Of a DNA stretch of 64,000 bases, positions 1-64,000 are shown piece after piece. The translations under genes and the position numbers were made by a program. Origin of the DNA: Cladocopium goreaui (lineage: Eukaryota > Sar > Dinophyceae > Suessiales > Symbiodiniaceae); contig CAMXCT020001647.1 in NCBI GenBank assembly GCA_947184155.2, positions 62,001 to 126,000 on the forward strand, written 5' to 3'. The first letter of the stretch is position 1; the number at the start of each line of letters is the position of its first letter. Under the pieces are notes generated by a model. It had not been told where the DNA came from. It saw only the letters and a list, made by a program, of their open reading frames with translations, and made no database searches.

Positions 1-1155
1 TCTGCACTTTGCTCCATCTGCTGCTTCACTGCATCCAGAACCGCTGTTAAATCCAAAACATATTGCCTCACCCGCCGGATTTGATGCCGTGCCGCCCAGC
101 TTAAAGATATGGTTCGGCACCCTCACCTTGCCTTTTCCGCCTTTCTTACCTCCTTTGTTCTTGATCCATGGCTTCTGGACCTGCAAATTGGCTCCTTTTC
201 CTCCATGGCTGACAGAAGGCTTTGTAATCTTCGTCGGGCTGGGCGTGGCATCCTTCTTTGCTATGAGAGGCAGCAATGAGAAAGAAACACGATAACTCTG
301 GAGACTCTCCATGAGCTTTGTATCAAGCGCTAAGTTTCCCATCTCATCTCTCTTTGGCTGTACGCCTTCCTCCAACAACATCTGCCACACTGTTCGATCA
401 GCTGTCACCAATTGACTCACTGTGGTCCTCGCGTACCCTGTTGGTGGGTCCCTGTGCAAATGGCCAAAGAGAGTTGTGAGGTACCTGGTGTAACTCTCAT
501 GGGTGATGAGATCTGCAAACACCAGTGCTATGCCGCGCCGCTGGAAAGCTTCTTGTACTTGGAGTGCTGAGGTGACAGTCATGTCTGGTGTATCATGCTT
601 TTCCTTCACAACCAGGCTCTCTGCAGAGATATCCAACTGTTTCATGGGCGACTTCTGGTTCAAAACTTCATGAGTCCTCGAGATACATTTTTCCGGAGGG
701 ATGTATTTGATTTCATTGAGTTGCATCATGCTGGCCGTGGTGTCCAAAAGTGCATGGCCAGGTTCCAGTGGGCCTTCTATGAGGAGGCCTGTCAATCTCT
801 GCTTGATCGCCCTCATTTTGGTCTCACGCTCCGCCACCGGCACCTTCTTTATGGAAGAAGCGTCGGGTGTATTCACTTGGTCCTGCAAGGACGCCAGAAC
901 AATTGTTTGACTCTCGAAGAGCAGCCTCTTGGCACCTGCGACATCTGCTATGGTGGCACCTGTCAACAATTGGCTTGTGACCCAAGTCTCGAACGCCTCA
1001 TCTGCTATGTTCTGTCCTGGTTGGCCATGTGCGTATGCAAAGGTTCCAAAAGTCTGCAACCCTGTCCTTTTCAAACTGCGCTTGAGCTCCTCCGATAGCT
1101 TCAAATCGATGGTGCGCTGCACAAATTGCGCTTCTGAATCCAGTAAGCTCGCCAT
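1..1155 (-). CDS. DIRS-type retroelement Gag-like protein (partial, runs off window edge)
   Basis: On the minus strand an ATG at 1155 opens 385 codons with no stop to base 1, so the C-terminus is outside the window. The middle of the protein aligns by eye with the Gag-like ORF at 5603-6388: an RR-A-F helix region, a PP-G-R motif and a QL-AD motif fall in the same order and spacing. A Lys/Gly-rich stretch (KNKGGKKGGKGK) follows. At the edge is the beginning of a Cys-rich finger (CFGFN...C...C), the same module that ends the other Gag. The family is inferred from this match and from the tyrosine recombinase ORF 450 bp upstream on the same strand. The frame is clean, unlike the other copies here, so this may be the youngest DIRS-like element in the window. 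The nucleic-acid-binding capsid role is inference. Confidence 0.72.
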   Translation of the reverse strand, partial: MASLLDSEAQFVQRTIDLKLSEELKRSLKRTGLQTFGTFAYAHGQPGQNIADEAFETWVTSQLLTGATIADVAGAKRLLFESQTIVLASLQDQVNTPDASSIKKVPVAERETKMRAIKQRLTGLLIEGPLEPGHALLDTTASMMQLNEIKYIPPEKCISRTHEVLNQKSPMKQLDISAESLVVKEKHDTPDMTVTSALQVQEAFQRRGIALVFADLITHESYTRYLTTLFGHLHRDPPTGYARTTVSQLVTADRTVWQMLLEEGVQPKRDEMGNLALDTKLMESLQSYRVSFSLLPLIAKKDATPSPTKITKPSVSHGGKGANLQVQKPWIKNKGGKKGGKGKVRVPNHIFKLGGTASNPAGEAICFGFNSGSGCSEAADGAKCR

Positions 1156-1603
1156 TGATCACAAGCTACAAGGTGCACACTAATGAAAGCTGTTTGACAA
1201 GTGTCACATCGTTCACCAATCAACCTGAAAGTCGTGACAGGTTCTGAGAAAAAGTCTTTCCAAGTGCATTCATTTCCATATAAAACAAAACAGTTCATGA
1301 ATGAAAGCTTCAAAAATGAAAGTGGGCCATGACTCAAACTCAGTAGCATTACTACCATCACATCTTCCTCACGAGCCACGCTCCATGAATCCATAAATTC
1401 ACTCTCAATCAATCTTTCGAATTTTCAACACTCATGTCAGCACTACATGTCTTGCAAATCTGCAACAAAATAACTCATACCCTTTCTCTTTCCAATCCAA
1501 TCTTGACATGTGCAATCATGCTGCCATGCAGCCAATGAGGTGCCACGCAACCTAACCCTTGCACCAGAGTGTGCCAAGACTCACCATGTGAGAGCACACT
1601 TTT
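1156..1603. other. Spacer between recombinase and Gag-like ORFs
   Basis: About 450 bp between the stop of the tyrosine recombinase and the start of the Gag-like ORF on the minus strand. A 103-codon minus frame (1101-1412) overlaps the Gag start in another phase and has no recognisable motif. I see no repeat or promoter motif that I can support. Confidence 0.5.
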
Positions 1604-3859
1604 TTATACTGCAGGTTTCGGCAAGAGTCCGTCTTTCGTCGCATTGGTTTTACAGCGACGGCAAACGTCAACCGTGTCAAATCTCTCCACGGTCTTGTAG
1701 TTGTTGTTCAAAGCTCCGCCGCATGAAATGACCTTGGTTGCCAGGCCTCCCTTCACTCCAGAGTCAACGTAGTGCACCAAGTGTGACACTTTGTGCATCA
1801 CAAATTTCCCCTCCAGAGGGCCAGCTGCAACGTGCCTATAGCACTTGGGTGCTGGTGGCACTATCTCCTCTTCGGAGTCAGAACCTTCCAACGACTCAGA
1901 GCCATCTGACGAGGCACTACAAGCCTCTTCACACAGTTGGCTGTCGGCCACCGGAACTTCCATATCCAGCTCCTGACATGCAGCATCATCTTCGACCTTG
2001 ATCACTTCTGCATCTGGCAACTCAGGTGCTTCAGCAACAGGCATGGCCACTGGGTAATACCCGCTTCGAGGCGCGTCAGGCAGAAACTCTCCTCTGTATA
2101 TCTGCAGAACAACTTCTTGAAGGCGTGAAACCGCACCTATTGACAAGTCCCTTGCATAGACAGCACTTGAATCTGTGTATGCACTCACATGCCGCCCCAA
2201 AATGGACTTGTCCTGAGCCGCCATGCCTGCTTTCGCCGCCCAAGAGAGGACTGTCGCTTTGAGTGAGTGCGACGACAACTTTGGCCCGCTCTCCTTGTCA
2301 TGCGTCATGTTCTCACCGAGCATGACTCTCAAAAACCTTGATACCTCTTGTGAGGTAAGGCCCCTTTTGCAGTGGCTGTTCCCATCTGCACCCGGCGGTC
2401 TGAACAAAGGTCCACCGATATGGCCTTCCAGGCTGAGGCCATAGTCTTTGAAGGCCATCTTCGCAGCCGTGATCCACTCTCGCCCTTGCACACCTATGGC
2501 TGGCAGAACCACGGGCAACAACCTGGATTTCTGAGATGCTGTCCTCGAGGTCTTGTGCGTCCTCGTTGTAATCTCAAGATATCCTCCTTCTGGACCCAAA
2601 TCAATGAAAACGTCTTCAATGTTTTGCAAATCACTGTGCCGACATCTCCCATACAGGGCTACAAGGAGGTATGCAGCAACTGCCCTGTCAACCACATTGC
2701 AATCTGTAGCATCCAACAATTCATGCAGCATGAGAACCTGCCTGATCGTGAGCACCAACGCCTGTTTCAACGGCGCCTTGACGGCATGCATCAGGTCAGC
2801 CAGTCCTTTCAACCTTTTGCTATTGCAAATGCTCTCCAAATCGTTGAAGCCAAAGACAGGAAATGCATATGCACATGCTGACAGAAAACTTGAACCCTTT
2901 GTGGGAGCCGCTCCAGTTTCTCTCAACTCCTTCAAATACTGCCATGCCTCCTGCTCCTCAAAGGGCCTGCCATCATTGTCAGAACACTCCGCCCTCCAGC
3001 GCAGGAATTTCAACAAGGAGTTTGCCCTGGTGATAGCTGTGGTCCTAGATCTGATACCAATCACAGCTTCAATAGTTTCAAAGGCCCCTCGCTTCTGATC
3101 ATCCATGTTCCCAAAACTGATGATGTCCCTGCCCGTTGAGGATGCCAGCATGTTCACCCTGATAATGCAAAACCATTTTTCCACTGCTGTTTCCAGAAGA
3201 CCAGTGCGTTGCTGATGAAATGACAAGTCAGACACCGCAGTTAAAGCATGTTCGAAAAAGGCTCCAACCAGCTCTGGACGTTTTGCCGTCTGCTCATGCA
3301 AGTCTTCCAAGGTCTCTGCAACAGACTCCAGGTTGTAATTGACCCAAATTCTTGGCTGCTGGAAAACATGCTGAATACCAGTTGCAGGTTTCTGAAAAAC
3401 CTTCTTGAAAACTCCACGCTCCCAAGGCATCTTAACAGTCAACTGACCCTTTGTGCCCAAGTATGCATGCGACAGCAGTTGCTCAAAGCTGGATTCCGAA
3501 ATCACCGGCCCTCTTGGCACCTGACTTGCACCCAATGCCAAAGCCGCACAATTCCTGGAAACCCGTTGTGCCTGACCATGATTTGGACCTGTGGTTGAAT
3601 CCATTGGCAACTCCTGTCTACCAAGTTCACCGTCACCAAAAGCAATGTCATCTAAGGCACAACGACCTGACAAAAAATCTGAGGTCTCGGCATTTCCAAG
3701 CTGTTCGGGCACACTCACACTGAGGTCATCGCTGACAGGCATGTTGTCAGTATCTTCTGGAGACGCACCTTCAGAGGTCCTGTACTCCGTCAATGTTTTC
3801 ACCCTCCATGGCATGATTCTCAAATGCCTCTTCAGACTCACTAGTGTCAGAAGGCTCAC
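1604..3859 (-). CDS. Tyrosine recombinase of a DIRS/Crypton-like element
   Basis: A 751-codon open frame; its first codon is GTG (3859-3857) and the first ATG is residue 16, so the start is uncertain. Residues ~195-360 look like the core-binding helices. The catalytic domain follows: Arg I in YGRCRHSD (~405-407), HSLKAT (His ~531, Lys ~534 where Arg II is usual), LGRHV (His ~557) and the nucleophile in SSAVYARD (Tyr ~568). This order is that of phage-integrase-like recombinases that join circular cDNA of DIRS elements. The C-terminus adds an acidic Ser/Glu tail (~615-665) and a Cys-rich end (CRRC ~733-736). It lies upstream of the Gag-like ORF on the same strand, the reverse of DIRS-1 order. 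No internal stop or frameshift is seen. Activity is not proven because of the Lys replacement. Confidence 0.82.
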   Translation of the reverse strand: MSLLTLVSLKRHLRIMPWRVKTLTEYRTSEGASPEDTDNMPVSDDLSVSVPEQLGNAETSDFLSGRCALDDIAFGDGELGRQELPMDSTTGPNHGQAQRVSRNCAALALGASQVPRGPVISESSFEQLLSHAYLGTKGQLTVKMPWERGVFKKVFQKPATGIQHVFQQPRIWVNYNLESVAETLEDLHEQTAKRPELVGAFFEHALTAVSDLSFHQQRTGLLETAVEKWFCIIRVNMLASSTGRDIISFGNMDDQKRGAFETIEAVIGIRSRTTAITRANSLLKFLRWRAECSDNDGRPFEEQEAWQYLKELRETGAAPTKGSSFLSACAYAFPVFGFNDLESICNSKRLKGLADLMHAVKAPLKQALVLTIRQVLMLHELLDATDCNVVDRAVAAYLLVALYGRCRHSDLQNIEDVFIDLGPEGGYLEITTRTHKTSRTASQKSRLLPVVLPAIGVQGREWITAAKMAFKDYGLSLEGHIGGPLFRPPGADGNSHCKRGLTSQEVSRFLRVMLGENMTHDKESGPKLSSHSLKATVLSWAAKAGMAAQDKSILGRHVSAYTDSSAVYARDLSIGAVSRLQEVVLQIYRGEFLPDAPRSGYYPVAMPVAEAPELPDAEVIKVEDDAACQELDMEVPVADSQLCEEACSASSDGSESLEGSDSEEEIVPPAPKCYRHVAAGPLEGKFVMHKVSHLVHYVDSGVKGGLATKVISCGGALNNNYKTVERFDTVDVCRRCKTNATKDGLLPKPAV

Positions 3860-4163
3860 TACTGCCAGAAAATTCTAGGTCCCAGTCTCCCCCACCTTGT
3901 CCGACGGCTGGCTGCAACGTTGGCTGCACTGGTGGTGTTGGCACTGAAAAAGACCCAAAATACTGAATTCTGACAGCTGTAGCGTTGAGAAGGAGGTCCC
4001 TGGTGTCAAGCAGCAAATAAACACAAGTACGTAAATAACGATGGGATTCCGCAGGAGTCAAAAATGCCAAAATGATGGATTGAAGGCCAAACCACCCTGG
4101 AATATGGACAATGAACCCTTCCTGAGGATCACACTCGGAAAATCTGTCAAGGCTGATCCACAT
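3771..4163 (-). CDS. Acidic ORF overlapping the recombinase N-terminus
   Basis: A 130-codon minus-strand frame overlapping the recombinase frame by 89 bp in a different phase. It ends in a Ser/Glu/Asp-rich stretch (SGSSEPSDTSESEEAFEN) whose composition resembles the first 50 residues of the recombinase ORF (SEGASPEDTDN). The simplest reading is that the recombinase had a longer acidic N-terminus and that one indel near 3780-3860 split it. A short overlapping upstream ORF is the alternative. The N-terminal half has no recognised motif. Confidence 0.35.
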   Translation of the reverse strand: MWISLDRFSECDPQEGFIVHIPGWFGLQSIILAFLTPAESHRYLRTCVYLLLDTRDLLLNATAVRIQYFGSFSVPTPPVQPTLQPAVGQGGGDWDLEFSGSSEPSDTSESEEAFENHAMEGENIDGVQDL

Positions 4164-4609
4164 TCACGACTCCAAACAAAAGCCACCCAATGCAAATGCA
4201 AGCTGAAATGAAGCCACTTGAAAAAACCAGGAAATCACGAATGCCAGACTGAGCTGAAACGACCGGCACAGGTCGCAGAGCGAGGGGAGCCGATGCAGCT
4301 ACCCTCCCCCGCGCGCGCGCTCCCATGGAGCAACCTCTTGTCCAATAAGGATAGAGGCTACCCGCCACCCAACCCTGCTGAGCCATACGTCACGACGTGA
4401 CATTGAATCCATTCAAACCTGATTGTATAGTAACATAGCTGCAAGAAACCTGTTCAGTGAAGAAAACGTCGAGATTGAAAAACCACTGCAAGAAGTTGAT
4501 TCCCATGTTGAAGTCGCTTCCAAAGTAAAAGGTTCAAGCAAAACACCTGTCCAAAAAATGACTGTTGTAATTGCAAGCACAAAGAAACTTCGAGTGATCC
4601 CACAGAGAA
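4164..4609. other. Spacer before the assembly gap
   Basis: About 450 bp with no supportable gene. It contains a short (GC)5 run at 4311-4320. Short open frames on both strands have no recognisable features. Confidence 0.4.
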
Positions 4610-4709
4610 NNNNNNNNNNNNNNNNNNNNNNNNNNNNNNNNNNNNNNNNNNNNNNNNNNNNNNNNNNNNNNNNNNNNNNNNNNNNNNNNNNNNNNNNNNN
4701 NNNNNNNNN
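4610..4709. other. Assembly gap of 100 N
   Basis: Exactly 100 undetermined bases. The right side abuts directly on a 15-bp tandem array, so the gap probably hides more of that array. A run of exactly 100 N usually means unknown length. Confidence 0.98.
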
Positions 4710-5423
4710 CTGTGTGTAAAAGCGTCTGTGTGTAAAAGCGTCTGTGTGTAAAAGCGCCTGTGTGTAAAAGCTTCTGTGTGTAAAAGCCTCTGTGTGTAAA
4801 AGCTTCTGTGTGTAAAAGCCTCTGTGTGTGAAAGCGTTGTGTGTAAAAGTGTCTGTGTGTAAAAGTGTCTGTGTGTAAAAGCGTCTGTGTGTAAAAGCGT
4901 CTGTGTGTAAAAGCGTCTGTGTGTAAAAATATTTGTGTGTAAAAGTGTTGGTGTGTAAAAGTGTCTGTGTGTAAAAGCGTCTGTGTGTAAACGTGTTTGT
5001 GTGTAAAAGTCTCTGTGTGTATTTGCGTCTGTGTGTAAAAGCCTTATGCGTGTAAAGTCTCTGCTGTGTAAAAGTGTTTGTGCTGTAAAAGTTCTGTGTG
5101 TAAAAAAGTCTCTGTGTGTAAAAGCGTCTGTGTGTAAAGCTGTGTGTAAAAGTCTCTGTGTGTAAAAGCGTCTGTGTGTAAAAGCGTCTGTGTGTAAAAA
5201 TATTTGTGTGTAAAAGTGTTGGTGTGTAAAAGTGTCTGTGTGTAAAAGCGTCTGTGTGTAAACGTGTTTGTGTGTAAAAGTCTCTGTGTGTATTTGCGTC
5301 TGTGTGTAAAAGCGTCTGTGTGTAAAAGCTCTGTGTGTAAAAGCTTCCGTGTGTAAAAGCCTCTGTGTGTATAATAAAAGCGTCTGTCTGTAAACAGTTC
5401 TGTGTGTAAAAGCGTCTGTCTGC
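4710..5423. repeat. 15-bp tandem array (TGTGTGTAAAAGCGT)
   Basis: About 45 degenerate copies of a 15-bp unit, with variants in the last three bases (CGT, CTT, TGT, CCT). A higher-order pattern is visible: a block of several units, including ones with AAAAATATT and a TATTTGCG interruption, recurs at about 4915-5030 and 5185-5300. Long minus-strand frames reading HTDAFTHRRFYTQ are a by-product of a period divisible by three, not genes. Confidence 0.93.
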
Positions 5424-5602
5424 AACTTTACGAAAGATACGATGCAAACTATTGTCTTGTACTTGTAATATATTGTTTTGAAACTACTCTTCTCGTCTGC
5501 CTATAATACATCTTCAATATATTGTCTTGTAATTTAGTGTCTCCATACTAGCAACAGAAGACTTTGCTCGTCTACGCTCTCGGGCCATCCGTCGTCTAGT
5601 TG

Positions 5603-6388
5603 ATGACAATCGCCTACGTTGGGTGGATTGGTCCAAGTGCACGTCAGGAGCTTGCTGGGGACAAGAAGGAACATACTTTTACGGTCAGCAATGGCACGAT
5701 CAAGGTGGATTCCAAGCCTCAGGAAGTCCAAGCTGACACTGCAACAGATGTGCTCATGCAGTATGCCTTGATGCGCAGGGCTCTGGCCTTTGATCAGGCG
5801 AATTTGATTGAGTTCACAAAGTTCATGAAGTGGTCAGACAGATTGATGAAGGCAGGATTGGACAAGCCTCCGCCAGGGTTCCAGAGGCCCTCCATCAAAC
5901 AGCTCATGGCAGCAGACACCAAGTTATTTGAGGAGATGGTGGATCTCACTCGACAAGGGATCACTCCTAAAGGGCGACCATTAAATCTGGTTTTGGACCA
6001 GTGCATGGCGATGCATGAGGTGGCAATGTTAATTCAGCCCAGGCAGTTTTCCAGAAGTGAGTCAACGTATGAGAAGGTGAAAGGCGGCGGATCACGTGGA
6101 GGACCTTCCCCATACTCCAAGGGCAAAGGCAAGGGGAAAGGAAAGTCCAAATCAAAGGGTCCTAATGTGTTCACTCGCATGCCACATGAGCTTATTGGAT
6201 GCAACCCCAGGTCGCGAAAGGTGAAAATTTTTGTTTCTCCTTCAATTTGGGACGATGTAATGGGAAAGTTGACAAAGGACGTTGTCCCAGGGGTTTGCAT
6301 GTTTGTTGTGTGCTCCACAATGCGGTGGAGCTCATGCAGCTATTACTTGCGAGAAGTTGCTGTCGAAGAACGGCAAAAACTGAAGTGA
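5603..6388 (+). pseudogene. DIRS-type Gag-like protein with CCCH-like finger, frameshifted
   Basis: From ATG 5603 one frame carries a Gag-like helical domain matching the edge ORF (PPPGFQRPS, QLMAAD, PLNLVLD) and a basic tail (KGKGKGKGKSKSKG, ~6118-6160). The Cys/His finger is spread over all three frames. The second frame reads CFSFNLGRC...GRCPRGLHVC from about 6225. The third reads CGGAHAAITCEKLL and stops at 6381. Two small indels (~6222 and ~6305) therefore disrupt the finger; the first frame runs on to 6388. The role would be a nucleic-acid-binding Gag protein of the element that continues to 10187. Upstream, 5424-5602 is unremarkable AT-rich sequence. Confidence 0.68.
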
Positions 6389-6392
6389 GGTT

Positions 6393-8160
6393 TTGCATGG
6401 AACTAACCAGCGTATGAAGGGTGATGGTGAATGTATTGATTTGATCCCTGACAGACTGGTTGAATTAGAAGTTGGAACCGAAGTTGTTCCACAATTGGTC
6501 ACAGGACCCAGTGACCAGGCCACAGAACCCAATGGCCAATTAATGAAGCCTTCCGGGGCTCTCGCGTCAGAACTGACCGAGAAGGTGGAACCCTCAGTGG
6601 GCTCCAATGTAAGTAGATGGGCCCCACCCTCTGAGGGTGCGGGGTTTGCCCAGACAGTCGATGCGAACTGTCAGCCTCCGATGTGTGGGGTCAATGAAGT
6701 GATTGGGACAGTCGATGTGCACTGTTCGCCTCCGATGTGTGGGGCAAGTGAAACCAATGAGACAGTCGATGTGCACTGTCTGCCTCCGATGTGTGGGGCG
6801 TCAATTTTGACACAAGGCGAGGTGAGTCGCCAGGGCGACGTGAGTCGCCAGCCTCCGATGTGTGGGGCATCCAATTGGACACAAGGCGAGGTGAGTCGCC
6901 AGCCTCCGATGTGTGGGGCGCCAGATTTGGCAGAGGGCGAGGTGAGTCGCCAGCCTCCGATGTGTGGGGCGCCAAATCTGGCACAAGGCGAGGTGAGTCG
7001 CCAGGGCGAGGTGAGTCGCCGGCCTCCGATGTGTGGGGCGCCTCCAATGTGTGGGGCAGAAGATTTTGATGATTCTTTTTTCGGTGAAAATCCTGGCTTG
7101 GATAGTTGCCCAGTTTTGCCTGTGCGGGAACCTGTTTCACAAAATGATCTTAAACCCCTCAAGAAAGCTATTTTTATTGAGCTTTGTGCAGGGTCGGCCA
7201 AACTCTCAGCAGCTTGTGCTCGGGCGGGCCGGCCTAACAGCAGTTGCAGTGGACCAGCATTCAAACCGACACCGTCCTCACCATCATGTTATGAATTTGG
7301 ATCTTTCAGACGAAGGTTCATGGCAACTGCTAAGACGTATTTGTGAGACACATGACGTTATTTGGGTACATATATTGCACCTCCTTGTGGTACTGCCTCC
7401 CGTGCTAGAGATCGTCCTCTTTCTTCGACACGGTTTGGCCCCAGGCCTTTACGATCAGCACAGTTTCCTATGGGATTACCGGGACTTTACGGGTCAGATT
7501 TGGAGCGTGTGCAACTTGCCAATCGTATTTATTTGTTGGCAGCTGATTTTTGCGCATGGCTATCCAACAGGAATATTGACTGGTCAGTGGAGAACCCTGG
7601 ACGTTCTTATTTGTGGGAGTTGCCGTGCTTTATTCGACTTCGTTCTTTGGCTTTATTTTACGATTTTGACAGTTGCATGCATGGTGGTGAGCGAGCAAAA
7701 TTTACGAGCTTTCTCTCCACGTCTCCGGCTTTGGGAGCGCTATGTCTACGATGCGATGGTTCCCACGACCATTTGCCATGGGGAGTATTGCCGGATGGCA
7801 CTTTTTCTACTGCTGCTGAGGCTGAATACCCTACTTTGTTGTGCTCTCGCCTAGCCGAGGCCGTGGTTGCGTCTGCTGTGACGCGTGGATACTCTATGCC
7901 TGAGACCATTGAACAGTCCGACCACTTGCAGCTGAATGCGATGGCAGTACATCGACAGGCCACTAAGTCGATGCCGCAGTATCTCTCCGAGTTTGCCTAT
8001 GTGACTGAAGTGCTGGTGACAAAGTCCGAGCCGGTGTTGGATCACAAGGGCAAGCTTATACAACCCTTCCATTTTGTGCCTGCTGGCGCTAAGCGTCTTA
8101 AGACAGTACGTAAGCGAGTTGGGAAGGATTTCTGGTATTTTGATGTTTGGAGTTTATAGA
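6393..8160 (+). pseudogene. Retroelement-encoded cytosine-5 DNA methyltransferase-like domain, frameshifted
   Basis: Directly after the Gag-like stop, a frame opens that holds a Val/Glu-rich linker, an eight-copy PPMCGA repeat and then methyltransferase motifs. Motif I is IELCAGSAKLSAA (~7174-7212); a VDQHSNRH acidic-loop segment comes next; motif IV-like APPCGTASRARD lies at 7377; motif VI-like ENPGRS is near 7590; a late HGGERAKFTSF segment is near 7690. The segments lie in alternating frames. A 4-bp duplication near 7230 (GGCC doubled) and an extra TA near 7372 account for the jumps, and a third indel near 8145 separates this part from the RT. The family call rests on Dcm/DNMT motifs. Catalytic use is uncertain because the Cys sits in APPCGT. 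The copy is not translatable as one protein. Confidence 0.66.
6672..7066 (+). repeat. In-frame PPMCGA tandem repeat in the linker
   Basis: Eight copies of a core CCTCCGATGTGTGGGGC (last copy CCTCCAATG) separated by spacers of variable length, most of which encode GEVSRQ. The spacer DNA itself can fold (GGCGA/TCGCC arms). All copies stay in one frame, so the array expanded while it was coding. It lies between the Gag-like and methyltransferase parts. Confidence 0.9.
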
Positions 8161-10187
8161 ACCCCCCTTCAATTTGTGAACGACGCTCTCTTGCTTCCTC
8201 ATCCATTTGACATGTTTTGCGATGTACCTGACTGTGTGTTGAGATTGATTTTTATGATATTGACCAAGGGTCCTTTGGATATGGCAAAATACAGGATGGG
8301 AAAAATCAGTCAATGGAGAAACTGGTTGGAGGAACTGGCTTCCCAGGAGAGGACACTCCATGACAACATGGACACTGAAGTTGGAATGGTCTTGAAGTCC
8401 AAGAACATTTTGCTCTTGGAAAGGATTGCCAAAGATTTGGATTGGCCGGACAGAGCTATCTTCACAGAGATGTCCCAGGGTTTTTACCTTACAGGGATCC
8501 CGAAACCAACAGGCGTATTTTTGCCAGAGGCGGCTTTGCCAACTATGACAGTGGAACAATTAGAAGAATCCAACAGTATTATCAAGATGCAGCTTTGGGA
8601 TAGGATTTCGAATGCTGAAGCTGACCCGGAAGTATGGGACATCACGGTGAAAGAAGCGGAGGACAATGGTTGGTTGTGTGCCCCTATGAATTTTGAACAG
8701 CTGGAGCAGAAGATGGGTTCGAACTGGGTGCCAGTGCGCAGGTTCGGTATTCAACAGTCCGGCAAGACCAGAGTCATTGACGACTTCAGTGAGAATGGTA
8801 CTAATTCGGCATTTGCGGCACAGGAGAAGATTGACCTGAAGGCGCTGGACCACCTGGCTTGGTGTGGGGCGACGTTGGCAAAAGCTGCTTTTGTATCAAG
8901 GACGGTTGATCTGAAGTTGTCCGACGGTAGTCGCCTATCTGGTCCAGTCCACAGCCTTTGGAACCCCGCCACGGAGAAGATCCTTACGAAGACAGTCGAC
9001 CTCAAGTCGGTCTACAAGCAGCTGGCAATTCACCCGTTGGAAAGGAGGAGGTCAGTGATTTGTATCAAGGATCCGAAGTCGGGACGAGTGTTTGGATTTG
9101 TCAGCAGGACTTTACCTTTCGGAGCAGCTGCTGCCGCAGTTTTGGCTTTCAACAGGGTTGCCCGTTTGGTTTGGAGGATCTTGATAGAAGCGGGTGTTCT
9201 GTGTACCAACTATTTCGATGACTACCTGACTACCCTGTTTTGGATTTTTCGTCGACAGCTGGTGTTACGGTACACGCGATTCGTTCTGTCATGGCGCTGC
9301 TGGGTTTCAAATGCTCAGTTGACAAAGAGATGGAGTTCGAGGAAAGAACGGACATGTTGGGTGTCTGTGTGGACACGTCCAAGGTTAGTGGTGGATCTGT
9401 TTTGATTTCAAATAAACCCTCCAGGGTCAAAAACTTAAGTGGAAACATTGAGGAAGTGATCAGAGCAGGTCGCATCAAGAGCTCAGATGTTGCGAGGCTA
9501 TTTGGACGTCTTCAGTTTGCCGAGCACCAACTATCTGGCAGGATAGGCAAACTGGCCTTGGCCGAATTGAGACACCTGGAGGACTGTAAAGGAAGTGTCT
9601 GGCTTTTGGATGAGGACGCCAAGAGTGAGCTGGACCTTTTGAAATTTCGTTTGTGCCACCATCCACCGCGTAAACTCAACTCTTGTGACCCTGAGGTTCC
9701 GGTGTTCGTTTTTCCAGACGGAGCTTGCGAGCCGGCAGATGACGGGTCGTATTTGTCATCGGTTGGAGGAGTATTGATATGTGGCAGTGTCAAGCAGTAT
9801 TTTGGTGGTCGCTTGGACGGATCTTTGGTGAACAGGTGGATGGATGACAAGAAGAATATTATTGGTTTGGTGGAGCTTTATGCTGTTGTTTTGGCAAGGT
9901 ATCATTGGGACAGTTTATTACGAGGGCGACGAGTGGTATTTTTTGTGGACAACGTTCCTTCGATGAGATCGCTTATTAAAGGTACATCCTCAGAGAAGCA
10001 GTGGAGAGAATTATTGCGGAGACTTGAATTTGTCGAGATGAAGGGACCTACATATTCTTGGTTTGCAAGGGTGCCCTCCGATTCGAATATTGCTGATGGT
10101 CCGAGTCGAGATGATTTTTCTGGTCTCGAACAATTTGAAGCTACAATGCCAGTATGTATATTCTCACGTTCGTTGATTCAGTGGTAA
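8146..10187 (+). pseudogene. DIRS-type reverse transcriptase and RNase H, one frameshift
   Basis: The first frame (to ~9230) has a conserved linker (VYRTPLQFVNDALLL) and then the RT fingers and palm: RRFGIQQSGKTRVIDDFSEN, TVDLKSVYKQLAIHP, TLPFGAAAAAVLAFNR and the catalytic box NYFDDY (9208-9225). A single indel near 9235 moves the rest to another frame (to TAA 10185). It reads the RT connection and an RNase H domain with the expected acidic residues: FPDGACE, ELYAVVLA, FVDNVPS and SNIADGPSR. In DIRS elements these domains copy genomic RNA to DNA and remove the RNA. No recombinase ORF follows within 3 kb, so this copy either lacks one or carries it elsewhere. Four or more frame breaks between 5603 and 10187 make it a dead copy. 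Confidence 0.85.
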
Positions 10188-11051
10188 TGCGTCGTAAGTG
10201 AAGTGGGAGTGTTATGCTACCTGTGTGGTGGATTTTTTTCAATGTATGGATGCAACCTGTGTTGGGTTGTTATTGCACAGATGCGCAAAGATGCATATGG
10301 ATGGAATTTGAATTCAGATGATTTGTCCCCGAGAAAAAGAAAGTGCGTAATATCAAGTGCGTGATTGAAGATTATTGAAAAGAATGGTTTTCCTTTGTAA
10401 CTGGTCCATGTGGGCCTACGTGTTGAGACTGTGCGGGGGTGCGTTTTGTTGACGTTGATACGTTTTCTAGTAAAGCGTGATGCGTTGGAGACGTTGTGCA
10501 CTAGTTGTGCCATAAGCTTCTTGTTGGCTTGCCAATAGAGTTTTATGGCTAAGACGTATAGGGTTGAACACAAACCCGGTGCACAATGGTGGCAAGGAGA
10601 TGAGTCCTTGTGTAGGGAGGTGATTCCCTCTGAGTGAGAAGTGGAAGTTAGTATTGACTTCTGAATGATAGTTTGTTGATGTGGTATCAAGGAACAAAAC
10701 TGAGTGTTACTGTTGGGGTGTAGTTTGGTGATGTTTGCAACCCTGTAGGTTACAAGATATTCTATTCAGAGGAATGTGAACTGCTTCAATGTTGTGAACT
10801 TTTTGAACCAAAACTTCGGCTGAACTTTTATTCATTTTGTGGGATGATGCCTGCTTTGATGATCGATGCAGTGGTGGATGAGATGCTGTCTGTGGAATTA
10901 GTGCGTGCCTTTCTCGTGGTCACTTCGTGGTGCTGAAGTTCTATCTCATGTGTCCATTTTGGATCAAGTTGGATGTGTGAAACAGTGTTGTTCGATTGGG
11001 TTGAGATTTTTTTCCTCACCCTCCCACCCTGGTTTGCAGGTTATTCATTCG
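10188..11051. other. Spacer between two DIRS-like elements
   Basis: About 860 bp without a supportable gene. Short open frames (e.g. 10217-10690 minus) are not protein-like. It presumably holds the 3' end of the first element and the 5' end of the second, but I could not define termini. Confidence 0.4.
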
Positions 11052-11830
11052 ATGGCCGCATCCTCGTCCAAAGCACGTGCTCGGCCTATCCCTCGCGATG
11101 TGAATTCTTCTGATGAGAGTTCCCACGAGATTTTGGAGGATGCTAACATTCTACCTCGTCAGTTCTCCTTATTATCTCCGCGTTTGCCACGGTTACATTC
11201 CATCAAGGGTCCCTTCAAACTGGTGTTGGGTGGCATTTTGGTGAACCCTCCGCGTAGCCGTACCAGAAAGACCGAGTTCAAGCTCATCGAGCGTCTCCCA
11301 GATATTTTACAAGGTCAGCTCAAATTTTATCGAGATGATGGACCTGTTTATCGCCCTCTGACACTGGTTGCGGGCGGCTCAGCTACTGGAGCATGGAGGA
11401 AGGTTTTCTGTGCGAACGAGTACCCTCGACTGGTCTTCAAACTCATGCCCTCCACTGAGGACATGAGTTACACCACGGAAGAAATCCGTGCATTCAGGCA
11501 GATCCCTGATTACACGGCGCAATTTGTCCAAGAATTTCATACGTGGCTGCGTGGCTTTCTTTAGCTGAACCAGATCGACCCGAAGGAGCCCCACACAGAC
11601 CAGTCAGTCAGATCCATTTTCATATTTTGGTATGTGAAAGGCTGATACCATGTGCCCAAGCCGACTTCACTGGATTAGATCCTGAGGAGGTTGCCTATCG
11701 CCTAGCCCTTGCTGTTGCCGTTGCCTCCAATCGTGGATTCCGCTGGGAGTGCTTCTGGACACAGTCAAAGTTTTTGGAGTGCAGCAGGAGCCTTGCGATT
11801 TTCTGGACAAAGCCTGCAGCCTGCAACATC
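11052..11830 (+). pseudogene. Unidentified domain upstream of second DIRS-like RT (weakly kinase-like)
   Basis: ATG 11052 opens a frame to the TAG at 11562-11564, continued in another frame (11543-11836). It begins with a Ser/Arg-rich stretch and a basic region. Then come a Gly-rich segment (GGSATGAWRKVF), a VFKLMP segment with Lys, a Glu-containing helix (TTEEIRAFRQI) and, in the next frame, ILVCERL and RLALAVAVASNRGF. This order faintly recalls the N-lobe, hinge and catalytic-loop approach of a protein kinase-like fold, but no clear HRD or DFG is visible. It sits where the first element has its methyltransferase. The function is unknown; the kinase idea is only a hint. Confidence 0.35.
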
Positions 11831-13754
11831 TCCTAAATCCTGCGTTGGTGCTTCCAGAAGTTCTGGATGCAGCCATCAAGTTTACCACAACACAAGGGTT
11901 TCAGGCAGTAGCTAAAGGCAGAGTGGATTTCTTCAGAAAGTGGCATGCAAGAGCAAAGGAACTGGAACAAACTGAGTTGGATATGCGTAGCAAGATGGAT
12001 GAGCATGTCAACAAAGCTGTTGAGGGCAAGCGTCTGGCATATGTTGGCTTATTATCAATACCCCGATTTGCAAGTGATTGAAGAGCTGACAAACGGTGCT
12101 GATTGACGGGGGATGTGCCGGAAACAGGGATGCTTCCTTTCAAGTTTGTTCCAGCGGTGCTCACTACAGAAACTCTTAAGGTTCACTCTTCCCTTAGGAG
12201 ACAGCACTTGTTTGCACAGTGCAATGGCTCAGGAGATGCGGAGGTTGACGCTGAAGTTTGGAGGCAGACAATTGAGGAGCGAGATAAAGGATGGCTAAAA
12301 GGCCCCCTGAAGCTTGAGGAAGTTCCTGATGAAGCTCCTATTTCTCGTAGGTTTGGCTTGAAGCAACGACATAAGGTGAGACTGATCGACGACTTTAGCG
12401 AGTCATCAGTCAATAGCACTGTTACTGTATATGAGACGCCAGTCCTACACACGGTTGACGTTGCTTGTGCTGTTTTGATGCAATGGTTTGCTTGTGCAAA
12501 AGGAACACGCTTTTGGCAAGAACCTTTGACCTGTCCAGTGCGTATCGCCAAGTGGGGTTGAACAAGCTTGGTAGAGATGTTTCATATATCAGAGTTTACA
12601 ATCCTGAAGAAGGTTGCATGGTGGTGTTCCAAGTGCAAGTGCTTCCGTTTGTGGCCATAAAGAGCGTACACTCATTTCTCAGGCTTGCCCGTGCCATATG
12701 GTGGCCAGGCACTGTTGGCTGCAATTTGCTTTGGTCGTCATTCTTCGACGATTATATAGTGTTCAGTCCTCCAGCACTTGCAAGGAGCTCAGAACTTTCG
12801 GCTATTGCTTTATTCAAGCTACTGGGTTGGTTGTTTGCTGAAGATGGTAGTCGAAAATGCAAGCCTTTTGACAGCATTTGCGAGGCACTTGGTGTTTTAT
12901 TTGATTTGAAGGATTCCTGTAACTTTACTTGCAAAGTGACGAACACTGCGTCGCGCATTGAAGTTTCTCTGGAAATTCAGCGCATCCTTGCAGCAGGAAC
13001 AATTTCTCAGGTGGAGGCGCAAAAGCTCAGGGGTAGGATGCAATTCGCTGAGTCGCAAATTTTTGGCAGAACTGGTAGGAGATGTATCTCATGTTTGAAA
13101 GACTTTGCCTGTCGCGGAAGATCTCGTGTGACTCCTAGAGATGCCTTGTTTTTGAAACTCTTTGTCAGCCGCGGGAGATTTCGCTGCAGCATGACGCATC
13201 CATTGTGATGATTACTGACGCCTGCTACGAGAGAGAATCTAGAGATCTTATCTGTGGACTTGGAGGAGTACTTGTTGACAATGCAAATGGTTTGAAACTG
13301 TTCTTCTCGTGCCAGCTTTCTGAGTCACAACGAAATTTGTTGGGAGAATTGCAGAAAAAACAGATTATATAGTTTTGAGGCAGAGACGTTGTGCGCTTTG
13401 CTTGCTTACCCTTTGTGGAAAGACATCTTTTCCAAACGCATGTGCTTTCTTTATGTTGACAACGAAGGAACGAAATTTAGCTTGATGAAGCGTTCATCAG
13501 AGAACCATGCAGTCGATGTGATGGCACAGATTTTTGCAGAAGTCGAGACGCATGTTAGAACTTTGTGCTGGCTGGCAAGGGTTAGTTCTTTCTCGAACAT
13601 TGCCGATGCCCCGTCGAGAGGAGACTGCAGTTTGTTGAAGCAATTGAAATTTCACGATGTTTCTTTGGAAACCACTCGCTGTTTGGATAGCATTTGCACG
13701 GCCATGGAAGCAAAGTTGGGGAGAGAGGCTGGTCGCGCAAAGCCCAAAGTGTAA
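11749..13754 (+). pseudogene. Second DIRS-type RT-RNase H, multiply frameshifted
   Basis: A linker (GRVDFFRKWHARAKELE, ~11920) corresponds to the same linker in the first element. RT follows in pieces: RRFGLKQRHKVRLIDDFSES (~12340), TFDLSSAYRQVGL (~12525), VLPFVAIKSVHSFLRLAR (~12640) and the catalytic SFFDDYIVF (~12738-12764). The RNase H acidic residues are all visible, in more than one frame: MITDACYE (~13210), FEAETLCALLAY (~13376), FLYVDNEGTK (~13446) and SNIADAPSRGD (~13597). Stops at 12079, 12559 and 13206 and several frame changes kill the copy. Its protein is clearly diverged from the 8.1-10.2 kb copy, so it is a separate family and not a tandem duplicate. Confidence 0.8.
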
Positions 13755-13798
13755 AACAGAGTGCGTTGCAGATTGCATGAGTGGCGAATGAGAATAAC
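13723..13798. repeat. Direct repeat copy 1 at the 3' end of the second DIRS-like element
   Basis: About 76 bp, starting GAGAGGCTGGTCG, that overlaps the last codons of the RNase H frame and recurs at 13980-14056 with a few differences. The 181-bp spacer between the copies is unrelated. This could be part of the split direct repeats expected at one end of DIRS/Ngaro-type elements. Confidence 0.8.
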
Positions 13799-13979
13799 TA
13801 GCTGTCGCTTGAGACAATTGCTTATTCGAGTTGTGAATTGGTGACAATTCAAATGAATGCAATATTTGGCTTGGAGGGCGGGCGGGTGGGCCCCTCGTTA
13901 TTTGCAGCTCTTTTGAACCCACCGCCTTCCCCTTACACCTCCTTGTTGGACCAGATTCGTTGCCTAACCCACAGCCTAA

Positions 13980-14056
13980 GAGAGGCTGGTCGTGCAAAGC
14001 CCAAAGTGTAAAACAGAGTGCATTGCAGATTGCATGAGTGGCGATGGAGAATTAAC
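13980..14056. repeat. Direct repeat copy 2
   Basis: Second copy of the ~76-bp direct repeat, followed immediately by a 65-bp AT-rich stretch and then the foldback element. Confidence 0.8.
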
Positions 14057-14120
14057 ATAAAATAAAAATAAATAAACTAATTGATTAATTATTTAATTAA
14101 CAAATAAATATATTAATTAA

Positions 14121-14731
14121 TATATATTAGCTTTTTTTAAAGTCTCGTAAAAGGTGTTTTTCAAGCCTCTAGGCAAAGAGTGAACGTAGGGGGTACGAGT
14201 GCAAATGAACGTGGTGACGGACGTGCGTACGACCCAGCGTACGTGTAAGCGTACGAGTGGACGGACGCGTGACGTACGAGTGGACGGACGTGTGCGTACG
14301 AGTGGACGGACGTGTGAGCGTACGTACGTGCGTTGACACGTTCACTCGTCACGTGCGCCCGCACGTGCGAAAATAAGGTCGACTCGAGTCGACCTTATTT
14401 CTGTACGTCTCGGCTTTTCCTTACATATATAGTATTGGGAAGATTCAGACGTACAGAAATAAGGTCGACTCGAGTCGACCTTATTTTCGCACGTGCGGGC
14501 GCACGTGACGAGTGAACGTGTCAACGCACATACGTACGCTCACACGTCCGTCCACTCGTACGCACACGTCCGTCCACTCGTACGTCACGCGTCCGTCCAC
14601 TCGTACGCTTACACGTACGCTGGGTCGTACGCACGTCCGTCACCACGTTCATCTGCACTCGTCACCAGACGTACGCTCTCCAAGATCACTACCTTTTACG
14701 AGACTTTAAAAAAAGCTAAAATATATAATCC
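14121..14731. mobile_element. Foldback element with ~285-bp inverted arms
   Basis: The left arm (14121-14410) and right arm (14447-~14731) are near-perfect reverse complements around a 36-bp loop. Outer ends are ATTAGCTTTTTTTAAAGTC and its complement. Each arm has a perfect inner palindrome (AAGGTCGACTCGAGTCGACC) and a tandem motif GTACGAGTGGACGGAC rich in CGTACG. Matching open frames on both strands of the arms are a result of the symmetry. There is no transposase, so it is non-autonomous. AT-rich DNA flanks it on the left. Confidence 0.9.
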
Positions 14732-15878
14732 AAAAAAACATGAAAAAATTCCAGCCTTTTTGATTTACGGCATGTGTTCGTATCTGGGTTAATTTTAGTT
14801 TGCGTTTGCGAGAAACAATGCCATGTATCTCAGTTTTCTGCCGCTCACAACAATCCCTCCCAAAATATAACAGAATAGACGACACGGGAAAACAATACGG
14901 AAGTATCAAGTCTGGTTCAACGTTGGCCTTGAAGAAAACATGCTTTACAGATGTGAAAAAACACTGGTTTTTGCCCTGGCAAACTGCACACGGTAAAACC
15001 TAGGAAATAGGTAGCTGTGTAGTTAGACAGTACCGTTTAGGGTAGACATGGCATGACATGAGTTCATGACCGCAGCCCCCTTTGTGCACACCCGTGCAGT
15101 CAAGGAAAAAGGTGCCACTGAAGCGTGGTGTCTTGGAACTAGCGGGGTAAGTACGTAAGTAGACCCCAATACATGCTGACCGCTGCTACCTCGGTTTTTG
15201 CACGTTTTCATCTTCTCAGGCATTCCAGACAGGTATTCGTTGTCTGAAATTCTTGCAGAGCGGAGCACTTGATGCAAATGTGTCACATTGGACACCGCCA
15301 TCACCACGAAGGCGGAAACCAACAGGACAGTCCACCACAACCCCTCCGAACCGAGTGCATCCATCCCACTTATTGTGAGTTCATGAACGTTGGGATTGAG
15401 TCCCATGATCATAGCACTGCATGTATAGTTACCGGGGGAACCAATGAGAGAATCAACAGCACCAGTGCTGCTAAAGATGAAAGACTTGTGACAACTCCGT
15501 TCCAACACGTTTTTCCAATCTAAATATCAATGGAATTGGGGAGGAGTTTATTTTCGTTTTGCATTGTTTGCGTCAAACGCGAAAATATGTAGTAACGACT
15601 TTTCATTCCATCTAATCTTTGTCATTGTGACTTTTGCATCTTGAAATCAACTTTCGGTCATGGCTGGAGTCCGGCCGTCGGGGTTTGGTTTTCCATTGTG
15701 GAAATTTTGCATTCAGCTTGTTGTGCCACAAAAACCAGATGAAATTGAGTGAGCACGCGCCGCTTTTCGAATTTATTCATGTTGATTTGCACAATGTTTG
15801 TCAACATTCATCCTTGCAAGTGAAACGTGTTAAAATACAAAACTGCATCATCACGTGAAATGATCAAAACCAAATTGA
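14732..15878. other. Spacer upstream of the copia-like element
   Basis: About 1.15 kb with no recognised gene. The longest frames (15023-15508 minus, 161 codons; 15634-15858 plus) have no motif and no homologue in the window. It is the insertion target of the element that follows. Confidence 0.4.
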
Positions 15879-15910
15879 AAATTCAAACCGATTTGCAGTA
15901 CCGTTTGGAA
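15879..15910. repeat. Left target-site duplication (32 bp)
   Basis: 32 bases beginning AAATTCAAACCG and ending CCGTTTGGAA lie immediately left of the 5' LTR and are repeated exactly, right of the 3' LTR, at 24694-24725. Target duplications of Ty1/copia elements are normally about 5 bp. Confidence 0.85.
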
Positions 15911-16090
15911 GTCAAATTTACTCCATCGTACTCATGCATGCGGTAGGCTCCAGGTGGATTGAGGTGATACAGAGAAGATTAGCATGGCCATGGATGACAC
16001 GCACATGGAACTCAATGCACGTTGTGCCCAAACAGTGGCTCAAAGAAGCGTGGTGAAAACAGACGCTTAGTGCTCCGCCAGATTTTCTCA
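15911..16090 (+). mobile_element. 5' LTR of copia-like element, with U6 snRNA core
   Basis: A 180-bp direct repeat, starting GTCAAATTTACTCC and ending GATTTTCTCA, that recurs at 24514-24693 with one mismatch seen by eye (A/G at 16003/24606). It is followed directly by TGGCAGCGGG, a plausible tRNA primer-binding site, which supports the right boundary. From offset 55 it contains the U6-like segment. The start is GT rather than the usual TG; the end is CA. Confidence 0.88.
15966..16002 (+). ncRNA. U6 snRNA-derived segment inside the 5' LTR
   Basis: 24 consecutive bases (starting GATACAGAGAAG and ending CATGGCC) equal the conserved core of U6 snRNA. They include the ACAGAGA box that pairs with the 5' splice site and the AGC triad. 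After a gap of seven bases relative to human U6, 11 more bases (GGATGACACGC) match the 3' side of the internal stem-loop. The apical stem-loop is missing, so a working snRNA is doubtful. It is either captured U6 sequence or a U6-like RNA in the LTR. Confidence 0.8.
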
Positions 16091-17307
16091 TGGCAGCGGG
16101 AGCCTGGATGATGCTGGGATTCTACAAGGTTGCCTTGCTGCTGTTGGCGTTGGAGGCCGTGCAGCTGAGTGGAGATGGAAATTCGAAATCCTGGTGCAAC
16201 GAGAAGATGAATCACTGGGATGGGTACCTACGTTGGACCCCAAGCATTGCTGGGTTGGCAATGGACAACACTGGCATGGTGCTACAAGTGAGTGACCGGT
16301 ACAATAGTGGCAACAGAATCCTTAGCAGCTTTGATGAGCCCAATGTGATGATGATGCAGCAACTGAGGTTTGTGCCTAGAGGCTTCAGTGGTGGCTGCAG
16401 CAGGAACAACAACAGGGATCCTAGATCCAATGTGACAGTTTTGCAACGACTGATGTTCGAGACTAGGAGCTTCAGTGACAGTTGCAATGATGATTTCAAG
16501 TGCAATGAGCAACAAGGTTGGAGTACAGAAGCTAGCGGTGAAGATTTCCCACGAGATACTTTTTCACTGGTGAACCATTTTTCTAGCAATTCTGGCAAAC
16601 TCAACAACGTTGCGTGCATGGATGATTTTTGCAGTGAGATGGTTTTCATGTCACAAGAATTCCACGACTTTGATCAGAGCAATGCTGGCTATTTCGACAT
16701 CTGGAGTGGTAACTTTGAAGGGTTTGACCATTTTCAGTGCGATGCTGGCAAATTCAACCGATGCAACCATTTTCAGTACAATTCTGGCAAGTTCAACATT
16801 GGTGATTTCATTCATGACAGTTTTGGCAGTTTCAATGTGAATGACTTCATTCAGTGCAATTCTGGCAATCTCGACATGTATAACCTCACTGAGAGCAATT
16901 CTGGCCACATCAACTCCTTTGACCATTTTCAGTACGGTTCTGGCAGATTCCAATACAAGAGCCTTGGGACAGCGTGCAGAAGTTTGACATCAATTTTCAT
17001 GCATTGGCTTGTGGTTCAATGGCATGGACGTGCAGGTGTTTTCGATGCAGCGCAGTTTCATTTGGATAGCTGGACAGATGGTACAACAGTTGTTGGTGAC
17101 ATTGGTCAGTTGCAGTGCATTTCAGATTGCAGTCAGTTTGGTTGCAAGTGCGTGGATGGTGACAATGGGTTTTCCTTCTTCTATAACTGGTCTGACACTA
17201 TGAGGATTGAGGATGGCTATGACGGCGTGGCAATTCTTGGTTCAACAACAGTTGACAATGCTGGCAAACTTGCGTGGGTAATTTGGAGTTTCATGGACAC
17301 AACTTGA
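16090..17307 (+). CDS. Leader ORF with signal-peptide-like start and 13-residue repeats
   Basis: A 405-codon frame whose ATG overlaps the LTR end and primer-binding site. Residues ~9-25 (FYKVALLLLALEAVQL) are hydrophobic like a signal peptide. The middle consists of degenerate 13-residue (39-bp) repeats around HFQ-NSGKFN, at least six clear units between ~16690 and 16960 and weaker ones upstream. The frame is held through the repeats, which argues for coding. No known family is recognised; it is not Gag, Pol or a typical Env. The stop is 8 bp before the open frame that carries Gag. Its hydrophobic start and the membrane segments at the far end of Pol suggest that membrane-associated products are a theme of this element, which is inference. 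Confidence 0.5.
   Translation: MAAGAWMMLGFYKVALLLLALEAVQLSGDGNSKSWCNEKMNHWDGYLRWTPSIAGLAMDNTGMVLQVSDRYNSGNRILSSFDEPNVMMMQQLRFVPRGFSGGCSRNNNRDPRSNVTVLQRLMFETRSFSDSCNDDFKCNEQQGWSTEASGEDFPRDTFSLVNHFSSNSGKLNNVACMDDFCSEMVFMSQEFHDFDQSNAGYFDIWSGNFEGFDHFQCDAGKFNRCNHFQYNSGKFNIGDFIHDSFGSFNVNDFIQCNSGNLDMYNLTESNSGHINSFDHFQYGSGRFQYKSLGTACRSLTSIFMHWLVVQWHGRAGVFDAAQFHLDSWTDGTTVVGDIGQLQCISDCSQFGCKCVDGDNGFSFFYNWSDTMRIEDGYDGVAILGSTTVDNAGKLAWVIWSFMDTT
16091..16104 (+). promoter_or_regulatory. Putative primer-binding site
   Basis: TGGCAGCGGGAGCC begins at the base after the LTR, as expected for a site pairing with a tRNA 3' end (…CCA). The tRNA was not identified. The ATG of the first ORF overlaps it. Confidence 0.55.
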
Positions 17308-17374
17308 CGCAACTGTGAGGATTCTGGCAGGTTGTACAGTTTTCCAGGTGGTTGTGGCAGCTCTTACAATCACG

Positions 17375-20300
17375 ATGATGGCTTGTTTGGTTTGGCATGC
17401 ATGGCTGAGTGTGAGCCACTTGAGCAGCAGTGGCAATGTTCAGTGCAGACTGGAGAGGAGGAGACATCGACAGAGAGCAATCCAAATCCAACGACAATTG
17501 CTTGCGGCAGTCTTCTTGTGTGGGATGTCAAGTGCCCATGCAATGGAAGAACAGGCTCAACCTGGCCTACAGGAGGCGCTATTTCAGCGCATGAGCTCTA
17601 TGGCTGAAGCTGCAACCAGGGCAGCTGCAGCGGCAGAAGAGGCCTTGAAGAGGTCTGGCCCAGGTGGGGGTACCACCAATGATGGACTGCAAGCAGCACC
17701 AAGGATTTTGAAATCCCCTGACGCATTTAGCGGTGATGATGTCATGCAATTTCAGCAATGGAAACATCAGTTCACAAGTTGGCTTTGCTTTGGGGACAAC
17801 CGCTACAGTGACATCTTGACGCTCTTGGAGAAGAAGGAGGAATCACCTCAATGGTCTACATACAATGCAGATGAGCGCATGTTGTCACAGAAACTCTATG
17901 CAGTGCTCACATCATATCTGCGTGGAAGATGCGCCCACATGGTGAGGTCAGAAGCTACTTCAAAAGATGGCTTCAAGTTGTGGCATTCACTGAATCAGGA
18001 GTTCATGCCGAGTACACGTCAACGGAGCTTGGCCTTGGCTCAGGCGCTTGGATCTTTCCCGTGCTTCAGCAAAGATCGCTCTGCTCTGGAATCAATCCTG
18101 AACTATGAGCAGCTGGTCTTGGAGTATGAGCAGGCAAGTGGGAGCACCTACCCAAAGGAGCTCATGGCAGCAACTCTCATCAAATGTTGCCAACCACGTC
18201 TACGTGAACAGATTCAACTTTCTATCAGTGATGCAACTACCTATGCAGACATCAGGGAGAAGATCACTTCATATGAACGAGTTTCAAAAGCTTGGACAAG
18301 CGATCAGGTTTTGAAACATGTGAATGATGCACCCAACTATGGTGCCAACTCTGGTGATGGACCTACGCCCATGGAGGTCGACAGAGTAGAGAAGGGCAAA
18401 GGCAAGAGCAAACACAAAGGCAAAGGCCGTGGCTCTTCTTCTGGCAATGAGTGGGTGAATGCTTGGATGTATGGACGTGGAAGAGGTCGAGGACGCGCCA
18501 ACAAAGGCAAAGGAAAAGGGAAGTCAAAAGGTAAGAACAAAGGAAAGAAGGGCAATCAAAAGGGAGGAAGCTCAAAAGGAAAGAAAGGTGGTGGTCGTGG
18601 AAAGGTTGCTTATGGACAGTGTTCCAACTGCTATGAGTTTGGACATTGGAGCCGAGAATGTCCCAACATGGTGAATCAGGTTGGGAAACAGGAGCCTGTT
18701 GCGCCCAATCAGGCAACTTCTTCAACAGCTCCAGCAGCAAAAGCTTCCAACACTGCCACAGTCAGAAGGATTTTTCAATTTGGAAGTCCTGCTCCTTCCT
18801 CAAGCCCGTCTTCACCAACTTCTCCAGTTTCCTTCAATGGTTCCCAGGTGCGTATGGTACTTTTCCATGATCCTGCGTGTGAGTGGACAGAGGTGACCGA
18901 CAATGATGCTGACCAGGAGTGGGTTATGTTGGACAGTGGATCAGATGTTAGCCTACTTCCTGCAAGGTATCGAGCTGACAGCAACTCTGATGAGATGTTG
19001 GGATCCTTACAAAACTGCCAAGGTGGATCTCTTCAGACGACTGGAACAAAGAGAGCGGAGCTGATTGCAGTCACAACAGAAGGTGAAGAAGTTTTGTTGC
19101 AACATGATTTCATTGTTGGAAATGTTACCTCATGTCTGGTTTCATTGGGTCAGCTGTACCAGGGTGGATGGTCGATACAAAAGAACGAGGTGGACAACAG
19201 CCTGAGTTTGCGTTCTCCAGGAAATGAGATTCAGATACCAATTGAGTTTCGAAACCGCTCTTTTGCCATCAGGGCCCACGTGAGGCAGGTGTCTGACATG
19301 ACATCACGTACCAATGTGGCAGCAGGTGACAATGGTGAGCTTGCAGTGAGAACAGTGGTTTACGTTGAAGATGAGATTGAGAATGCATCAATGGACGTTT
19401 GGGAGATGACCACAGATGGAACGCCATTTTTCAGGACTTTGACCACCAACTTCATTGACCCTGGACAAACTTGGCCTTTCTGGCCATACAGAACGACTCT
19501 TATCAGAAAATTTCAAAAGGACAGACCTTGGACTGTGGTTGAACTTTCTCGCAAGTTCCAAGACATGCGCAATCCCTTTGGGATGATTGACCAATTTCTT
19601 TTGACGATTGGGTTTGAAGATGAATGTGAGTCTTTGACTTTGCTGGGTGTCGAGCCTCAGACACTACTGGATTTGGGGCTGGTTGTTGTGGATGAGTCAG
19701 GCGATGTGGTGTTTGGACAGGAGGAATTTGAAGTGACAGGCCTTCGTGAAGAACCTCCTGCAGCAGCAACTTCCGGCAATTCTCAAATTCCTGCAGTTCT
19801 CCCACCTGAGAATGGGGGACAATTGCCTGATGCATGTGAGGTTGAACCTGGTGAAGAAATTCAAGCTGTGCCAGAGATTGTGGAAGAATCAAATGTGGAT
19901 TCACTGACAGTTCATGATGGTTTGGTTGTGACAGCACGTTCAACTGTCAAGCTGTTACGTGATGCTTGCAGATGGTATGGAGTGTCTCAAGCTGGATCAA
20001 AAGGCCGCATGTTTGAACGATGCAAAGCAGCTCATGAGACAGCATTGAAAAGAAGTTTGATTGAGGCTGCTCAGGACCAATACAGGTCATTGCAACATGA
20101 TGCTGAAGGAGTTTCAGTACCTCCTCAACCCAGCGACAGAGACAGAAGCTTGCATGACTTGACACACACACCATATCAACCATGGTGCAAGTTTTGTGTG
20201 ATGAGCAGGGCAAAGGCAAACCATCACTCTCATATCCCTGATCCTGAAGGGGATGCACAGCGTGAACACCCAACAATTCAGTGCGATTTCTTTTTCATGG

Positions 20301-20977
20301 AGCCTGGCAAAGAAGGTGCAGTTGTAGCTCTTTTGGCTGTGGATGTTTGGTCGCGCTATGTGACAGTGGTTCCCCTCAAACGGCGCAATGCCCAGACTGT
20401 GGGACAAGCCTTGGTGAAGTTCATCAATCATGTTCGAGATGGCACAGTTGAGATAGCTTTTGACAATGAACCAGTACTTGTGGCTGGAGTGGCATTTTGC
20501 AAAGCAGCACGTGCAAAGACTGGATATACCACAATCACAACTCCCAACAAGATGTATGACAAAGGGAGGACAGGTGTTGCAGAAAGGTTTGTGCAGACAA
20601 TTCGTGAACTTCAAAAGACGCTGTTGTGCCACATCGAGGCTGAGATCAAAGCGACCATTCCCTCAGGACATGTGGTTGTACAATGGGCTGCAATGCATGC
20701 TTCATGGCTCTACAACAGGTACAATGTGCATTCGACGTACCATATCAAAGCCTGTGGGGACGACCATACAAAGGCAAGGTTGTTAGCTTTGGGCAGACAG
20801 TATTTGGTTTGGACCCAAAAGCTACCAAATACAAACCTGCTTGGAGGCGTGGTGCATGGTTGGGCAAGGACATTGCTGACCACGACCTTATCAGTACAGA
20901 TGGGCAATGCATCATCAGGACAAAAGCTGTCAGAAAGATTTCCAGTGAATGGGATGCAGAACTACTTCTGTGAATGA
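17375..20977 (+). CDS. Ty1/copia-like Gag-protease-integrase polyprotein (frameshift near its end)
   Basis: The frame is open from 17315 (GTG); the first ATG is 17375, and ATGs at 17525 and 17543 are also possible. Order: a hydrophobic N-terminus; a Gag helical domain (17700-18330); a KGKGKSK-rich tail; a CCHC knuckle (CSNCYEFGHWSREC, ~18620); an aspartic protease with LDSGSD (~18930); an integrase zinc region (H...CKFC, ~20150-20200); and a catalytic core with Asp in QCDFFF, Asp in FDNEP and Glu in GVAERF, the last two 39 residues apart. Near 20730 the conserved integrase tail (WGRPYKGKV, WLGKDIADHDL, IIRTKAVRKISSEWD) jumps to another frame and runs to TGA 20971-20973. One indel therefore breaks an otherwise complete polyprotein; the stop given here is that of the shifted frame. 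Confidence 0.88.
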   Translation: MMACLVWHAWLSVSHLSSSGNVQCRLERRRHRQRAIQIQRQLLAAVFLCGMSSAHAMEEQAQPGLQEALFQRMSSMAEAATRAAAAAEEALKRSGPGGGTTNDGLQAAPRILKSPDAFSGDDVMQFQQWKHQFTSWLCFGDNRYSDILTLLEKKEESPQWSTYNADERMLSQKLYAVLTSYLRGRCAHMVRSEATSKDGFKLWHSLNQEFMPSTRQRSLALAQALGSFPCFSKDRSALESILNYEQLVLEYEQASGSTYPKELMAATLIKCCQPRLREQIQLSISDATTYADIREKITSYERVSKAWTSDQVLKHVNDAPNYGANSGDGPTPMEVDRVEKGKGKSKHKGKGRGSSSGNEWVNAWMYGRGRGRGRANKGKGKGKSKGKNKGKKGNQKGGSSKGKKGGGRGKVAYGQCSNCYEFGHWSRECPNMVNQVGKQEPVAPNQATSSTAPAAKASNTATVRRIFQFGSPAPSSSPSSPTSPVSFNGSQVRMVLFHDPACEWTEVTDNDADQEWVMLDSGSDVSLLPARYRADSNSDEMLGSLQNCQGGSLQTTGTKRAELIAVTTEGEEVLLQHDFIVGNVTSCLVSLGQLYQGGWSIQKNEVDNSLSLRSPGNEIQIPIEFRNRSFAIRAHVRQVSDMTSRTNVAAGDNGELAVRTVVYVEDEIENASMDVWEMTTDGTPFFRTLTTNFIDPGQTWPFWPYRTTLIRKFQKDRPWTVVELSRKFQDMRNPFGMIDQFLLTIGFEDECESLTLLGVEPQTLLDLGLVVVDESGDVVFGQEEFEVTGLREEPPAAATSGNSQIPAVLPPENGGQLPDACEVEPGEEIQAVPEIVEESNVDSLTVHDGLVVTARSTVKLLRDACRWYGVSQAGSKGRMFERCKAAHETALKRSLIEAAQDQYRSLQHDAEGVSVPPQPSDRDRSLHDLTHTPYQPWCKFCVMSRAKANHHSHIPDPEGDAQREHPTIQCDFFFMEPGKEGAVVALLAVDVWSRYVTVVPLKRRNAQTVGQALVKFINHVRDGTVEIAFDNEPVLVAGVAFCKAARAKTGYTTITTPNKMYDKGRTGVAERFVQTIRELQKTLLCHIEAEIKATIPSGHVVVQWAAMHASWLYNRYNVHSTYHIKACGDDHTKARLLALGRQYLVWTQKLPNTNLLGGVVHGWARTLLTTTLSVQMGNASSGQKLSERFPVNGMQNYFCE

Positions 20978-23900
20978 CAGATGGTCCTATGGATTTCTTT
21001 GGTCTCAAGTCGAAGCAGAAAATCATTCCTCTACCGGCACCTCTTGCAGAGGAGATTGACGAGGAAGCAGAAGCGGTGCGAGACCAAGTACTTTCAGAAG
21101 GGTACTCAGCTTCTGAACCTTTGGATGCGGAAGATGCAGAGGGCAGACAAGAATTTGTGGAAGCTCAAGCTTGTGAAGATGCTGGACTTGAACATGGCTC
21201 TGATCAAGGTGGGGCCATTTCACCGGGAATGATGGCACCAGTGACGCCATTGGATGATGTGCCCAGTGATGAAGATGTGGAAATTCCGGCGGCTTCTCAC
21301 AAACATGCTTCGAGTAGTCCTCTTGCAAGTGAAGGTTTGAAAGCTCAGAAAATGGATGACGACCCTGTGCCAACACCAAAAGTCAAAGCGGCAAAGGTGG
21401 AAGGAAACATCAACTACATCGCAGAAGTTGAACTTTGCCACAACGATGAAGAGATGTTTGATGCTGACTTGGAAGATGAACTTTATCTTCACGATGAGGA
21501 AGATGATTACATTGCAGGACAGACAGAAGGAGCTGGGCCACCTCAGGTGAGTGCAGAAAAGCTTCAAGAGCTGGACAATCAGGCTGCACTGGATGAGTTG
21601 GACAAGCTTTACAGGATGGATGTGATCAAACCTGTATTTCTCAGTCCCGAGGAAGCTGGCAATTCAAACACGGTGGACACAACATTGGTGTTTGATTGGA
21701 GATACCGCAATGACAACTGGATAAGGCGATGCAGAGTGGTTGCAAGGGAGTTTAAAACAAGCAACACAGATGAGACAAGCTTTGCACCAACATCAGCCTT
21801 CTCAGCAGTGCGTATGTTGCTGATTTTTGCAATGGTCTATGGTCTTGCAGTCACAGCTTTGGACATTTCAGATGCGTTTCTCATGGTTCCACAGGTTGAG
21901 GTCATGTTTGTGGAGATTCCTCAGTGGGTGCGTGAGTTGACCCAAAGAGATGAGACCCACTGGAGATTGCTCAAATGCTTGCCTGGTCAACGCAATGCGG
22001 CTCTGCGATGGCACTTGCACTTTGCTCAGATTTGTGAGGGTGCTGGACTCAAAGCTTTTCCAGGTACACCTACAGTGATGAGGCATGGTGACCTTGACAG
22101 AAAGGTCTTCATCAATGTGCATGTGGATGATATCCTTCTGATTTGCAAACCGGAGGATGTGCCATGGTTCCAACAGACAGTTGGAGCAACTTTGAAGATG
22201 AAAGTTGATGGGCCCCATTTGCTGGCCAGTGGTGATCAAATGATGTACCTCAAGAAGCGCATTACCATGAAGGAGGATGGCATTCTCATCCAACCAAATG
22301 CCACCTACGTGCCAAAGTTGACCTCTCTTTTGAAAGTGACTGGACGCAGAAAGAAGGGATTACCCTATCATGCAACGCTGGAATCATTCAGCGCAGACCT
22401 TGCAGTCGATGCTGAAAACTTAGCTGGTGAACAAGCAGCTACATTCAGATCAGGCTTGGGATTGACCTTGTACGTTGCGATGGATCGGCCGGACATCCAA
22501 TTTGCAGTCAAGACATTGTCCTCCTATATGTCGAGACCAAGTGTCAAGGCGATGGCAGCACTGAAGCACTTGGCTTCATACCTGGATGGAACACTAGACA
22601 ATGGAGTGTTGCTACGCATGACAGAAGAGGGCAAAACAGTCAGCGATTTCTGGAATGAGGATATGCTGATCAGTGATGAGGTGACAATCCCAGATCTGCA
22701 CACCGAGAGCAAGTTCACACTGGAATCATTCAGTGATTCATCTTGGGCAGATTGCAAGGCAACTCGCCGAAGCACCTCTTCGGGAATCATCTTTTTGAAT
22801 GGATGTATTGTGATGAGTGTTTGCAGAACACAAGCTTCAGTGTCCCTTTCATCATGTGAGGCTGAGCTGTATGCAGCCAATGGGTTGATGGTTGAGAGCA
22901 TCTACCTTTACAGGCTTTGCAAGTTCTTGTGCGGTGATGGATGTGAAAACAACAGCGAAAAGGTCCAACAACGACTTTTCTTGGATTATTCTTCAGCTCT
23001 TGGCCTCATACGCCGAAGTGGGACAGGCAGATTGAAACACATTCAAATCAAGCAGTTCTTCTTGCAAAACCTCTTGCGATGTGGTATTTTCACAGTGCAC
23101 AAGGTGAACACCAAGATCAATCCTGGAGATCTGAACACCAAAAGGCTTGGAGGAGAGAGACGCAGTTTTCTGGGAAGATTGATTGGGTTGTTCGTGCCTG
23201 GTGACAAGGAGAAGAACGATGACAATGCAGTGCGTCAAATCAGGAGATTGAATCAGATGACACGAGAGCATGTGGTGAGACTGGTGCAGATGGCTGGCAT
23301 CACAATGAACATGTGTATGCAGCTGAAAGGATGTGGAAATGATGGTAGCACAGACGACAACGTTGATGACTTTCAGATGGTGTGGTGGACAGTAGTTGAA
23401 TCTACACTTGGATGGTTGCTGGCAATGCTTCACCTCATCTCCACGGTATGCATCTGGACTCTCTTTCTCATGGTGCAGTTGGCAGGTATCTGTACACTTT
23501 TGGCTTCAGTGATTTTGATGATTGGTGGACCATTGATTTGGAGAAACCTTCGAGCTCTACAAGGATTTACAACACGCAATGCTCCAGGTCTCATGGGTTT
23601 TCGCTACAGGTGGTTCATTCGACCGAGTCTGTGGGTTTCTTGGTGGATGCTGCGAAATGAAATCACCTACCTCCATGCTCGTTTTCGGGCTGCAGGTCAA
23701 CATGGTGACATGATGGTTGACATCGAGAATGTTTTCCAAGCTATTGATGAATACTTGACAGGTGGACAGACTTTGATCGGTGCAGCAGCAGATTTGGTGC
23801 ACAATGAGGAACCGCTGGAAGAAGCTCAAGACGAGCCAATGGCGGAACCTTTTGGACCAGATGATGACATTGCTGAGCTGGCATATCAACATGCCAGGCA

Positions 23901-24282
23901 ATTGAATGGCCACACAGTCGACAGAACAGTCACTGAAACAATGGCAGATGAACAGCGAGATCGAGAAGTTGAAGCAGATGGTGAAGATGAAGATGAAAAC
24001 ATGGACGAGACTCCTAGAGGACGTCGAAGACGATATTTGCAGAGCAGTATGTCTGAAGTCAGTGATCCGGATGAGTGGGCAGAAGTGCATTACGGCTCAC
24101 GTGACCAATGGGATCACGAACGTATGGTTGCCTTCTCAAATGCCAACCAGTTGCGGCTCAGGCGTGCCTATCAGATCCTTCAACAGAGAAGACAGGATGC
24201 AGAGGCAGCAGCGAACTGGGAAGAGGCATCACACTACAGCCGAGCAATGGCAGAAGTTCGATCACTGATGGATTTGGCATAA
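20974..24282 (+). CDS. Ty1/copia-like reverse transcriptase-RNase H with a long membrane-type C-terminal extension
   Basis: A 1102-codon frame. Its ATG follows directly the TGA of the integrase tail in the same phase, so the junction is one in-frame stop. Residues 1-235 are an acidic linker. RT follows: FDWRYRND, RRCRVVAREF, TALDISDAFL, LPGQRNAALRWH, and the catalytic HVDD (residues 383-386, His instead of the usual Tyr). RNase H has FSDSSWADCKATRRSTSSG (~586), SSCEAELYA (~627), a DYSSALGL segment and KHIQIKQFFLQ. After RNase H the protein continues for ~350 residues. There are two or three hydrophobic segments (~805-860, Trp/Leu-rich), an Arg-rich patch, an acidic stretch and a charged helical tail ending at TAA 24280. 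That extension is unusual for copia Pol. The frame is uninterrupted. Confidence 0.9.
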   Translation: MTDGPMDFFGLKSKQKIIPLPAPLAEEIDEEAEAVRDQVLSEGYSASEPLDAEDAEGRQEFVEAQACEDAGLEHGSDQGGAISPGMMAPVTPLDDVPSDEDVEIPAASHKHASSSPLASEGLKAQKMDDDPVPTPKVKAAKVEGNINYIAEVELCHNDEEMFDADLEDELYLHDEEDDYIAGQTEGAGPPQVSAEKLQELDNQAALDELDKLYRMDVIKPVFLSPEEAGNSNTVDTTLVFDWRYRNDNWIRRCRVVAREFKTSNTDETSFAPTSAFSAVRMLLIFAMVYGLAVTALDISDAFLMVPQVEVMFVEIPQWVRELTQRDETHWRLLKCLPGQRNAALRWHLHFAQICEGAGLKAFPGTPTVMRHGDLDRKVFINVHVDDILLICKPEDVPWFQQTVGATLKMKVDGPHLLASGDQMMYLKKRITMKEDGILIQPNATYVPKLTSLLKVTGRRKKGLPYHATLESFSADLAVDAENLAGEQAATFRSGLGLTLYVAMDRPDIQFAVKTLSSYMSRPSVKAMAALKHLASYLDGTLDNGVLLRMTEEGKTVSDFWNEDMLISDEVTIPDLHTESKFTLESFSDSSWADCKATRRSTSSGIIFLNGCIVMSVCRTQASVSLSSCEAELYAANGLMVESIYLYRLCKFLCGDGCENNSEKVQQRLFLDYSSALGLIRRSGTGRLKHIQIKQFFLQNLLRCGIFTVHKVNTKINPGDLNTKRLGGERRSFLGRLIGLFVPGDKEKNDDNAVRQIRRLNQMTREHVVRLVQMAGITMNMCMQLKGCGNDGSTDDNVDDFQMVWWTVVESTLGWLLAMLHLISTVCIWTLFLMVQLAGICTLLASVILMIGGPLIWRNLRALQGFTTRNAPGLMGFRYRWFIRPSLWVSWWMLRNEITYLHARFRAAGQHGDMMVDIENVFQAIDEYLTGGQTLIGAAADLVHNEEPLEEAQDEPMAEPFGPDDDIAELAYQHARQLNGHTVDRTVTETMADEQRDREVEADGEDEDENMDETPRGRRRRYLQSSMSEVSDPDEWAEVHYGSRDQWDHERMVAFSNANQLRLRRAYQILQQRRQDAEAAANWEEASHYSRAMAEVRSLMDLA

Positions 24283-24513
24283 GAATTTGAAACAGCTGGA
24301 TGATGCCTGTGGTGAGGAATCAATGCACGAGGCCTCAGGTATGTGGAAACACACCAGCTGACTTTGCGTTCCAAAGTGAGAGACGGCTAGCTAATTTACC
24401 TCATGACCACTTTTTCTGGAACCCAAATTAATGAAAGCACAGATGGCCTTGTAACTGGCCAAAACTGGTGAGATGGCTTCACATCTTGAAAAGATGCAAA
24501 GCCAAGGTGGGGT
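24283..24513 (+). other. 3' untranslated part and polypurine tract of the copia-like element
   Basis: Non-coding DNA between the Pol stop and the 3' LTR. AAGGTGGGG at 24504-24512, just before the LTR, is a plausible polypurine tract priming plus-strand DNA. Confidence 0.55.
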
Positions 24514-24693
24514 GTCAAATTTACTCCATCGTACTCATGCATGCGGTAGGCTCCAGGTGGATTGAGGTGATACAGAGAAGATTAGCATGGCCATGGATGA
24601 CACGCGCATGGAACTCAATGCACGTTGTGCCCAAACAGTGGCTCAAAGAAGCGTGGTGAAAACAGACGCTTAGTGCTCCGCCAGATTTTCTCA
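24514..24693 (+). mobile_element. 3' LTR of copia-like element
   Basis: 180 bp matching the 5' LTR almost perfectly. The near identity implies a recent insertion, although the polyprotein already has a frameshift. It includes the second U6-like segment (24569-24605). Confidence 0.88.
24569..24605 (+). ncRNA. U6 snRNA-derived segment inside the 3' LTR
   Basis: Same sequence and same offset (55 bp into the LTR) as at 15966-16002, with the same missing apical loop. Confidence 0.8.
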
Positions 24694-24725
24694 AAATTCA
24701 AACCGATTTGCAGTACCGTTTGGAA
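24694..24725. repeat. Right target-site duplication (32 bp)
   Basis: Exact copy of 15879-15910, immediately after the 3' LTR. Confidence 0.85.
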
Positions 24726-27157
24726 ACCACAGCGGGGTTTGTATGGCAAATGTACGATTTCAAAATGTATGAAACCGATCCTCAAATTTGATTTGTTCCC
24801 TTTCATGCAATCGCATGGGGTTGATCACTGGGGGACATGAACATGATTTGTTTGCATTTTTTTTGCAAACAAATAGGTGGTTTGTTTTGGGAACCATTCA
24901 CCAATGTGACCAGAATCATGCAGCAGTGCGTTCCACAAATTGCCGTTTAAGTGGTGTGCGTTGGGTTCAAGGAAATGTTTTTTTTTGATTGTCGAACTTT
25001 GCCATGTGACTGCAAAACAAACGTTGTTTGCCCTGAAACAAACATTGATTTTGCAAATGGTGCTGCAGATATCGGATAGCAATGTTTTCCTTCAAACGCA
25101 TCCCACAAGGTGAACCAAATTTGACAAATACAATACCATACAACATGCACTGGCTGCAATGGTACATTGGCAATTGTTTGCAACATATTTGCGCTCACGG
25201 GCTAGCCCGTTTTTTTTTCCATGCAACCTTCGAACGACTCGGGCTCAGCATTGAATGTGGTTCAAAAACAACATTGAATATTTATGTACTGTCAGTTGCG
25301 ACTTGTGGTTTCCTTTATGGATAACCTTTCAACCATATGTGTTTTTTCTCATGCAAGGATAACATTTTATATTGTCAACAACGCAATATATAAACCAATT
25401 TTCGTTCACACGTCACACTGTTTGATTGGTTGCAGTATCACACTTTTCTCATCTTTCATTGTCCTAGGGCTCAAAGCATGTATCGTTGCTTTTTGGCAGG
25501 TTGAGTTGTGCAAATTGACAGACAATAAGGTATTGTAATGTATTATATATACACTGTGTTTATACACTCTTTTATTCTTCCCATATTTTGCATTTTGTTC
25601 GCTTGCGCCAAGGTTCATCCAACAAACGGCGCGGGAACAGCTGTGATGAAGGCCATGGATCACACGGTCAAAAGGATAGTTTTGGATCCTGGTCGAAAAC
25701 ACATTGTGTGAGTGTCATTCGGATAGTCGGATAGTTGTCAATGATTTTGCATGACACTCACACTTACGTTTTTTGCATTTTTTTTATGGGCAGGTGGACT
25801 TGAAGTGTGAAACTGCTTGCCCTGCAGCGTGGCCAGCCTCCTACATCATATTGGATCAGAACCTTGTTCGAATGGCAAAGTCAGTTTTTTGCTAATCTTT
25901 TCATGTACATGCTGCATCATTTGCCACATAATTTCATGTGATTTTCATTGATTTTCATATGTCAGCGCATGTTCGGCATATTTGTTGGCGTCATTATGCC
26001 CATGATGCTACTGGACTTATTCTGTTTGCATGTGCTTCAGGTGTTCGTGGATAGAATTCCGATCTCTTTTCTTGGGCAGGGTCTGGGCATGGCTGCTGTC
26101 GGGACACCTCGCAATCGGTCATTCAATGGTTCAAATTCCAAGGAGAAGGCGGCAAGAGCAAGATGGCAACCCGTGGCACAGATTGAGTCAAAAGTTGGAG
26201 CAAGTCTTGGCGCAGGTATGGGGTGACCGGTAGTGTGAAGAAACACTTAGGCAATTTATGGCAATTTCAATGCAATTTCAATTGTCAGTTGGTGTGCTCT
26301 TTGGTTCGATGCATTTAAAAAGCGTCTCTGTGCATTGTGCCGACCATGATGACCATGTATTTCCACGTGAAGGACAGAAGTCAGACCCAGTGAAAAGAAG
26401 TGCACTGGCTCGTCACACGCACGCAAACTCTTGAGTTTCGAGAAGAAAAAAGGTCCTGTTCCGGCTTGTGTGAGTTGATGAGTTCGATGGCTCGCTTGCT
26501 ACATCGCTCAGGTGTTTGCCTGTGTATTTGCATTTGTTCAGTGTATTGGTTTGTTGATTAAATTTGCCATCAAAAAGAGATCATGTGAACAGTCTTGGTT
26601 TTTGATGTTTTTTGTAGCTGTTACATTTTACACTGAGCCGCAGTATTTTTGGATCTCGCAGTGCAGCACATAGAGCTGCGTGGTTGTTTTTGAGTCAATT
26701 CAAACAATGACAACCTTTGAGAATTCGCTTGTCATGCACCAAATTAGAAGGAACACACAGAACAGATTCGACTGATTTCGACTGTATAGTTTGACTATGT
26801 TTGACTAGTTGTGGATTCACGACGTTCTCATTGAAACTCCAGAAGACTTAATGACGTGTGCTGTTTATGTTGCCGATTCGCTGGGGCTGAAAAAACACAC
26901 AGTGCGCACATTTCTTGTTGAATGATTTTGATGTTTGACCGTACGCAACCACCGCAACACAACCAATCAACCAACTGTATCAAAAGAATTCAAAGGATGT
27001 TGATTGGTTTCATTAGTTACATTAGTTGATGTTTAAACGATTTAAGCGCTTCAATTTGGCTGAAGCGGCGCACCAATGATTTGATGGGCATCATTGTCAG
27101 GTCAGGTCTCAGACGGTGAGCAAATTTGTTTTCATGTACACGAGACTATTCTACTCA
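24726..27157. other. Non-coding region with possible short exons
   Basis: About 2.4 kb with no long gene. Two stretches (25612-25708 and 25795-25880) read without stops and are bracketed by AG|G and G|TGAG-like junctions with T-rich sequence before the second. They could be small exons (VHPTNGAGTAVMKAMDH; VDLKCETACPAAWP), but match no family I know. A third stretch (25970-26230) is also open. A perfect 14-bp palindrome followed by nine T lies at 25197-25220. Confidence 0.3.
25197..25220 (+). other. Palindrome followed by a T9 run
   Basis: ACGGGCTAGCCCGT can form a perfect stem and is followed at once by nine T. This resembles a hairpin plus RNA polymerase III-type terminator, but no RNA gene was recognised upstream. 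Confidence 0.4.
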
Positions 27158-27250
27158 TACAATCATATCACATCATATCACATCATATCATATCATATCA
27201 CATTATATCATATCCATACGTAACCACACATGATATATACACACACACAC
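27158..27250. repeat. ATATCACATC-type and AC microsatellites
   Basis: Ten-base and five-base variants of CATATCA, about seven copies to ~27212, followed by an (AC)n run near 27238-27252. Confidence 0.8.
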
Positions 27251-27382
27251 ACCCTGTGTCGGAATCCAAACAAGAATTGGGACACTCCTTTCCCTGCAAG
27301 GTCCCAAGAGCCAAGCATAGCGGGAATGCTGAGCTGTAGAAAGTCATTGGAGTCATTGGCCATGAAGTGTGGCAGAGCGAAC

Positions 27383-28118
27383 CATGGTCCACCTCCGCTT
27401 GGCCAGCCGGGCAGAGATCACTCTGGCAGTTGCTGAGCTTCACAAAGCAGCAAAGTGCTCAAAGCGCTCAGCAAAATCTTCAAAACAAAAAACATATCAT
27501 AGACTCTCTGAGAGAGTCTATAAAAATTGTGATAGACGTGAGTGCTCACGTCTTGCAAAAGGCATTGTTTGGAGACCAGAGCAGAGGTTGGGTTTTGAAG
27601 ATTTTCAAGAGGAGACTTCCGTGACCCTTCAAGCACTTCAAGCATTGAAGAAGATATTGCGCAGTCTGTCGGCGACTACTCCTCGTCAGCTCTCGTTGAT
27701 CGTGTGGTCTGTGGCACAGTTGAATCAATCATTGAATCAATCATTGATCAACGAGAGTCAATTGAATCAATCAAGCTCAACGAACTCAACACAGTTGAAT
27801 CTGTGTGAGCTTAGATCTCTCAGATCTGGCTTGGAAGCTCAACACATCTTAGATCTGTTCGCAGAAGTGCAGTGCAGGGTCATGGAGCTGGACATGCAGG
27901 GCACGTCGATGGTGATGTGGTCTTTGGCTTTGCTGTCGTCAACCTTCCCGTCAGTGGTTCCGTCAACGCAGCCCCTCTTCGATCTCTTGGCGACTTGCGC
28001 TTCTACCAAATTGCCAGAGTTCAGCACGCAAGGTATAGCAAATATGCTTTGGTCCTGTGCAGTGCTTGACAAGGACCCTTTTCTTGCTTGGAACATAGCA
28101 ATCATTAGCATAATTTAG
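27383..28118 (+). CDS. Octotricopeptide/RAP-type RNA-binding protein fragment
   Basis: The open frame begins upstream at a GTG; the first ATG in frame is 27383. Three segments match the helical-repeat signature with a central LW/VW-A: TPRQLSLIVWSVAQL (~27685), MQGTSMVMWSLALL (~27895) and TQGIANMLWSCAVL (~28030). These repeats are known from organelle RNA-binding proteins of algae and alveolates. About 40 residues of NQSLNQS low complexity sit between the first two, and two short palindromes (27499-27521 and 27535-27552) lie in the N-terminal part, so insertions may have expanded it. No RAP domain is seen. It is probably one exon or a relic of a longer nuclear gene; organelle RNA processing is inferred from the family. 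Confidence 0.5.
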
Positions 28119-28679
28119 CATATATTGAGTCAGGCCACGAGTGAAGACAGACAGGCTTCAAGAACGATCCTAAGACTTCCTAAGGATTACTAGCATTTGC
28201 ATCGATTTGCATTGATTTGCTGGAAGGACCCGATGCCATTGATGCTGGCCGTCCAGCAGAAGCCTGCTGTATCGCTTGTCAAGACCTCAGGGCAGCGGAC
28301 GATAGAAAAAAGACCCAACCCGCTGTAATGTTGGATGCTGATTGGTGTGTAGTAACATGTAGTAACTGTAGTACCCCCTCGAACCAATCGAGGGGTCCCT
28401 ATGATGCATGTCTGGTGGGACCAGGCGGGGGAAACAAAGGGTCATGAATGTAAGCAAACATTTTAATTCGTCTGACTTCACTTTCAATTGATTGTTCTCC
28501 AAGCAATTCATACAGCTCAGTAAACCCAAGCAATGATTTTATTTTAGAGCTAACGCTCATCGTCGGCTCCGCCGGATTACTTGACCCTCGATGTCATCGC
28601 AGGGTGGCCTTGAAACCTATTGAATGAGGACCTGCTGCTTCAGAATGCTTTTTTGAACATATTCATGGATGTGTAAAAA
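28119..28679. other. Spacer
   Basis: About 560 bp without a gene. It has a short GC hairpin at 28374-28398 (CCCCTCGAACCAATCGAGGGG) and little else. Confidence 0.4.
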
Positions 28680-29180
28680 ACTTCGGTGATATCCCCAACA
28701 GCCGCAACGTTCTATTTTTACAAATTTTTCTGAAGCGTGCTGCGAAGCCAAGCGCTGAAAACACCTCAGCGTGCTCCAAAGCCTCCCAGACCTTCTCTGG
28801 AACCTTCTCCGGAACGTTGAACCTGACCTGGCTCTGCACCAAAGCCTCCCGGAACCTTCTCCGGAACCTTCTCCGGAATCCTGTTGAACCTAACCTGGCT
28901 CTGCACCAAAGCCTCCCAGGCCTTCTCCGGACCCTTTTACGGACCCCGTTGAACCTCACTTGGTTTTGCACCAAGGCTTCCTGGAACCTTCTCCGGGACC
29001 TTCTCCGGATCCCTGTTGAACCTGACCCGGCTCTGCACCAAAGCCTCCCAGAACCTTCTCCAGAACCTTCTCCGGAACCCTGACCTGGCTCTGCACCAAA
29101 GCCTCCCAGACCTTCACCGGAACCTTCCCCGGAACCCTGTTGAGCCTGACCTGGCTCTGCACCAAAGCCTCCCGGAAGTA
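28680..29180. repeat. Dispersed repeat with 66-72-bp tandem core (TCCGGAACCTTC)
   Basis: A ~95-bp left part (from ACTTCGGTGATATCCCC) is followed by about six units built from CTTCTCCGGAACC, TGTTGAACCTGACC and GGCTCTGCACCAAAGCCTCC. The same left part and two to three units recur at 51978-52290. Minus-strand frames rich in GEGSGEG are an artefact of the array. Confidence 0.85.
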
Positions 29181-29619
29181 GAATACAAAACAAAACAGTA
29201 GCAAAGGAGTGGTACCTTTTCGGGTACTAGCAGGAAAAAATCACGAAGGTCCTCTTGGGAAAAAAGGGTCTGAGAAAAAATAGCACAATAGAGCAGCACC
29301 ATCATGACCCAACAAAGGGTACGAATTCATTCTCGGAGATTTGGCGCAATAAAGCACCACCGCTAGTTATCGAAGGAAGTTTAGAAGTCAAACTTCCGAC
29401 AATATGGACAGATGAAAAGCAGAGCAGGGCAGAGGCAGAGGCAGAGAGAAGAGAAAGATCAGAAGAGAGAAGAGTAGAAGAGAAAGAGTAAGAAGAAAGA
29501 AGATGGAGATGCGCGAAAAGGTAGGAAAGTCGCGATTCACTGTGTTTTTCCAATGGGTTGTGGCTCCGGAGGGTTCGCTAAAGCGGCAGGTGCGGAGCCA
29601 GCTGGCCAGAGGAGAGATG

Positions 29620-30090
29620 AAAAATTGCACGCCGTTGTGGCGCGAAGCACATTTCCAAGTCAAAATGTACAAAACACACCATCCTCAGAGCACTTTTGGA
29701 AGTTGAGATGTCGAAAAAGTGCACGCCGTTGTGGTGCGAAGCACGTTTGTAAGTGAAAAAGCTACAAGCACCTCACGTTCGGACCACTTTTGGAAGTTGC
29801 GATGTCGAAAAAGTGCACGAAGTTGCGGCGCGAAGCACATTTCGAAGTCAAAATGTACAAAACACACCAGGGTCGGACCACTTTTGGAAGTTGCGATGTC
29901 GAAAAAGTGCACGCCGTTGTGGCGCGAAGCACATTTCCAAGTCAAAATGTTAAAGACACTAGGGGTTCGGACCACTTTTGGAAGTTGAGATGTTGAAAAA
30001 GTGCACGCCATTGTGGCGCGAAGCACATTTCCAAGTCAAAATGTTAAAAACACTCGGGGTTCGGACCACTTTTGGAGGTTCAGATGTCGC
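29620..30090. repeat. ~94-bp tandem repeat, five units
   Basis: Each unit begins near GCACGCCGTTGTGGCGCG and ends near GATGTCGAAAAA; unit starts are at about 29627, 29721, 29815, 29907 and 30001. The same unit occurs in element B. Confidence 0.92.
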
Positions 30091-30109
30091 TTCGCTTCGC
30101 TTCGCATCG

Positions 30110-31090
30110 CTTTGCTTCACTAGATTACACTAGATTACACTACATTACACTAAACTACACTCCACTACACTACACTACACTACATTACACTACACTACAC
30201 TCCACTACACTACAACTACACCTACACAACTACACTCCACCACACTCCACTACACTAAATTACACTACACTACACTACACTACACAACACTCCACTACAC
30301 TACACTACACTACCTTCCACTACATTTCACTACGCTCCACTACACTACACTCCACTACACTACAACTACACAACTACACTCCACTACACTCCACTACACT
30401 AAATTACGCTACACTACACTACATTACACTACACTACACTCCACTACACTACATTACACTACACTACACTACAGTACCTTCCACTACACTTCACTACATT
30501 ACACTACACTACACTCCGCTACAACTACAACTACACAACTACACTCCACCACACTCCACTACACTCCACTACACGAAATTACACTACACTACACTACATT
30601 ACACTCCACTACACTACACTACACTCCACCACACTAAATTGCACGACACTTCACTACATTACCCTACACTACACTCCACTACACCACATTACACTACACT
30701 ACACTACCTTCCACTACACTACACTTCACTACATTACACTACACTACACTCCACTACACTACAACTACAACTACACAACTACACAACTACACAACTACAC
30801 TCCACCACACTCCACTACACTCCACTACACGAAATTACACTACACTACACTACATTACACTCCACTACACTACACTACATTCCACTACACTCCACTACCA
30901 TTACACTACACTACATTACACTCAATGACACTGCACCACAGATAGACAGGTAGACAGATAGATAGAGAGACAGATAGACAGGTAGACAGCTAGACAGATG
31001 AAGGAGAGAGAGAGAGAGAGAGACAGATAGATAGATAGATAGATAGGTAGGTGGGTAGGTAGGTAGGTAGATAGTCAGAGAAAGAGAGAG
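30110..31090. repeat. ACACT pentamer array followed by GACA/GATA microsatellite
   Basis: About 830 bp of (ACACT)n with interspersed ACTCC and ACAACT variants, then (AGACAGAT)n, (AGAG)n, GATA and GGTA runs to ~31090. The 293-codon plus frame here is an artefact. Confidence 0.95.
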
Positions 31091-31225
31091 AAATAGTGAG
31101 AGAGATCAATCACCTTTCGCTCCATCAGTGGCTTCGCTCTGCCATCCCTACTTCACAACAACCAACCTCTCCTATAGGTTTCCTATTTTTGAAACTTCCG
31201 CCACCGCCTTGTGCGGTACTACTGG

Positions 31226-32026
31226 TATTCATTTAGTGGCAAACTTGAATGGAAGCACAGATGTCAAACAGGTTTCGTTTGCTTCAACTCAAGCAGCTGC
31301 CAATATTGCGCAGAGCCCAGGATTGCAGAGCCCAAGTGTTGCCACTTGATGCCACTTGCAGCCACTAGTGGTGAACTTTCAAACGCACTCCAAGGTATGG
31401 GCGATGGCTCGCCTGTCGAGGGCGGGATCACCACTTCAAGAGGCGTTTCATGATTTCAAAAGCGGATGCCTTCTATTAGAACTAGAAGACCCCGTGCTGC
31501 GTCATGTTAATAACGTTTGTAGTACTGCAGTATGTTTGCAGCCCTTTTCTTTTCAGTCGCATGTTCCTGAGAGGAAGCAGCCAGAGTGGCTGCTCAAAAA
31601 TCACGAGAACTCCAACCAGAAGAAGCAGCAGCTATTGTTTGGGCGTGGCCCGAAGATGCCCTTGAGCAAATGCAGTGGTGTGTGCCATCCAAGAGTTTAC
31701 AGCTCAATCAGTCAGTTTGATAGGCTTCCGCCTAAGATTTTTTGAGGCTGTTGCAGTCCAGTCTCATTCGTGCCGTGCTTAGTTCAACTGCACTGTAGAA
31801 TTCCATTTTCTTGATCTGCAAAGTTGACCGTTGGATGCCGCTTGGAAGCCATCGCGAATCAAGACAGCGAGTATTAGCAAGTTTGTTGAGTCTGAGGCAG
31901 GCAGGAAGATTACTGTACTATTTGCATTTGCATTTTGGAGCCCGTTTCCACATCAACAAAGTTCATTGCACTGACCGTTGTGGCAGAGTGCCCAGGGCAA
32001 TGTAGCTGCTCGCTGCTGTCAGAAGC
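31226..32026. other. Spacer with one weak ORF
   Basis: About 800 bp. A plus frame at 31356-31745 (129 codons) has no recognised motif. I see no repeat or RNA gene. Confidence 0.35.
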
Positions 32027-32470
32027 ATGCAAATTGGTGCGCTGATGAAGACAGTCCTTGTGCTATCTTTGCTGCACAGCAGTCAAGGGCAAGAAGATCT
32101 TCCTGCGTGGCGCTTCAGGGCAACCTTGGTGGACACACTGCATCTTCCACCTGGAGCACAGGGTTCTGATCTTTTGGCCGACACAACCTTTCGGGAATTT
32201 GTCCGGAATCTTTTCTCTGGCGCTATGGTTTTGCCAATGATTCACATCCCACCCAGTGCCTTCGTGTTAGAGAATGCAACAGTATTGGAAGATGTCTATG
32301 CGGAAGCCATCAATGCGCATGGTGGAGTTGGACAGGGCAAGAAATCCGTCAGGTTTGAGGCAGTCCTGACAGTGGCAAGTAGGGCAGTTCTACCCTCAGA
32401 TATGGATTCCGATCTTCTTCAGCATATGCAAACGTATAGTCAAACGAAGTTTAGGCCCATACTTCCGTAG
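32027..32470 (+). CDS. Hypothetical protein with signal-peptide-like N-terminus
   Basis: ATG 32027, 147 codons, TAG 32468. Residues 7-20 (MKTVLVLSLLHSSQ) look like a signal peptide with a plausible cleavage before QEDLP. The rest is mixed alpha/beta-like composition without repeats (ATLVDTLHLPPGAQGSDLL, FVRNLFSGAMVLPMIHIPP). I recognise no family. The frame ends just where a satellite array begins, so the array may have truncated a longer exon. It could be one exon of a split gene. Confidence 0.4.
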   Translation: MQIGALMKTVLVLSLLHSSQGQEDLPAWRFRATLVDTLHLPPGAQGSDLLADTTFREFVRNLFSGAMVLPMIHIPPSAFVLENATVLEDVYAEAINAHGGVGQGKKSVRFEAVLTVASRAVLPSDMDSDLLQHMQTYSQTKFRPILP

Positions 32471-32475
32471 TACAG

Positions 32476-33420
32476 ATCTTTGGATGTCACAGCAATGGAT
32501 GTCACAGCAGTGGATGTCACAGCAACGGGTGTCACAGCAAATGGATGTCACAGCAATGAATGCCAAGTGTCACAGCAATGGATGTCACAGCAGTGGGTGT
32601 CACAGCCAATGGATGTCACAGCAATGAATGTCAAGACAAAGGGTGGATGTCACAGCAGTGGATGTCACAGCAATGGGTGTCACAGCAATGGATGCCACAG
32701 CAATGAGTGTCACAGCAATGGATGTCACAGCAAATGGATGTCACAGCAGTGGATGTCACAGCAATGGTTTTCAGAGCAATGGATGTCACAGCAGTGGATG
32801 TCACAGCATTGGGTGTCACAGTAATGTATTTCACAGCAATGGGTGTCACAGCAATGGATGTCACAGCAATGAATGCCAAGACTCAAGACAAAGGGTGGAT
32901 GTCACAGCAGTGGATGTCACAGCAATGGGTGTCACAGCAATGGGTGTCACAGCAGTGGATGTCACAGCAACGGTTTTCAGAGCAATGGATGTCACAGCAG
33001 TGCATGTCACAGCAATGGATGTCACAGCAGTGGATTCAGTGGATGTCACATCAATGGGCGTCACAGCGATGGATGTGACTGGAATGAGTGTCACACGAAG
33101 AGATTTCACAGCGAAGAGATCTCACAGCAAAGAGATCTCACAGAAAAGAGATCTCACAGCAAAGAAGTCTCACAGCAAAGAAGTCTCATGGCAAAGAAGT
33201 CTCAAAGCGAAGAAGTTACATCAAGGACATCTGACAGCAAAGAAGTTCTGCAGAAAAGAGATCTCACAGTAGAGAAATCTGACAGCTGACAGCAAAGAGA
33301 TCTGACAGCAAAAAGATCTTACACCAAAGGGATCTCACGGCAAAGAGATCTCACAGCAAAGAAGTTTTCCAGCAAAGAGATCTCACAGCAAAGAAGTCTC
33401 ACAGCAAAGTCTTCAACTTT
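32476..33420. repeat. 15-bp GATGTCACAGCAATG array and 16-bp AAAGAGATCTCACAGC array
   Basis: About 40 units of the first motif (32476-33085), with variants that shift phase, then about 18 units of the second (33095-33420) sharing the CACAGC core. One appears to be derived from the other. Frames reading MDVTAVDVTA are artefacts. Confidence 0.95.
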
Positions 33421-33815
33421 CAGTTTTGGAAGGAGGTCTTGCACGAAAGCTTCGTTTTCACATCTTAAACTTTCACTTTTTGAGGGAGGTCTCGTACAAA
33501 AACTTCGTTTTCACATCTTCAACTTTCACTTTTTGAGGGAGGTCTTGCACGAAAGCTTCGTTTTCACATCTTAAACTTTCACTTTTTGAGGGAGGTCTCG
33601 TACAAAAGCTTCGTTTTCACATCTTCAACTCTCAGATTTTGAGGGAAGTCTCCCACGAAAGCTTCGTTTTCACATCTTCAACTTTCACTTTGGAGGAAGG
33701 TCTGGCACAAAAACTTCGTTTTCACATCTTCAGCTTTCACTTTTTGAGGGAGGTCTGGCACGGAAGCTTCGTTTTCACAGCTTCAACTTTCACTGTTTGA
33801 CATTTGAGGGAAGCC
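33415..33815. repeat. ~63-bp tandem repeat (CTTCAACTTTCACTTTTTGAG)
   Basis: About six units, each ending CTTCGTTTTCACATCTT. Two diverged units of the same repeat occur in element B at 36428-36540, tying this block to the composite elements. Confidence 0.9.
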
Positions 33816-33821
33816 TGGCAC

Positions 33822-33945
33822 GAAAGCAGCCACTTTCCGGTCCATTAGTGGGTTCACTCTGTCATCCATGCATCACAACAACTCACCTCTCCCATAAAAG
33901 TTTCTTCTTTGAAACTTCCGCCGCCGCTTTTTGCGGTAGTACTGT
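33822..33945 (+). mobile_element. Right end of a third composite element (C)
   Basis: The ~120-bp right terminus of elements A and B is present in diverged form: TTTCCGGTCCATTAGTGG at its beginning, GAAACTTCCGCCGCCGC and a CCGC/GCGG hairpin at its end, then CTGT instead of CTGG. The left end was not found; the satellites from 32476 may be its body. Confidence 0.6.
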
Positions 33946-34840
33946 TGTGTATGGCGGAACTATGTCTGCAAACTGTCCATACTATTGCACATGGACTTGT
34001 TGTTTTTCATGCCAGCAATGATCTGTTACCATTGGTACCTCTAGTTTTTTCCCACCCTGCTTTATTATATATATATATACATTTACATTTTTAATTTTGA
34101 TATTCTTTTAGCGTAGATTATTTTCTTTATTTTGGGCATGTGTGCTACGTGTTGAAGAAACTCTTAGGTGGCCATGGAGATCTGGCGCATGCCGATGCTT
34201 TCCTTGGCAGGCCTCGCACCCTGGCGGAAGCTTCACATCCAAGCGATCACCGACATGAGCATCTACCAGTGAGGACACAAAGAACACACCCTGAGTCGAC
34301 TCGGTTCCCAAAAGGACCATGAAGTACATAGAGTTGACACAGAGTCAACACAGGGTTGACACGTAGAGTCTTATAGAGTGTTTGAGTTTCACTCGTTTCA
34401 CAAGCAGCATGACCTTGGACCACGTTCACGCAGTTCGTATGAGTTTTCCAACAGCAAAAACTAATATATGTATATAGTATAGATGTATTGTATCTTTTTT
34501 TATTTTTTATTTTTTAAATATTTTTTCTTTTTGTATTGTCTTTAATGAAGTTAGTATATATTGCATTTTTTAATTACTATATGATGTTTTGTTTTTACAT
34601 TACATTATATTATACTCGATTACGTTTTTTTAATTGTACTTAATTATATCAGTTTTTTTTCATATGCCATATGGTATTTTATTGTTTTACATTAGGTTAT
34701 TTTAAATTAAACTGTATTACAAGATGCTTTATTTTTCCATATTCATTTGTATATATATATATTATATTTATCTTTTATGATATATATTTTTGGTATTATA
34801 TTAAACCTTTTTATTTAGTATATTTTATGATCTTCAATGA
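33946..34840. other. AT-rich spacer
   Basis: About 900 bp, very AT-rich from 34030-34110 and 34440-34835 (TATATA and T-runs). Between lies ~300 bp of mixed sequence without a gene. Element B is inserted at its right edge. Confidence 0.6.
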
Positions 34841-35089
34841 TCGAAGGAAGTTCAGAAGTCAAACTTCCGACAATATGGACAGATGAACAGCAGAGATGGG
34901 CAGAGGCAGAGAGAAGAGAAGAGCAGAAGAGAGAAGATCAGAGAAGAGAAAGAGTCAGAAGTAAGAAGATACAGGTGCGCGAAAAGGTAGGAAAGTCGCG
35001 AAACACTGTGTTTTTCCAATGATTTGTGGCTCCGGAGGGTCGAAACGTAGGCTCGCTAAAGCGGCGGGTGCGGAGCCATCTGGCCAGAA

Positions 35090-36340
35090 AACGTGCACGC
35101 CGTTGTGGTGCGAAGCACGTTTGTAAGTGAAAAAGCTACAAACACCTCACGTTCGGACCACTTTTGGAAGTTGCGATGTCGAAAAAGTGCACGAAGTTGC
35201 GGCGCGAAGCACATTTCGAAGTCAAAATGTACAAAACACACCAGGGTCGGACCACTTTTGGAAGTTGCGATGTCGAAAAAGTGAACGCCGTTGTGGTGGG
35301 AAGCACATTTCGAAGTCAAAATTTGCAAAGCACACCATGCTCAGACCACTTTGGAAGTTGAGATGTTGAAAAAGTGCACGCCGTTGTGGCACGAAGCACA
35401 TTTCGAAGTCAAAATGTACAAAGCACACACCACGTACGGACCACTTTTGGACATTCAGATCTCGTTTTCGCGTGGCAAGCGCGCAAGGGATTGTGCACCT
35501 TCTCAAACGTGAGCAAAACGTGAGGGTTTTGTAGCATTTCCAAAAACGATGGCAGGCGTGGGACATTTGAAGAGGATCTGCAAAGATGCATTTTCTGTGG
35601 CAGGCGCAGTACAAAAGACATGTTCATGAGAGATGTTAGGAGGTCAGGGCGCTGATTTCCTGAGAGGGGTTGCATTTTGGAGCATCAAATCTGTAGGTTT
35701 GCAAAGATGATTTTGCGTGACAGGTGCAGCACTTCGTAGCGGCGGGTGCGGAGCCAGCTGGCCAGATGAGAGATGAAAAATTGCACGCCATTGTGGCGCG
35801 AAGCACATTTGCAAGTCAAAATGTACAAAGCACGTGGTTGTCGGAGCACTTTTGGAAGTTTCAAAGTCGAAAAAGTGCACGCCGTTGTGGCGCGAAGCAC
35901 ATTTGCAAGTCAAAATGTACAAGACACACCAGGTGCGGAACCACTTTTGGAAGTTGAGATATCGAAAAAGTGCACGCCGTTGTGGCGCGAAGCACATTTC
36001 GAAGTCAAAATGTTAAAAACACCCGGGGTTCGGACCACTTTTGGAGGTTCAGATGTCGTTTCGCGTGGTAGGCGCAAGGGATTGTGCACCTCTTCAAAAG
36101 TGAGCAAAATGTGAGGGTTTTGTGCCATTTCCAAAAACGATGGCAGGCATGGGACATTTGAAGATGATCTGCAAAGATGCATTTTCCGTGGCAGGCGCAG
36201 TACAAAAGACATGTTCATGAGAGATGTTAGGAGGTCAGGGCGCTGATTTCCTGAGAGGGGTCGCATTTTGGAGCATCAAATCTGTAGGTTTGCAAAGATG
36301 ATTTTGCGTGACAGGTGCAGCACTTCGTATGACCTGGCAT
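35090..36340. repeat. Higher-order duplication of 94-bp units plus a ~290-bp segment
   Basis: The segment from AAGGGATTGTGCACC to the CAGGTGCAGCACTTCGTA end occurs twice (about 35480-35740 and 36070-36330) with few differences, each time preceded by 94-bp units. A block of about 0.6 kb was therefore duplicated as a whole. Confidence 0.88.
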
Positions 36341-36539
36341 CAATTTTTCGTGGCAGGCGCAGTACTTTAGACAGGTGGACTGGAAAAATCGCAAAACGCA
36401 TTGGTACGAGGCTGTCAGCTCTGCACTCAACTTTCCATTTTTGAAGGAAGTCTCGCAGAATTCTTTCGTTTTTGATGTCTTCAACTTCGAAAAATGAGGA
36501 AGTCTCGCAGAATTACTTCGTTTCGGATGTTGTCAAGTT

Positions 36540-37350
36540 CAACACTACACTACATTACACTACACTACACTCCACTACCTTCCGCTACACTTCACTACAT
36601 TACACTACACTACACTACAACTACACAACTACACAACTACACAACCATACAACTACACTCCACTACACTCCACTACACTCCACTACACTCCACTACACTC
36701 CACTACACTAAAGTACACTACACTACACTACATTACACTACACTACATTACACTACACTACACTACTTTCCACTACACTTCACTACATTACACTACACTC
36801 CACTACAACTACAACTACAACTACACTCCACTACACTCCACTACATTCCACTACACTCCACTACACTACACTACACTCCACTACACTACATTACACTACA
36901 CTACCTTCCACTACACTTCGCTACATTACACTACACTACACTCCACTACACTACACTACAACTACACCTACGACTACACAACTACACTCCACTACACTCC
37001 ACTACACTCCACTACACGAAATTACACTACACTACACTACATTACACTACGCTGCATTCCACTACATTCCAATACACTATACTACATTGCACTACGCTAC
37101 ATTACACGGAATGACGCTGCACCACAGATAGACAGGTAGACAGGTAGACAGCTAGACAGATAGACAGATGAAAGAGAGAGCGAGAGAGAGATAGATAGAT
37201 GGATAGATAGACAGACAGACAGACAGATAGATAGATAGATAGATAGGTAGTTAGATGAAAGAGAGAGAGAGAGATAGATAGATAGATAGATACATAAAAG
37301 ATAGATAGGTAGGTAGGTAGATAGTCAGAGAAAGAGAGAGAAAGAGAGGA
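36540..37350. repeat. ACACT pentamer array and GACA/GATA microsatellite of element B
   Basis: Same two satellite types and same order as in element A at 30110-31090. Confidence 0.95.
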
Positions 37351-37474
37351 GACCTCAAGCACCTTTCGGTCCATCGGTGGATTCGCTCTGCCATCCCGGA
37401 GTCACAACAACCAATCTCTCCTATAGGTTTCCTATTTTTGAAACTTCCGCCACCGCCTTGTGCGGTACTACTGG

Positions 37475-40400
37475 TAAATTATAAATTCTTTTCACCGCTG
37501 TTTCTACTTGACACAGTTTCAAAAAAATATTTAGTTTTTTTAATTAAAAATATATATAAATATATTTAAAATTCTACTATATTGTATTTTAACAGATTCA
37601 ATCGTATCTTTTTGTATTTTTAAAATATCCTTTGCTATATTGCGCTATATGAATTTATTTTATCATACTTTATTGGATATTATATGCATATGTGAACTAG
37701 ATGCGTGTATTCATGATGTGATGGTTTGATTGCCTCATGGAAATGCACAACGCTGACCAAAATTAGTATCAACTTTAACAACGTTTTGAGACATTGAGGC
37801 TTCAACCACATGCGGAGTGCGCACTCCGCTCAATCGTGGAGCAGGTGCTGCGCAGGAATTGCTTCAATCTTCGTTTGAGAGTAAAGGACGGCCTGTGTGC
37901 TCTTGGCAATCATTTTGAAAGAAAGGTTGAGGTTCGTCTTGGTTGTGTGGAGGGTCTTTGGAGCCGTGGGTTTGGTTCAGTTTAGGTGGAGTTCTTGGCG
38001 TGAAAAAAACTTGTACATAATTTGATGTCTTTGCTGCTCCATGTGTTTTTCTGCGAGTGCTTCATGTCGATTATTGTTTGGCCTGTCTCTGTCCATCGGA
38101 GCTTGTTAATCCACGCCTGTTCTATTTTTCTGCTCCATCATTGAATCATCTATACATTGTAGTGCCGTATGTTGGTGTAACCTTTTACGCGGCTTCCATT
38201 TGGATGTTTGTTCGTCGCAAATGTTGGTGTTTCCCCTCTTTAACCAGAGACTGGCCCTGTTCAGAAACTTGGAAAAATGCGGTCTTGCAAGCCTACATTG
38301 AGATTGCCATTGTGTTGGTGCGTTGCATAAACTGGTTGGCTGTCGGGCGCGGAGAGAGATTTTTTCTTCGAAGTCTGAGAACGTTGCATTCACCCTCTTC
38401 AAGTGCCAAGCTGGCACTTGTGGCTGGAATCCACGATGTGAGCAAGCATGCTACTTTGCAATGGGAGGAGGTCCTTAGGCATATCGTACAGGCAGGAGCG
38501 AGGCAGGTTCCAATGCGTTAGCAAGTTGAAATTGAAACATGAAGACGCAGCCAAAAATCATAGAAGCGACGACCTTGCCAGTGATAGCTGAAGTATTAGC
38601 AAGAAAAACATGTTGTCTGGCAAGGGCCAGTGCTACCTTCGAGGATTTTGCCAAGACCGTCGTATGTTCCTTGTGCAATCAAATCGCTCTCCAGACTGCC
38701 AGGCCGCATCAAGTTTGTCTTCGAAACCATTGGCTGCATGCGCATGGTCTTTGGTGACTTGCGCATGCATTCCTTGTTGCGGTGCTTTGTGATTGTTGGA
38801 ACTCTTTGGCTTGTTGTGGTGGTGGTTGTTTGTCCGGCCTTTTAACAGCTGAAAAATATCTGAAAATAGAGCAACTCACTGGAAATCATTGGTTTGCAGT
38901 GCAAAGTGAGAGCGAGTCAGGGCATGTTCAAGTGGAAACCTGAGGCGACCATTTTGATTTGCGTTCAAGCCTCAGTTGGACAAAACTTTGCCACTGTCAT
39001 TTTGCATCCGGGTGGCAAAGTTGAACAATTCAAGCAGGAAACCCAACTTTGGGTTCAAGTTGAGACTGCAGCTGTTGCCGGATCCTCATTGAGCAGAATG
39101 TAAGAAGAAGTGTTGGAAGCGTGAGTGCTACACCTTTCCTTCTACCTGAGTCCATCTTGGAGCGTCCCAAAGGCTTCAACACGCAGGAGCCACATTCCTA
39201 ACCGTTCCAAACCGCATCACAAAGAAGGCATTGTGATTGTTGTGTACACTGTCGGCATTGTCAAAGATGCAAGAATCTGAATTATCAAAGAATAAAGTAA
39301 ACTGAGTCCAAAAGATTTGAGGTTGGCAAACCTTTTCTGGGCCTTTGCGACTTCACCTTTCGCGAGCTCATCGGCGCCTAGCATGTGGAAGGTGCAAGAT
39401 TTCGACTGATGTTGCCTCTTTGGTGAGATCATATTCATTTCAACACGAAAGCTAGCGGTAGCTAGCTGGAGTTTCTTCTTGCTTTAGCAAGGGATGGGGC
39501 GGACCAAACGCCAAACGTGTGATTTTTCACGCGAACCCCCCCCCACAACTAAAGCCAATACCACAGGCTTAAGCCATATGCCATATGCAACTGCCAAGCC
39601 ACGTTAGTTTAGGCCACGGCCACGCGAACCCCTTCTCAGGCCAATACCCTTCGGCGTATTATGTGGCTCTAGTCAACCACCTCGCATCTCACGCAATTAC
39701 ACATCCCATCATCAACCAGTTGATATTCGTGTTTTATGTGCCTATCTCGCGACTGCCAAAAAACCCAGTTCATTCGTACATTCTAATGTTCAATATACAG
39801 ACATCAAAAGACAAGATAAACATTGCATCTATTGCTGTAACCACTGCAGACCTCGAGCTGTTAATCATTGAGACAATAAACACGCGAAACTCCATGACAT
39901 CAGGTTAGGCTTTCATCTCGTTTCCACATAGTCTTAAGGTAGTTGCTCTCATCCAACACCAACGATTCATAGACAATTTTTTGCCATCCATGTCCTTAGC
40001 ATTTAGTCATCAAGCCAACTTCTCGTTTTACATCCGCTCAAACACTACACTTTCTTCTTGAGCGGCACCTATTACATCCTCAGCGTCTATAATAATCAAT
40101 GCATGCTTAAGCTATGCTGTGGCATTGCAGCAAGAGTCTCATAATGACAAACTATATCACTTAGCTCTCCCCCCCGTCGCATCTTGGAAGCGGATGAAAC
40201 CCCCACCTCCTCCCGCCCTGAACCCAAGCCACTCAACCCACGCCACTACCCAACTCATTCCACTCAAGTCACTTCACGAAGTCATAAGTGCATAACTCCA
40301 CCTCTCTCACTCCACCTTGCCCATGTTCCTGGTCCTGGTCGCATCTCGCCCGGCACTACTGGCTCCCATCTTCCCCTGCTTAGCTTTCCTTCACCAACCC

Positions 40401-40526
40401 TTGGGACGCAAGTTTCATTTCACTGAACCACTTTCTTTCTTGAAACCTCAGTTTTGTTTGTGCAGTTTTGCTGCGCAGATGGTGCTATTTCGACAATCCT
40501 TGTGGTGTGTGCGTGCCTGTATGGTG
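37475..40526. other. Spacer, no supportable gene
   Basis: About 3 kb. 37475-37700 is AT-rich. Open frames at 37794-37985 and 38057-38521 (154 codons, GTG start) have no recognisable domain; 38539-38845 has several overlapping short frames. A C9 run lies at 39536-39544. Exons of an unrecognised split gene cannot be excluded between 37.8 and 39.1 kb. Confidence 0.35.
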
Positions 40527-40992
40527 TGTGTGTGTGTGAAACATCTGAATAGATGTAAAACTTCTACCTGATGATGTCAACTTTCTTTGCCGACCTTTTA
40601 CTTTTTCCTTTTTCAGGTCAATTCCCTTGAATTTCGTTACGTACCTGCCGGTCTCAAATTTCCAATTTCAAATTTACAAAGCAGGTGTCAATGGCAACCG
40701 GCTAAGCCTAGAACCGGCACGTCGATCATTTGGGTTTTCAGTTTCCAATTTTCACTGCACTGTTGTCGCAATCTGTCAAGGTGGGAAGGATCATGAAGGA
40801 TTTGGCTTAGTTGAAAGGGAAGTGTCAGCTTCCAACTTTTTGCATCTAGCTTTGGCTATGGTGATGGTAACTTTTCGATGCTTCTCGGGTCATTTCACCG
40901 ACCCATTCCTGTCAGGTGTAACTGGAGTGTTTTTGCACGTGAGATGCATTCCACACCAGAATTCGCAATGACTGTTCTGAGCAAGTGTGTGA
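40527..40992 (+). repeat. E repeat, copy 1
   Basis: Begins GTGTGTGAAACATCTGAATA and ends GACTGTTCTGAGCAAGTGTG. It is nearly identical to copy 2 at 45562-46126. It lies directly upstream of a segment that leads to the ORF at 41512, and may act as a long terminal repeat. Confidence 0.85.
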
Positions 40993-41511
40993 TTCATGCT
41001 GGATTCGTCATGGTGGCATGAACCCTTCGGGGAATACCTTTCCAGGTAGGAATTTGAATCCTCGACCTGATCTCTGAATTTACACTTTTCAACTTAGTAA
41101 TTCTTCTAAGTAAAGTGAAGCGGCTGGCCTTACTTCGGGGTTTCACCTGTCGATTGTTGCAGTGTTGAACAACTGCCCGCTGTGCTTGGGACTCAATTTT
41201 TTCAGTGCATTCATCTGCTGTCGGTAGACTGAAGCTGCGACAACACCTCCTTTTTTCGCTTTGCTCGAGAGTGTAACTGCACTGCCACAGCAATTGCATC
41301 ATGAAGGAATTTCCAGGCAGGCACACGACTTTAGGTGTGGTCCCTTTTTCGAGGGTTGACGACGTAAGCTGTCCATGGGGTTGACTTGATGACCGAGGGC
41401 CCGAGGGCCTTTGAGCCTTCTCACGACTGTTGCATGGATAGTGGATGCATCATGGTTTGAACTGTTGTTTGTTGTATTTTAATTTTTACACCTGACTGCC
41501 CCCTCATCGCC

Positions 41512-42538
41512 ATGTTTCCATTTCGCTGGTCCAACAGTTCTGAACCTATGTGGAGCCCTGGCTGGACTTCCTCACCGATGACACCACGTCAGGCATTCAA
41601 CTCCCAGGGACAATTTTGCGGTGGGGATCCAAACTATCAACAGTCCCAAGCTCAGACTCAGGCACACCTCAACGCGCTTCAGCCACAGAATGCGCTGCTG
41701 AATCAACAACTCCACAACCAAACCATGACTCATATCCACCATCTTCAACAGTTGATTCCACATCAACAGTCGTCTCAACAAACACCTTCCATTCCTACTC
41801 CACCACTCCATCAACCACTAACAACACCTACGCCAGTCCAGCCTGAACCACAACCATCCATGGTGACGCCTCCGAGTCAACCATCCAATCCACCAACTTT
41901 TGATCCGGAGCAGATCTTGAGTCAGATGAAACAAAAGCTGACAGACGACCTGGTTGCGGCTGTTGAAAAAGCAAACGAACGCAACTCACAATTCCTTCAC
42001 CCTACTCCACCCACCACTACCACTCCACATAGTGCCACCCAAATTCCACCTTCTAATAGCCATGTCTCACACACGGCTCAATCGTCACATCGGTCACGTT
42101 CCCCTCCTCATCCAACGGAACCTCACAGGGGTGGCAAAAGGCCTGTATCGATTCCAAGGAGCCCCAGGAGCCCCCGCTCTCATGTTCCAAGCCGGAGACA
42201 CCATCCAGAATCCTCACCTCATGGAGGTCGTGACCATTCGGTCACACTTCGGTCGGTCTCTCCCGATTGACGAAGTTCCAGCTATGACTTCAACCAAGCC
42301 GATCGTGCTCCTCATCACTCACTAGGACGTTCGTATCGACCTCCTGAACCTTCACGTCCTCCAACCTTGCGCCAATACCGCCAATATGAAGGACCTTCAA
42401 AGCACGATGACTACTCCCCCCACCAATCCCATCACAGGGATAAATCCACCTGGCAAGACTGCGATGCATGGGGTGCATGGAGCACTCAGTCACCACCTGC
42501 CACTGCTCCAGCGTGGGTCCCAATCCACATGGCGTGAT
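41512..42538 (+). pseudogene. Pro/Gln/Ser-rich protein, one in-frame TGA
   Basis: ATG 41512 (MFPFRWSNSSEPMW) opens 252 codons to TGA at 42268. The same frame continues another 89 codons with the same composition (RSSSYDF, GRSYRPPEPSRPP) to TGA 42536, so the first stop looks like a point mutation. The protein has a Gln/His-rich segment (~residues 42-90), a predicted short helix (EQILSQMKQKLTDDLVAAVE, ~145-165) and an Arg/Ser-rich tail resembling RNA-binding proteins. A shorter relative starts at 47091 (MFPFPW). A Gag-like role is possible but unproven. Confidence 0.45.
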
Positions 42539-42619
42539 CACACCCATCAGGACTCTCATCAAACCCAGTCTTGGCAGGACTACGACCGAGACCCACCTAG
42601 GCTTGCGGCACGCCTGTCA

Positions 42620-43723
42620 GCAGCACCGCAATCAAAGTCAAGACCGCTCACGGCATACTCGTCATCCAGAAAAACCCTCCAAATCCACCAAACCACGCAC
42701 CCAGTATGACTCAGAATATCACTCCTGGGCAACCTCGGCCATTCCGAGAGGTCACATTCAGGTGTCGCTCAAAGATGACAACAGTAAGGAGTGGATAAAA
42801 AAGGTACCAGGTACGGTTTGGCTTGAACCAGCAGCACCGTATGAAGGCTACCTCCGAACTCACCGATGCGGAGAAGCCACAGCCATGCCTCACGGTCGAC
42901 CACGACAAATTTCACAAGGCCTACAGCGCCATACATAAAGAGAGCAATCCCGGCCGAGGTTGCTAAACTGGCCGTCAATCTCACATCAGGTTCACGCCTC
43001 ATCGAAGACATCGACTTGTTTCAGGCGTACCTGATGGACCTGAAGGTAACATGCTGGCGCTGCATGGTGTTTCCGCTTCCGGCTATCTCCAGGTTCTCAT
43101 TGCCTGAACCCTTCAAAGGGAAACAATTTACCACCACGGCCCTGATCCATGGAACCCCACTGGATGCTGCCCAAAACATCCTGCTGGAAGGATTCATTCG
43201 TCCAGCTAACTGATCCTAAAATCGTGATCACGGCAAATGTGATGTGCCCACCTTTGGTGCATACTACCTCGGCCTTGAAATAGGCCGTGAGAACAAAATT
43301 CCGGAGTGGGCGGCACGAGATCTAATGGATCGCCCCCAGAAACGAGGCAAAGGACAACAAAAGGTGCTCCTTGGAGCATTACACCGTGGAGCTGACAGTC
43401 ATGTCAGCTACAAAGGCGGAGGAAATGAAATGGCTCAGATGCAGGTCGCTAACTGCGGCATCGTCACCACGTCAGAGAAGCACATGATTGCCCACAGCTA
43501 TCACGTGGGGCTGCAGTTCTTTGCCTTGAAGTGGCCAAACCTCCCCATCAATGATGCAGATGATGATGACACATCGGGCGATGTCACCTACAGGGGTAAA
43601 AGACGTCGAGCTCCTGAACCAACTGAGGCACCCCCTGACACGGCAGAGAAATCTGCACCTGCAAAACCCTATAAGGGGACTAAGGGACTTGAATCCATCG
43701 TTGTCAGACCGGAAACCGGCTGA
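42620..43723 (+). pseudogene. ADP-ribosyltransferase-like protein remnant
   Basis: Two frames with stops between them. The first (to 42938) has SEYHSWATSAIPRGHIQVSL. The second, from ~42866, has FTTTALIHGTPLDAAQNILL and, after stops at 43211-43221, FGAYYLGLEIGRE, KGQQKVLLGALHRGADSH and GIVTTSEKHMIAHSYHVGLQ. An HGT motif followed by an ILxxGF segment, then a G-x-Y-L strand, then late strands is the order of PARP/Tpt1-type ADP-ribosyltransferase folds. The usual C-terminal Glu is not evident, so catalytic activity is doubtful. It sits 180 bp after the Pro/Gln-rich ORF and probably belongs to the same unit. Confidence 0.35.
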
Positions 43724-43975
43724 TCCATTTCTAGGGAAACCTGGACAGGTATAACAGCAAAAAGACTGCTCGGCTGTCGCAATCTGGTTCTTGCCCACTG
43801 CATGCAACTTTGGTTTTTCATTCCTGTCATGTTGATTTACTTTTTCTTTTGTCTTGTCTTGTGCTCATGTACAACAGGTACTTTACATGACCAGTGTCTG
43901 TTTTGATTTGTTCACCTACAACCTTGCAGCTCTTTCAGTGTTGCTCGTCTTGGTGCACCATTGATTGTAACAATC

Positions 43976-44632
43976 ATGGCGGATTCTGATCGCTCTCGAT
44001 CACCTGTGCCGATGCGCAATCGACTGGATCCACGAGGGCAAGCACCACCTAAATCTCTCCCTTTCTGTCCGCGATGGTGTGGGCCCATGAACACTACGGC
44101 CCGGCACTTTCAGAATATGCCACGACCTCAGAACCGACCACCTTGGTCAGCAACTCAGTCAGGGCCTTATAAGGTATATGATGGGACGTATGTGGACACC
44201 ATCAATTACTCCAACCAGCTGGGCATCCCAACAATTTCCACCTGCTCCACCTTCCAAATTCTTTACCACCCACACTGCCATATCCACCGCAACAACAAAA
44301 CCAACTCTCTCAACCTTGTCCTCCTGCGCAACCTTGCCCACCGACACAACCCTGCTCACCTGCAACACCATCCATTTCTCCATCTCAGCCACGTTGACCT
44401 ACGAACACCAGAAGAAATGGCCTTGTTCACCAACGCATGTCTCCTGACTCCTAGCCCAATCCACATAACATCAGTGGGAGACCTTCTGATCCACATCAGC
44501 TCTTACATCTACAACGCCTGGGGAGTCAATATCGACGCTGATGCCATGGATCTCCGATGGAGTGATTGCACAGGAGACACCTTCGCTCTTGGATCCCACC
44601 AAATCATCACTCGCCTTACTACGTTAACATAG
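43976..44632 (+). pseudogene. Hypothetical Arg/Ser- and Pro-rich protein with shifted middle
   Basis: ATG 43976 (MADSDRSRSPVPMRNRL), stop TAA 44630. The N-terminus is RS-rich. The middle (~44200-44390) is more protein-like in the other two frames (Pro-rich), which suggests compensating indels. The C-terminus (DLRTPEEMALFTNACLL, GVNIDADAMDLRWSDC) looks folded. No family is recognised. It is the third coding block inside the E-flanked unit. Confidence 0.35.
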
Positions 44633-44887
44633 GCCTCACTCGGCACAGTCCCAGGAGACGGTTTTTTTCGGCAATTTGGTTCACTTCACCAGTTCAAGTC
44701 AACCATATATCATGAGGATTAGCTGTCACAAAGCTCTGCCTAATCCAAATTACCTTCCGTGAAGCTGACTGATCGAAAACAACTGTGTTTCTGGCTTACT
44801 TAGGTTGCTTTTGTTTCTTTTTGTTTTTTCACTTTGTTCTTTTGACTTGGCCTTTCCCTATTTCTTCTTTTGGTTTCAGCTTTCATC

Positions 44888-45388
44888 ATGCCCAAACGGG
44901 ATTCATCCTCTGCTGCCTTAGCTTCCCCACGTGACCTTCGGTTGGGCTCTTGGTCACACCAAATGAGTACCTCTCGCCAGCGACCATCTTCAGCGGCTGC
45001 TACCTCTTCACCCAGGCATGGTCTACGACTTCCTGGCCACTACTCTGCTCCTAGGCTGCCATCCATGACACATCCGCTCCTCCGGATGAATCTGACAATC
45101 AAGAGGATATGGCGGACGATACGTCCACCATGGGACACACGCAAAAAATGTCTGTTCCCCGTCAGATTCACCAGCTGGCTCACATTCTCCACGATGCATT
45201 GGCGCAGGATCCTGAGTTCAATGCTCCGGTCCTCGAGAAGCTCCACCGGAGAATCCGTCGGAGAGCAATCTAAAATTGTTCACTGCGGAGGAGCTCAGCC
45301 ATTTGGGAAGTCACCTTGCCATCACTTCCAGTATTTTAGCTCGACGTGCCCGACCTGCTGCGTTTGGCGATATCTCGGACATTTCTGA
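44888..45388 (+). pseudogene. Hypothetical Ser/Arg-rich protein, frameshifted
   Basis: ATG 44888 (MPKRDSSSAALASPRDLR). After ~60 residues the protein-like signal moves to other frames: a helical LAHILHDALAQDPEFNAPVL near 45178, then LFTAEELSHLG and DISDISDELDGEIP to ~45411. The last ends at a GTGAGT that could be a 5' splice site. It is either a frameshifted gene or exons read across short introns. No family is recognised. Confidence 0.3.
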
Positions 45389-45544
45389 CGAGCTTGATGG
45401 CGAAATCCCGTGAGTGCCTAGACTTTTCATGATTTAAAACTTCAATTCAATTCCTTGTCTCTGGCATTTTGATCGAATGATCTGAACCCAGTTGACCATA
45501 TCAGAGCTTGCATTCGAGTTACATGATGCATCTTCGGAAAAAAG

Positions 45545-46126
45545 CCCCGCGGCAGCGGGGCGTGTGTGTGAAACATCTGAATAGATGTAAGACTCCCACC
45601 TGATGATGTCAACTTTCTTTGCCGACTTTTTACTTTTTCCTTTTTCAGGTCAATTCCCTTGATTTTCGTTACGTACCTGCCGGTCTCAAATTTCCAATTT
45701 CAAATTTACAAAGCAGGGGAACTGTGCACTCTGTGACTGATCCAATTCAACGAAGCTAGGTCACAGAGTGGGATATCTGGATTGGCCATCCAGACGTATA
45801 TGCACTTTTCCGTTTGTTGTCAATGGCAACCGGCTAAGCCTAGAACCGGCACGTCGATCATTTGGGTTTTCAGTTTCCAATTTTCACTGCACTGTTGTCG
45901 CACTCTGTCAAGGTGGGAAGGATTATGAAGGATGTGGCTTAGTTGAAAGGGAAGTGTCAGCTTCCAACTTTTTGCATCTAGCTTTGGCTATGGTGATGGT
46001 AACTTTTCGATGCTTCTCGGGTCATTTCACCGACCCATTCCTGTCAGGTGTAACTGGAGTGTTTTTGCACGTGAGATGCATTCCACATCAGAATTCGCAA
46101 TGACTGTTCTGAGCAAGTGTGTGTGT
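45545..46126 (+). repeat. E repeat, copy 2, with terminal GC hairpin
   Basis: Preceded by a strong hairpin CCCCGCGGCAGCGGGG (45545-45560) next to an A-run. Compared with copy 1 it carries a ~100-bp insertion (45716-45817) with its own inverted arms (CACTCTGTGAC/GTCACAGAGTG). The rest is nearly identical to copy 1. Confidence 0.85.
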
Positions 46127-46620
46127 GTGACCCATCTGAAGAGATGTAAAACTTCTAACCTGTGATTTTTCGCCTTTAGGCATTTGATGCTGTCATGCTT
46201 TTTAACTCGCAGGGGGTGGATGCATGGTCTGGCAGTCATCCACCAACGAAGACACTGCCTTTGCATGGTGATATGACGAAGGGACGCCTTATTTCATTTA
46301 CACTTCATTTTCGGAAATGGGTAGTGGCTAACCCAAGAACCACCATTCCGTTTTTTCAATCAAACGTCAAACACTTGGATGTCAACCGGGTGTTAACCTT
46401 TTTTGCCTGTACGGTTTTCGCAATCTGATTGTCTTAACAATTTTGCTTTCTCGCCTTATTGGCGATGGCAACAGCACTGGCTATGGCGATGAGAGCTTCC
46501 CACTGTTTTTCGGGCCCTTTCAACCACCCCTTCCTGTCAGGTGTAACTGGATAGTTTTTGCACGTAAGATGCACTCCACAACAGGATTCGCAACCACGGT
46601 TCTGAGCAAGTGTGTGCCTC
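46127..46620 (+). repeat. E repeat, copy 3 (diverged)
   Basis: Follows copy 2 head to tail through a TG-run. It keeps the ATCTGAAGAGATGTAAAACT beginning and the CCTTCCTGTCAGGTGTAACT end, with a diverged middle. The ~100 bp after it match those after copy 1. Confidence 0.75.
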
Positions 46621-47090
46621 ATGCCGGTTTCGCCAAGGTGGCATGAACTCTTCAGGGAATACCTGTCTAGGTAGGAATTGTGATCCTCCAACTTGATCTC
46701 TGAATTTACAATTTTCACACCCTGTCGACTGTCGACGTTTTGAACAACTGCCCGCTGTGCTGGGGACTCATCAAGTTTGCTTGATCTTCTAGAGTTGATA
46801 GACTTGAGCTGCGACAACCTCCCTTTCCAGTGATGCGCGAGAACATTTCAGCTTTTGACTGCACATTCAACATGGAGTTTCAGGCGTCGGGCCATGCTTG
46901 CAGGTATGGTGACTCTTCTTTTTATGGTCGATGGTACGCACCAGTTCGAGGGGTGAATGCTTAAGCCGTCAATAAGCTGCGGCGAAATTTTGGCCATTGT
47001 GCCTGATCAGGGGATCCTGCATTACATTGTGGATGCATCATGTTGTTTGAACTTTTGACCGTAAGTTTACCTGACACTGTTCGCCTAGCC
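46621..47090. other. Segment homologous to the region upstream of 41512
   Basis: Matches 40993-41511 in patches (TGGCATGAACTCTTCAGGGA near 46638; GTGGATGCATCATG near 47030), so copy 3 and this segment repeat the arrangement of copy 1 plus its leader. Confidence 0.6.
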
Positions 47091-47405
47091 ATGTTTCCAT
47101 TTCCTTGGCAATCTCGTACCTGGATGGGCGCCACTCCGAATAGCCCTGATTGCTCAGCCTCAGCATCTGGTCCAATGGTTCATCCAAGTGCACCGGTTGA
47201 ACCCGACCACGAGCCGTCCATTCCAACTGCTACGATCAATCCGGGCCTACGGCCCTGGACTGTCATTGATGACAATGAGCTCGTCGGCTACAAGATGGAT
47301 ACCCGTTCTCGTCCCTTGTCGGGTCTCTTCACCGACCCATTCCTGTCAGGTCTATTTGGATTGCGTTTGCACGTAAGATGCATTCCACAACAAAATTCGC
47401 AATGA
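47091..47405 (+). pseudogene. Truncated paralogue of the 41512 ORF fused to E repeat
   Basis: ATG 47091 (MFPFPWQSRTWMG), 104 codons. The first residues and the upstream sequence match the ORF at 41512. After ~75 residues the frame runs into the end of another E copy (from ~47318), so the rest of the gene was deleted. Confidence 0.5.
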
Positions 47406-47430
47406 CAGTTCTGAGCAAGTGTGTGTGCGT
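47318..47430 (+). repeat. E repeat, copy 4 (right end only)
   Basis: Only the last ~110 bp of E (GACCCATTCCTGTCAGG to GTTCTGAGCAAGTGTGTG) remains, joined to the truncated ORF. Confidence 0.8.
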
Positions 47431-47924
47431 GCGTGTGTGTATGTGTCTTGTCCAAGCGCCCAGTCTGGCCAGTGGCCACTTTGCCCAGGTTTTTGTTGTT
47501 CCATAGTTCGTGCATACTGCACAGACGAAGTCGGTATCACGTAAGTCTACGTTGAGCCCATCAAGCAGCATCTCGACACTGAATGCAATCGCCAACAAGA
47601 CGGATAGCTACTAGCAGCACTGTATCCAAGGAAACATGTCTGACACGCAGTACTCCGTTCTCTATAGTTTCTTGCAAAAAACAAATTAAAGCAACAAGCA
47701 ATCCATGTGTTTGCTTTGTGCCCGTGACCCTGGAGAGGCCCTTGCCAATGACGCCTTCCGTCAGAAGGAGGAGTCTGTTGTCGTGGGTGCTTTCCAGAGT
47801 TTTGACGAAATCAAACTTTCTTCAGGCGGGTTTGACCACATGCAGTTGATTGAATTGGTTGTTATTGTCAAAGGAAGTTGGGAAGCAATCTTCCGAGTCA
47901 CGAAAGACTGGAACAGGAATAGCA
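47431..47924. other. Spacer
   Basis: About 490 bp. A plus frame at 47705-48010 (CARDPGEALANDAFRQKEES) might be an exon, but no family is recognised. Confidence 0.3.
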
Positions 47925-48680
47925 ATACAATACATCACGTAACAGCACATCACATAACAATACATCACGCAACAACACGTCACACAACAATACATCAAAT
48001 AACATCATGAACTTTTACACTACCCTCCCCGTACCCCCTGACAAAAATTTGAGGATTTGACCATTTCTGGAATCCTTATTAGTAAGCTAATAATTTATAC
48101 TAATAAGGAAAAATCTCATTTTTGTATGACCTCCTTACTTGTATACTATTAGCTTACTAATAATATACTAATAGTAGCTTAAACATAAGGCGCAATTAAG
48201 GCCTAAAATCCATTACGCGTGATTTTGTATCCAATTCCTTATTAGGCACCTTATCCAGCCCGCATCAAAAAAGTCCCGGTTTTGTTATTTGTGTCCTAAT
48301 AAGGATTTGTATCCCCAAATCATACAAAAACTTAATCGGGTACTACTAATGTGATTTCCATCCTTATTAGGTGACTATTAAGTTTTTGTATCCAAGCCTG
48401 GTCTTTCGGGATACAAAAAATTAATAGTTCCTTAATAAGGTAAAATCTCAGCCCTCCTAACCATTATTAGGTGAGTATTAACTTTATGTATCCAAGCCCG
48501 GTCTTTGGGGAGACAAAAACTTCATAGTTCCCTAATAAGCTAAAACTTCAGCCCTCCCAACCATTATTAGGTGACTATTAAGTTTTTGTGTCCAAGCCTG
48601 GTCTTTGGGGATGCCAAAAAATAATAGTCCCCTAATAAGGTAGAATCTCAGCCCTCCAAACCATTATGAGGTGCCTAATA
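47925..48680. repeat. ACATCAC short repeats, then CCTTATTAGG-type ~110-bp tandem repeat
   Basis: 47930-48005 holds about seven ACATCACNNAACA units. From ~48060 the sequence is full of CCTTATTAG and its complement. From ~48350 to 48680 three to four ~110-bp units (ATTATTAGGTGACTATTAAG, then CCAAGCCTGGTCTTTGGGGA) are recognisable. Confidence 0.85.
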
Positions 48681-48756
48681 CTGGTTTTCCAAATGGGGTG
48701 TCCTTTGACTTTGATCTTGATCGAGATCTCTTTGTCTCCTTGTGGTCCTGGGAAAG

Positions 48757-49345
48757 CCCCGCGGCAGCGGGGCATGTGTGTGAAACATCTGAATAGATGT
48801 AAAACTTCTACCTGATGATGTCAATTGTCTTTGCCTTGTTTGTTTTTAGGTCCACCTCACAAACTGTTGTTTCTTTGCAACTTAACAGTCATTGCAGGGG
48901 GTGCCAGGGATGCACACTGGACTGGCACCAACGAAGACGCCAGTGTGTCATCTGTGATATCGATGGGGACGATCATCGACGTACCTGCTATTTTTCATAT
49001 CATTTCTGCAATGGGACGTGGCTAACCCAAGAACCACCATGCCGTTTCATTTTATGTCATTTGTCCACTGTCGCTTTTTCCAAAGATTTCAATCCAAACT
49101 TGAACCGATGAATTTCAAGTCAATGTCAGATGGGAATGATCTGGCCCAGTTGAAAGTACGTGTCACAAGGGAAGGGTCAGCTTCCAACTTTTTGCTTCTA
49201 GCATTGGCTATGGCGATGGTTCCTTTTCGATACTTTCTCAGGGCGTGTCATCGACCCATTCCTGTCAAGTATAATTGGAGTGTTTTTGCACGTACGATGC
49301 ATTCCACATCAGAATTCGCAAAGATTGTTCTGATCAAGTGTGTGT
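48757..49345 (+). repeat. E repeat, copy 5, with terminal GC hairpin
   Basis: Starts with the same CCCCGCGGCAGCGGGG hairpin (48757-48772) as copy 2 and the same ATCTGAATAGATG beginning. It has a diverged middle and the conserved right end, which runs directly into the 15-bp array. Confidence 0.82.
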
Positions 49346-49725
49346 GAGCAAGTTGTGTGTGAACAAGTTGTGTGTGAACAAGTTGTGTGTGAGTAAGTTG
49401 TGTGTGGACACGCTGTGTGTGAGCAAGTTGTGTGTGGACAAGCTGTGTGTGTGTGTGTGAGCAAGTTGTGTGTGAACGAGTTGTGTGTGGACAAGCTGTG
49501 TGTGTGTGTGAGCAAGTTGTGCGTGAGTAAGTTGTGTGTGAACAAGTTGTGTGTGAGCAAGTTGTGTGTGGACAAACTGTGTGTGAGTAAGTTGTGTGTG
49601 AGTAAGTTGTGTGTGAGCAAGTTGTGTGTGGGCAAGTTGTGTGTGAGCGAGTTGTGTGTGAGTAAGTTGTGTGTGAGCAAGTTGTGTGTGAGTAAGTTGT
49701 GTGTGAGCAAGTTGTGTGTGAGGAG
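49335..49725. repeat. 15-bp GTGTGTGAGCAAGTT array
   Basis: About 26 units with AGC, AAC, AGT and GAC variants. The unit is the terminal sequence of the E repeat (GAGCAAGTGTGTG), so the array seems to have grown from that end. Frames on both strands (KLCVSKLCV; HTTCSHTTY) are artefacts. Confidence 0.95.
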
Positions 49726-49891
49726 GCGGGCGGTGGGAGGAAGAGGCGGAGGAGGAGGAGGAGTAGACGGAGGCAGGCAGGAGTGCACAACCAAAAACAA
49801 GAACCCCACACAGAGATGTGGGGAAAAAAGTCTTACAGTGTAACCCTAAGGCAACTTCCGCCCCGCCTCGTGCGTGTACTATTGGTATGTT
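49726..49891 (+). mobile_element. Diverged composite-element right end (D)
   Basis: A GGA-rich part and a GAACCCCACACAGAGATGTG module are followed by CAACTTCCGCCCCGCCTCGT and TACTATTGG|T, a degenerate version of the right end of elements A-C. The module and the GGA-rich part also occur inverted at 62990-63130. Confidence 0.45.
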
Positions 49892-50599
49892 GGTGTGCCG
49901 CCAAACTTTCTAGTTGTGACTGCTGCTTCCTTTGCTGCGCTTGCGCGGCTGCGTGGTGGTGGTACATGGTGGTGGCGGTGTTGACCATGAGAAATTGCGG
50001 CCCTGGAAAGAAAGATGTGATGATGCGGTGGTGCTGTTCTTGTTAGCCTTCTCTTTGCCTTTGTGTAGTTTTTGCGTTGTTCGTGTCCTTTGTCGCTTCT
50101 TGGCTTGTTGTAAGTAATCACTTCGAAACAAATCAAGGAAAATTTTTGACAGCATAGGGGTGAACATGGCTCTGGTTGTGCTTGCGGAATTAAACTTAGT
50201 TGCTGGACAAATAGCTGGACGCAGAACATTTTTAGGAGTTTTCCGCCGTTGAGCTGGCTGCTGTCTCTTGGGCCATGGCAGCCAAGCGATTTGTTTGGCA
50301 GGGGCCCAAAATTTTTGGGACTCGGAAATTTGTACTTGCTTGTACTTGCTTGTTGAAGTGTGCAACACAACACGTGTTTCGCTTTAGTTGAAACTAATGA
50401 AGGCCTATTTGGTCCTCTGTTGTGCCAACGGCTACGTGTTTAACCTTAAACCTTCGTGGGTAGTGGGCTCAGTCGGACTCACCTTGAGTAGTGAATAGCG
50501 TAGTCAAGATCAAGGCTGACACTGCTTCAAAAATATGTTGGAAAACCTCTGGAACGCAGACCTGTATAGAACTTTCTGGGCATGCGGGGGTGCCTATGA
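49892..50599. other. Spacer
   Basis: About 700 bp without a supportable gene; minus frames of ~150-160 codons (49879-50373) are Lys/Ser/Pro-rich and not convincing. Confidence 0.35.
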
Positions 50600-51452
50600 G
50601 GTTTTCTTGATTTTGAGGCTGGCATCACTTGCATGGTCATGGGCAACCTTGAATTTTGAAACCGACAGTTTTCTCTGCTCAGCCACTTGGATGAGTTTAG
50701 TGTTGACCCTGAAGCTTTACAGAGGGATCGAGGATTTCGTCCTCCAAAATATCAAAAACAACAAAATGACGAATGAGGTTCCTTGAGTCAACCTTGTAGC
50801 CTTGTTGTAGCTTTGAATGCTACAGAATTTAAATTCCTTGCTAAGACAGACCATATCCGCCAGTTTCCTGTTTGCCAAGCAAGGTTGCCCAGCAAGCTCT
50901 CCATCTTATGGAAACATACTGGAAGGCATTGCCTCGTCTGCCAGAGACACCTCAAGGCTGTCTCTTGCATTTGTTGTACTGTTTTGCTTTGCTTCATTTT
51001 TTCCCTTCTTTTAAACCCTGGGGTTGTTCTCCTCTTTCCACCTTTTGGTTTGAACGTAAAACATCGAGTGGCAGGCGACTGCCTTTTTTTCCCAAGGTCT
51101 GCAACCTAACAGAGCACTGATTCAGAAGGACCTTTGAGGGTAGATTTCAGTCTTGATCGAGAATGGCAAGCTGTGTGAGCAGACATCAGAGGAGCTAACC
51201 AACCCCTTGCTCCAGTTGACTTGGTCATTTGCGTTTGCCAAGGTGGGTCTGTTCTTTGCAAACTCGGAAACGCGTACTGTCAATATTTGTCTTTGTTCAT
51301 CCTCATATTTTATATGATTCATATGACAACACTTACTTTCGAGGTGGAAGCATTGGATGATGTGGCTGTGAAGCAGCTGTTCTGTTCAGCCTTGAAGCTA
51401 TTGCAGCAAGTTGGACGGTATTGGGATGAGGCAAACCCAGAGGCGGGGTGAA
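50600..51452 (+). pseudogene. Possible octotricopeptide-like exons
   Basis: Short exon-like stretches carry the LW-A helical-repeat signature: LASLAWSWATLNFE (~50619-50660) and ELTNPLLQLTWSFAFAK (51193-51241), then EALDDVAVKQLFCSALKLLQ (51344-51403). A GTGGGT at 51242 and an AG|G near 51341 would make a ~100-bp intron joining the last two. They resemble the fragment at 27383-28118. Stops between the pieces mean it is either a split gene with introns or a relic. Confidence 0.33.
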
Positions 51453-51977
51453 GAACGGACGGTATACTGACCACTACGGACCGTGTACTTGTTGCATCTT
51501 GGTGGAGTTGCCGAGAGATTCATCGGTTCGGATTGCTCTTGGTAGTTGTGCTTGAGACTCCATGGTGCAAATGCCTCACCTACTGATGGCATTATTTTGA
51601 GCCTTCAAGGCGCTACTTCCTCAATGCCGAGTTCCACATATTGGTGACTGGGATGTTCCCAAGACGCTACTCATATCCGAAGGCGGCTCCTTTTCAGCTT
51701 TGAGATCATAGCAGACATGATGCAGGGATAGGGATCCAAACCTACCCAAGGGACAGCCAGGACACTGTCTTCGGACCAATCTTGTTGTACCACAATGATG
51801 AGACACCGTTGTAAAAACATCCTTGGACGTTGGAAGCCTCTTGTGGCACACTCTGACAAGACTTTTGCAAGACACATTTGATTCTAACACTCTTGTTGGG
51901 CAATATAATGTGACACTTTGGCGAGCTACTCTTGATGCTTTTGGCCGGCCAATCTTGGAGGATACTGTTGTGAAATA
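51453..51977. other. Spacer
   Basis: About 525 bp without a supportable gene; minus frames (51621-51890) have no recognised motif. Confidence 0.35.
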
Positions 51978-52290
51978 AGCTTCGGTGGTATCCCCAGCAG
52001 CCGCAGTGTTTTATTTTTACAAATCTATCTGAAGCGTGCTGCGAAGGCAAGCGCTGGAAACACCTCAGCTGGGTTTCCGTGAATTAAATGGCCGCAAATC
52101 CTGTTGAACCTGAAATGGCTCTGCACCAAAGCCTCCCAGACCTTCTTTGGAACCTTCTCCGGAACCTTCTCCGGAACCCTGTTGAACCTGACCTGGCTCT
52201 GCACCAAAGCCTCCCAGACCTTCTCCTGAACCTTCGGGACTTTCTCTGGAACTTCGTTGAACCTGACCGGGCGCCTGGGCTGAAGACCCC
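51978..52290. repeat. Second copy of the TCCGGAACCTTC dispersed repeat
   Basis: The left ~95 bp (GCTTCGGTGGTATCCCCAGC) match 28680-28775; two to three tandem units follow. It is shorter than the copy at 28680. Confidence 0.85.
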
Positions 52291-53339
52291 ATTAGCTTGC
52301 GCCGTTGAGGAAAAACACTTTGGGAAATGTCCCTTGGGAGGCACTCACTCTTGGAAGGCCAGTCTACTTGACAATACGGATTTATTGTTTTATCATTTTC
52401 GTTTTATCCATCCAACATTTTTGTTTGGTCTTTATATATTTTGATTCAACCCCAGGATATGTCGAAGCGGCTCTGTTGAGACTGCACAGGAGTTGTTTTT
52501 CTTCACAAACCTCCCGGATGGGAGGTTGATGGAGGGGCTGATGCAGGCACCTGTGTCATGACCTGTTACGTCAAGCCATTCGTGACCTTACATTGCCCTT
52601 ACATAGATTCGACATAGATGTCAAAAGTGTGTGAAAAACGATTTGGAAGGTGTTCCGCAGCGGCCAGATGGCCCCCTCAAGCTGTCGACATACCTGCGAC
52701 AGTGTTTTCCAGGAAGGCTGGGATTCCTGGAGATCCAGCTGAAGATGTGTCTTCAATGAGCTTGAGCGATTCCATACTTAACTGCGAGTGACCTCATTCG
52801 TCAACCTCTGGAGCCAGCGTCATACATACTTCGGTTCGCACAAGCCTCCTTGCAAGCAAACTGAGCAGGTGCAACAAGGTGTGGACGTTGTGTTTGTGGT
52901 AATGTTTGTTTCCACCCCCGACGAGTTGCCAAATTCAAAGCAATCACTGCATCGACAAATCTACGGTGTTCCTCCATATTATGTGTATGTATTGCTGCAG
53001 CTTATAAGCTATGGCAGCCCCCAAAACTAACTAAGAAAAATGTACATGAACGCGGAGAAGAGAGGAGAATGCAATTGGACACCTCTCCACAGTTATTATT
53101 GGTGTTTGCCGGGTGCTGAATTAAGGCAAATTCCAAAAATCCAGGGGAAAAATCGATATAGTGCATATTCTATATATGTTTTCGGCTTCGTGTTTTTATA
53201 CTCCACGTATTTTTTTTTTGGGACGATGGAAGATCAGGTTATACTTATATGGCGGTTTGGGTTGTTGGTTTGTAACTCTGGGAAATCAGAGTTACGTGCA
53301 AAATAGATTAAAAAAAGGAATTTGTTTTGTTTTTGTGTT
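52291..53339. other. Spacer
   Basis: About 1 kb with only short frames; nothing recognised. Confidence 0.4.
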
Positions 53340-53795
53340 TTGTATTTGTTTGTTTTTTTTGTCTATTTAACTAAATCTAATCTAATCTAATCTAATCTTA
53401 TCTTATCTATCTTTCTATGATTTTCCATGTATCTATCTGTCTATCTGTTTGTTTGTCTGTCTGTCTATCCATTTACTGTACTTATCTAATATATATCCTA
53501 CCTATCTATTTGTTTGTCTGTCTATCTATCTATCTCTCAACCCATCACTCAATCTACTATATCTTTAAAATCTATCTATTTATTTGTTTGCCAATCTGTC
53601 TATCAAACTAATCTAATCTTCTCTTATCTAATCTAATCTAAGCTAATCTAATCCAACCTATCTAATCTTTCAAGTCTATCTATTAATCTATCTAATCTAT
53701 CTAATCTATCTAACCTACCCAGTCTACCTTTTCTATCTGATCGATCTAATATACCTAATCTATCCAATTGACCTTATCTATCTATTCGATCTAAT
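53340..53795. repeat. ATCTA pentamer and TCTG/TCTA microsatellites
   Basis: Alternating blocks of (ATCTA)n, (TCTATCTG)n and related four- to five-base units, imperfect throughout. Confidence 0.92.
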
Positions 53796-53952
53796 CGGCA
53801 TGAAAGCAAAGCAGGGAAAAACGATTTTTCGTGAAACAAATTCCAGTGAGGTCCTATCCCGTACTCTGATTGATGTAGGTTTCATGGAGTTTCCATGCAG
53901 TTTGGACGCAGGTTCACGTTGGTTACACGCCGGGTTTGCTGATTTGGCTTAC

Positions 53953-55563
53953 TGGTGTGTAACCTCCATGACAACTCCCTGCAACGTGTGGAACCTTCAT
54001 GGAACCTGCATCAGTCAGAGTACATGATGAAACCAACAAATGTAGATAGAGGCAACACCTTCAAAACGCACACGGAACCTGCATGAAATCTACATCAATT
54101 CTCCATGGAACCTGCATGGAACCTCCATGAAAACTGCATCAGTTAGAGGGCGCCGTGCAACCATCACGTTTAGACACAAGAAACAACAGAACCTACATGA
54201 AACCTCCATGAAACCCACAGCAATTCTCCATGGAACCTGCATGGAAACTCCATCAAAGAAGACGCCATACAAGCACCAGGTGTAAATACAGGGAACATGT
54301 TCGAGACTTTTTTTTTTAAGTGGAAACTACATGGAAACCAGCAGACGCTTTGATGCAAATCGATCGCACATCGATGGTAAACGGATCGTGAAAAAAACGC
54401 ACAAAAACTGTCATAGCATCTGTGCATTTTGATGATGTTTTCATTAGGTCATCTGTCTTTGTTGATGTCCCTTTTTGTTTCTGCACTGGAAAAGTCAAAT
54501 TCTTCCAGAGTTTCTATTTATCCTGAGTGTTCGTTGCTTGGTGGTTTCGATTTTGGCGAGGTTTCAAATGTGAATTTTTGTTTGATGTCATTTTGATGGA
54601 GTTTTATTTCTGTCTTGGTGTCAATTTGATGAAGGTTCGTAACATATGATATTGCACACTAAGTTAATAAAGAACGAAACCACCAAGAGAAATGAACTCA
54701 CTTATGTGCATTTTGGATTCTATGATCACCAAACCATGTGAATATATGAATTGGCAAGCGCCGTTTTCTACAGGCCTTATGTTCTTGTCGATGTCATATT
54801 GATGTTGTTTTATGGCCTTCTTATTCGTTTCTAGGCCGATGTCAAATCGATCGACAAACGATCGCAACATGATCTTAAAACAACGTCGAAATCCTACATC
54901 AAAATGACACACTACAAAATCCACACTTGAAACCCTGGCCATGCCAGAATCAAAACCGCTAAGCCGCTAAGCAACGAACACTGAGAATAAATAGAAATTC
55001 TGGAAGAATTTGACTTTTCCAGTACAGAAACCAAATGAAACATCAGCAAAGACAGATGACCTAGTGAAAACGACATCAAAATGCACAGATGCTATAACCG
55101 CTTTTGTGCGCTCAATTTACTTACGATTGATTTGTGATCGATTTGCATCAAAGCGTCTGATGGTTTCCATGTAGTTTCCACAAAAAAAAAGTCTCGAACA
55201 TGTTCCCTGTATCTACACCTGGTGCTTGTATGGCGTCTTCTTTGATGGAGTTTCCATGCAGGTTCCATGGAGACTTGATGTAGGTTTCATGGAGTTGTCA
55301 TGTAGGTTCCGTTGTTTCTTGTGTCTAAATGTGATGGTTGCATGGCGCCTTGCAACTGATGCAGTTTTCATGGAGGTTCCATGCAGGTTCCATGGAGAAT
55401 TGATGTAGATTTCACGCAGTTTCCATGTGCGTTTTGAAGGTGTTGCCTCTATCTACATATCATTTGTTGGTTTTATCATGTACTCTGACTGATGCAGGTT
55501 CCATGGAGGTTCCATGGAGGTTCCATGCAGGTTGCAGGGAGTTGTCGTGGAGGTTACACACCT
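53953..55563. mobile_element. 1.6-kb inverted repeat (foldback) element
   Basis: The left arm (53953 to ~54600) and right arm (~54900 to 55563) are ~85-90% reverse complements by eye. Matching landmarks are the outer GTGTAACCTCCATGACAACT at 53957, GAACATGTTCGAGACTTTTT at 54294 and AAGTCAAATTCTTCCAGAG at 54494. The central ~300 bp is unpaired or weakly paired. The arms contain tandem GGTTCCATGGAGGTTCCATG units. No transposase is visible. Confidence 0.88.
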
Positions 55564-55760
55564 TTGAAGCCAACCCATTGGGAACCTTGAAACAGGCGCT
55601 CCGTTCCCAAACCATATCAAAACCCAATCAAAACCAAATCCAAAACCATATCTAAACCATAAGCCAAACCAGATCAAAAACATAACAAAGCCATATCGAA
55701 ATCATAACCCCAAATTCAAAAGCGTATCTAATTCATATCTTCAAATCGCATCAAGATTGG
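55564..55760. repeat. Degenerate CCATATCAAAACC repeat
   Basis: About twelve imperfect units of 10-13 bp abutting the right arm of the foldback element. Confidence 0.75.
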
Positions 55761-56035
55761 TTCAAAACCAGAAGATAAATCCTGAGTTTGGCTGCCTAGA
55801 GGGATTCCGGGGGATATTATGCAAAGTTTGTGCGGGTTTTCGCCGGCAATCATTGTCAGGCCAGTATTGGATGACTTAACTTGTGGACGAGGATTTCTAG
55901 GGCGCTTGGACGTGTGGTTGCCTCAGAACAGAAATAAAGTCACTGGATTGCGCCAACTTGCCCAGTCGATCCTGCTGGAAACGGTTTGAATTGAATCTGT
56001 GAATGGACACATGCCTAACAACTACTTGGCATATC

Positions 56036-56096
56036 ACACTTCACCCCTGAGCCAACTGAAGGCTCTTTGGTGCCCAAGTCAAAGTTCAGCTGCTGC
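56036..56096 (+). repeat. Direct repeat flanking the decayed copia element (left)
   Basis: About 60 bp (TTCACCCCTGAGCC, AAGGCTCTTT, GTGCCCAAG, TTCAGCTGCTG) recurring at 62597-62658. The 6.6-kb spacing around Pol remnants fits LTR remains. Confidence 0.55.
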
Positions 56097-56639
56097 TTGC
56101 CCGGCTTCTGAAACCACAGGTTATGAAAACAAGCTCGCTCAGCTGAAGCCATGTTGTCTGGGACAAGAGCTATGCCAAGACGCTCGGATGGTGGACTACA
56201 TGATGGACACCGTGAAGGAAAGGATCAGGGTCAAGGACATGGTGGCGATCATGGCCAAGGGCAAGTATCAAATGCGTTCTGGAGCCAAGAAGTCCAGCCT
56301 GAACAGCAAGGCCAGCTGGACTGCCAGAAGGGACACCAACCAAGGGAGAACTTGACCTGGAAGATGATGAGTTGAGGGACAACAGGTGAATCTGGGAACC
56401 GCTGGAGAACCAAGGAGGATCTCAGGGTGATGCAGTTGGGTCGCAATCAGTGCGTGTGAGGGCTGGATGGCCTGCGGGTGTTGCGACGAGGGGAACTTCA
56501 AGGAGTTCGAGCGGTGGATTTCTACGGGGCTCCAGGCTGCAGTACTGCCGGAGACCGATCTTGTGGAAGGTGGAACCAATGCAAGGCGAAGAGAAGCCAG
56601 CACCGGAGTACTTGATGGACGTCAAGGCCATGGTGGACA

Positions 56640-58560
56640 AGTACGGGGTTTTGGATAATCAGCATGATGGATTTCGAGACCACGATGGAAGAGGGCGGGG
56701 TCCTGCCCAAGCCCAAGGCCTCGGAACGGGACTACTTGATGGACTTCAAGCCCGTGACAGCACAGTTCGAGGTTCCGAACAAGTTCAAGGACCTGGACAA
56801 CACCTACCTCCAGCAAAAGTTCAACGTTCAGGTGAAGAAGGATGTGATGAGTTGGAGCGAGCCATATAGAGAAGCTATTGGTTGAGGATCTGATGCGACA
56901 AGTGGCAAGGCTGCAGAAGGAAAATGAAACTTTGAAGCAGCAGGGAACGCGTGCACCTGAAGGAGGACGACATGCCAAGAAAGGGCAACCTGAGAGGGTG
57001 GCAATGACACCAGAAGCCACACCACCAGCGACAAGGAGACCACACCGGGTGGAACAGTGGCGCCACCGGAAGCTCCACCAATGATGCGAAGAGTGCCGGA
57101 TCTTCCTTCATGGGGTTGTCAAGGCGCTTGGGGACCCCTCATGGGACCACCAAGGAGCTTGGAGAAGGAAGGATGGGACTTGGAGGTCATGCAGAATTGA
57201 TCACTGCTGACAACGACGCAGTTTTGTGGCTCCGGATGCTCAAGTAGGTGAAGTTGACCAAGGAGAACAGCAGGGCAACGACGATGGTGGAACAGCCGCA
57301 AGATCCTCTGGACTACCGACCAGATGATGAGGAGTTGCACAATGGCTGTGGGGAGTGCAATGGCAGGAGAAGCTACAGGTGGTGGGGGACTGCAGCCTCA
57401 CAACGGTCAAGCTACGACCTTGCTCACCGCTGGATGGAAGATGCAAGGCCAACCAGAGAAGTCGACAAAAGAATCCAGTTCTCCAACGAACTTGCCACCT
57501 GCGCGACGGGACTCAAAGGGCGTCTCAGGATGGTAAGTCAACGCCGTGAAGGGCCTGACCTTCAAGGAGCAGAAGGAGATCATGGAGTGGAAAGAGCACT
57601 TTCGTTCCGATCATCTACCTTTCCGCAAGGACTGTGAGGTACGTCTTCAAGCAGCAGGAGCAGATCGGTACAGGAGGAGACTTCAGTGATCCAGAAGCAT
57701 TGCCGGAAGATGCAGTATTGGACCCACTTGCCGATTGGCACCGTGTACGTCGATCACGACCTGTTCCGGCAGTGAGTCGCAGGGAAATGCCAGAGTCGAG
57801 CGTGAGGTCAGGGAGCTGCAGCAGAGGATAGCAGTGCTGACGGCTTCCAAAGCGCCTTCTCATTTTTGGCCCCTATAGCACTTCGACATTTTGGAGAACA
57901 AGACTACGCCGGCAGACCCTGGGCATTGCTACGCCAGAACTCTTGCCGTTTGGGATGAACGTGACGATCGAGCAGAAGCTTTGGCATGCAAAAGGTCAGG
58001 TTGTGTGGCCCAGCAGCAGGCATGGCAACTACGTCGCTGGGATACTAGGTCCAGAGCGATGAGACGGGCAATAAGTTCTTCAGGTCGACAGTGGGCAAAA
58101 GAATTGACACCACCAAGGGTCAATGTACCCCCACTTGGAGACCAATGCTGTGTTGGAGGAGGTTGATGAGGGAAGACCTGCCTTGGGGATTCAAGACCCA
58201 GCACCACCATATCCTGCGAAAAGGTGGAGACCGCATGGTAAGTTTAAGTTCCCGGAACTACGACCTCACCATCGCAAACTCTTCAAGATCGATGCATCAG
58301 GTGGAGATCAAGTTCAACTGCGAGGTGATGAAGAACACCAACAAGCACAATGTGAGGAAACAGTTGAGCGTATGATTGACAGCCAGCGCAAGGAGCTCAC
58401 CAGGTGGGCGCGAGGTGTCATCATCCGCATCGAGGATGAGACGGTGTGCCCACAAGAAGTGGAAGTGGCATTGAACTTGAAAGAAGAGTTGACACCATTG
58501 GGGAGAACTTGGTTCAGATGGCCAGAATGAGGAAGTTGGAGGTGGAAGCCAAACAGCAAG
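56640..58560 (+). pseudogene. Copia-type Gag/integrase remnants, heavily frameshifted
   Basis: Fragments in all frames. A Gag-like charged segment (PNKFKDLDNTYLQQKFNVQV, ~56780) comes first, then a coiled-coil-like QVARLQKENETLKQQ (~56900). A pre-integrase zinc region follows at ~57550 (KGLTFKEQKEIMEWKEHF, then RSDHLPFRKDCEV), and later linker pieces (PALGIQDPAPPYPAKRW, ~58170). The HLPFRKDCEV box is the strongest sign. No integrase DDE triad could be reconstructed. It is collinear with the RT remnants that follow. Confidence 0.5.
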
Positions 58561-58928
58561 TTCTACACGATGGATGAAATTCGTTGGAGCTTGGAGGAGT
58601 GGAAACCAGTCTTCGAGGAGGAAGTCAACACCCTCAAGGTGAAAGCCGTGGAGGCGATCAACAAGGACCAGTCCCAACAACTTCTTCGAGGTGACAAGGA
58701 GGCGGAATGCTTACCGATGAAGGCTATAGCTACGTTGAACCTCCTGCAAGGAATAAAGGAAGAGTCGTGGTCTGCGGAGATTATGCTGTAGTGAGGGAGA
58801 ATGGCGAGTTGGCCAATGCTCCGTGGATGCGATTCATTGGCGATTCGCATTATGGTGGCGAAGTCAGTGGAGCAGAAATGGACCACGTCTTCAAGCCCCT
58901 CTACGCATTCAGATGACAAGGGTGACAG

Positions 58929-59870
58929 TTGGCGAGCCCCCTTCGCTACTCAAAGCCACTGGTGAAGCCTGATGAAACATGGGTCATCAGACACGCCGTC
59001 TTTGGAGTGATCGAGTCATCTGGAGACTGGGGTCACCACGGAGATGAGCAACTACCGCAACTTCGATGGCGACATGCTGGACAAGAGTTCGCCCTCAAGG
59101 AGACCAAGGAAAGGCATGTATGGGCAGTACGCCAAGTGGGTGCGCCAGAGACGGAGGAGAGCTATGGCTTCGTACTGGTGTACGTGGACGACATGCTGCT
59201 CTTGGGGGACCGAACAAGTCAAAGCTGTGTTTCTTTGGCATGGAGCTGAGACGGTACAAGCAAGGCGTGTTCCTGAGTCGAACGGGCTACTTGGTGGAGA
59301 CGCTGAAGTGCCATGGTGTTCAAGGAGCGGAAGCATTCACTATATAGGCGAGGATGAGGAGCCAAGTTTGAGACGTTGGTGGGAGAGCTACTATGGGCCA
59401 GTACAGGACACGTCCTGATGTGGCAGTTAGCTCCCGGACGGCCACGCCACGTGCACTCCCTGGGAAATGAAAGCACATGCTCAAGTACATGAATGGGACG
59501 GCAGACTATGGCCTCAACAACCAACCAAGGGGACGGACTATGGGGGATGGTCAGCTACCGACACCGGGCGTTGCTGTGGGACAGCGACCGGCAAGCTTTT
59601 GTCACGCAGAGTACTGCAGAGGGCGCGCACCATCGAGACAATTTGCAACCAGTCCACAAGCTCCTCTACGGTGACAACCGCGCAGCCCTCGCAGCCACAG
59701 GGTCAGAACACACCACTTGCACATCAGAGCGAATGCGTTGAGAGAAGCAGTCAGGAGGCCGGAGCTGAGATGGCAGGCGCGCCATACGCCTGGCGCCAAG
59801 CTTCTGGCTGATGGCCTCACAAAATCCCCAGTGGGCGCAGCGTTCAATGCTTTGTCACAAGCGACAAAAC
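58929..59870 (+). pseudogene. Copia-type RT and RNase H remnants
   Basis: RT pieces: KPLVKPDETWVIRHAVFGV (~58950), ESSGDWGHHGDEQL, then YGFVLVYVDDMLLLGD with the catalytic YVDD at 59181-59192. In the next frame comes FFGMELRRYKQGVFLSRTGY (~59228). RNase H pieces follow: RPDVAVSSRT and LKYMNGTADYGLNN (~59480), VSYRHRALLWDSDRQAFVTQ (~59550), LLYGDNRAALAATG and HIRANALREAVRRPELRW (~59718), then HTPGAKLLADGLTKSP. The order is that of Ty1/copia Pol, but at least four frame changes separate the pieces. Confidence 0.72.
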
Positions 59871-60790
59871 CAAAGATACCGACTGCATGGTCAAGAATGT
59901 CAAGGTGCTGGACGAGTTCGACCCTTTCAAGAATGACAAGGTTTTTTACGAGCTCCACCCTCCAAAGAATGCCAAGACCTCTGCGGAGAATGCAGCGCTA
60001 AAGAACCCCAACATTCAGGACAAGTTTGAGGTGACGCAGAACGACATTAAGATCCACTCTGCCGATGACAAGGTTCTTGACTTTGACAAGACTACCCATT
60101 GGCCGAGACCTATCCCGATGGAGAAGCACCTCCCCATGGACAAGCTGAAAGCCAGCCTGGGGGGAGTCAGTGGAGTAATGAAGACTGGCGAATCCTTAAA
60201 GCGCAGGGACTATGTGGCGTGCTTCTTCTACTGAGGGGTCAGGTGAAATCAGAGCTATCGCTGCTAATTGCAGTTGCCCTTGTGCCAAAGAAAAGATCCA
60301 GAGTGGGATCGCAAGAACAATCAAGAGTTATGGAAGGCCAACAAGAAAAAGGTAGGATGGATGGAATGGAACAAAAGCCACTGGCCAGCAAGATCTCAAA
60401 CGATTGCAACAAGACCAAGCAAGGAAGATGGAGCAACCCCCAAAAAGGCTGAAGAGGCACAGCCACCCAAAAGGGAACAAGACCAAAGGTCACCCAACAA
60501 AACTTTCCGGGTTGGGGGAGTAGCAGATGCCCCTAAATATTTTCCCATGGATCGAGTGCGTCCAAGTGCAAGCAATGGGGTGGAGTCGTCAAGGCCGCAG
60601 GAGCCGATTTGGGCAAATCAACGGAGCAATCAGTGCATGAGACTGGACAGGTGCAATCAATGCCTGAGGACAATGCGCCGATGGTGAATCAAGATGGGTC
60701 ATGGATGGGCTGCACGCTGTTTCTTCAACGAATAGTTGAAAGACTTCATTGACCTGAAAGTCAGAGTCAAAACAGTGCACCCAGCCTGAT
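59871..60790 (+). other. Lys/Asp-rich open stretch and decayed region
   Basis: A plus frame at 59887-60234 (115 codons) follows the RNase H remnant; it is Lys/Asp/Pro-rich (KVLDEFDPFKNDKVFYELHP) with no known family. 60268-60690 has Lys-rich frames resembling Gag tails. These are probably parts of the same decayed element or of a neighbour. Confidence 0.3.
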
Positions 60791-60802
60791 GTGACTCAGT
60801 TG

Positions 60803-60832
60803 GATGATGATGATGATGATGATGATGAAGTT
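60803..60832. repeat. (GAT)n microsatellite
   Basis: About nine GAT triplets. Confidence 0.95.
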
Positions 60833-62596
60833 ATAGTTATGGAAGTTTTGAGATGGTGGATGATGCAGAAGGTTCTGAGGTTCAACAACAGCCGCATGAC
60901 CGGTATGGACCACAGCGGCCACATTGTAATATCTGCAGCTCTGGCCCAAGACTGGGATCGTCGTTGGCTTTGGCTTCGACACGATTGGCCATGGACGTGG
61001 AAGAGCAGAGCGAGAACAGAAGGGTCCTCAATGGGATCCGCAACATGAAGCAGCTGATGGTGAGGACCGAGGTGAACCACCAGAAGCCGCCGACGAAAGT
61101 TTGAGCATTATATGGAGAGAATCCTACGGGGCCCCGAGTCAGAGATGGCGGGGGTGACATGATGTGTTGTGGTGAAGTTCCTGCTGGAGTTCCTTGGTAT
61201 GCCCGCAACACGACGAGGCAGAAGAAGGCAGCCGGTCCAATGGGGGAGTATGTTGCAACGGTGTCGAGCACTACAATTTAACGGTGCCGAGCACTACGAC
61301 GATGCCGGGCCCTACTGGCCTGACACGCACTACAACAATGCCGAGCCCTACTGGGCCGGAAGCCGCTAAAACTGTGCCGAGCTCTATGGTGCCAGCTTCG
61401 ACGGGCTACGAGTTCTTGTGCGGATCCAGGATAGTGAAGGACAGGTGTGCAGGCAGTTGTTGCAAAGGCAGCCCCTCTGACCTCCCTGGATCCGAACCGC
61501 GGCTACACGGACCAACATGGAATTGCAGGCCCATGGATGCCCATCGGGCCACCTCCACCTCCCTTGGCAACTTCGAGAAAACATGGAGCTTCAGCAAGAC
61601 CGAGCTCTACAGCGGCAGCATCGGGGGCGTCTTCATCCACTGTGAAGTCACTTCAAGACCTATGGTGGAGGATCGCTCTGAGGTGGTGGAGATCTCGGAC
61701 AAAGGTTCGGTTTTGGACCGTGCAGGAGCACCGTCACAGCCCCTTGGAGCGAGCAGCGGTGCTACGCCGGGAGCTATGCCAACAACACCACAGGCGACAA
61801 TACCTTGCCTATTGGCTGTGGTCCCCAGTTCTACTACAAGGAATGGCAGCTCGAGGCATGATGTCTGCAGCCAACAACAACAGGCCGCCGGTCAAGCTCA
61901 GATGGATGCAGCCATGCGGCAGCAACAGTGGGCCACCCAATTGCAGAACCAGCACGCGCCAGGCAGGTTTCCAATCCTGCTGCGCCGGCCGCGGGGCGGC
62001 CAGGAGTTGGCTACTCCACCAAGCTGACGATGAGGCCACCACCACCGAAGCCAACAGTGGCGACGGAGGAAGCACTACGCGAAATACCAACTCCATTCCC
62101 CATCAGCAAGGGCCCCGGGAGCTACGGCAGGGACTTCTCCAGCAGCAGGATCGACGCCAGGCCGAGCTCTACAAGTGCCAAGAGGGATCCATACTCCAAG
62201 CTGGGCCTTTGGTGAAAAGGAGCTCTATGGTCCAGCAGTGCACTATGCCACAACCCAGCGCTTCGAAAAACGGCGCGGACAGCAGTCATGCGTCCATTGG
62301 TGGTGAACCCAGACAGTATAGGATGTCACCGGAAGAAGGGGAGCCTTGAAGGGCCACCCAAAGGTTCCTCGCTGAGAGTTGGAAGCGATGGATCGACAAG
62401 CTTATGGACTGCTGGCCACCGAGCCTGGAACAGTGACGGCCGAGATTTGCGAGCCTCGGACAAGAGCGAGGAGGGGTCTGGCCCGCACAGCTCGGACGAG
62501 ACAGGTGGCGATGGAGGAGGCTTGGGGGTCATGGCCTAAAACTGCAGCTGGCAGTCCATCATCTGCCCAAGATGCAGTAATCAAGTTTTTGGATCC
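60833..62596 (+). pseudogene. Decayed Gag-like or leader region of a retroelement
   Basis: Long GC-rich frames overlap on both strands. A Gln-rich segment (QQQQAAGQAQMDAAMRQQQW, ~61872-61935) and Pro/Ser-rich segments look like the N-terminus of copia Gag proteins. Short repeats of CCGAGCACTACGA- and CCGAGCCCTACT-like motifs lie at ~61265-61350. No catalytic motif. It may be the upstream part of another copia copy or the 3' part of the one before. Confidence 0.3.
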
Positions 62597-62658
62597 ACAT
62601 TTCACCCCTAAGCCCAACCGAAGGCTCTTTTGTGCCCAAGGAAATATTCAGCTGCTGA
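62597..62658 (+). repeat. Direct repeat flanking the decayed copia element (right)
   Basis: Diverged copy of 56036-56096 (TTTCACCCCTAAGCCCAACC, AAGGCTCTTT, TTCAGCTGCTG). Confidence 0.55.
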
Positions 62659-62989
62659 AATTGGTGGCTAGCTTTGACTGGGACTTGATGCGGTCTTTCA
62701 GAGACTTGTTTAGCATGCGCATTCAGGCCTTCTGGCGGTATTGTAGCCGCTGCTTTATCATACAAGGCGTGTCATATTTGTTGCTTGATCCATGGCTATA
62801 GGTGACAAGGCTATTGAATCGCACTGCCTTGGAGACCAAGAAGATCCTGGTAGGATTTAGATTTTTGTCTGGCACAAGCACATGCACGCAGTAGCCTCCC
62901 CCGACCTGAGCCATAATTTACATTTGTTCGTATTTTGTTCTTTTCGTGCACCCCTTTTCTGCGCAAGTTCTTTACCCATTAATAATTTT
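62659..62989. other. Spacer
   Basis: About 330 bp with no recognised feature. Confidence 0.4.
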
Positions 62990-63130
62990 CCTAGTCAACT
63001 AACCCAATGGGTTTTCTGCATTTCTCTTTTTTGACACAAGTGCATTTTGCCCCACATTTCTGCGTGGGGTTCTGAATTATGTGCTGCATCCCTTCCCGTC
63101 CACCTCCTCCTCGTCCTCCTCCTTCCGCCG
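62990..63130 (-). repeat. Inverted copy of the D-end module
   Basis: The reverse complement carries the GGA-rich part and GAACCCCACGCAGAAATGTG, matching 49730-49830. Confidence 0.7.
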
Positions 63131-63935
63131 CCCCGCCTGTGTCAAACTTTCCGCCATGAAACTTATTTCCAACAAACTTGTCTCTATCAAACATACCTCT
63201 ATCAAACTTAACTAAATTTAGCCTGCCTTTCTCTGTCTTACCTCTACCCGCATTCTCTTCGTCCAACTTATCTCTACCAAACTTACGTCCGTCAAATCAG
63301 TCTATCAAACCTTCCTGTGCCACACGTTTCTTTATCAAACTTATCCCTTTATATCCCCTTGAAACTTACCTCTATCACTTTTTCTTTGCGACAATTACCT
63401 TATCAAGTTTACTTCTACCAAACTTCGCTCAACCAAGCTTATTTCTCAAACCTACCTCCCTCAAATTATCTTTGCCGCTCCGCCTGACTTTTTTCTATTA
63501 AAATTCACCCGTTTCAAACTTACGTCCATCCAACTTATCTCTATCAAACTTTAGCTGTCAAACTCATCTCCACCCAGATCTTATCTACCAACTTACCTCC
63601 GTCCAAACTCTCTCCGTCCAACTTTTCTCTATCAAAGTTAGTTCTATTTAGTTTCTCTGGATCCAACTTGCGTGTCGTCTCTTTCGTGTTAATCTTACCC
63701 TGTATTTTCCTTCTATGCTTTTTCCTTTTCAGTCTGTCGCAGCCCAGCAAATCTTTTGCCCGGTCCTGGGAACACATCTTCAAAGAAGAGTTTAGGCAAT
63801 CGAGGTTAAATAATTCACTTTTCTGGCCTTCAGCCTCTCACTTCTCCTGTTCAACTTTTGTCTATCTATCAACTGAATTGTCTTGACTTTATCCCTTTCA
63901 AACTAAACTCAGTTGACATCTATCAAACTTATCTC
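63131..63935. repeat. Degenerate TATCAAACTTACCTC minisatellite
   Basis: About 50 imperfect 12-15-bp units (ATCAAACTTANCTC, GTCCAACTTATCTC) over 800 bp; open frames in it are artefacts. Confidence 0.85.
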
Positions 63936-64000
63936 GATCCAGATGGGAATTTTTTGTTTGGCATGTGAAGGATTTAGTGCGTTTCTGTTGGGTCTGGCCC

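Follow-up and report, generated by a model that had tools for sequence, protein, structure and literature searches.

Why should the long terminal repeats (LTRs) of a retrotransposon carry a piece of a spliceosomal RNA? This question is raised by a Copia-type retrotransposon in the genome of the dinoflagellate Cladocopium goreaui, located in a window of 64,000 nucleotides (the whole stretch analysed; contig CAMXCT020001647.1, positions 62,001 to 126,000), in which both LTRs contain part of the U6 snRNA. The origin of the piece, its occurrence in related elements and its possible role are considered here.

Architecture of the element

The two LTRs of the window copy differ by 1 mismatch over 180 bp in a direct comparison. 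The LTR boundaries had been proposed, in a sequence-only reading of the window, to be supported by a TGG primer-binding site and a polypurine tract, and both are present (Table 1). In relatives, the polypurine tract also lies immediately 5' of the 3' LTR, with small variations, and the LTR starts one base earlier than in the window copy, with TGTCA or similar. The last LTR base and the primer-binding site together form an ATG. Open frame 1 gave no match in Pfam. Open frame 2 contains a zinc knuckle (about 18617-18667, 18.6 bits, below the cut-off of 20.8), a protease-like motif read by eye and an integrase core (rve; about 20270-20515, 29 bits, just below the cut-off of 32.6). The Copia-type reverse transcriptase RVT_2 (about 21673-22203, 51.7 bits, cut-off 31.6) is found in open frame 3, together with an RNase H-like motif that was also read by eye. 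Integrase thus precedes a Copia-type reverse transcriptase, as in Ty1/copia elements, with rve just under and RVT_2 above its cut-off, and the near-identical direct LTRs, the primer-binding site and the polypurine tract of the window copy agree with this class.

Table 1. Features of the element and its flanks in window coordinates
Feature	Position	Strand	Remark
33-bp flanking direct repeat, left copy	15878-15910	+	identical to 24693-24725
5' LTR	15911-16090	+	180 bp
U6 core GATACAGAGAAGATTAGCATGGCC, 5' LTR	15966-15989	+	24/24 against host U6
U6 internal stem-loop 3' side GGATGACACGC, 5' LTR	15992-16002	+	11/11 against host U6
Third conserved box AGTGGCTCAA, 5' LTR	16034-16043	+	LTR alignment
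Open frame 1, 405 aa	16090-17307	+	profile search
Primer-binding site TGGCAGCGGGAGC, TGG type	16091-16103	+	common to relatives
Open frame 2, 1220 aa	17315-20977	+	zinc knuckle, protease-like motif, integrase core
Open frame 3, 1102 aa	20974-24282	+	RVT_2, RNase H-like motif
Polypurine tract CCAAGGTGGGG	24502-24512	+	comparison with relatives
3' LTR	24514-24693	+	180 bp
U6 core, 3' LTR	24569-24592	+	24/24
U6 internal stem-loop 3' side GGATGACACGC, 3' LTR	24595-24605	+	11/11, exact
AGTGGCTCAA box, 3' LTR	24637-24646	+	sequence
33-bp flanking direct repeat, right copy	24693-24725	+	first base shared with LTR end

A target duplication had been claimed as well. A flanking repeat does exist, but at 33 bp it is unlike the usual target duplication of an LTR element. 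The 5-bp duplication typical of Ty1/copia elements is absent from the window copy, whereas inspection by eye showed it in each of the 13 others for which both LTRs could be aligned, and C3560 also has one. The window copy is therefore filed as a Ty1/copia member with an odd insertion. Neither this abnormal duplication nor the U2-U6 chimeras described below had been foreseen in the first reading.

The U6 piece in the LTRs

The U6 piece stands in sense orientation relative to the element and lies within a short LTR at about 50-70 bp. Both of its parts, the 24-base ACAGAGA/AGC core and 11 bases from the 3' side of the internal stem-loop, are exact in the two LTRs, as had been read from the letters; between them, AT stands where the host U6 has CCTGCGCAA. 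A search of the window for the 24-mer with up to 3 mismatches gave 2 matches, both exact, and 0 in 100 shuffles. The Rfam U6 model (RF00026), suggested earlier as a check, did match the LTR with 30.2 bits (E 1.4e-5 for 601 bases), but the gathering score of 44 was not reached, and a scan of the whole window at the gathering threshold reported no match. A host U6 gene scores 108.5 bits with the same model. The 5' stem-loop, the complete internal stem-loop and the 3' U-run of U6 are not kept in the aligned LTRs and, judged by its sequence, the LTR piece is no working U6 gene.

A third conserved LTR box, AGTGGCTCAA, resembles the 3' end of the spliced leader or a tRNA box A. Derivation from the spliced leader was rejected: for 10 of 12 LTRs, over 5% of the shuffled versions reached the best local alignment, the exceptions being C1378 (14/300 shuffles) and C2668 (7/300); the likeness may serve as a lead only. 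Box A was likewise rejected: 5 of the 12 LTRs match the loose pattern, some of them away from the box, and no box B was found.

Occurrence across the genome

The exact U6 24-mer is found at 56 sites in the genome (reversed control 0), some of them genuine U6 genes or pseudogenes of U6 and others LTRs. A comparison with the host U6 genes identified them as the source of the LTR piece. A sample of 26 elements from a Pol protein search of this genome (window copy included) contains 23 with the U6 core in an LTR, the window copy among them, 2 in which a U2 piece is joined to the U6 3' piece, and 1 whose LTR is interrupted. When 21 elements were compared, 14 gave two alignable LTRs, and every one of these 14 has the U6 piece; eight LTR lineages of elements reached through Pol contain it. 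The LTR signature is CAAGGTGGGGTGT, followed by ACAGAGAAGATTAGC or TATCTGTTCTTATCAG. The earlier proposal of a captured snRNA in both LTRs, constrained in many copies, is borne out by the 23 elements; the segment is neither confined to this LTR pair nor a nested pseudogene in one copy, the two outcomes that had been named beforehand as speaking against it.

In two related elements (C1517 and C1311), the ACAGAGA half is swapped for a U2 piece and the U6 stem-loop 3' piece is retained. The LTR of C1517 matches the host U2 at 29/29 and U6 at 21/22 positions, that of C1311 at 24/24 and 30/33. The Rfam U2 model matched C1517 only (28.1 bits, E 0.0029), without reaching the gathering score of 46. 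C1311 lacks the GUAGUA branch-site bases of U2 and therefore does not keep branch-site pairing. A U2-core word occurs at 77 genomic sites (control 0), and outside the arrays 11 same-strand pairs lie 8.0-8.9 kb apart, an LTR-like spacing. Exact spliced-leader sites number 172 (control 0), which marks the host as a dinoflagellate, and an SL-U2 fused sequence is also present. A U5 word used as a specificity control gave 0 sites and is therefore uninformative.

Exact-word searches miss real cases, as C1311 shows; by this means, the distant Copia loci C535, C1471, C736, C983, C371, C1112:2028701 and C3334 had no exact U2 word nearby in the full U2 list and no exact U6 16-mer nearby among the matches listed. 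No U6 piece was found in viral contigs, and a search of genome contigs beyond the host gave a single U6 gene, which lies on a contig of a bacterial MAG. A literature search returned no description of LTRs carrying such U6/U2 sequence.

Conservation of the piece

Between the eight LTR lineages, identity is 87% in the core and 93% in the U6 3' piece compared to 49% in the rest of the LTR, and four-fold sites of Pol are 34-44% identical between five lineages. The first LTR statistics included rows partly reached via the LTR or a U6 word and were repeated on rows from the Pol hit list. In a set of 23 rows, all on that list (C3131, C3560, C1269 and C3248 had originally been reached by DNA), 0.67 changes per column were counted in the core, 0.53 in the U6 3' piece and 2.74 in the rest. 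Left out of this set were C4729, C1306, C2974, C6050, C4546, C2163 (truncated), C3235, C942 and C4168; C4057 was also left out, and C2235 was excluded from the LTR alignment because it is not an LTR. The values changed little when C818 (core deletion), C3404, C483 and C6089 were added: for 27 LTR rows of Pol-list elements they are 0.75, 0.53 and 3.06, with p 6e-8 for the core and 3e-7 for the U6 3' piece when each is compared with the remaining LTR columns. Both chimeras, C1311 and C1517, lie outside the 23-row set and entered a later set only, in which the core stands out less (1.50 changes per column vs 3.66; 3/24 columns unchanged).

In C818, two bases within the ACAGAGA box are deleted. 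Each of the 11 LTR representatives compared departs from host U6 in the loop between the core and the 3' piece, and a changed state, GAAACAG, is common to several LTR lineages. Folding of 14 LTR segments gave z values of -1.3 to +1.3 against mononucleotide shuffles, thus no favoured hairpin, and a conserved TGTC/GACA hairpin as a substitute for the U6 internal stem-loop was rejected on the same range. In 10 elements, a search for a strand of the element itself that could pair with the core yielded helices no longer than those obtained with shuffled cores. Within this one genome, purifying selection on the captured U6 sequence is the best reading of the alignments. Since the piece is nearly unchanged while the rest of the LTR drifted, it is probably useful to the retrotransposon.

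Possible roles of the piece

The explanation that we favour, and to which we assign an even chance, is that a dinoflagellate Copia group captured part of the host U6 into its LTR and kept it as a sense-strand RNA element that mimics snRNA. The capture may have come about by the reverse transcriptase of the element switching template onto co-packaged U6 RNA; retroviral particles contain U6, for MLV and RSV at roughly one copy in each particle according to PMC4997597. The piece would act in RNA and not as a promoter, because two different snRNAs occupy the same LTR slot. The element RNA might mimic the naked U6 (or U2-U6) active-site strand and attract a factor of splicing or of snRNPs to its termini, possibly in order to direct or escape spliced-leader trans-splicing, or to retain the genomic RNA in the nucleus. 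A stronger version, in which the LTRs are built from pieces of spliceosome active-site RNA (U6, in related elements U2 and U6) and the mimic hijacks or blocks splicing, possibly trans-splicing, is put forward only tentatively. The missing hairpin and internal partner strand, the lack of GUAGUA in C1311, the deletion in C818, the weaker contrast of the core once the two chimeras are included and the restriction to a single genome speak against the favoured explanation, and the conserved sequence would fit a protein-binding DNA site equally well.

A less probable but live rival is that the piece is a DNA promoter or enhancer element of the LTR, derived by chance from the transcribed part of U6. 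Conservation of sequence and not of structure, together with the position of the piece within a short LTR, would suit such an element, but what is conserved is the catalytic strand of U6 and not its upstream region, U2 fills the same slot in two elements, and U6 and U2 are normally transcribed by different polymerases. An equally live rival, of similar probability, is a packaging or reverse-transcription signal, whereby Gag or the element RNP would prefer U6/U2-like RNA and the element would have joined such sequence to its termini. The U6 content of MLV and RSV particles is in line with this, and the SL-U2 fusion indicates that snRNA-containing chimeras arise; a conserved fold, however, was not found.

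Little credence is given to camouflage, in which small-RNA silencing of an LTR bearing an essential host RNA sequence would hit the host snRNAs. It would suit any essential RNA and hence the exchange of U6 for U2, yet it predicts many host RNAs, and inspection by eye of the 100 listed of the 172 spliced-leader sites revealed no two on one strand that lie 8-9 kb apart. Very improbable is an old capture without function, kept similar by repeated recombination with the host snRNA genes. The host U6 and U2 genes do form multicopy arrays, but conversion tracts should restore the loop, which differs in every LTR compared, only the core and the 3' piece being U6-like; the shared GAAACAG state fits descent. 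We see the smallest chance for a role of the piece in integration, in which it would provide homology to, or target the element to, sites that resemble snRNA. C3560 is inserted in U6-derived sequence (duplication CAAAT), C6089 adjoins such sequence and both C943 and C6138 have looser U6 3' pieces, with 5 mismatches, no more than 1.5 kb away, whereas the junctions of 14 two-LTR elements, inspected by eye, are without U6 sequence.

Comparison with known systems

Although silent Pol sites are almost saturated between these elements, the core of a host snRNA ranks with the best-preserved parts of their LTRs, and a different snRNA occupies the same slot in related elements. Should the RNA work as an snRNA mimic, as in the favoured explanation, the family would offer a natural test of how a transcript recruits or evades the spliceosome in a group with trans-splicing; at the minimum, the piece is a marker by which an old snRNA capture can be traced.

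snRNA-headed SINEs are non-LTR, non-autonomous elements with U1 or U2 snRNA as 5' head and promoter. They have in common with the present family that a mobile element bears snRNA sequence; unlike these non-coding SINEs, the window element has two LTRs and Pol frames, and its catalytic-core fragment lies inside the LTRs. U6 pseudogenes linked to LINE-1 are reverse-transcribed U6, which would be the shared mechanism. An excerpt of PMC4476161 connects them with LINE-1 activity; they are separate U6 copies, whereas here U6 sequence is a conserved part of another element. Utopia and Dada, which insert into snRNA genes according to portions of PMC4640811 and PMC3706591, also tie mobile elements to snRNA genes; in those accounts the snRNA gene is an outside target, while here the piece is inside both LTRs and the target duplications are outside. 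Among the closest counterparts are the dinoflagellate Ty1/copia elements, which include a heat-activated Ty1-copia of Symbiodinium microadriaticum according to part of a review (PMC11453091). The present family shares with them integrase before reverse transcriptase, LTRs, a polypurine tract and, in relatives of the window copy, 5-bp duplications; it differs in carrying U6 or U2 in its LTR, a feature that the consulted part of PMC11453091 does not mention.

U6 sequence in the LTRs and in host genes

The sequence-only reading had claimed that both LTRs of the Copia-type element contain the same piece of U6 snRNA. This was borne out, as the 24-mer GATACAGAGAAGATTAGCATGGCC (the core) occurs exactly in each LTR and is followed, after a deletion, by GGATGACACGC. 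When the LTR was compared by Infernal with the whole Rfam U6 model, as that reading had proposed, the alignment scored 30.2 bits (E 1.4e-5 for 601 bases), short of the gathering score of 44. Host U6 genes have the expected sequence (108.5 bits for one of them) and reside in arrays on contigs C4692, C5084 and C4795 and in dispersed copies. U6 and U2 genes share one common tandem unit of mostly 2.7-3.4 kb (stretches L072 and L073; C4692, C5084). Mapping of 11 LTR representatives, some of them found by DNA, on host U6 placed the matches in GGAAC-GATACAGAGAAGATTAGCATGGCC and GGATGACAC-GCAC-AAAT; neither the apical loop nor the 5' stem-loop nor the U-run of U6 is kept in these representatives. Retained are thus the ACAGAGA box, the AGC triad and the U6 strand that forms U4 stem I and pairs with U2, whereas the portion engaged in U4 stem II is scrambled in the LTRs. 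Folding of the LTR segments gave no signal.

Other U6-derived sequences were encountered in the genome. One kind derives from the U6 3' part and is similar in stretches L012 (near 1480) and L095 (near 316); it is the insertion site, with a 5-bp duplication, of the LTR element on contig C3560, and the one on C6089 adjoins it. A distinct repeat (L003/L004 on C324, L078 on C3231, L086 on C4401) has a pair of U6 cores at a distance of 53 bp and is, in the part read, not an LTR of the window-element type. A eukaryotic U6 gene sequence in JAIYDP010000129.1 (L092), which is recorded as part of a Verrucomicrobiaceae MAG, is likely contamination.

Structure of the element

Features of the Copia-type element in the window, 64 kb of contig C1647
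Feature	Position	Remark
Copia-type element	15911-24693	180-bp LTRs, 1 base different between them
5' LTR	15911-16090	lacks its first T
3' LTR	24514-24693	
TGG primer site		directly 3' of 5' LTR
Polypurine tract		5' of 3' LTR
Flanking duplication	15878-15910 and 24693-24725	33 bp
ATG	16090	last LTR base plus first two primer-binding-site bases; start of first open frame
GCACAG-containing motif	24437-24447	~75-110 nt upstream of 3' LTR

Among the boundary marks invoked earlier, the primer site and the polypurine tract stand, whereas the target duplication deviates from that of the relatives: by eye, 13 of 14 two-LTR elements show 5 bp, the window copy being the sole exception. With its 33-bp duplication and the missing first T of its 5' LTR, this copy may have arrived by some way other than regular integration, e.g., end joining at a staggered break. 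Pfam detected an integrase core (slightly below cut-off) and, downstream, a Copia-type reverse transcriptase. The copy is probably non-autonomous, since its internal region is split into three open frames and several relatives (e.g., C668, C1112, C3680 and C2269) have a single one of 2,698-2,778 aa. The ATG across the LTR end and primer-binding site recurs in all 14 two-LTR elements, and the GCACAG-containing motif in 9 of 10 elements compared by eye.

U6-containing LTRs in related elements

A Pol protein search of the 1.17-Gb genome returned 46 matching stretches, with only the best candidates scored. LTRs were inspected for 26 elements from this list including the window copy, namely 20 automatic loci and six picked before their LTRs were seen. 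That many LTR copies keep the core, named in the sequence-only reading as support for a role, was confirmed: it is present with 0-4 substitutions in 19 of the 20 automatic loci, and in the remaining one (C818) it is there but has lost two bases of the ACAGAGA box. Three picked elements (C2269, C483, C6089) contain the core, a U2-U6 chimera is found in C1311 and C1517, and the C4057 LTR is interrupted. Comparison of 5' and 3' stretches for 21 elements yielded two LTRs of 179-209 bp in 14, all with a sense-direction U6 piece, and no LTR pair within the stretches compared in the other seven.

DNA searches, each run with a control, gave 15 genome sites for a polypurine tract plus core at LTR spacing (control 0) and 211 for a U6 16-mer with at most one mismatch (control 15). 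Among 100 listed of these 211, 14 non-array pairs lie 8.3-9.1 kb apart by eye, at least nine of which are elements already in the Pol-list count.

U2-U6 chimeric LTRs

In two elements a U2 piece stands in place of the U6 core and is joined to the U6 3' part. The C1517 LTR matches host U2 at 29/29 bases in the vicinity of the branch site and the U6 3' part at 21/22; that of C1311 matches 24/24 of U2 and 30/33 of U6. The Rfam U2 model gave 28.1 bits (E 0.0029, below the gathering score) on the former and no hit at E up to 1 on the latter. Their Pol proteins are 50% (C1517) and 49% (C1311) identical to the window Pol; the two are termed related to the window element, not sister to it.

Exact copies of the U2 core word number 77 in the genome (control 0); 16 fall in the host arrays on C4692, C5084 and C4795, in which U2 genes were called with RF00004. 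Eleven same-strand pairs lie 8.0-8.9 kb apart by eye on non-array contigs, array contigs being left out because three array units also span ~8.4 kb. One pair (C3779) encloses a Pol match. In two other pairs, part of one side was read: C93 matches U2 at 35/39 bases, and C499 has 23 consecutive U2 bases and, by eye, another U2-like stretch. Otherwise the pairs are taken for LTRs from their spacing. For the spliced leader word, 172 exact matches (reversed control 0) mark the host as a dinoflagellate; among the 100 listed, no pair at LTR-like spacing was seen by eye.

Conservation against drift

Changes per column in LTR alignments (p values treat columns as independent)
Set	Core	U6 3' piece	AGTGGCTCAA box	Rest
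23 rows	0.67 (14/24 unchanged; p 4e-8)	0.53 (12/17 unchanged; p 5e-7)	0.50 (8/10 unchanged; p 5e-5)	2.74 (121 columns, 12 unchanged)
27 rows (+ C818, C3404, C483, C6089)	0.75 (p 6e-8)	0.53 (p 3e-7)	0.80 (p 2.5e-4)	3.06
29 rows (27 + two chimeras)	1.50 (3/24 unchanged; p 6e-6)	0.65 (p 8e-8)	0.90 (p 9e-5)	3.66
31 rows, partly LTR-found	0.88	1.19	0.80	3.57

The 23-row set comprises Pol-list elements of eight LTR lineages, whose representatives are 87% identical in the core, 93% in the U6 3' piece (3' side of the internal stem-loop), 95% in the AGTGGCTCAA box and 49% in the rest. Between five lineages, represented by eight elements, four-fold sites of Pol agree at 34-44% (~1.0-1.6 changes per site); the core is 24/24 identical among the window copy, C943 and C2668. 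Judged from these alignments, the U6 piece is conserved beyond drift.

Origin and possible function

Stretch L099 (C2458:208260-208400) holds an intact spliced leader joined directly to U2 from about nucleotide 12-13; snRNA chimeras therefore do form in this genome, which makes template switching onto packaged U6 a likely origin of the capture. The changed state GAAACAG, common to several LTR lineages, points to descent and not to repeated capture.

Descriptions of snRNA within LTRs were not found in the literature covered on U6/U2/snRNA-derived elements, LTR/Copia retrotransposons, SINEs and dinoflagellates, which included few subscription papers, nor in passages of PMC3229502, PMC7789003, PMC11453091, PMC11071213, PMC12014239 and PMC5890265.

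The sequence evidence says that the U6 piece is useful, and used as sequence. A promoter module copied from one gene would be argued against by the U2 that stands in place of the U6 core, which, in the two elements concerned, would favor a spliceosome-tied RNA role. The preferred reading, at about an even chance, is that the piece acts as an RNA cis-element mimicking an snRNA; a use in packaging and a use as a DNA element together take most of the remaining probability.
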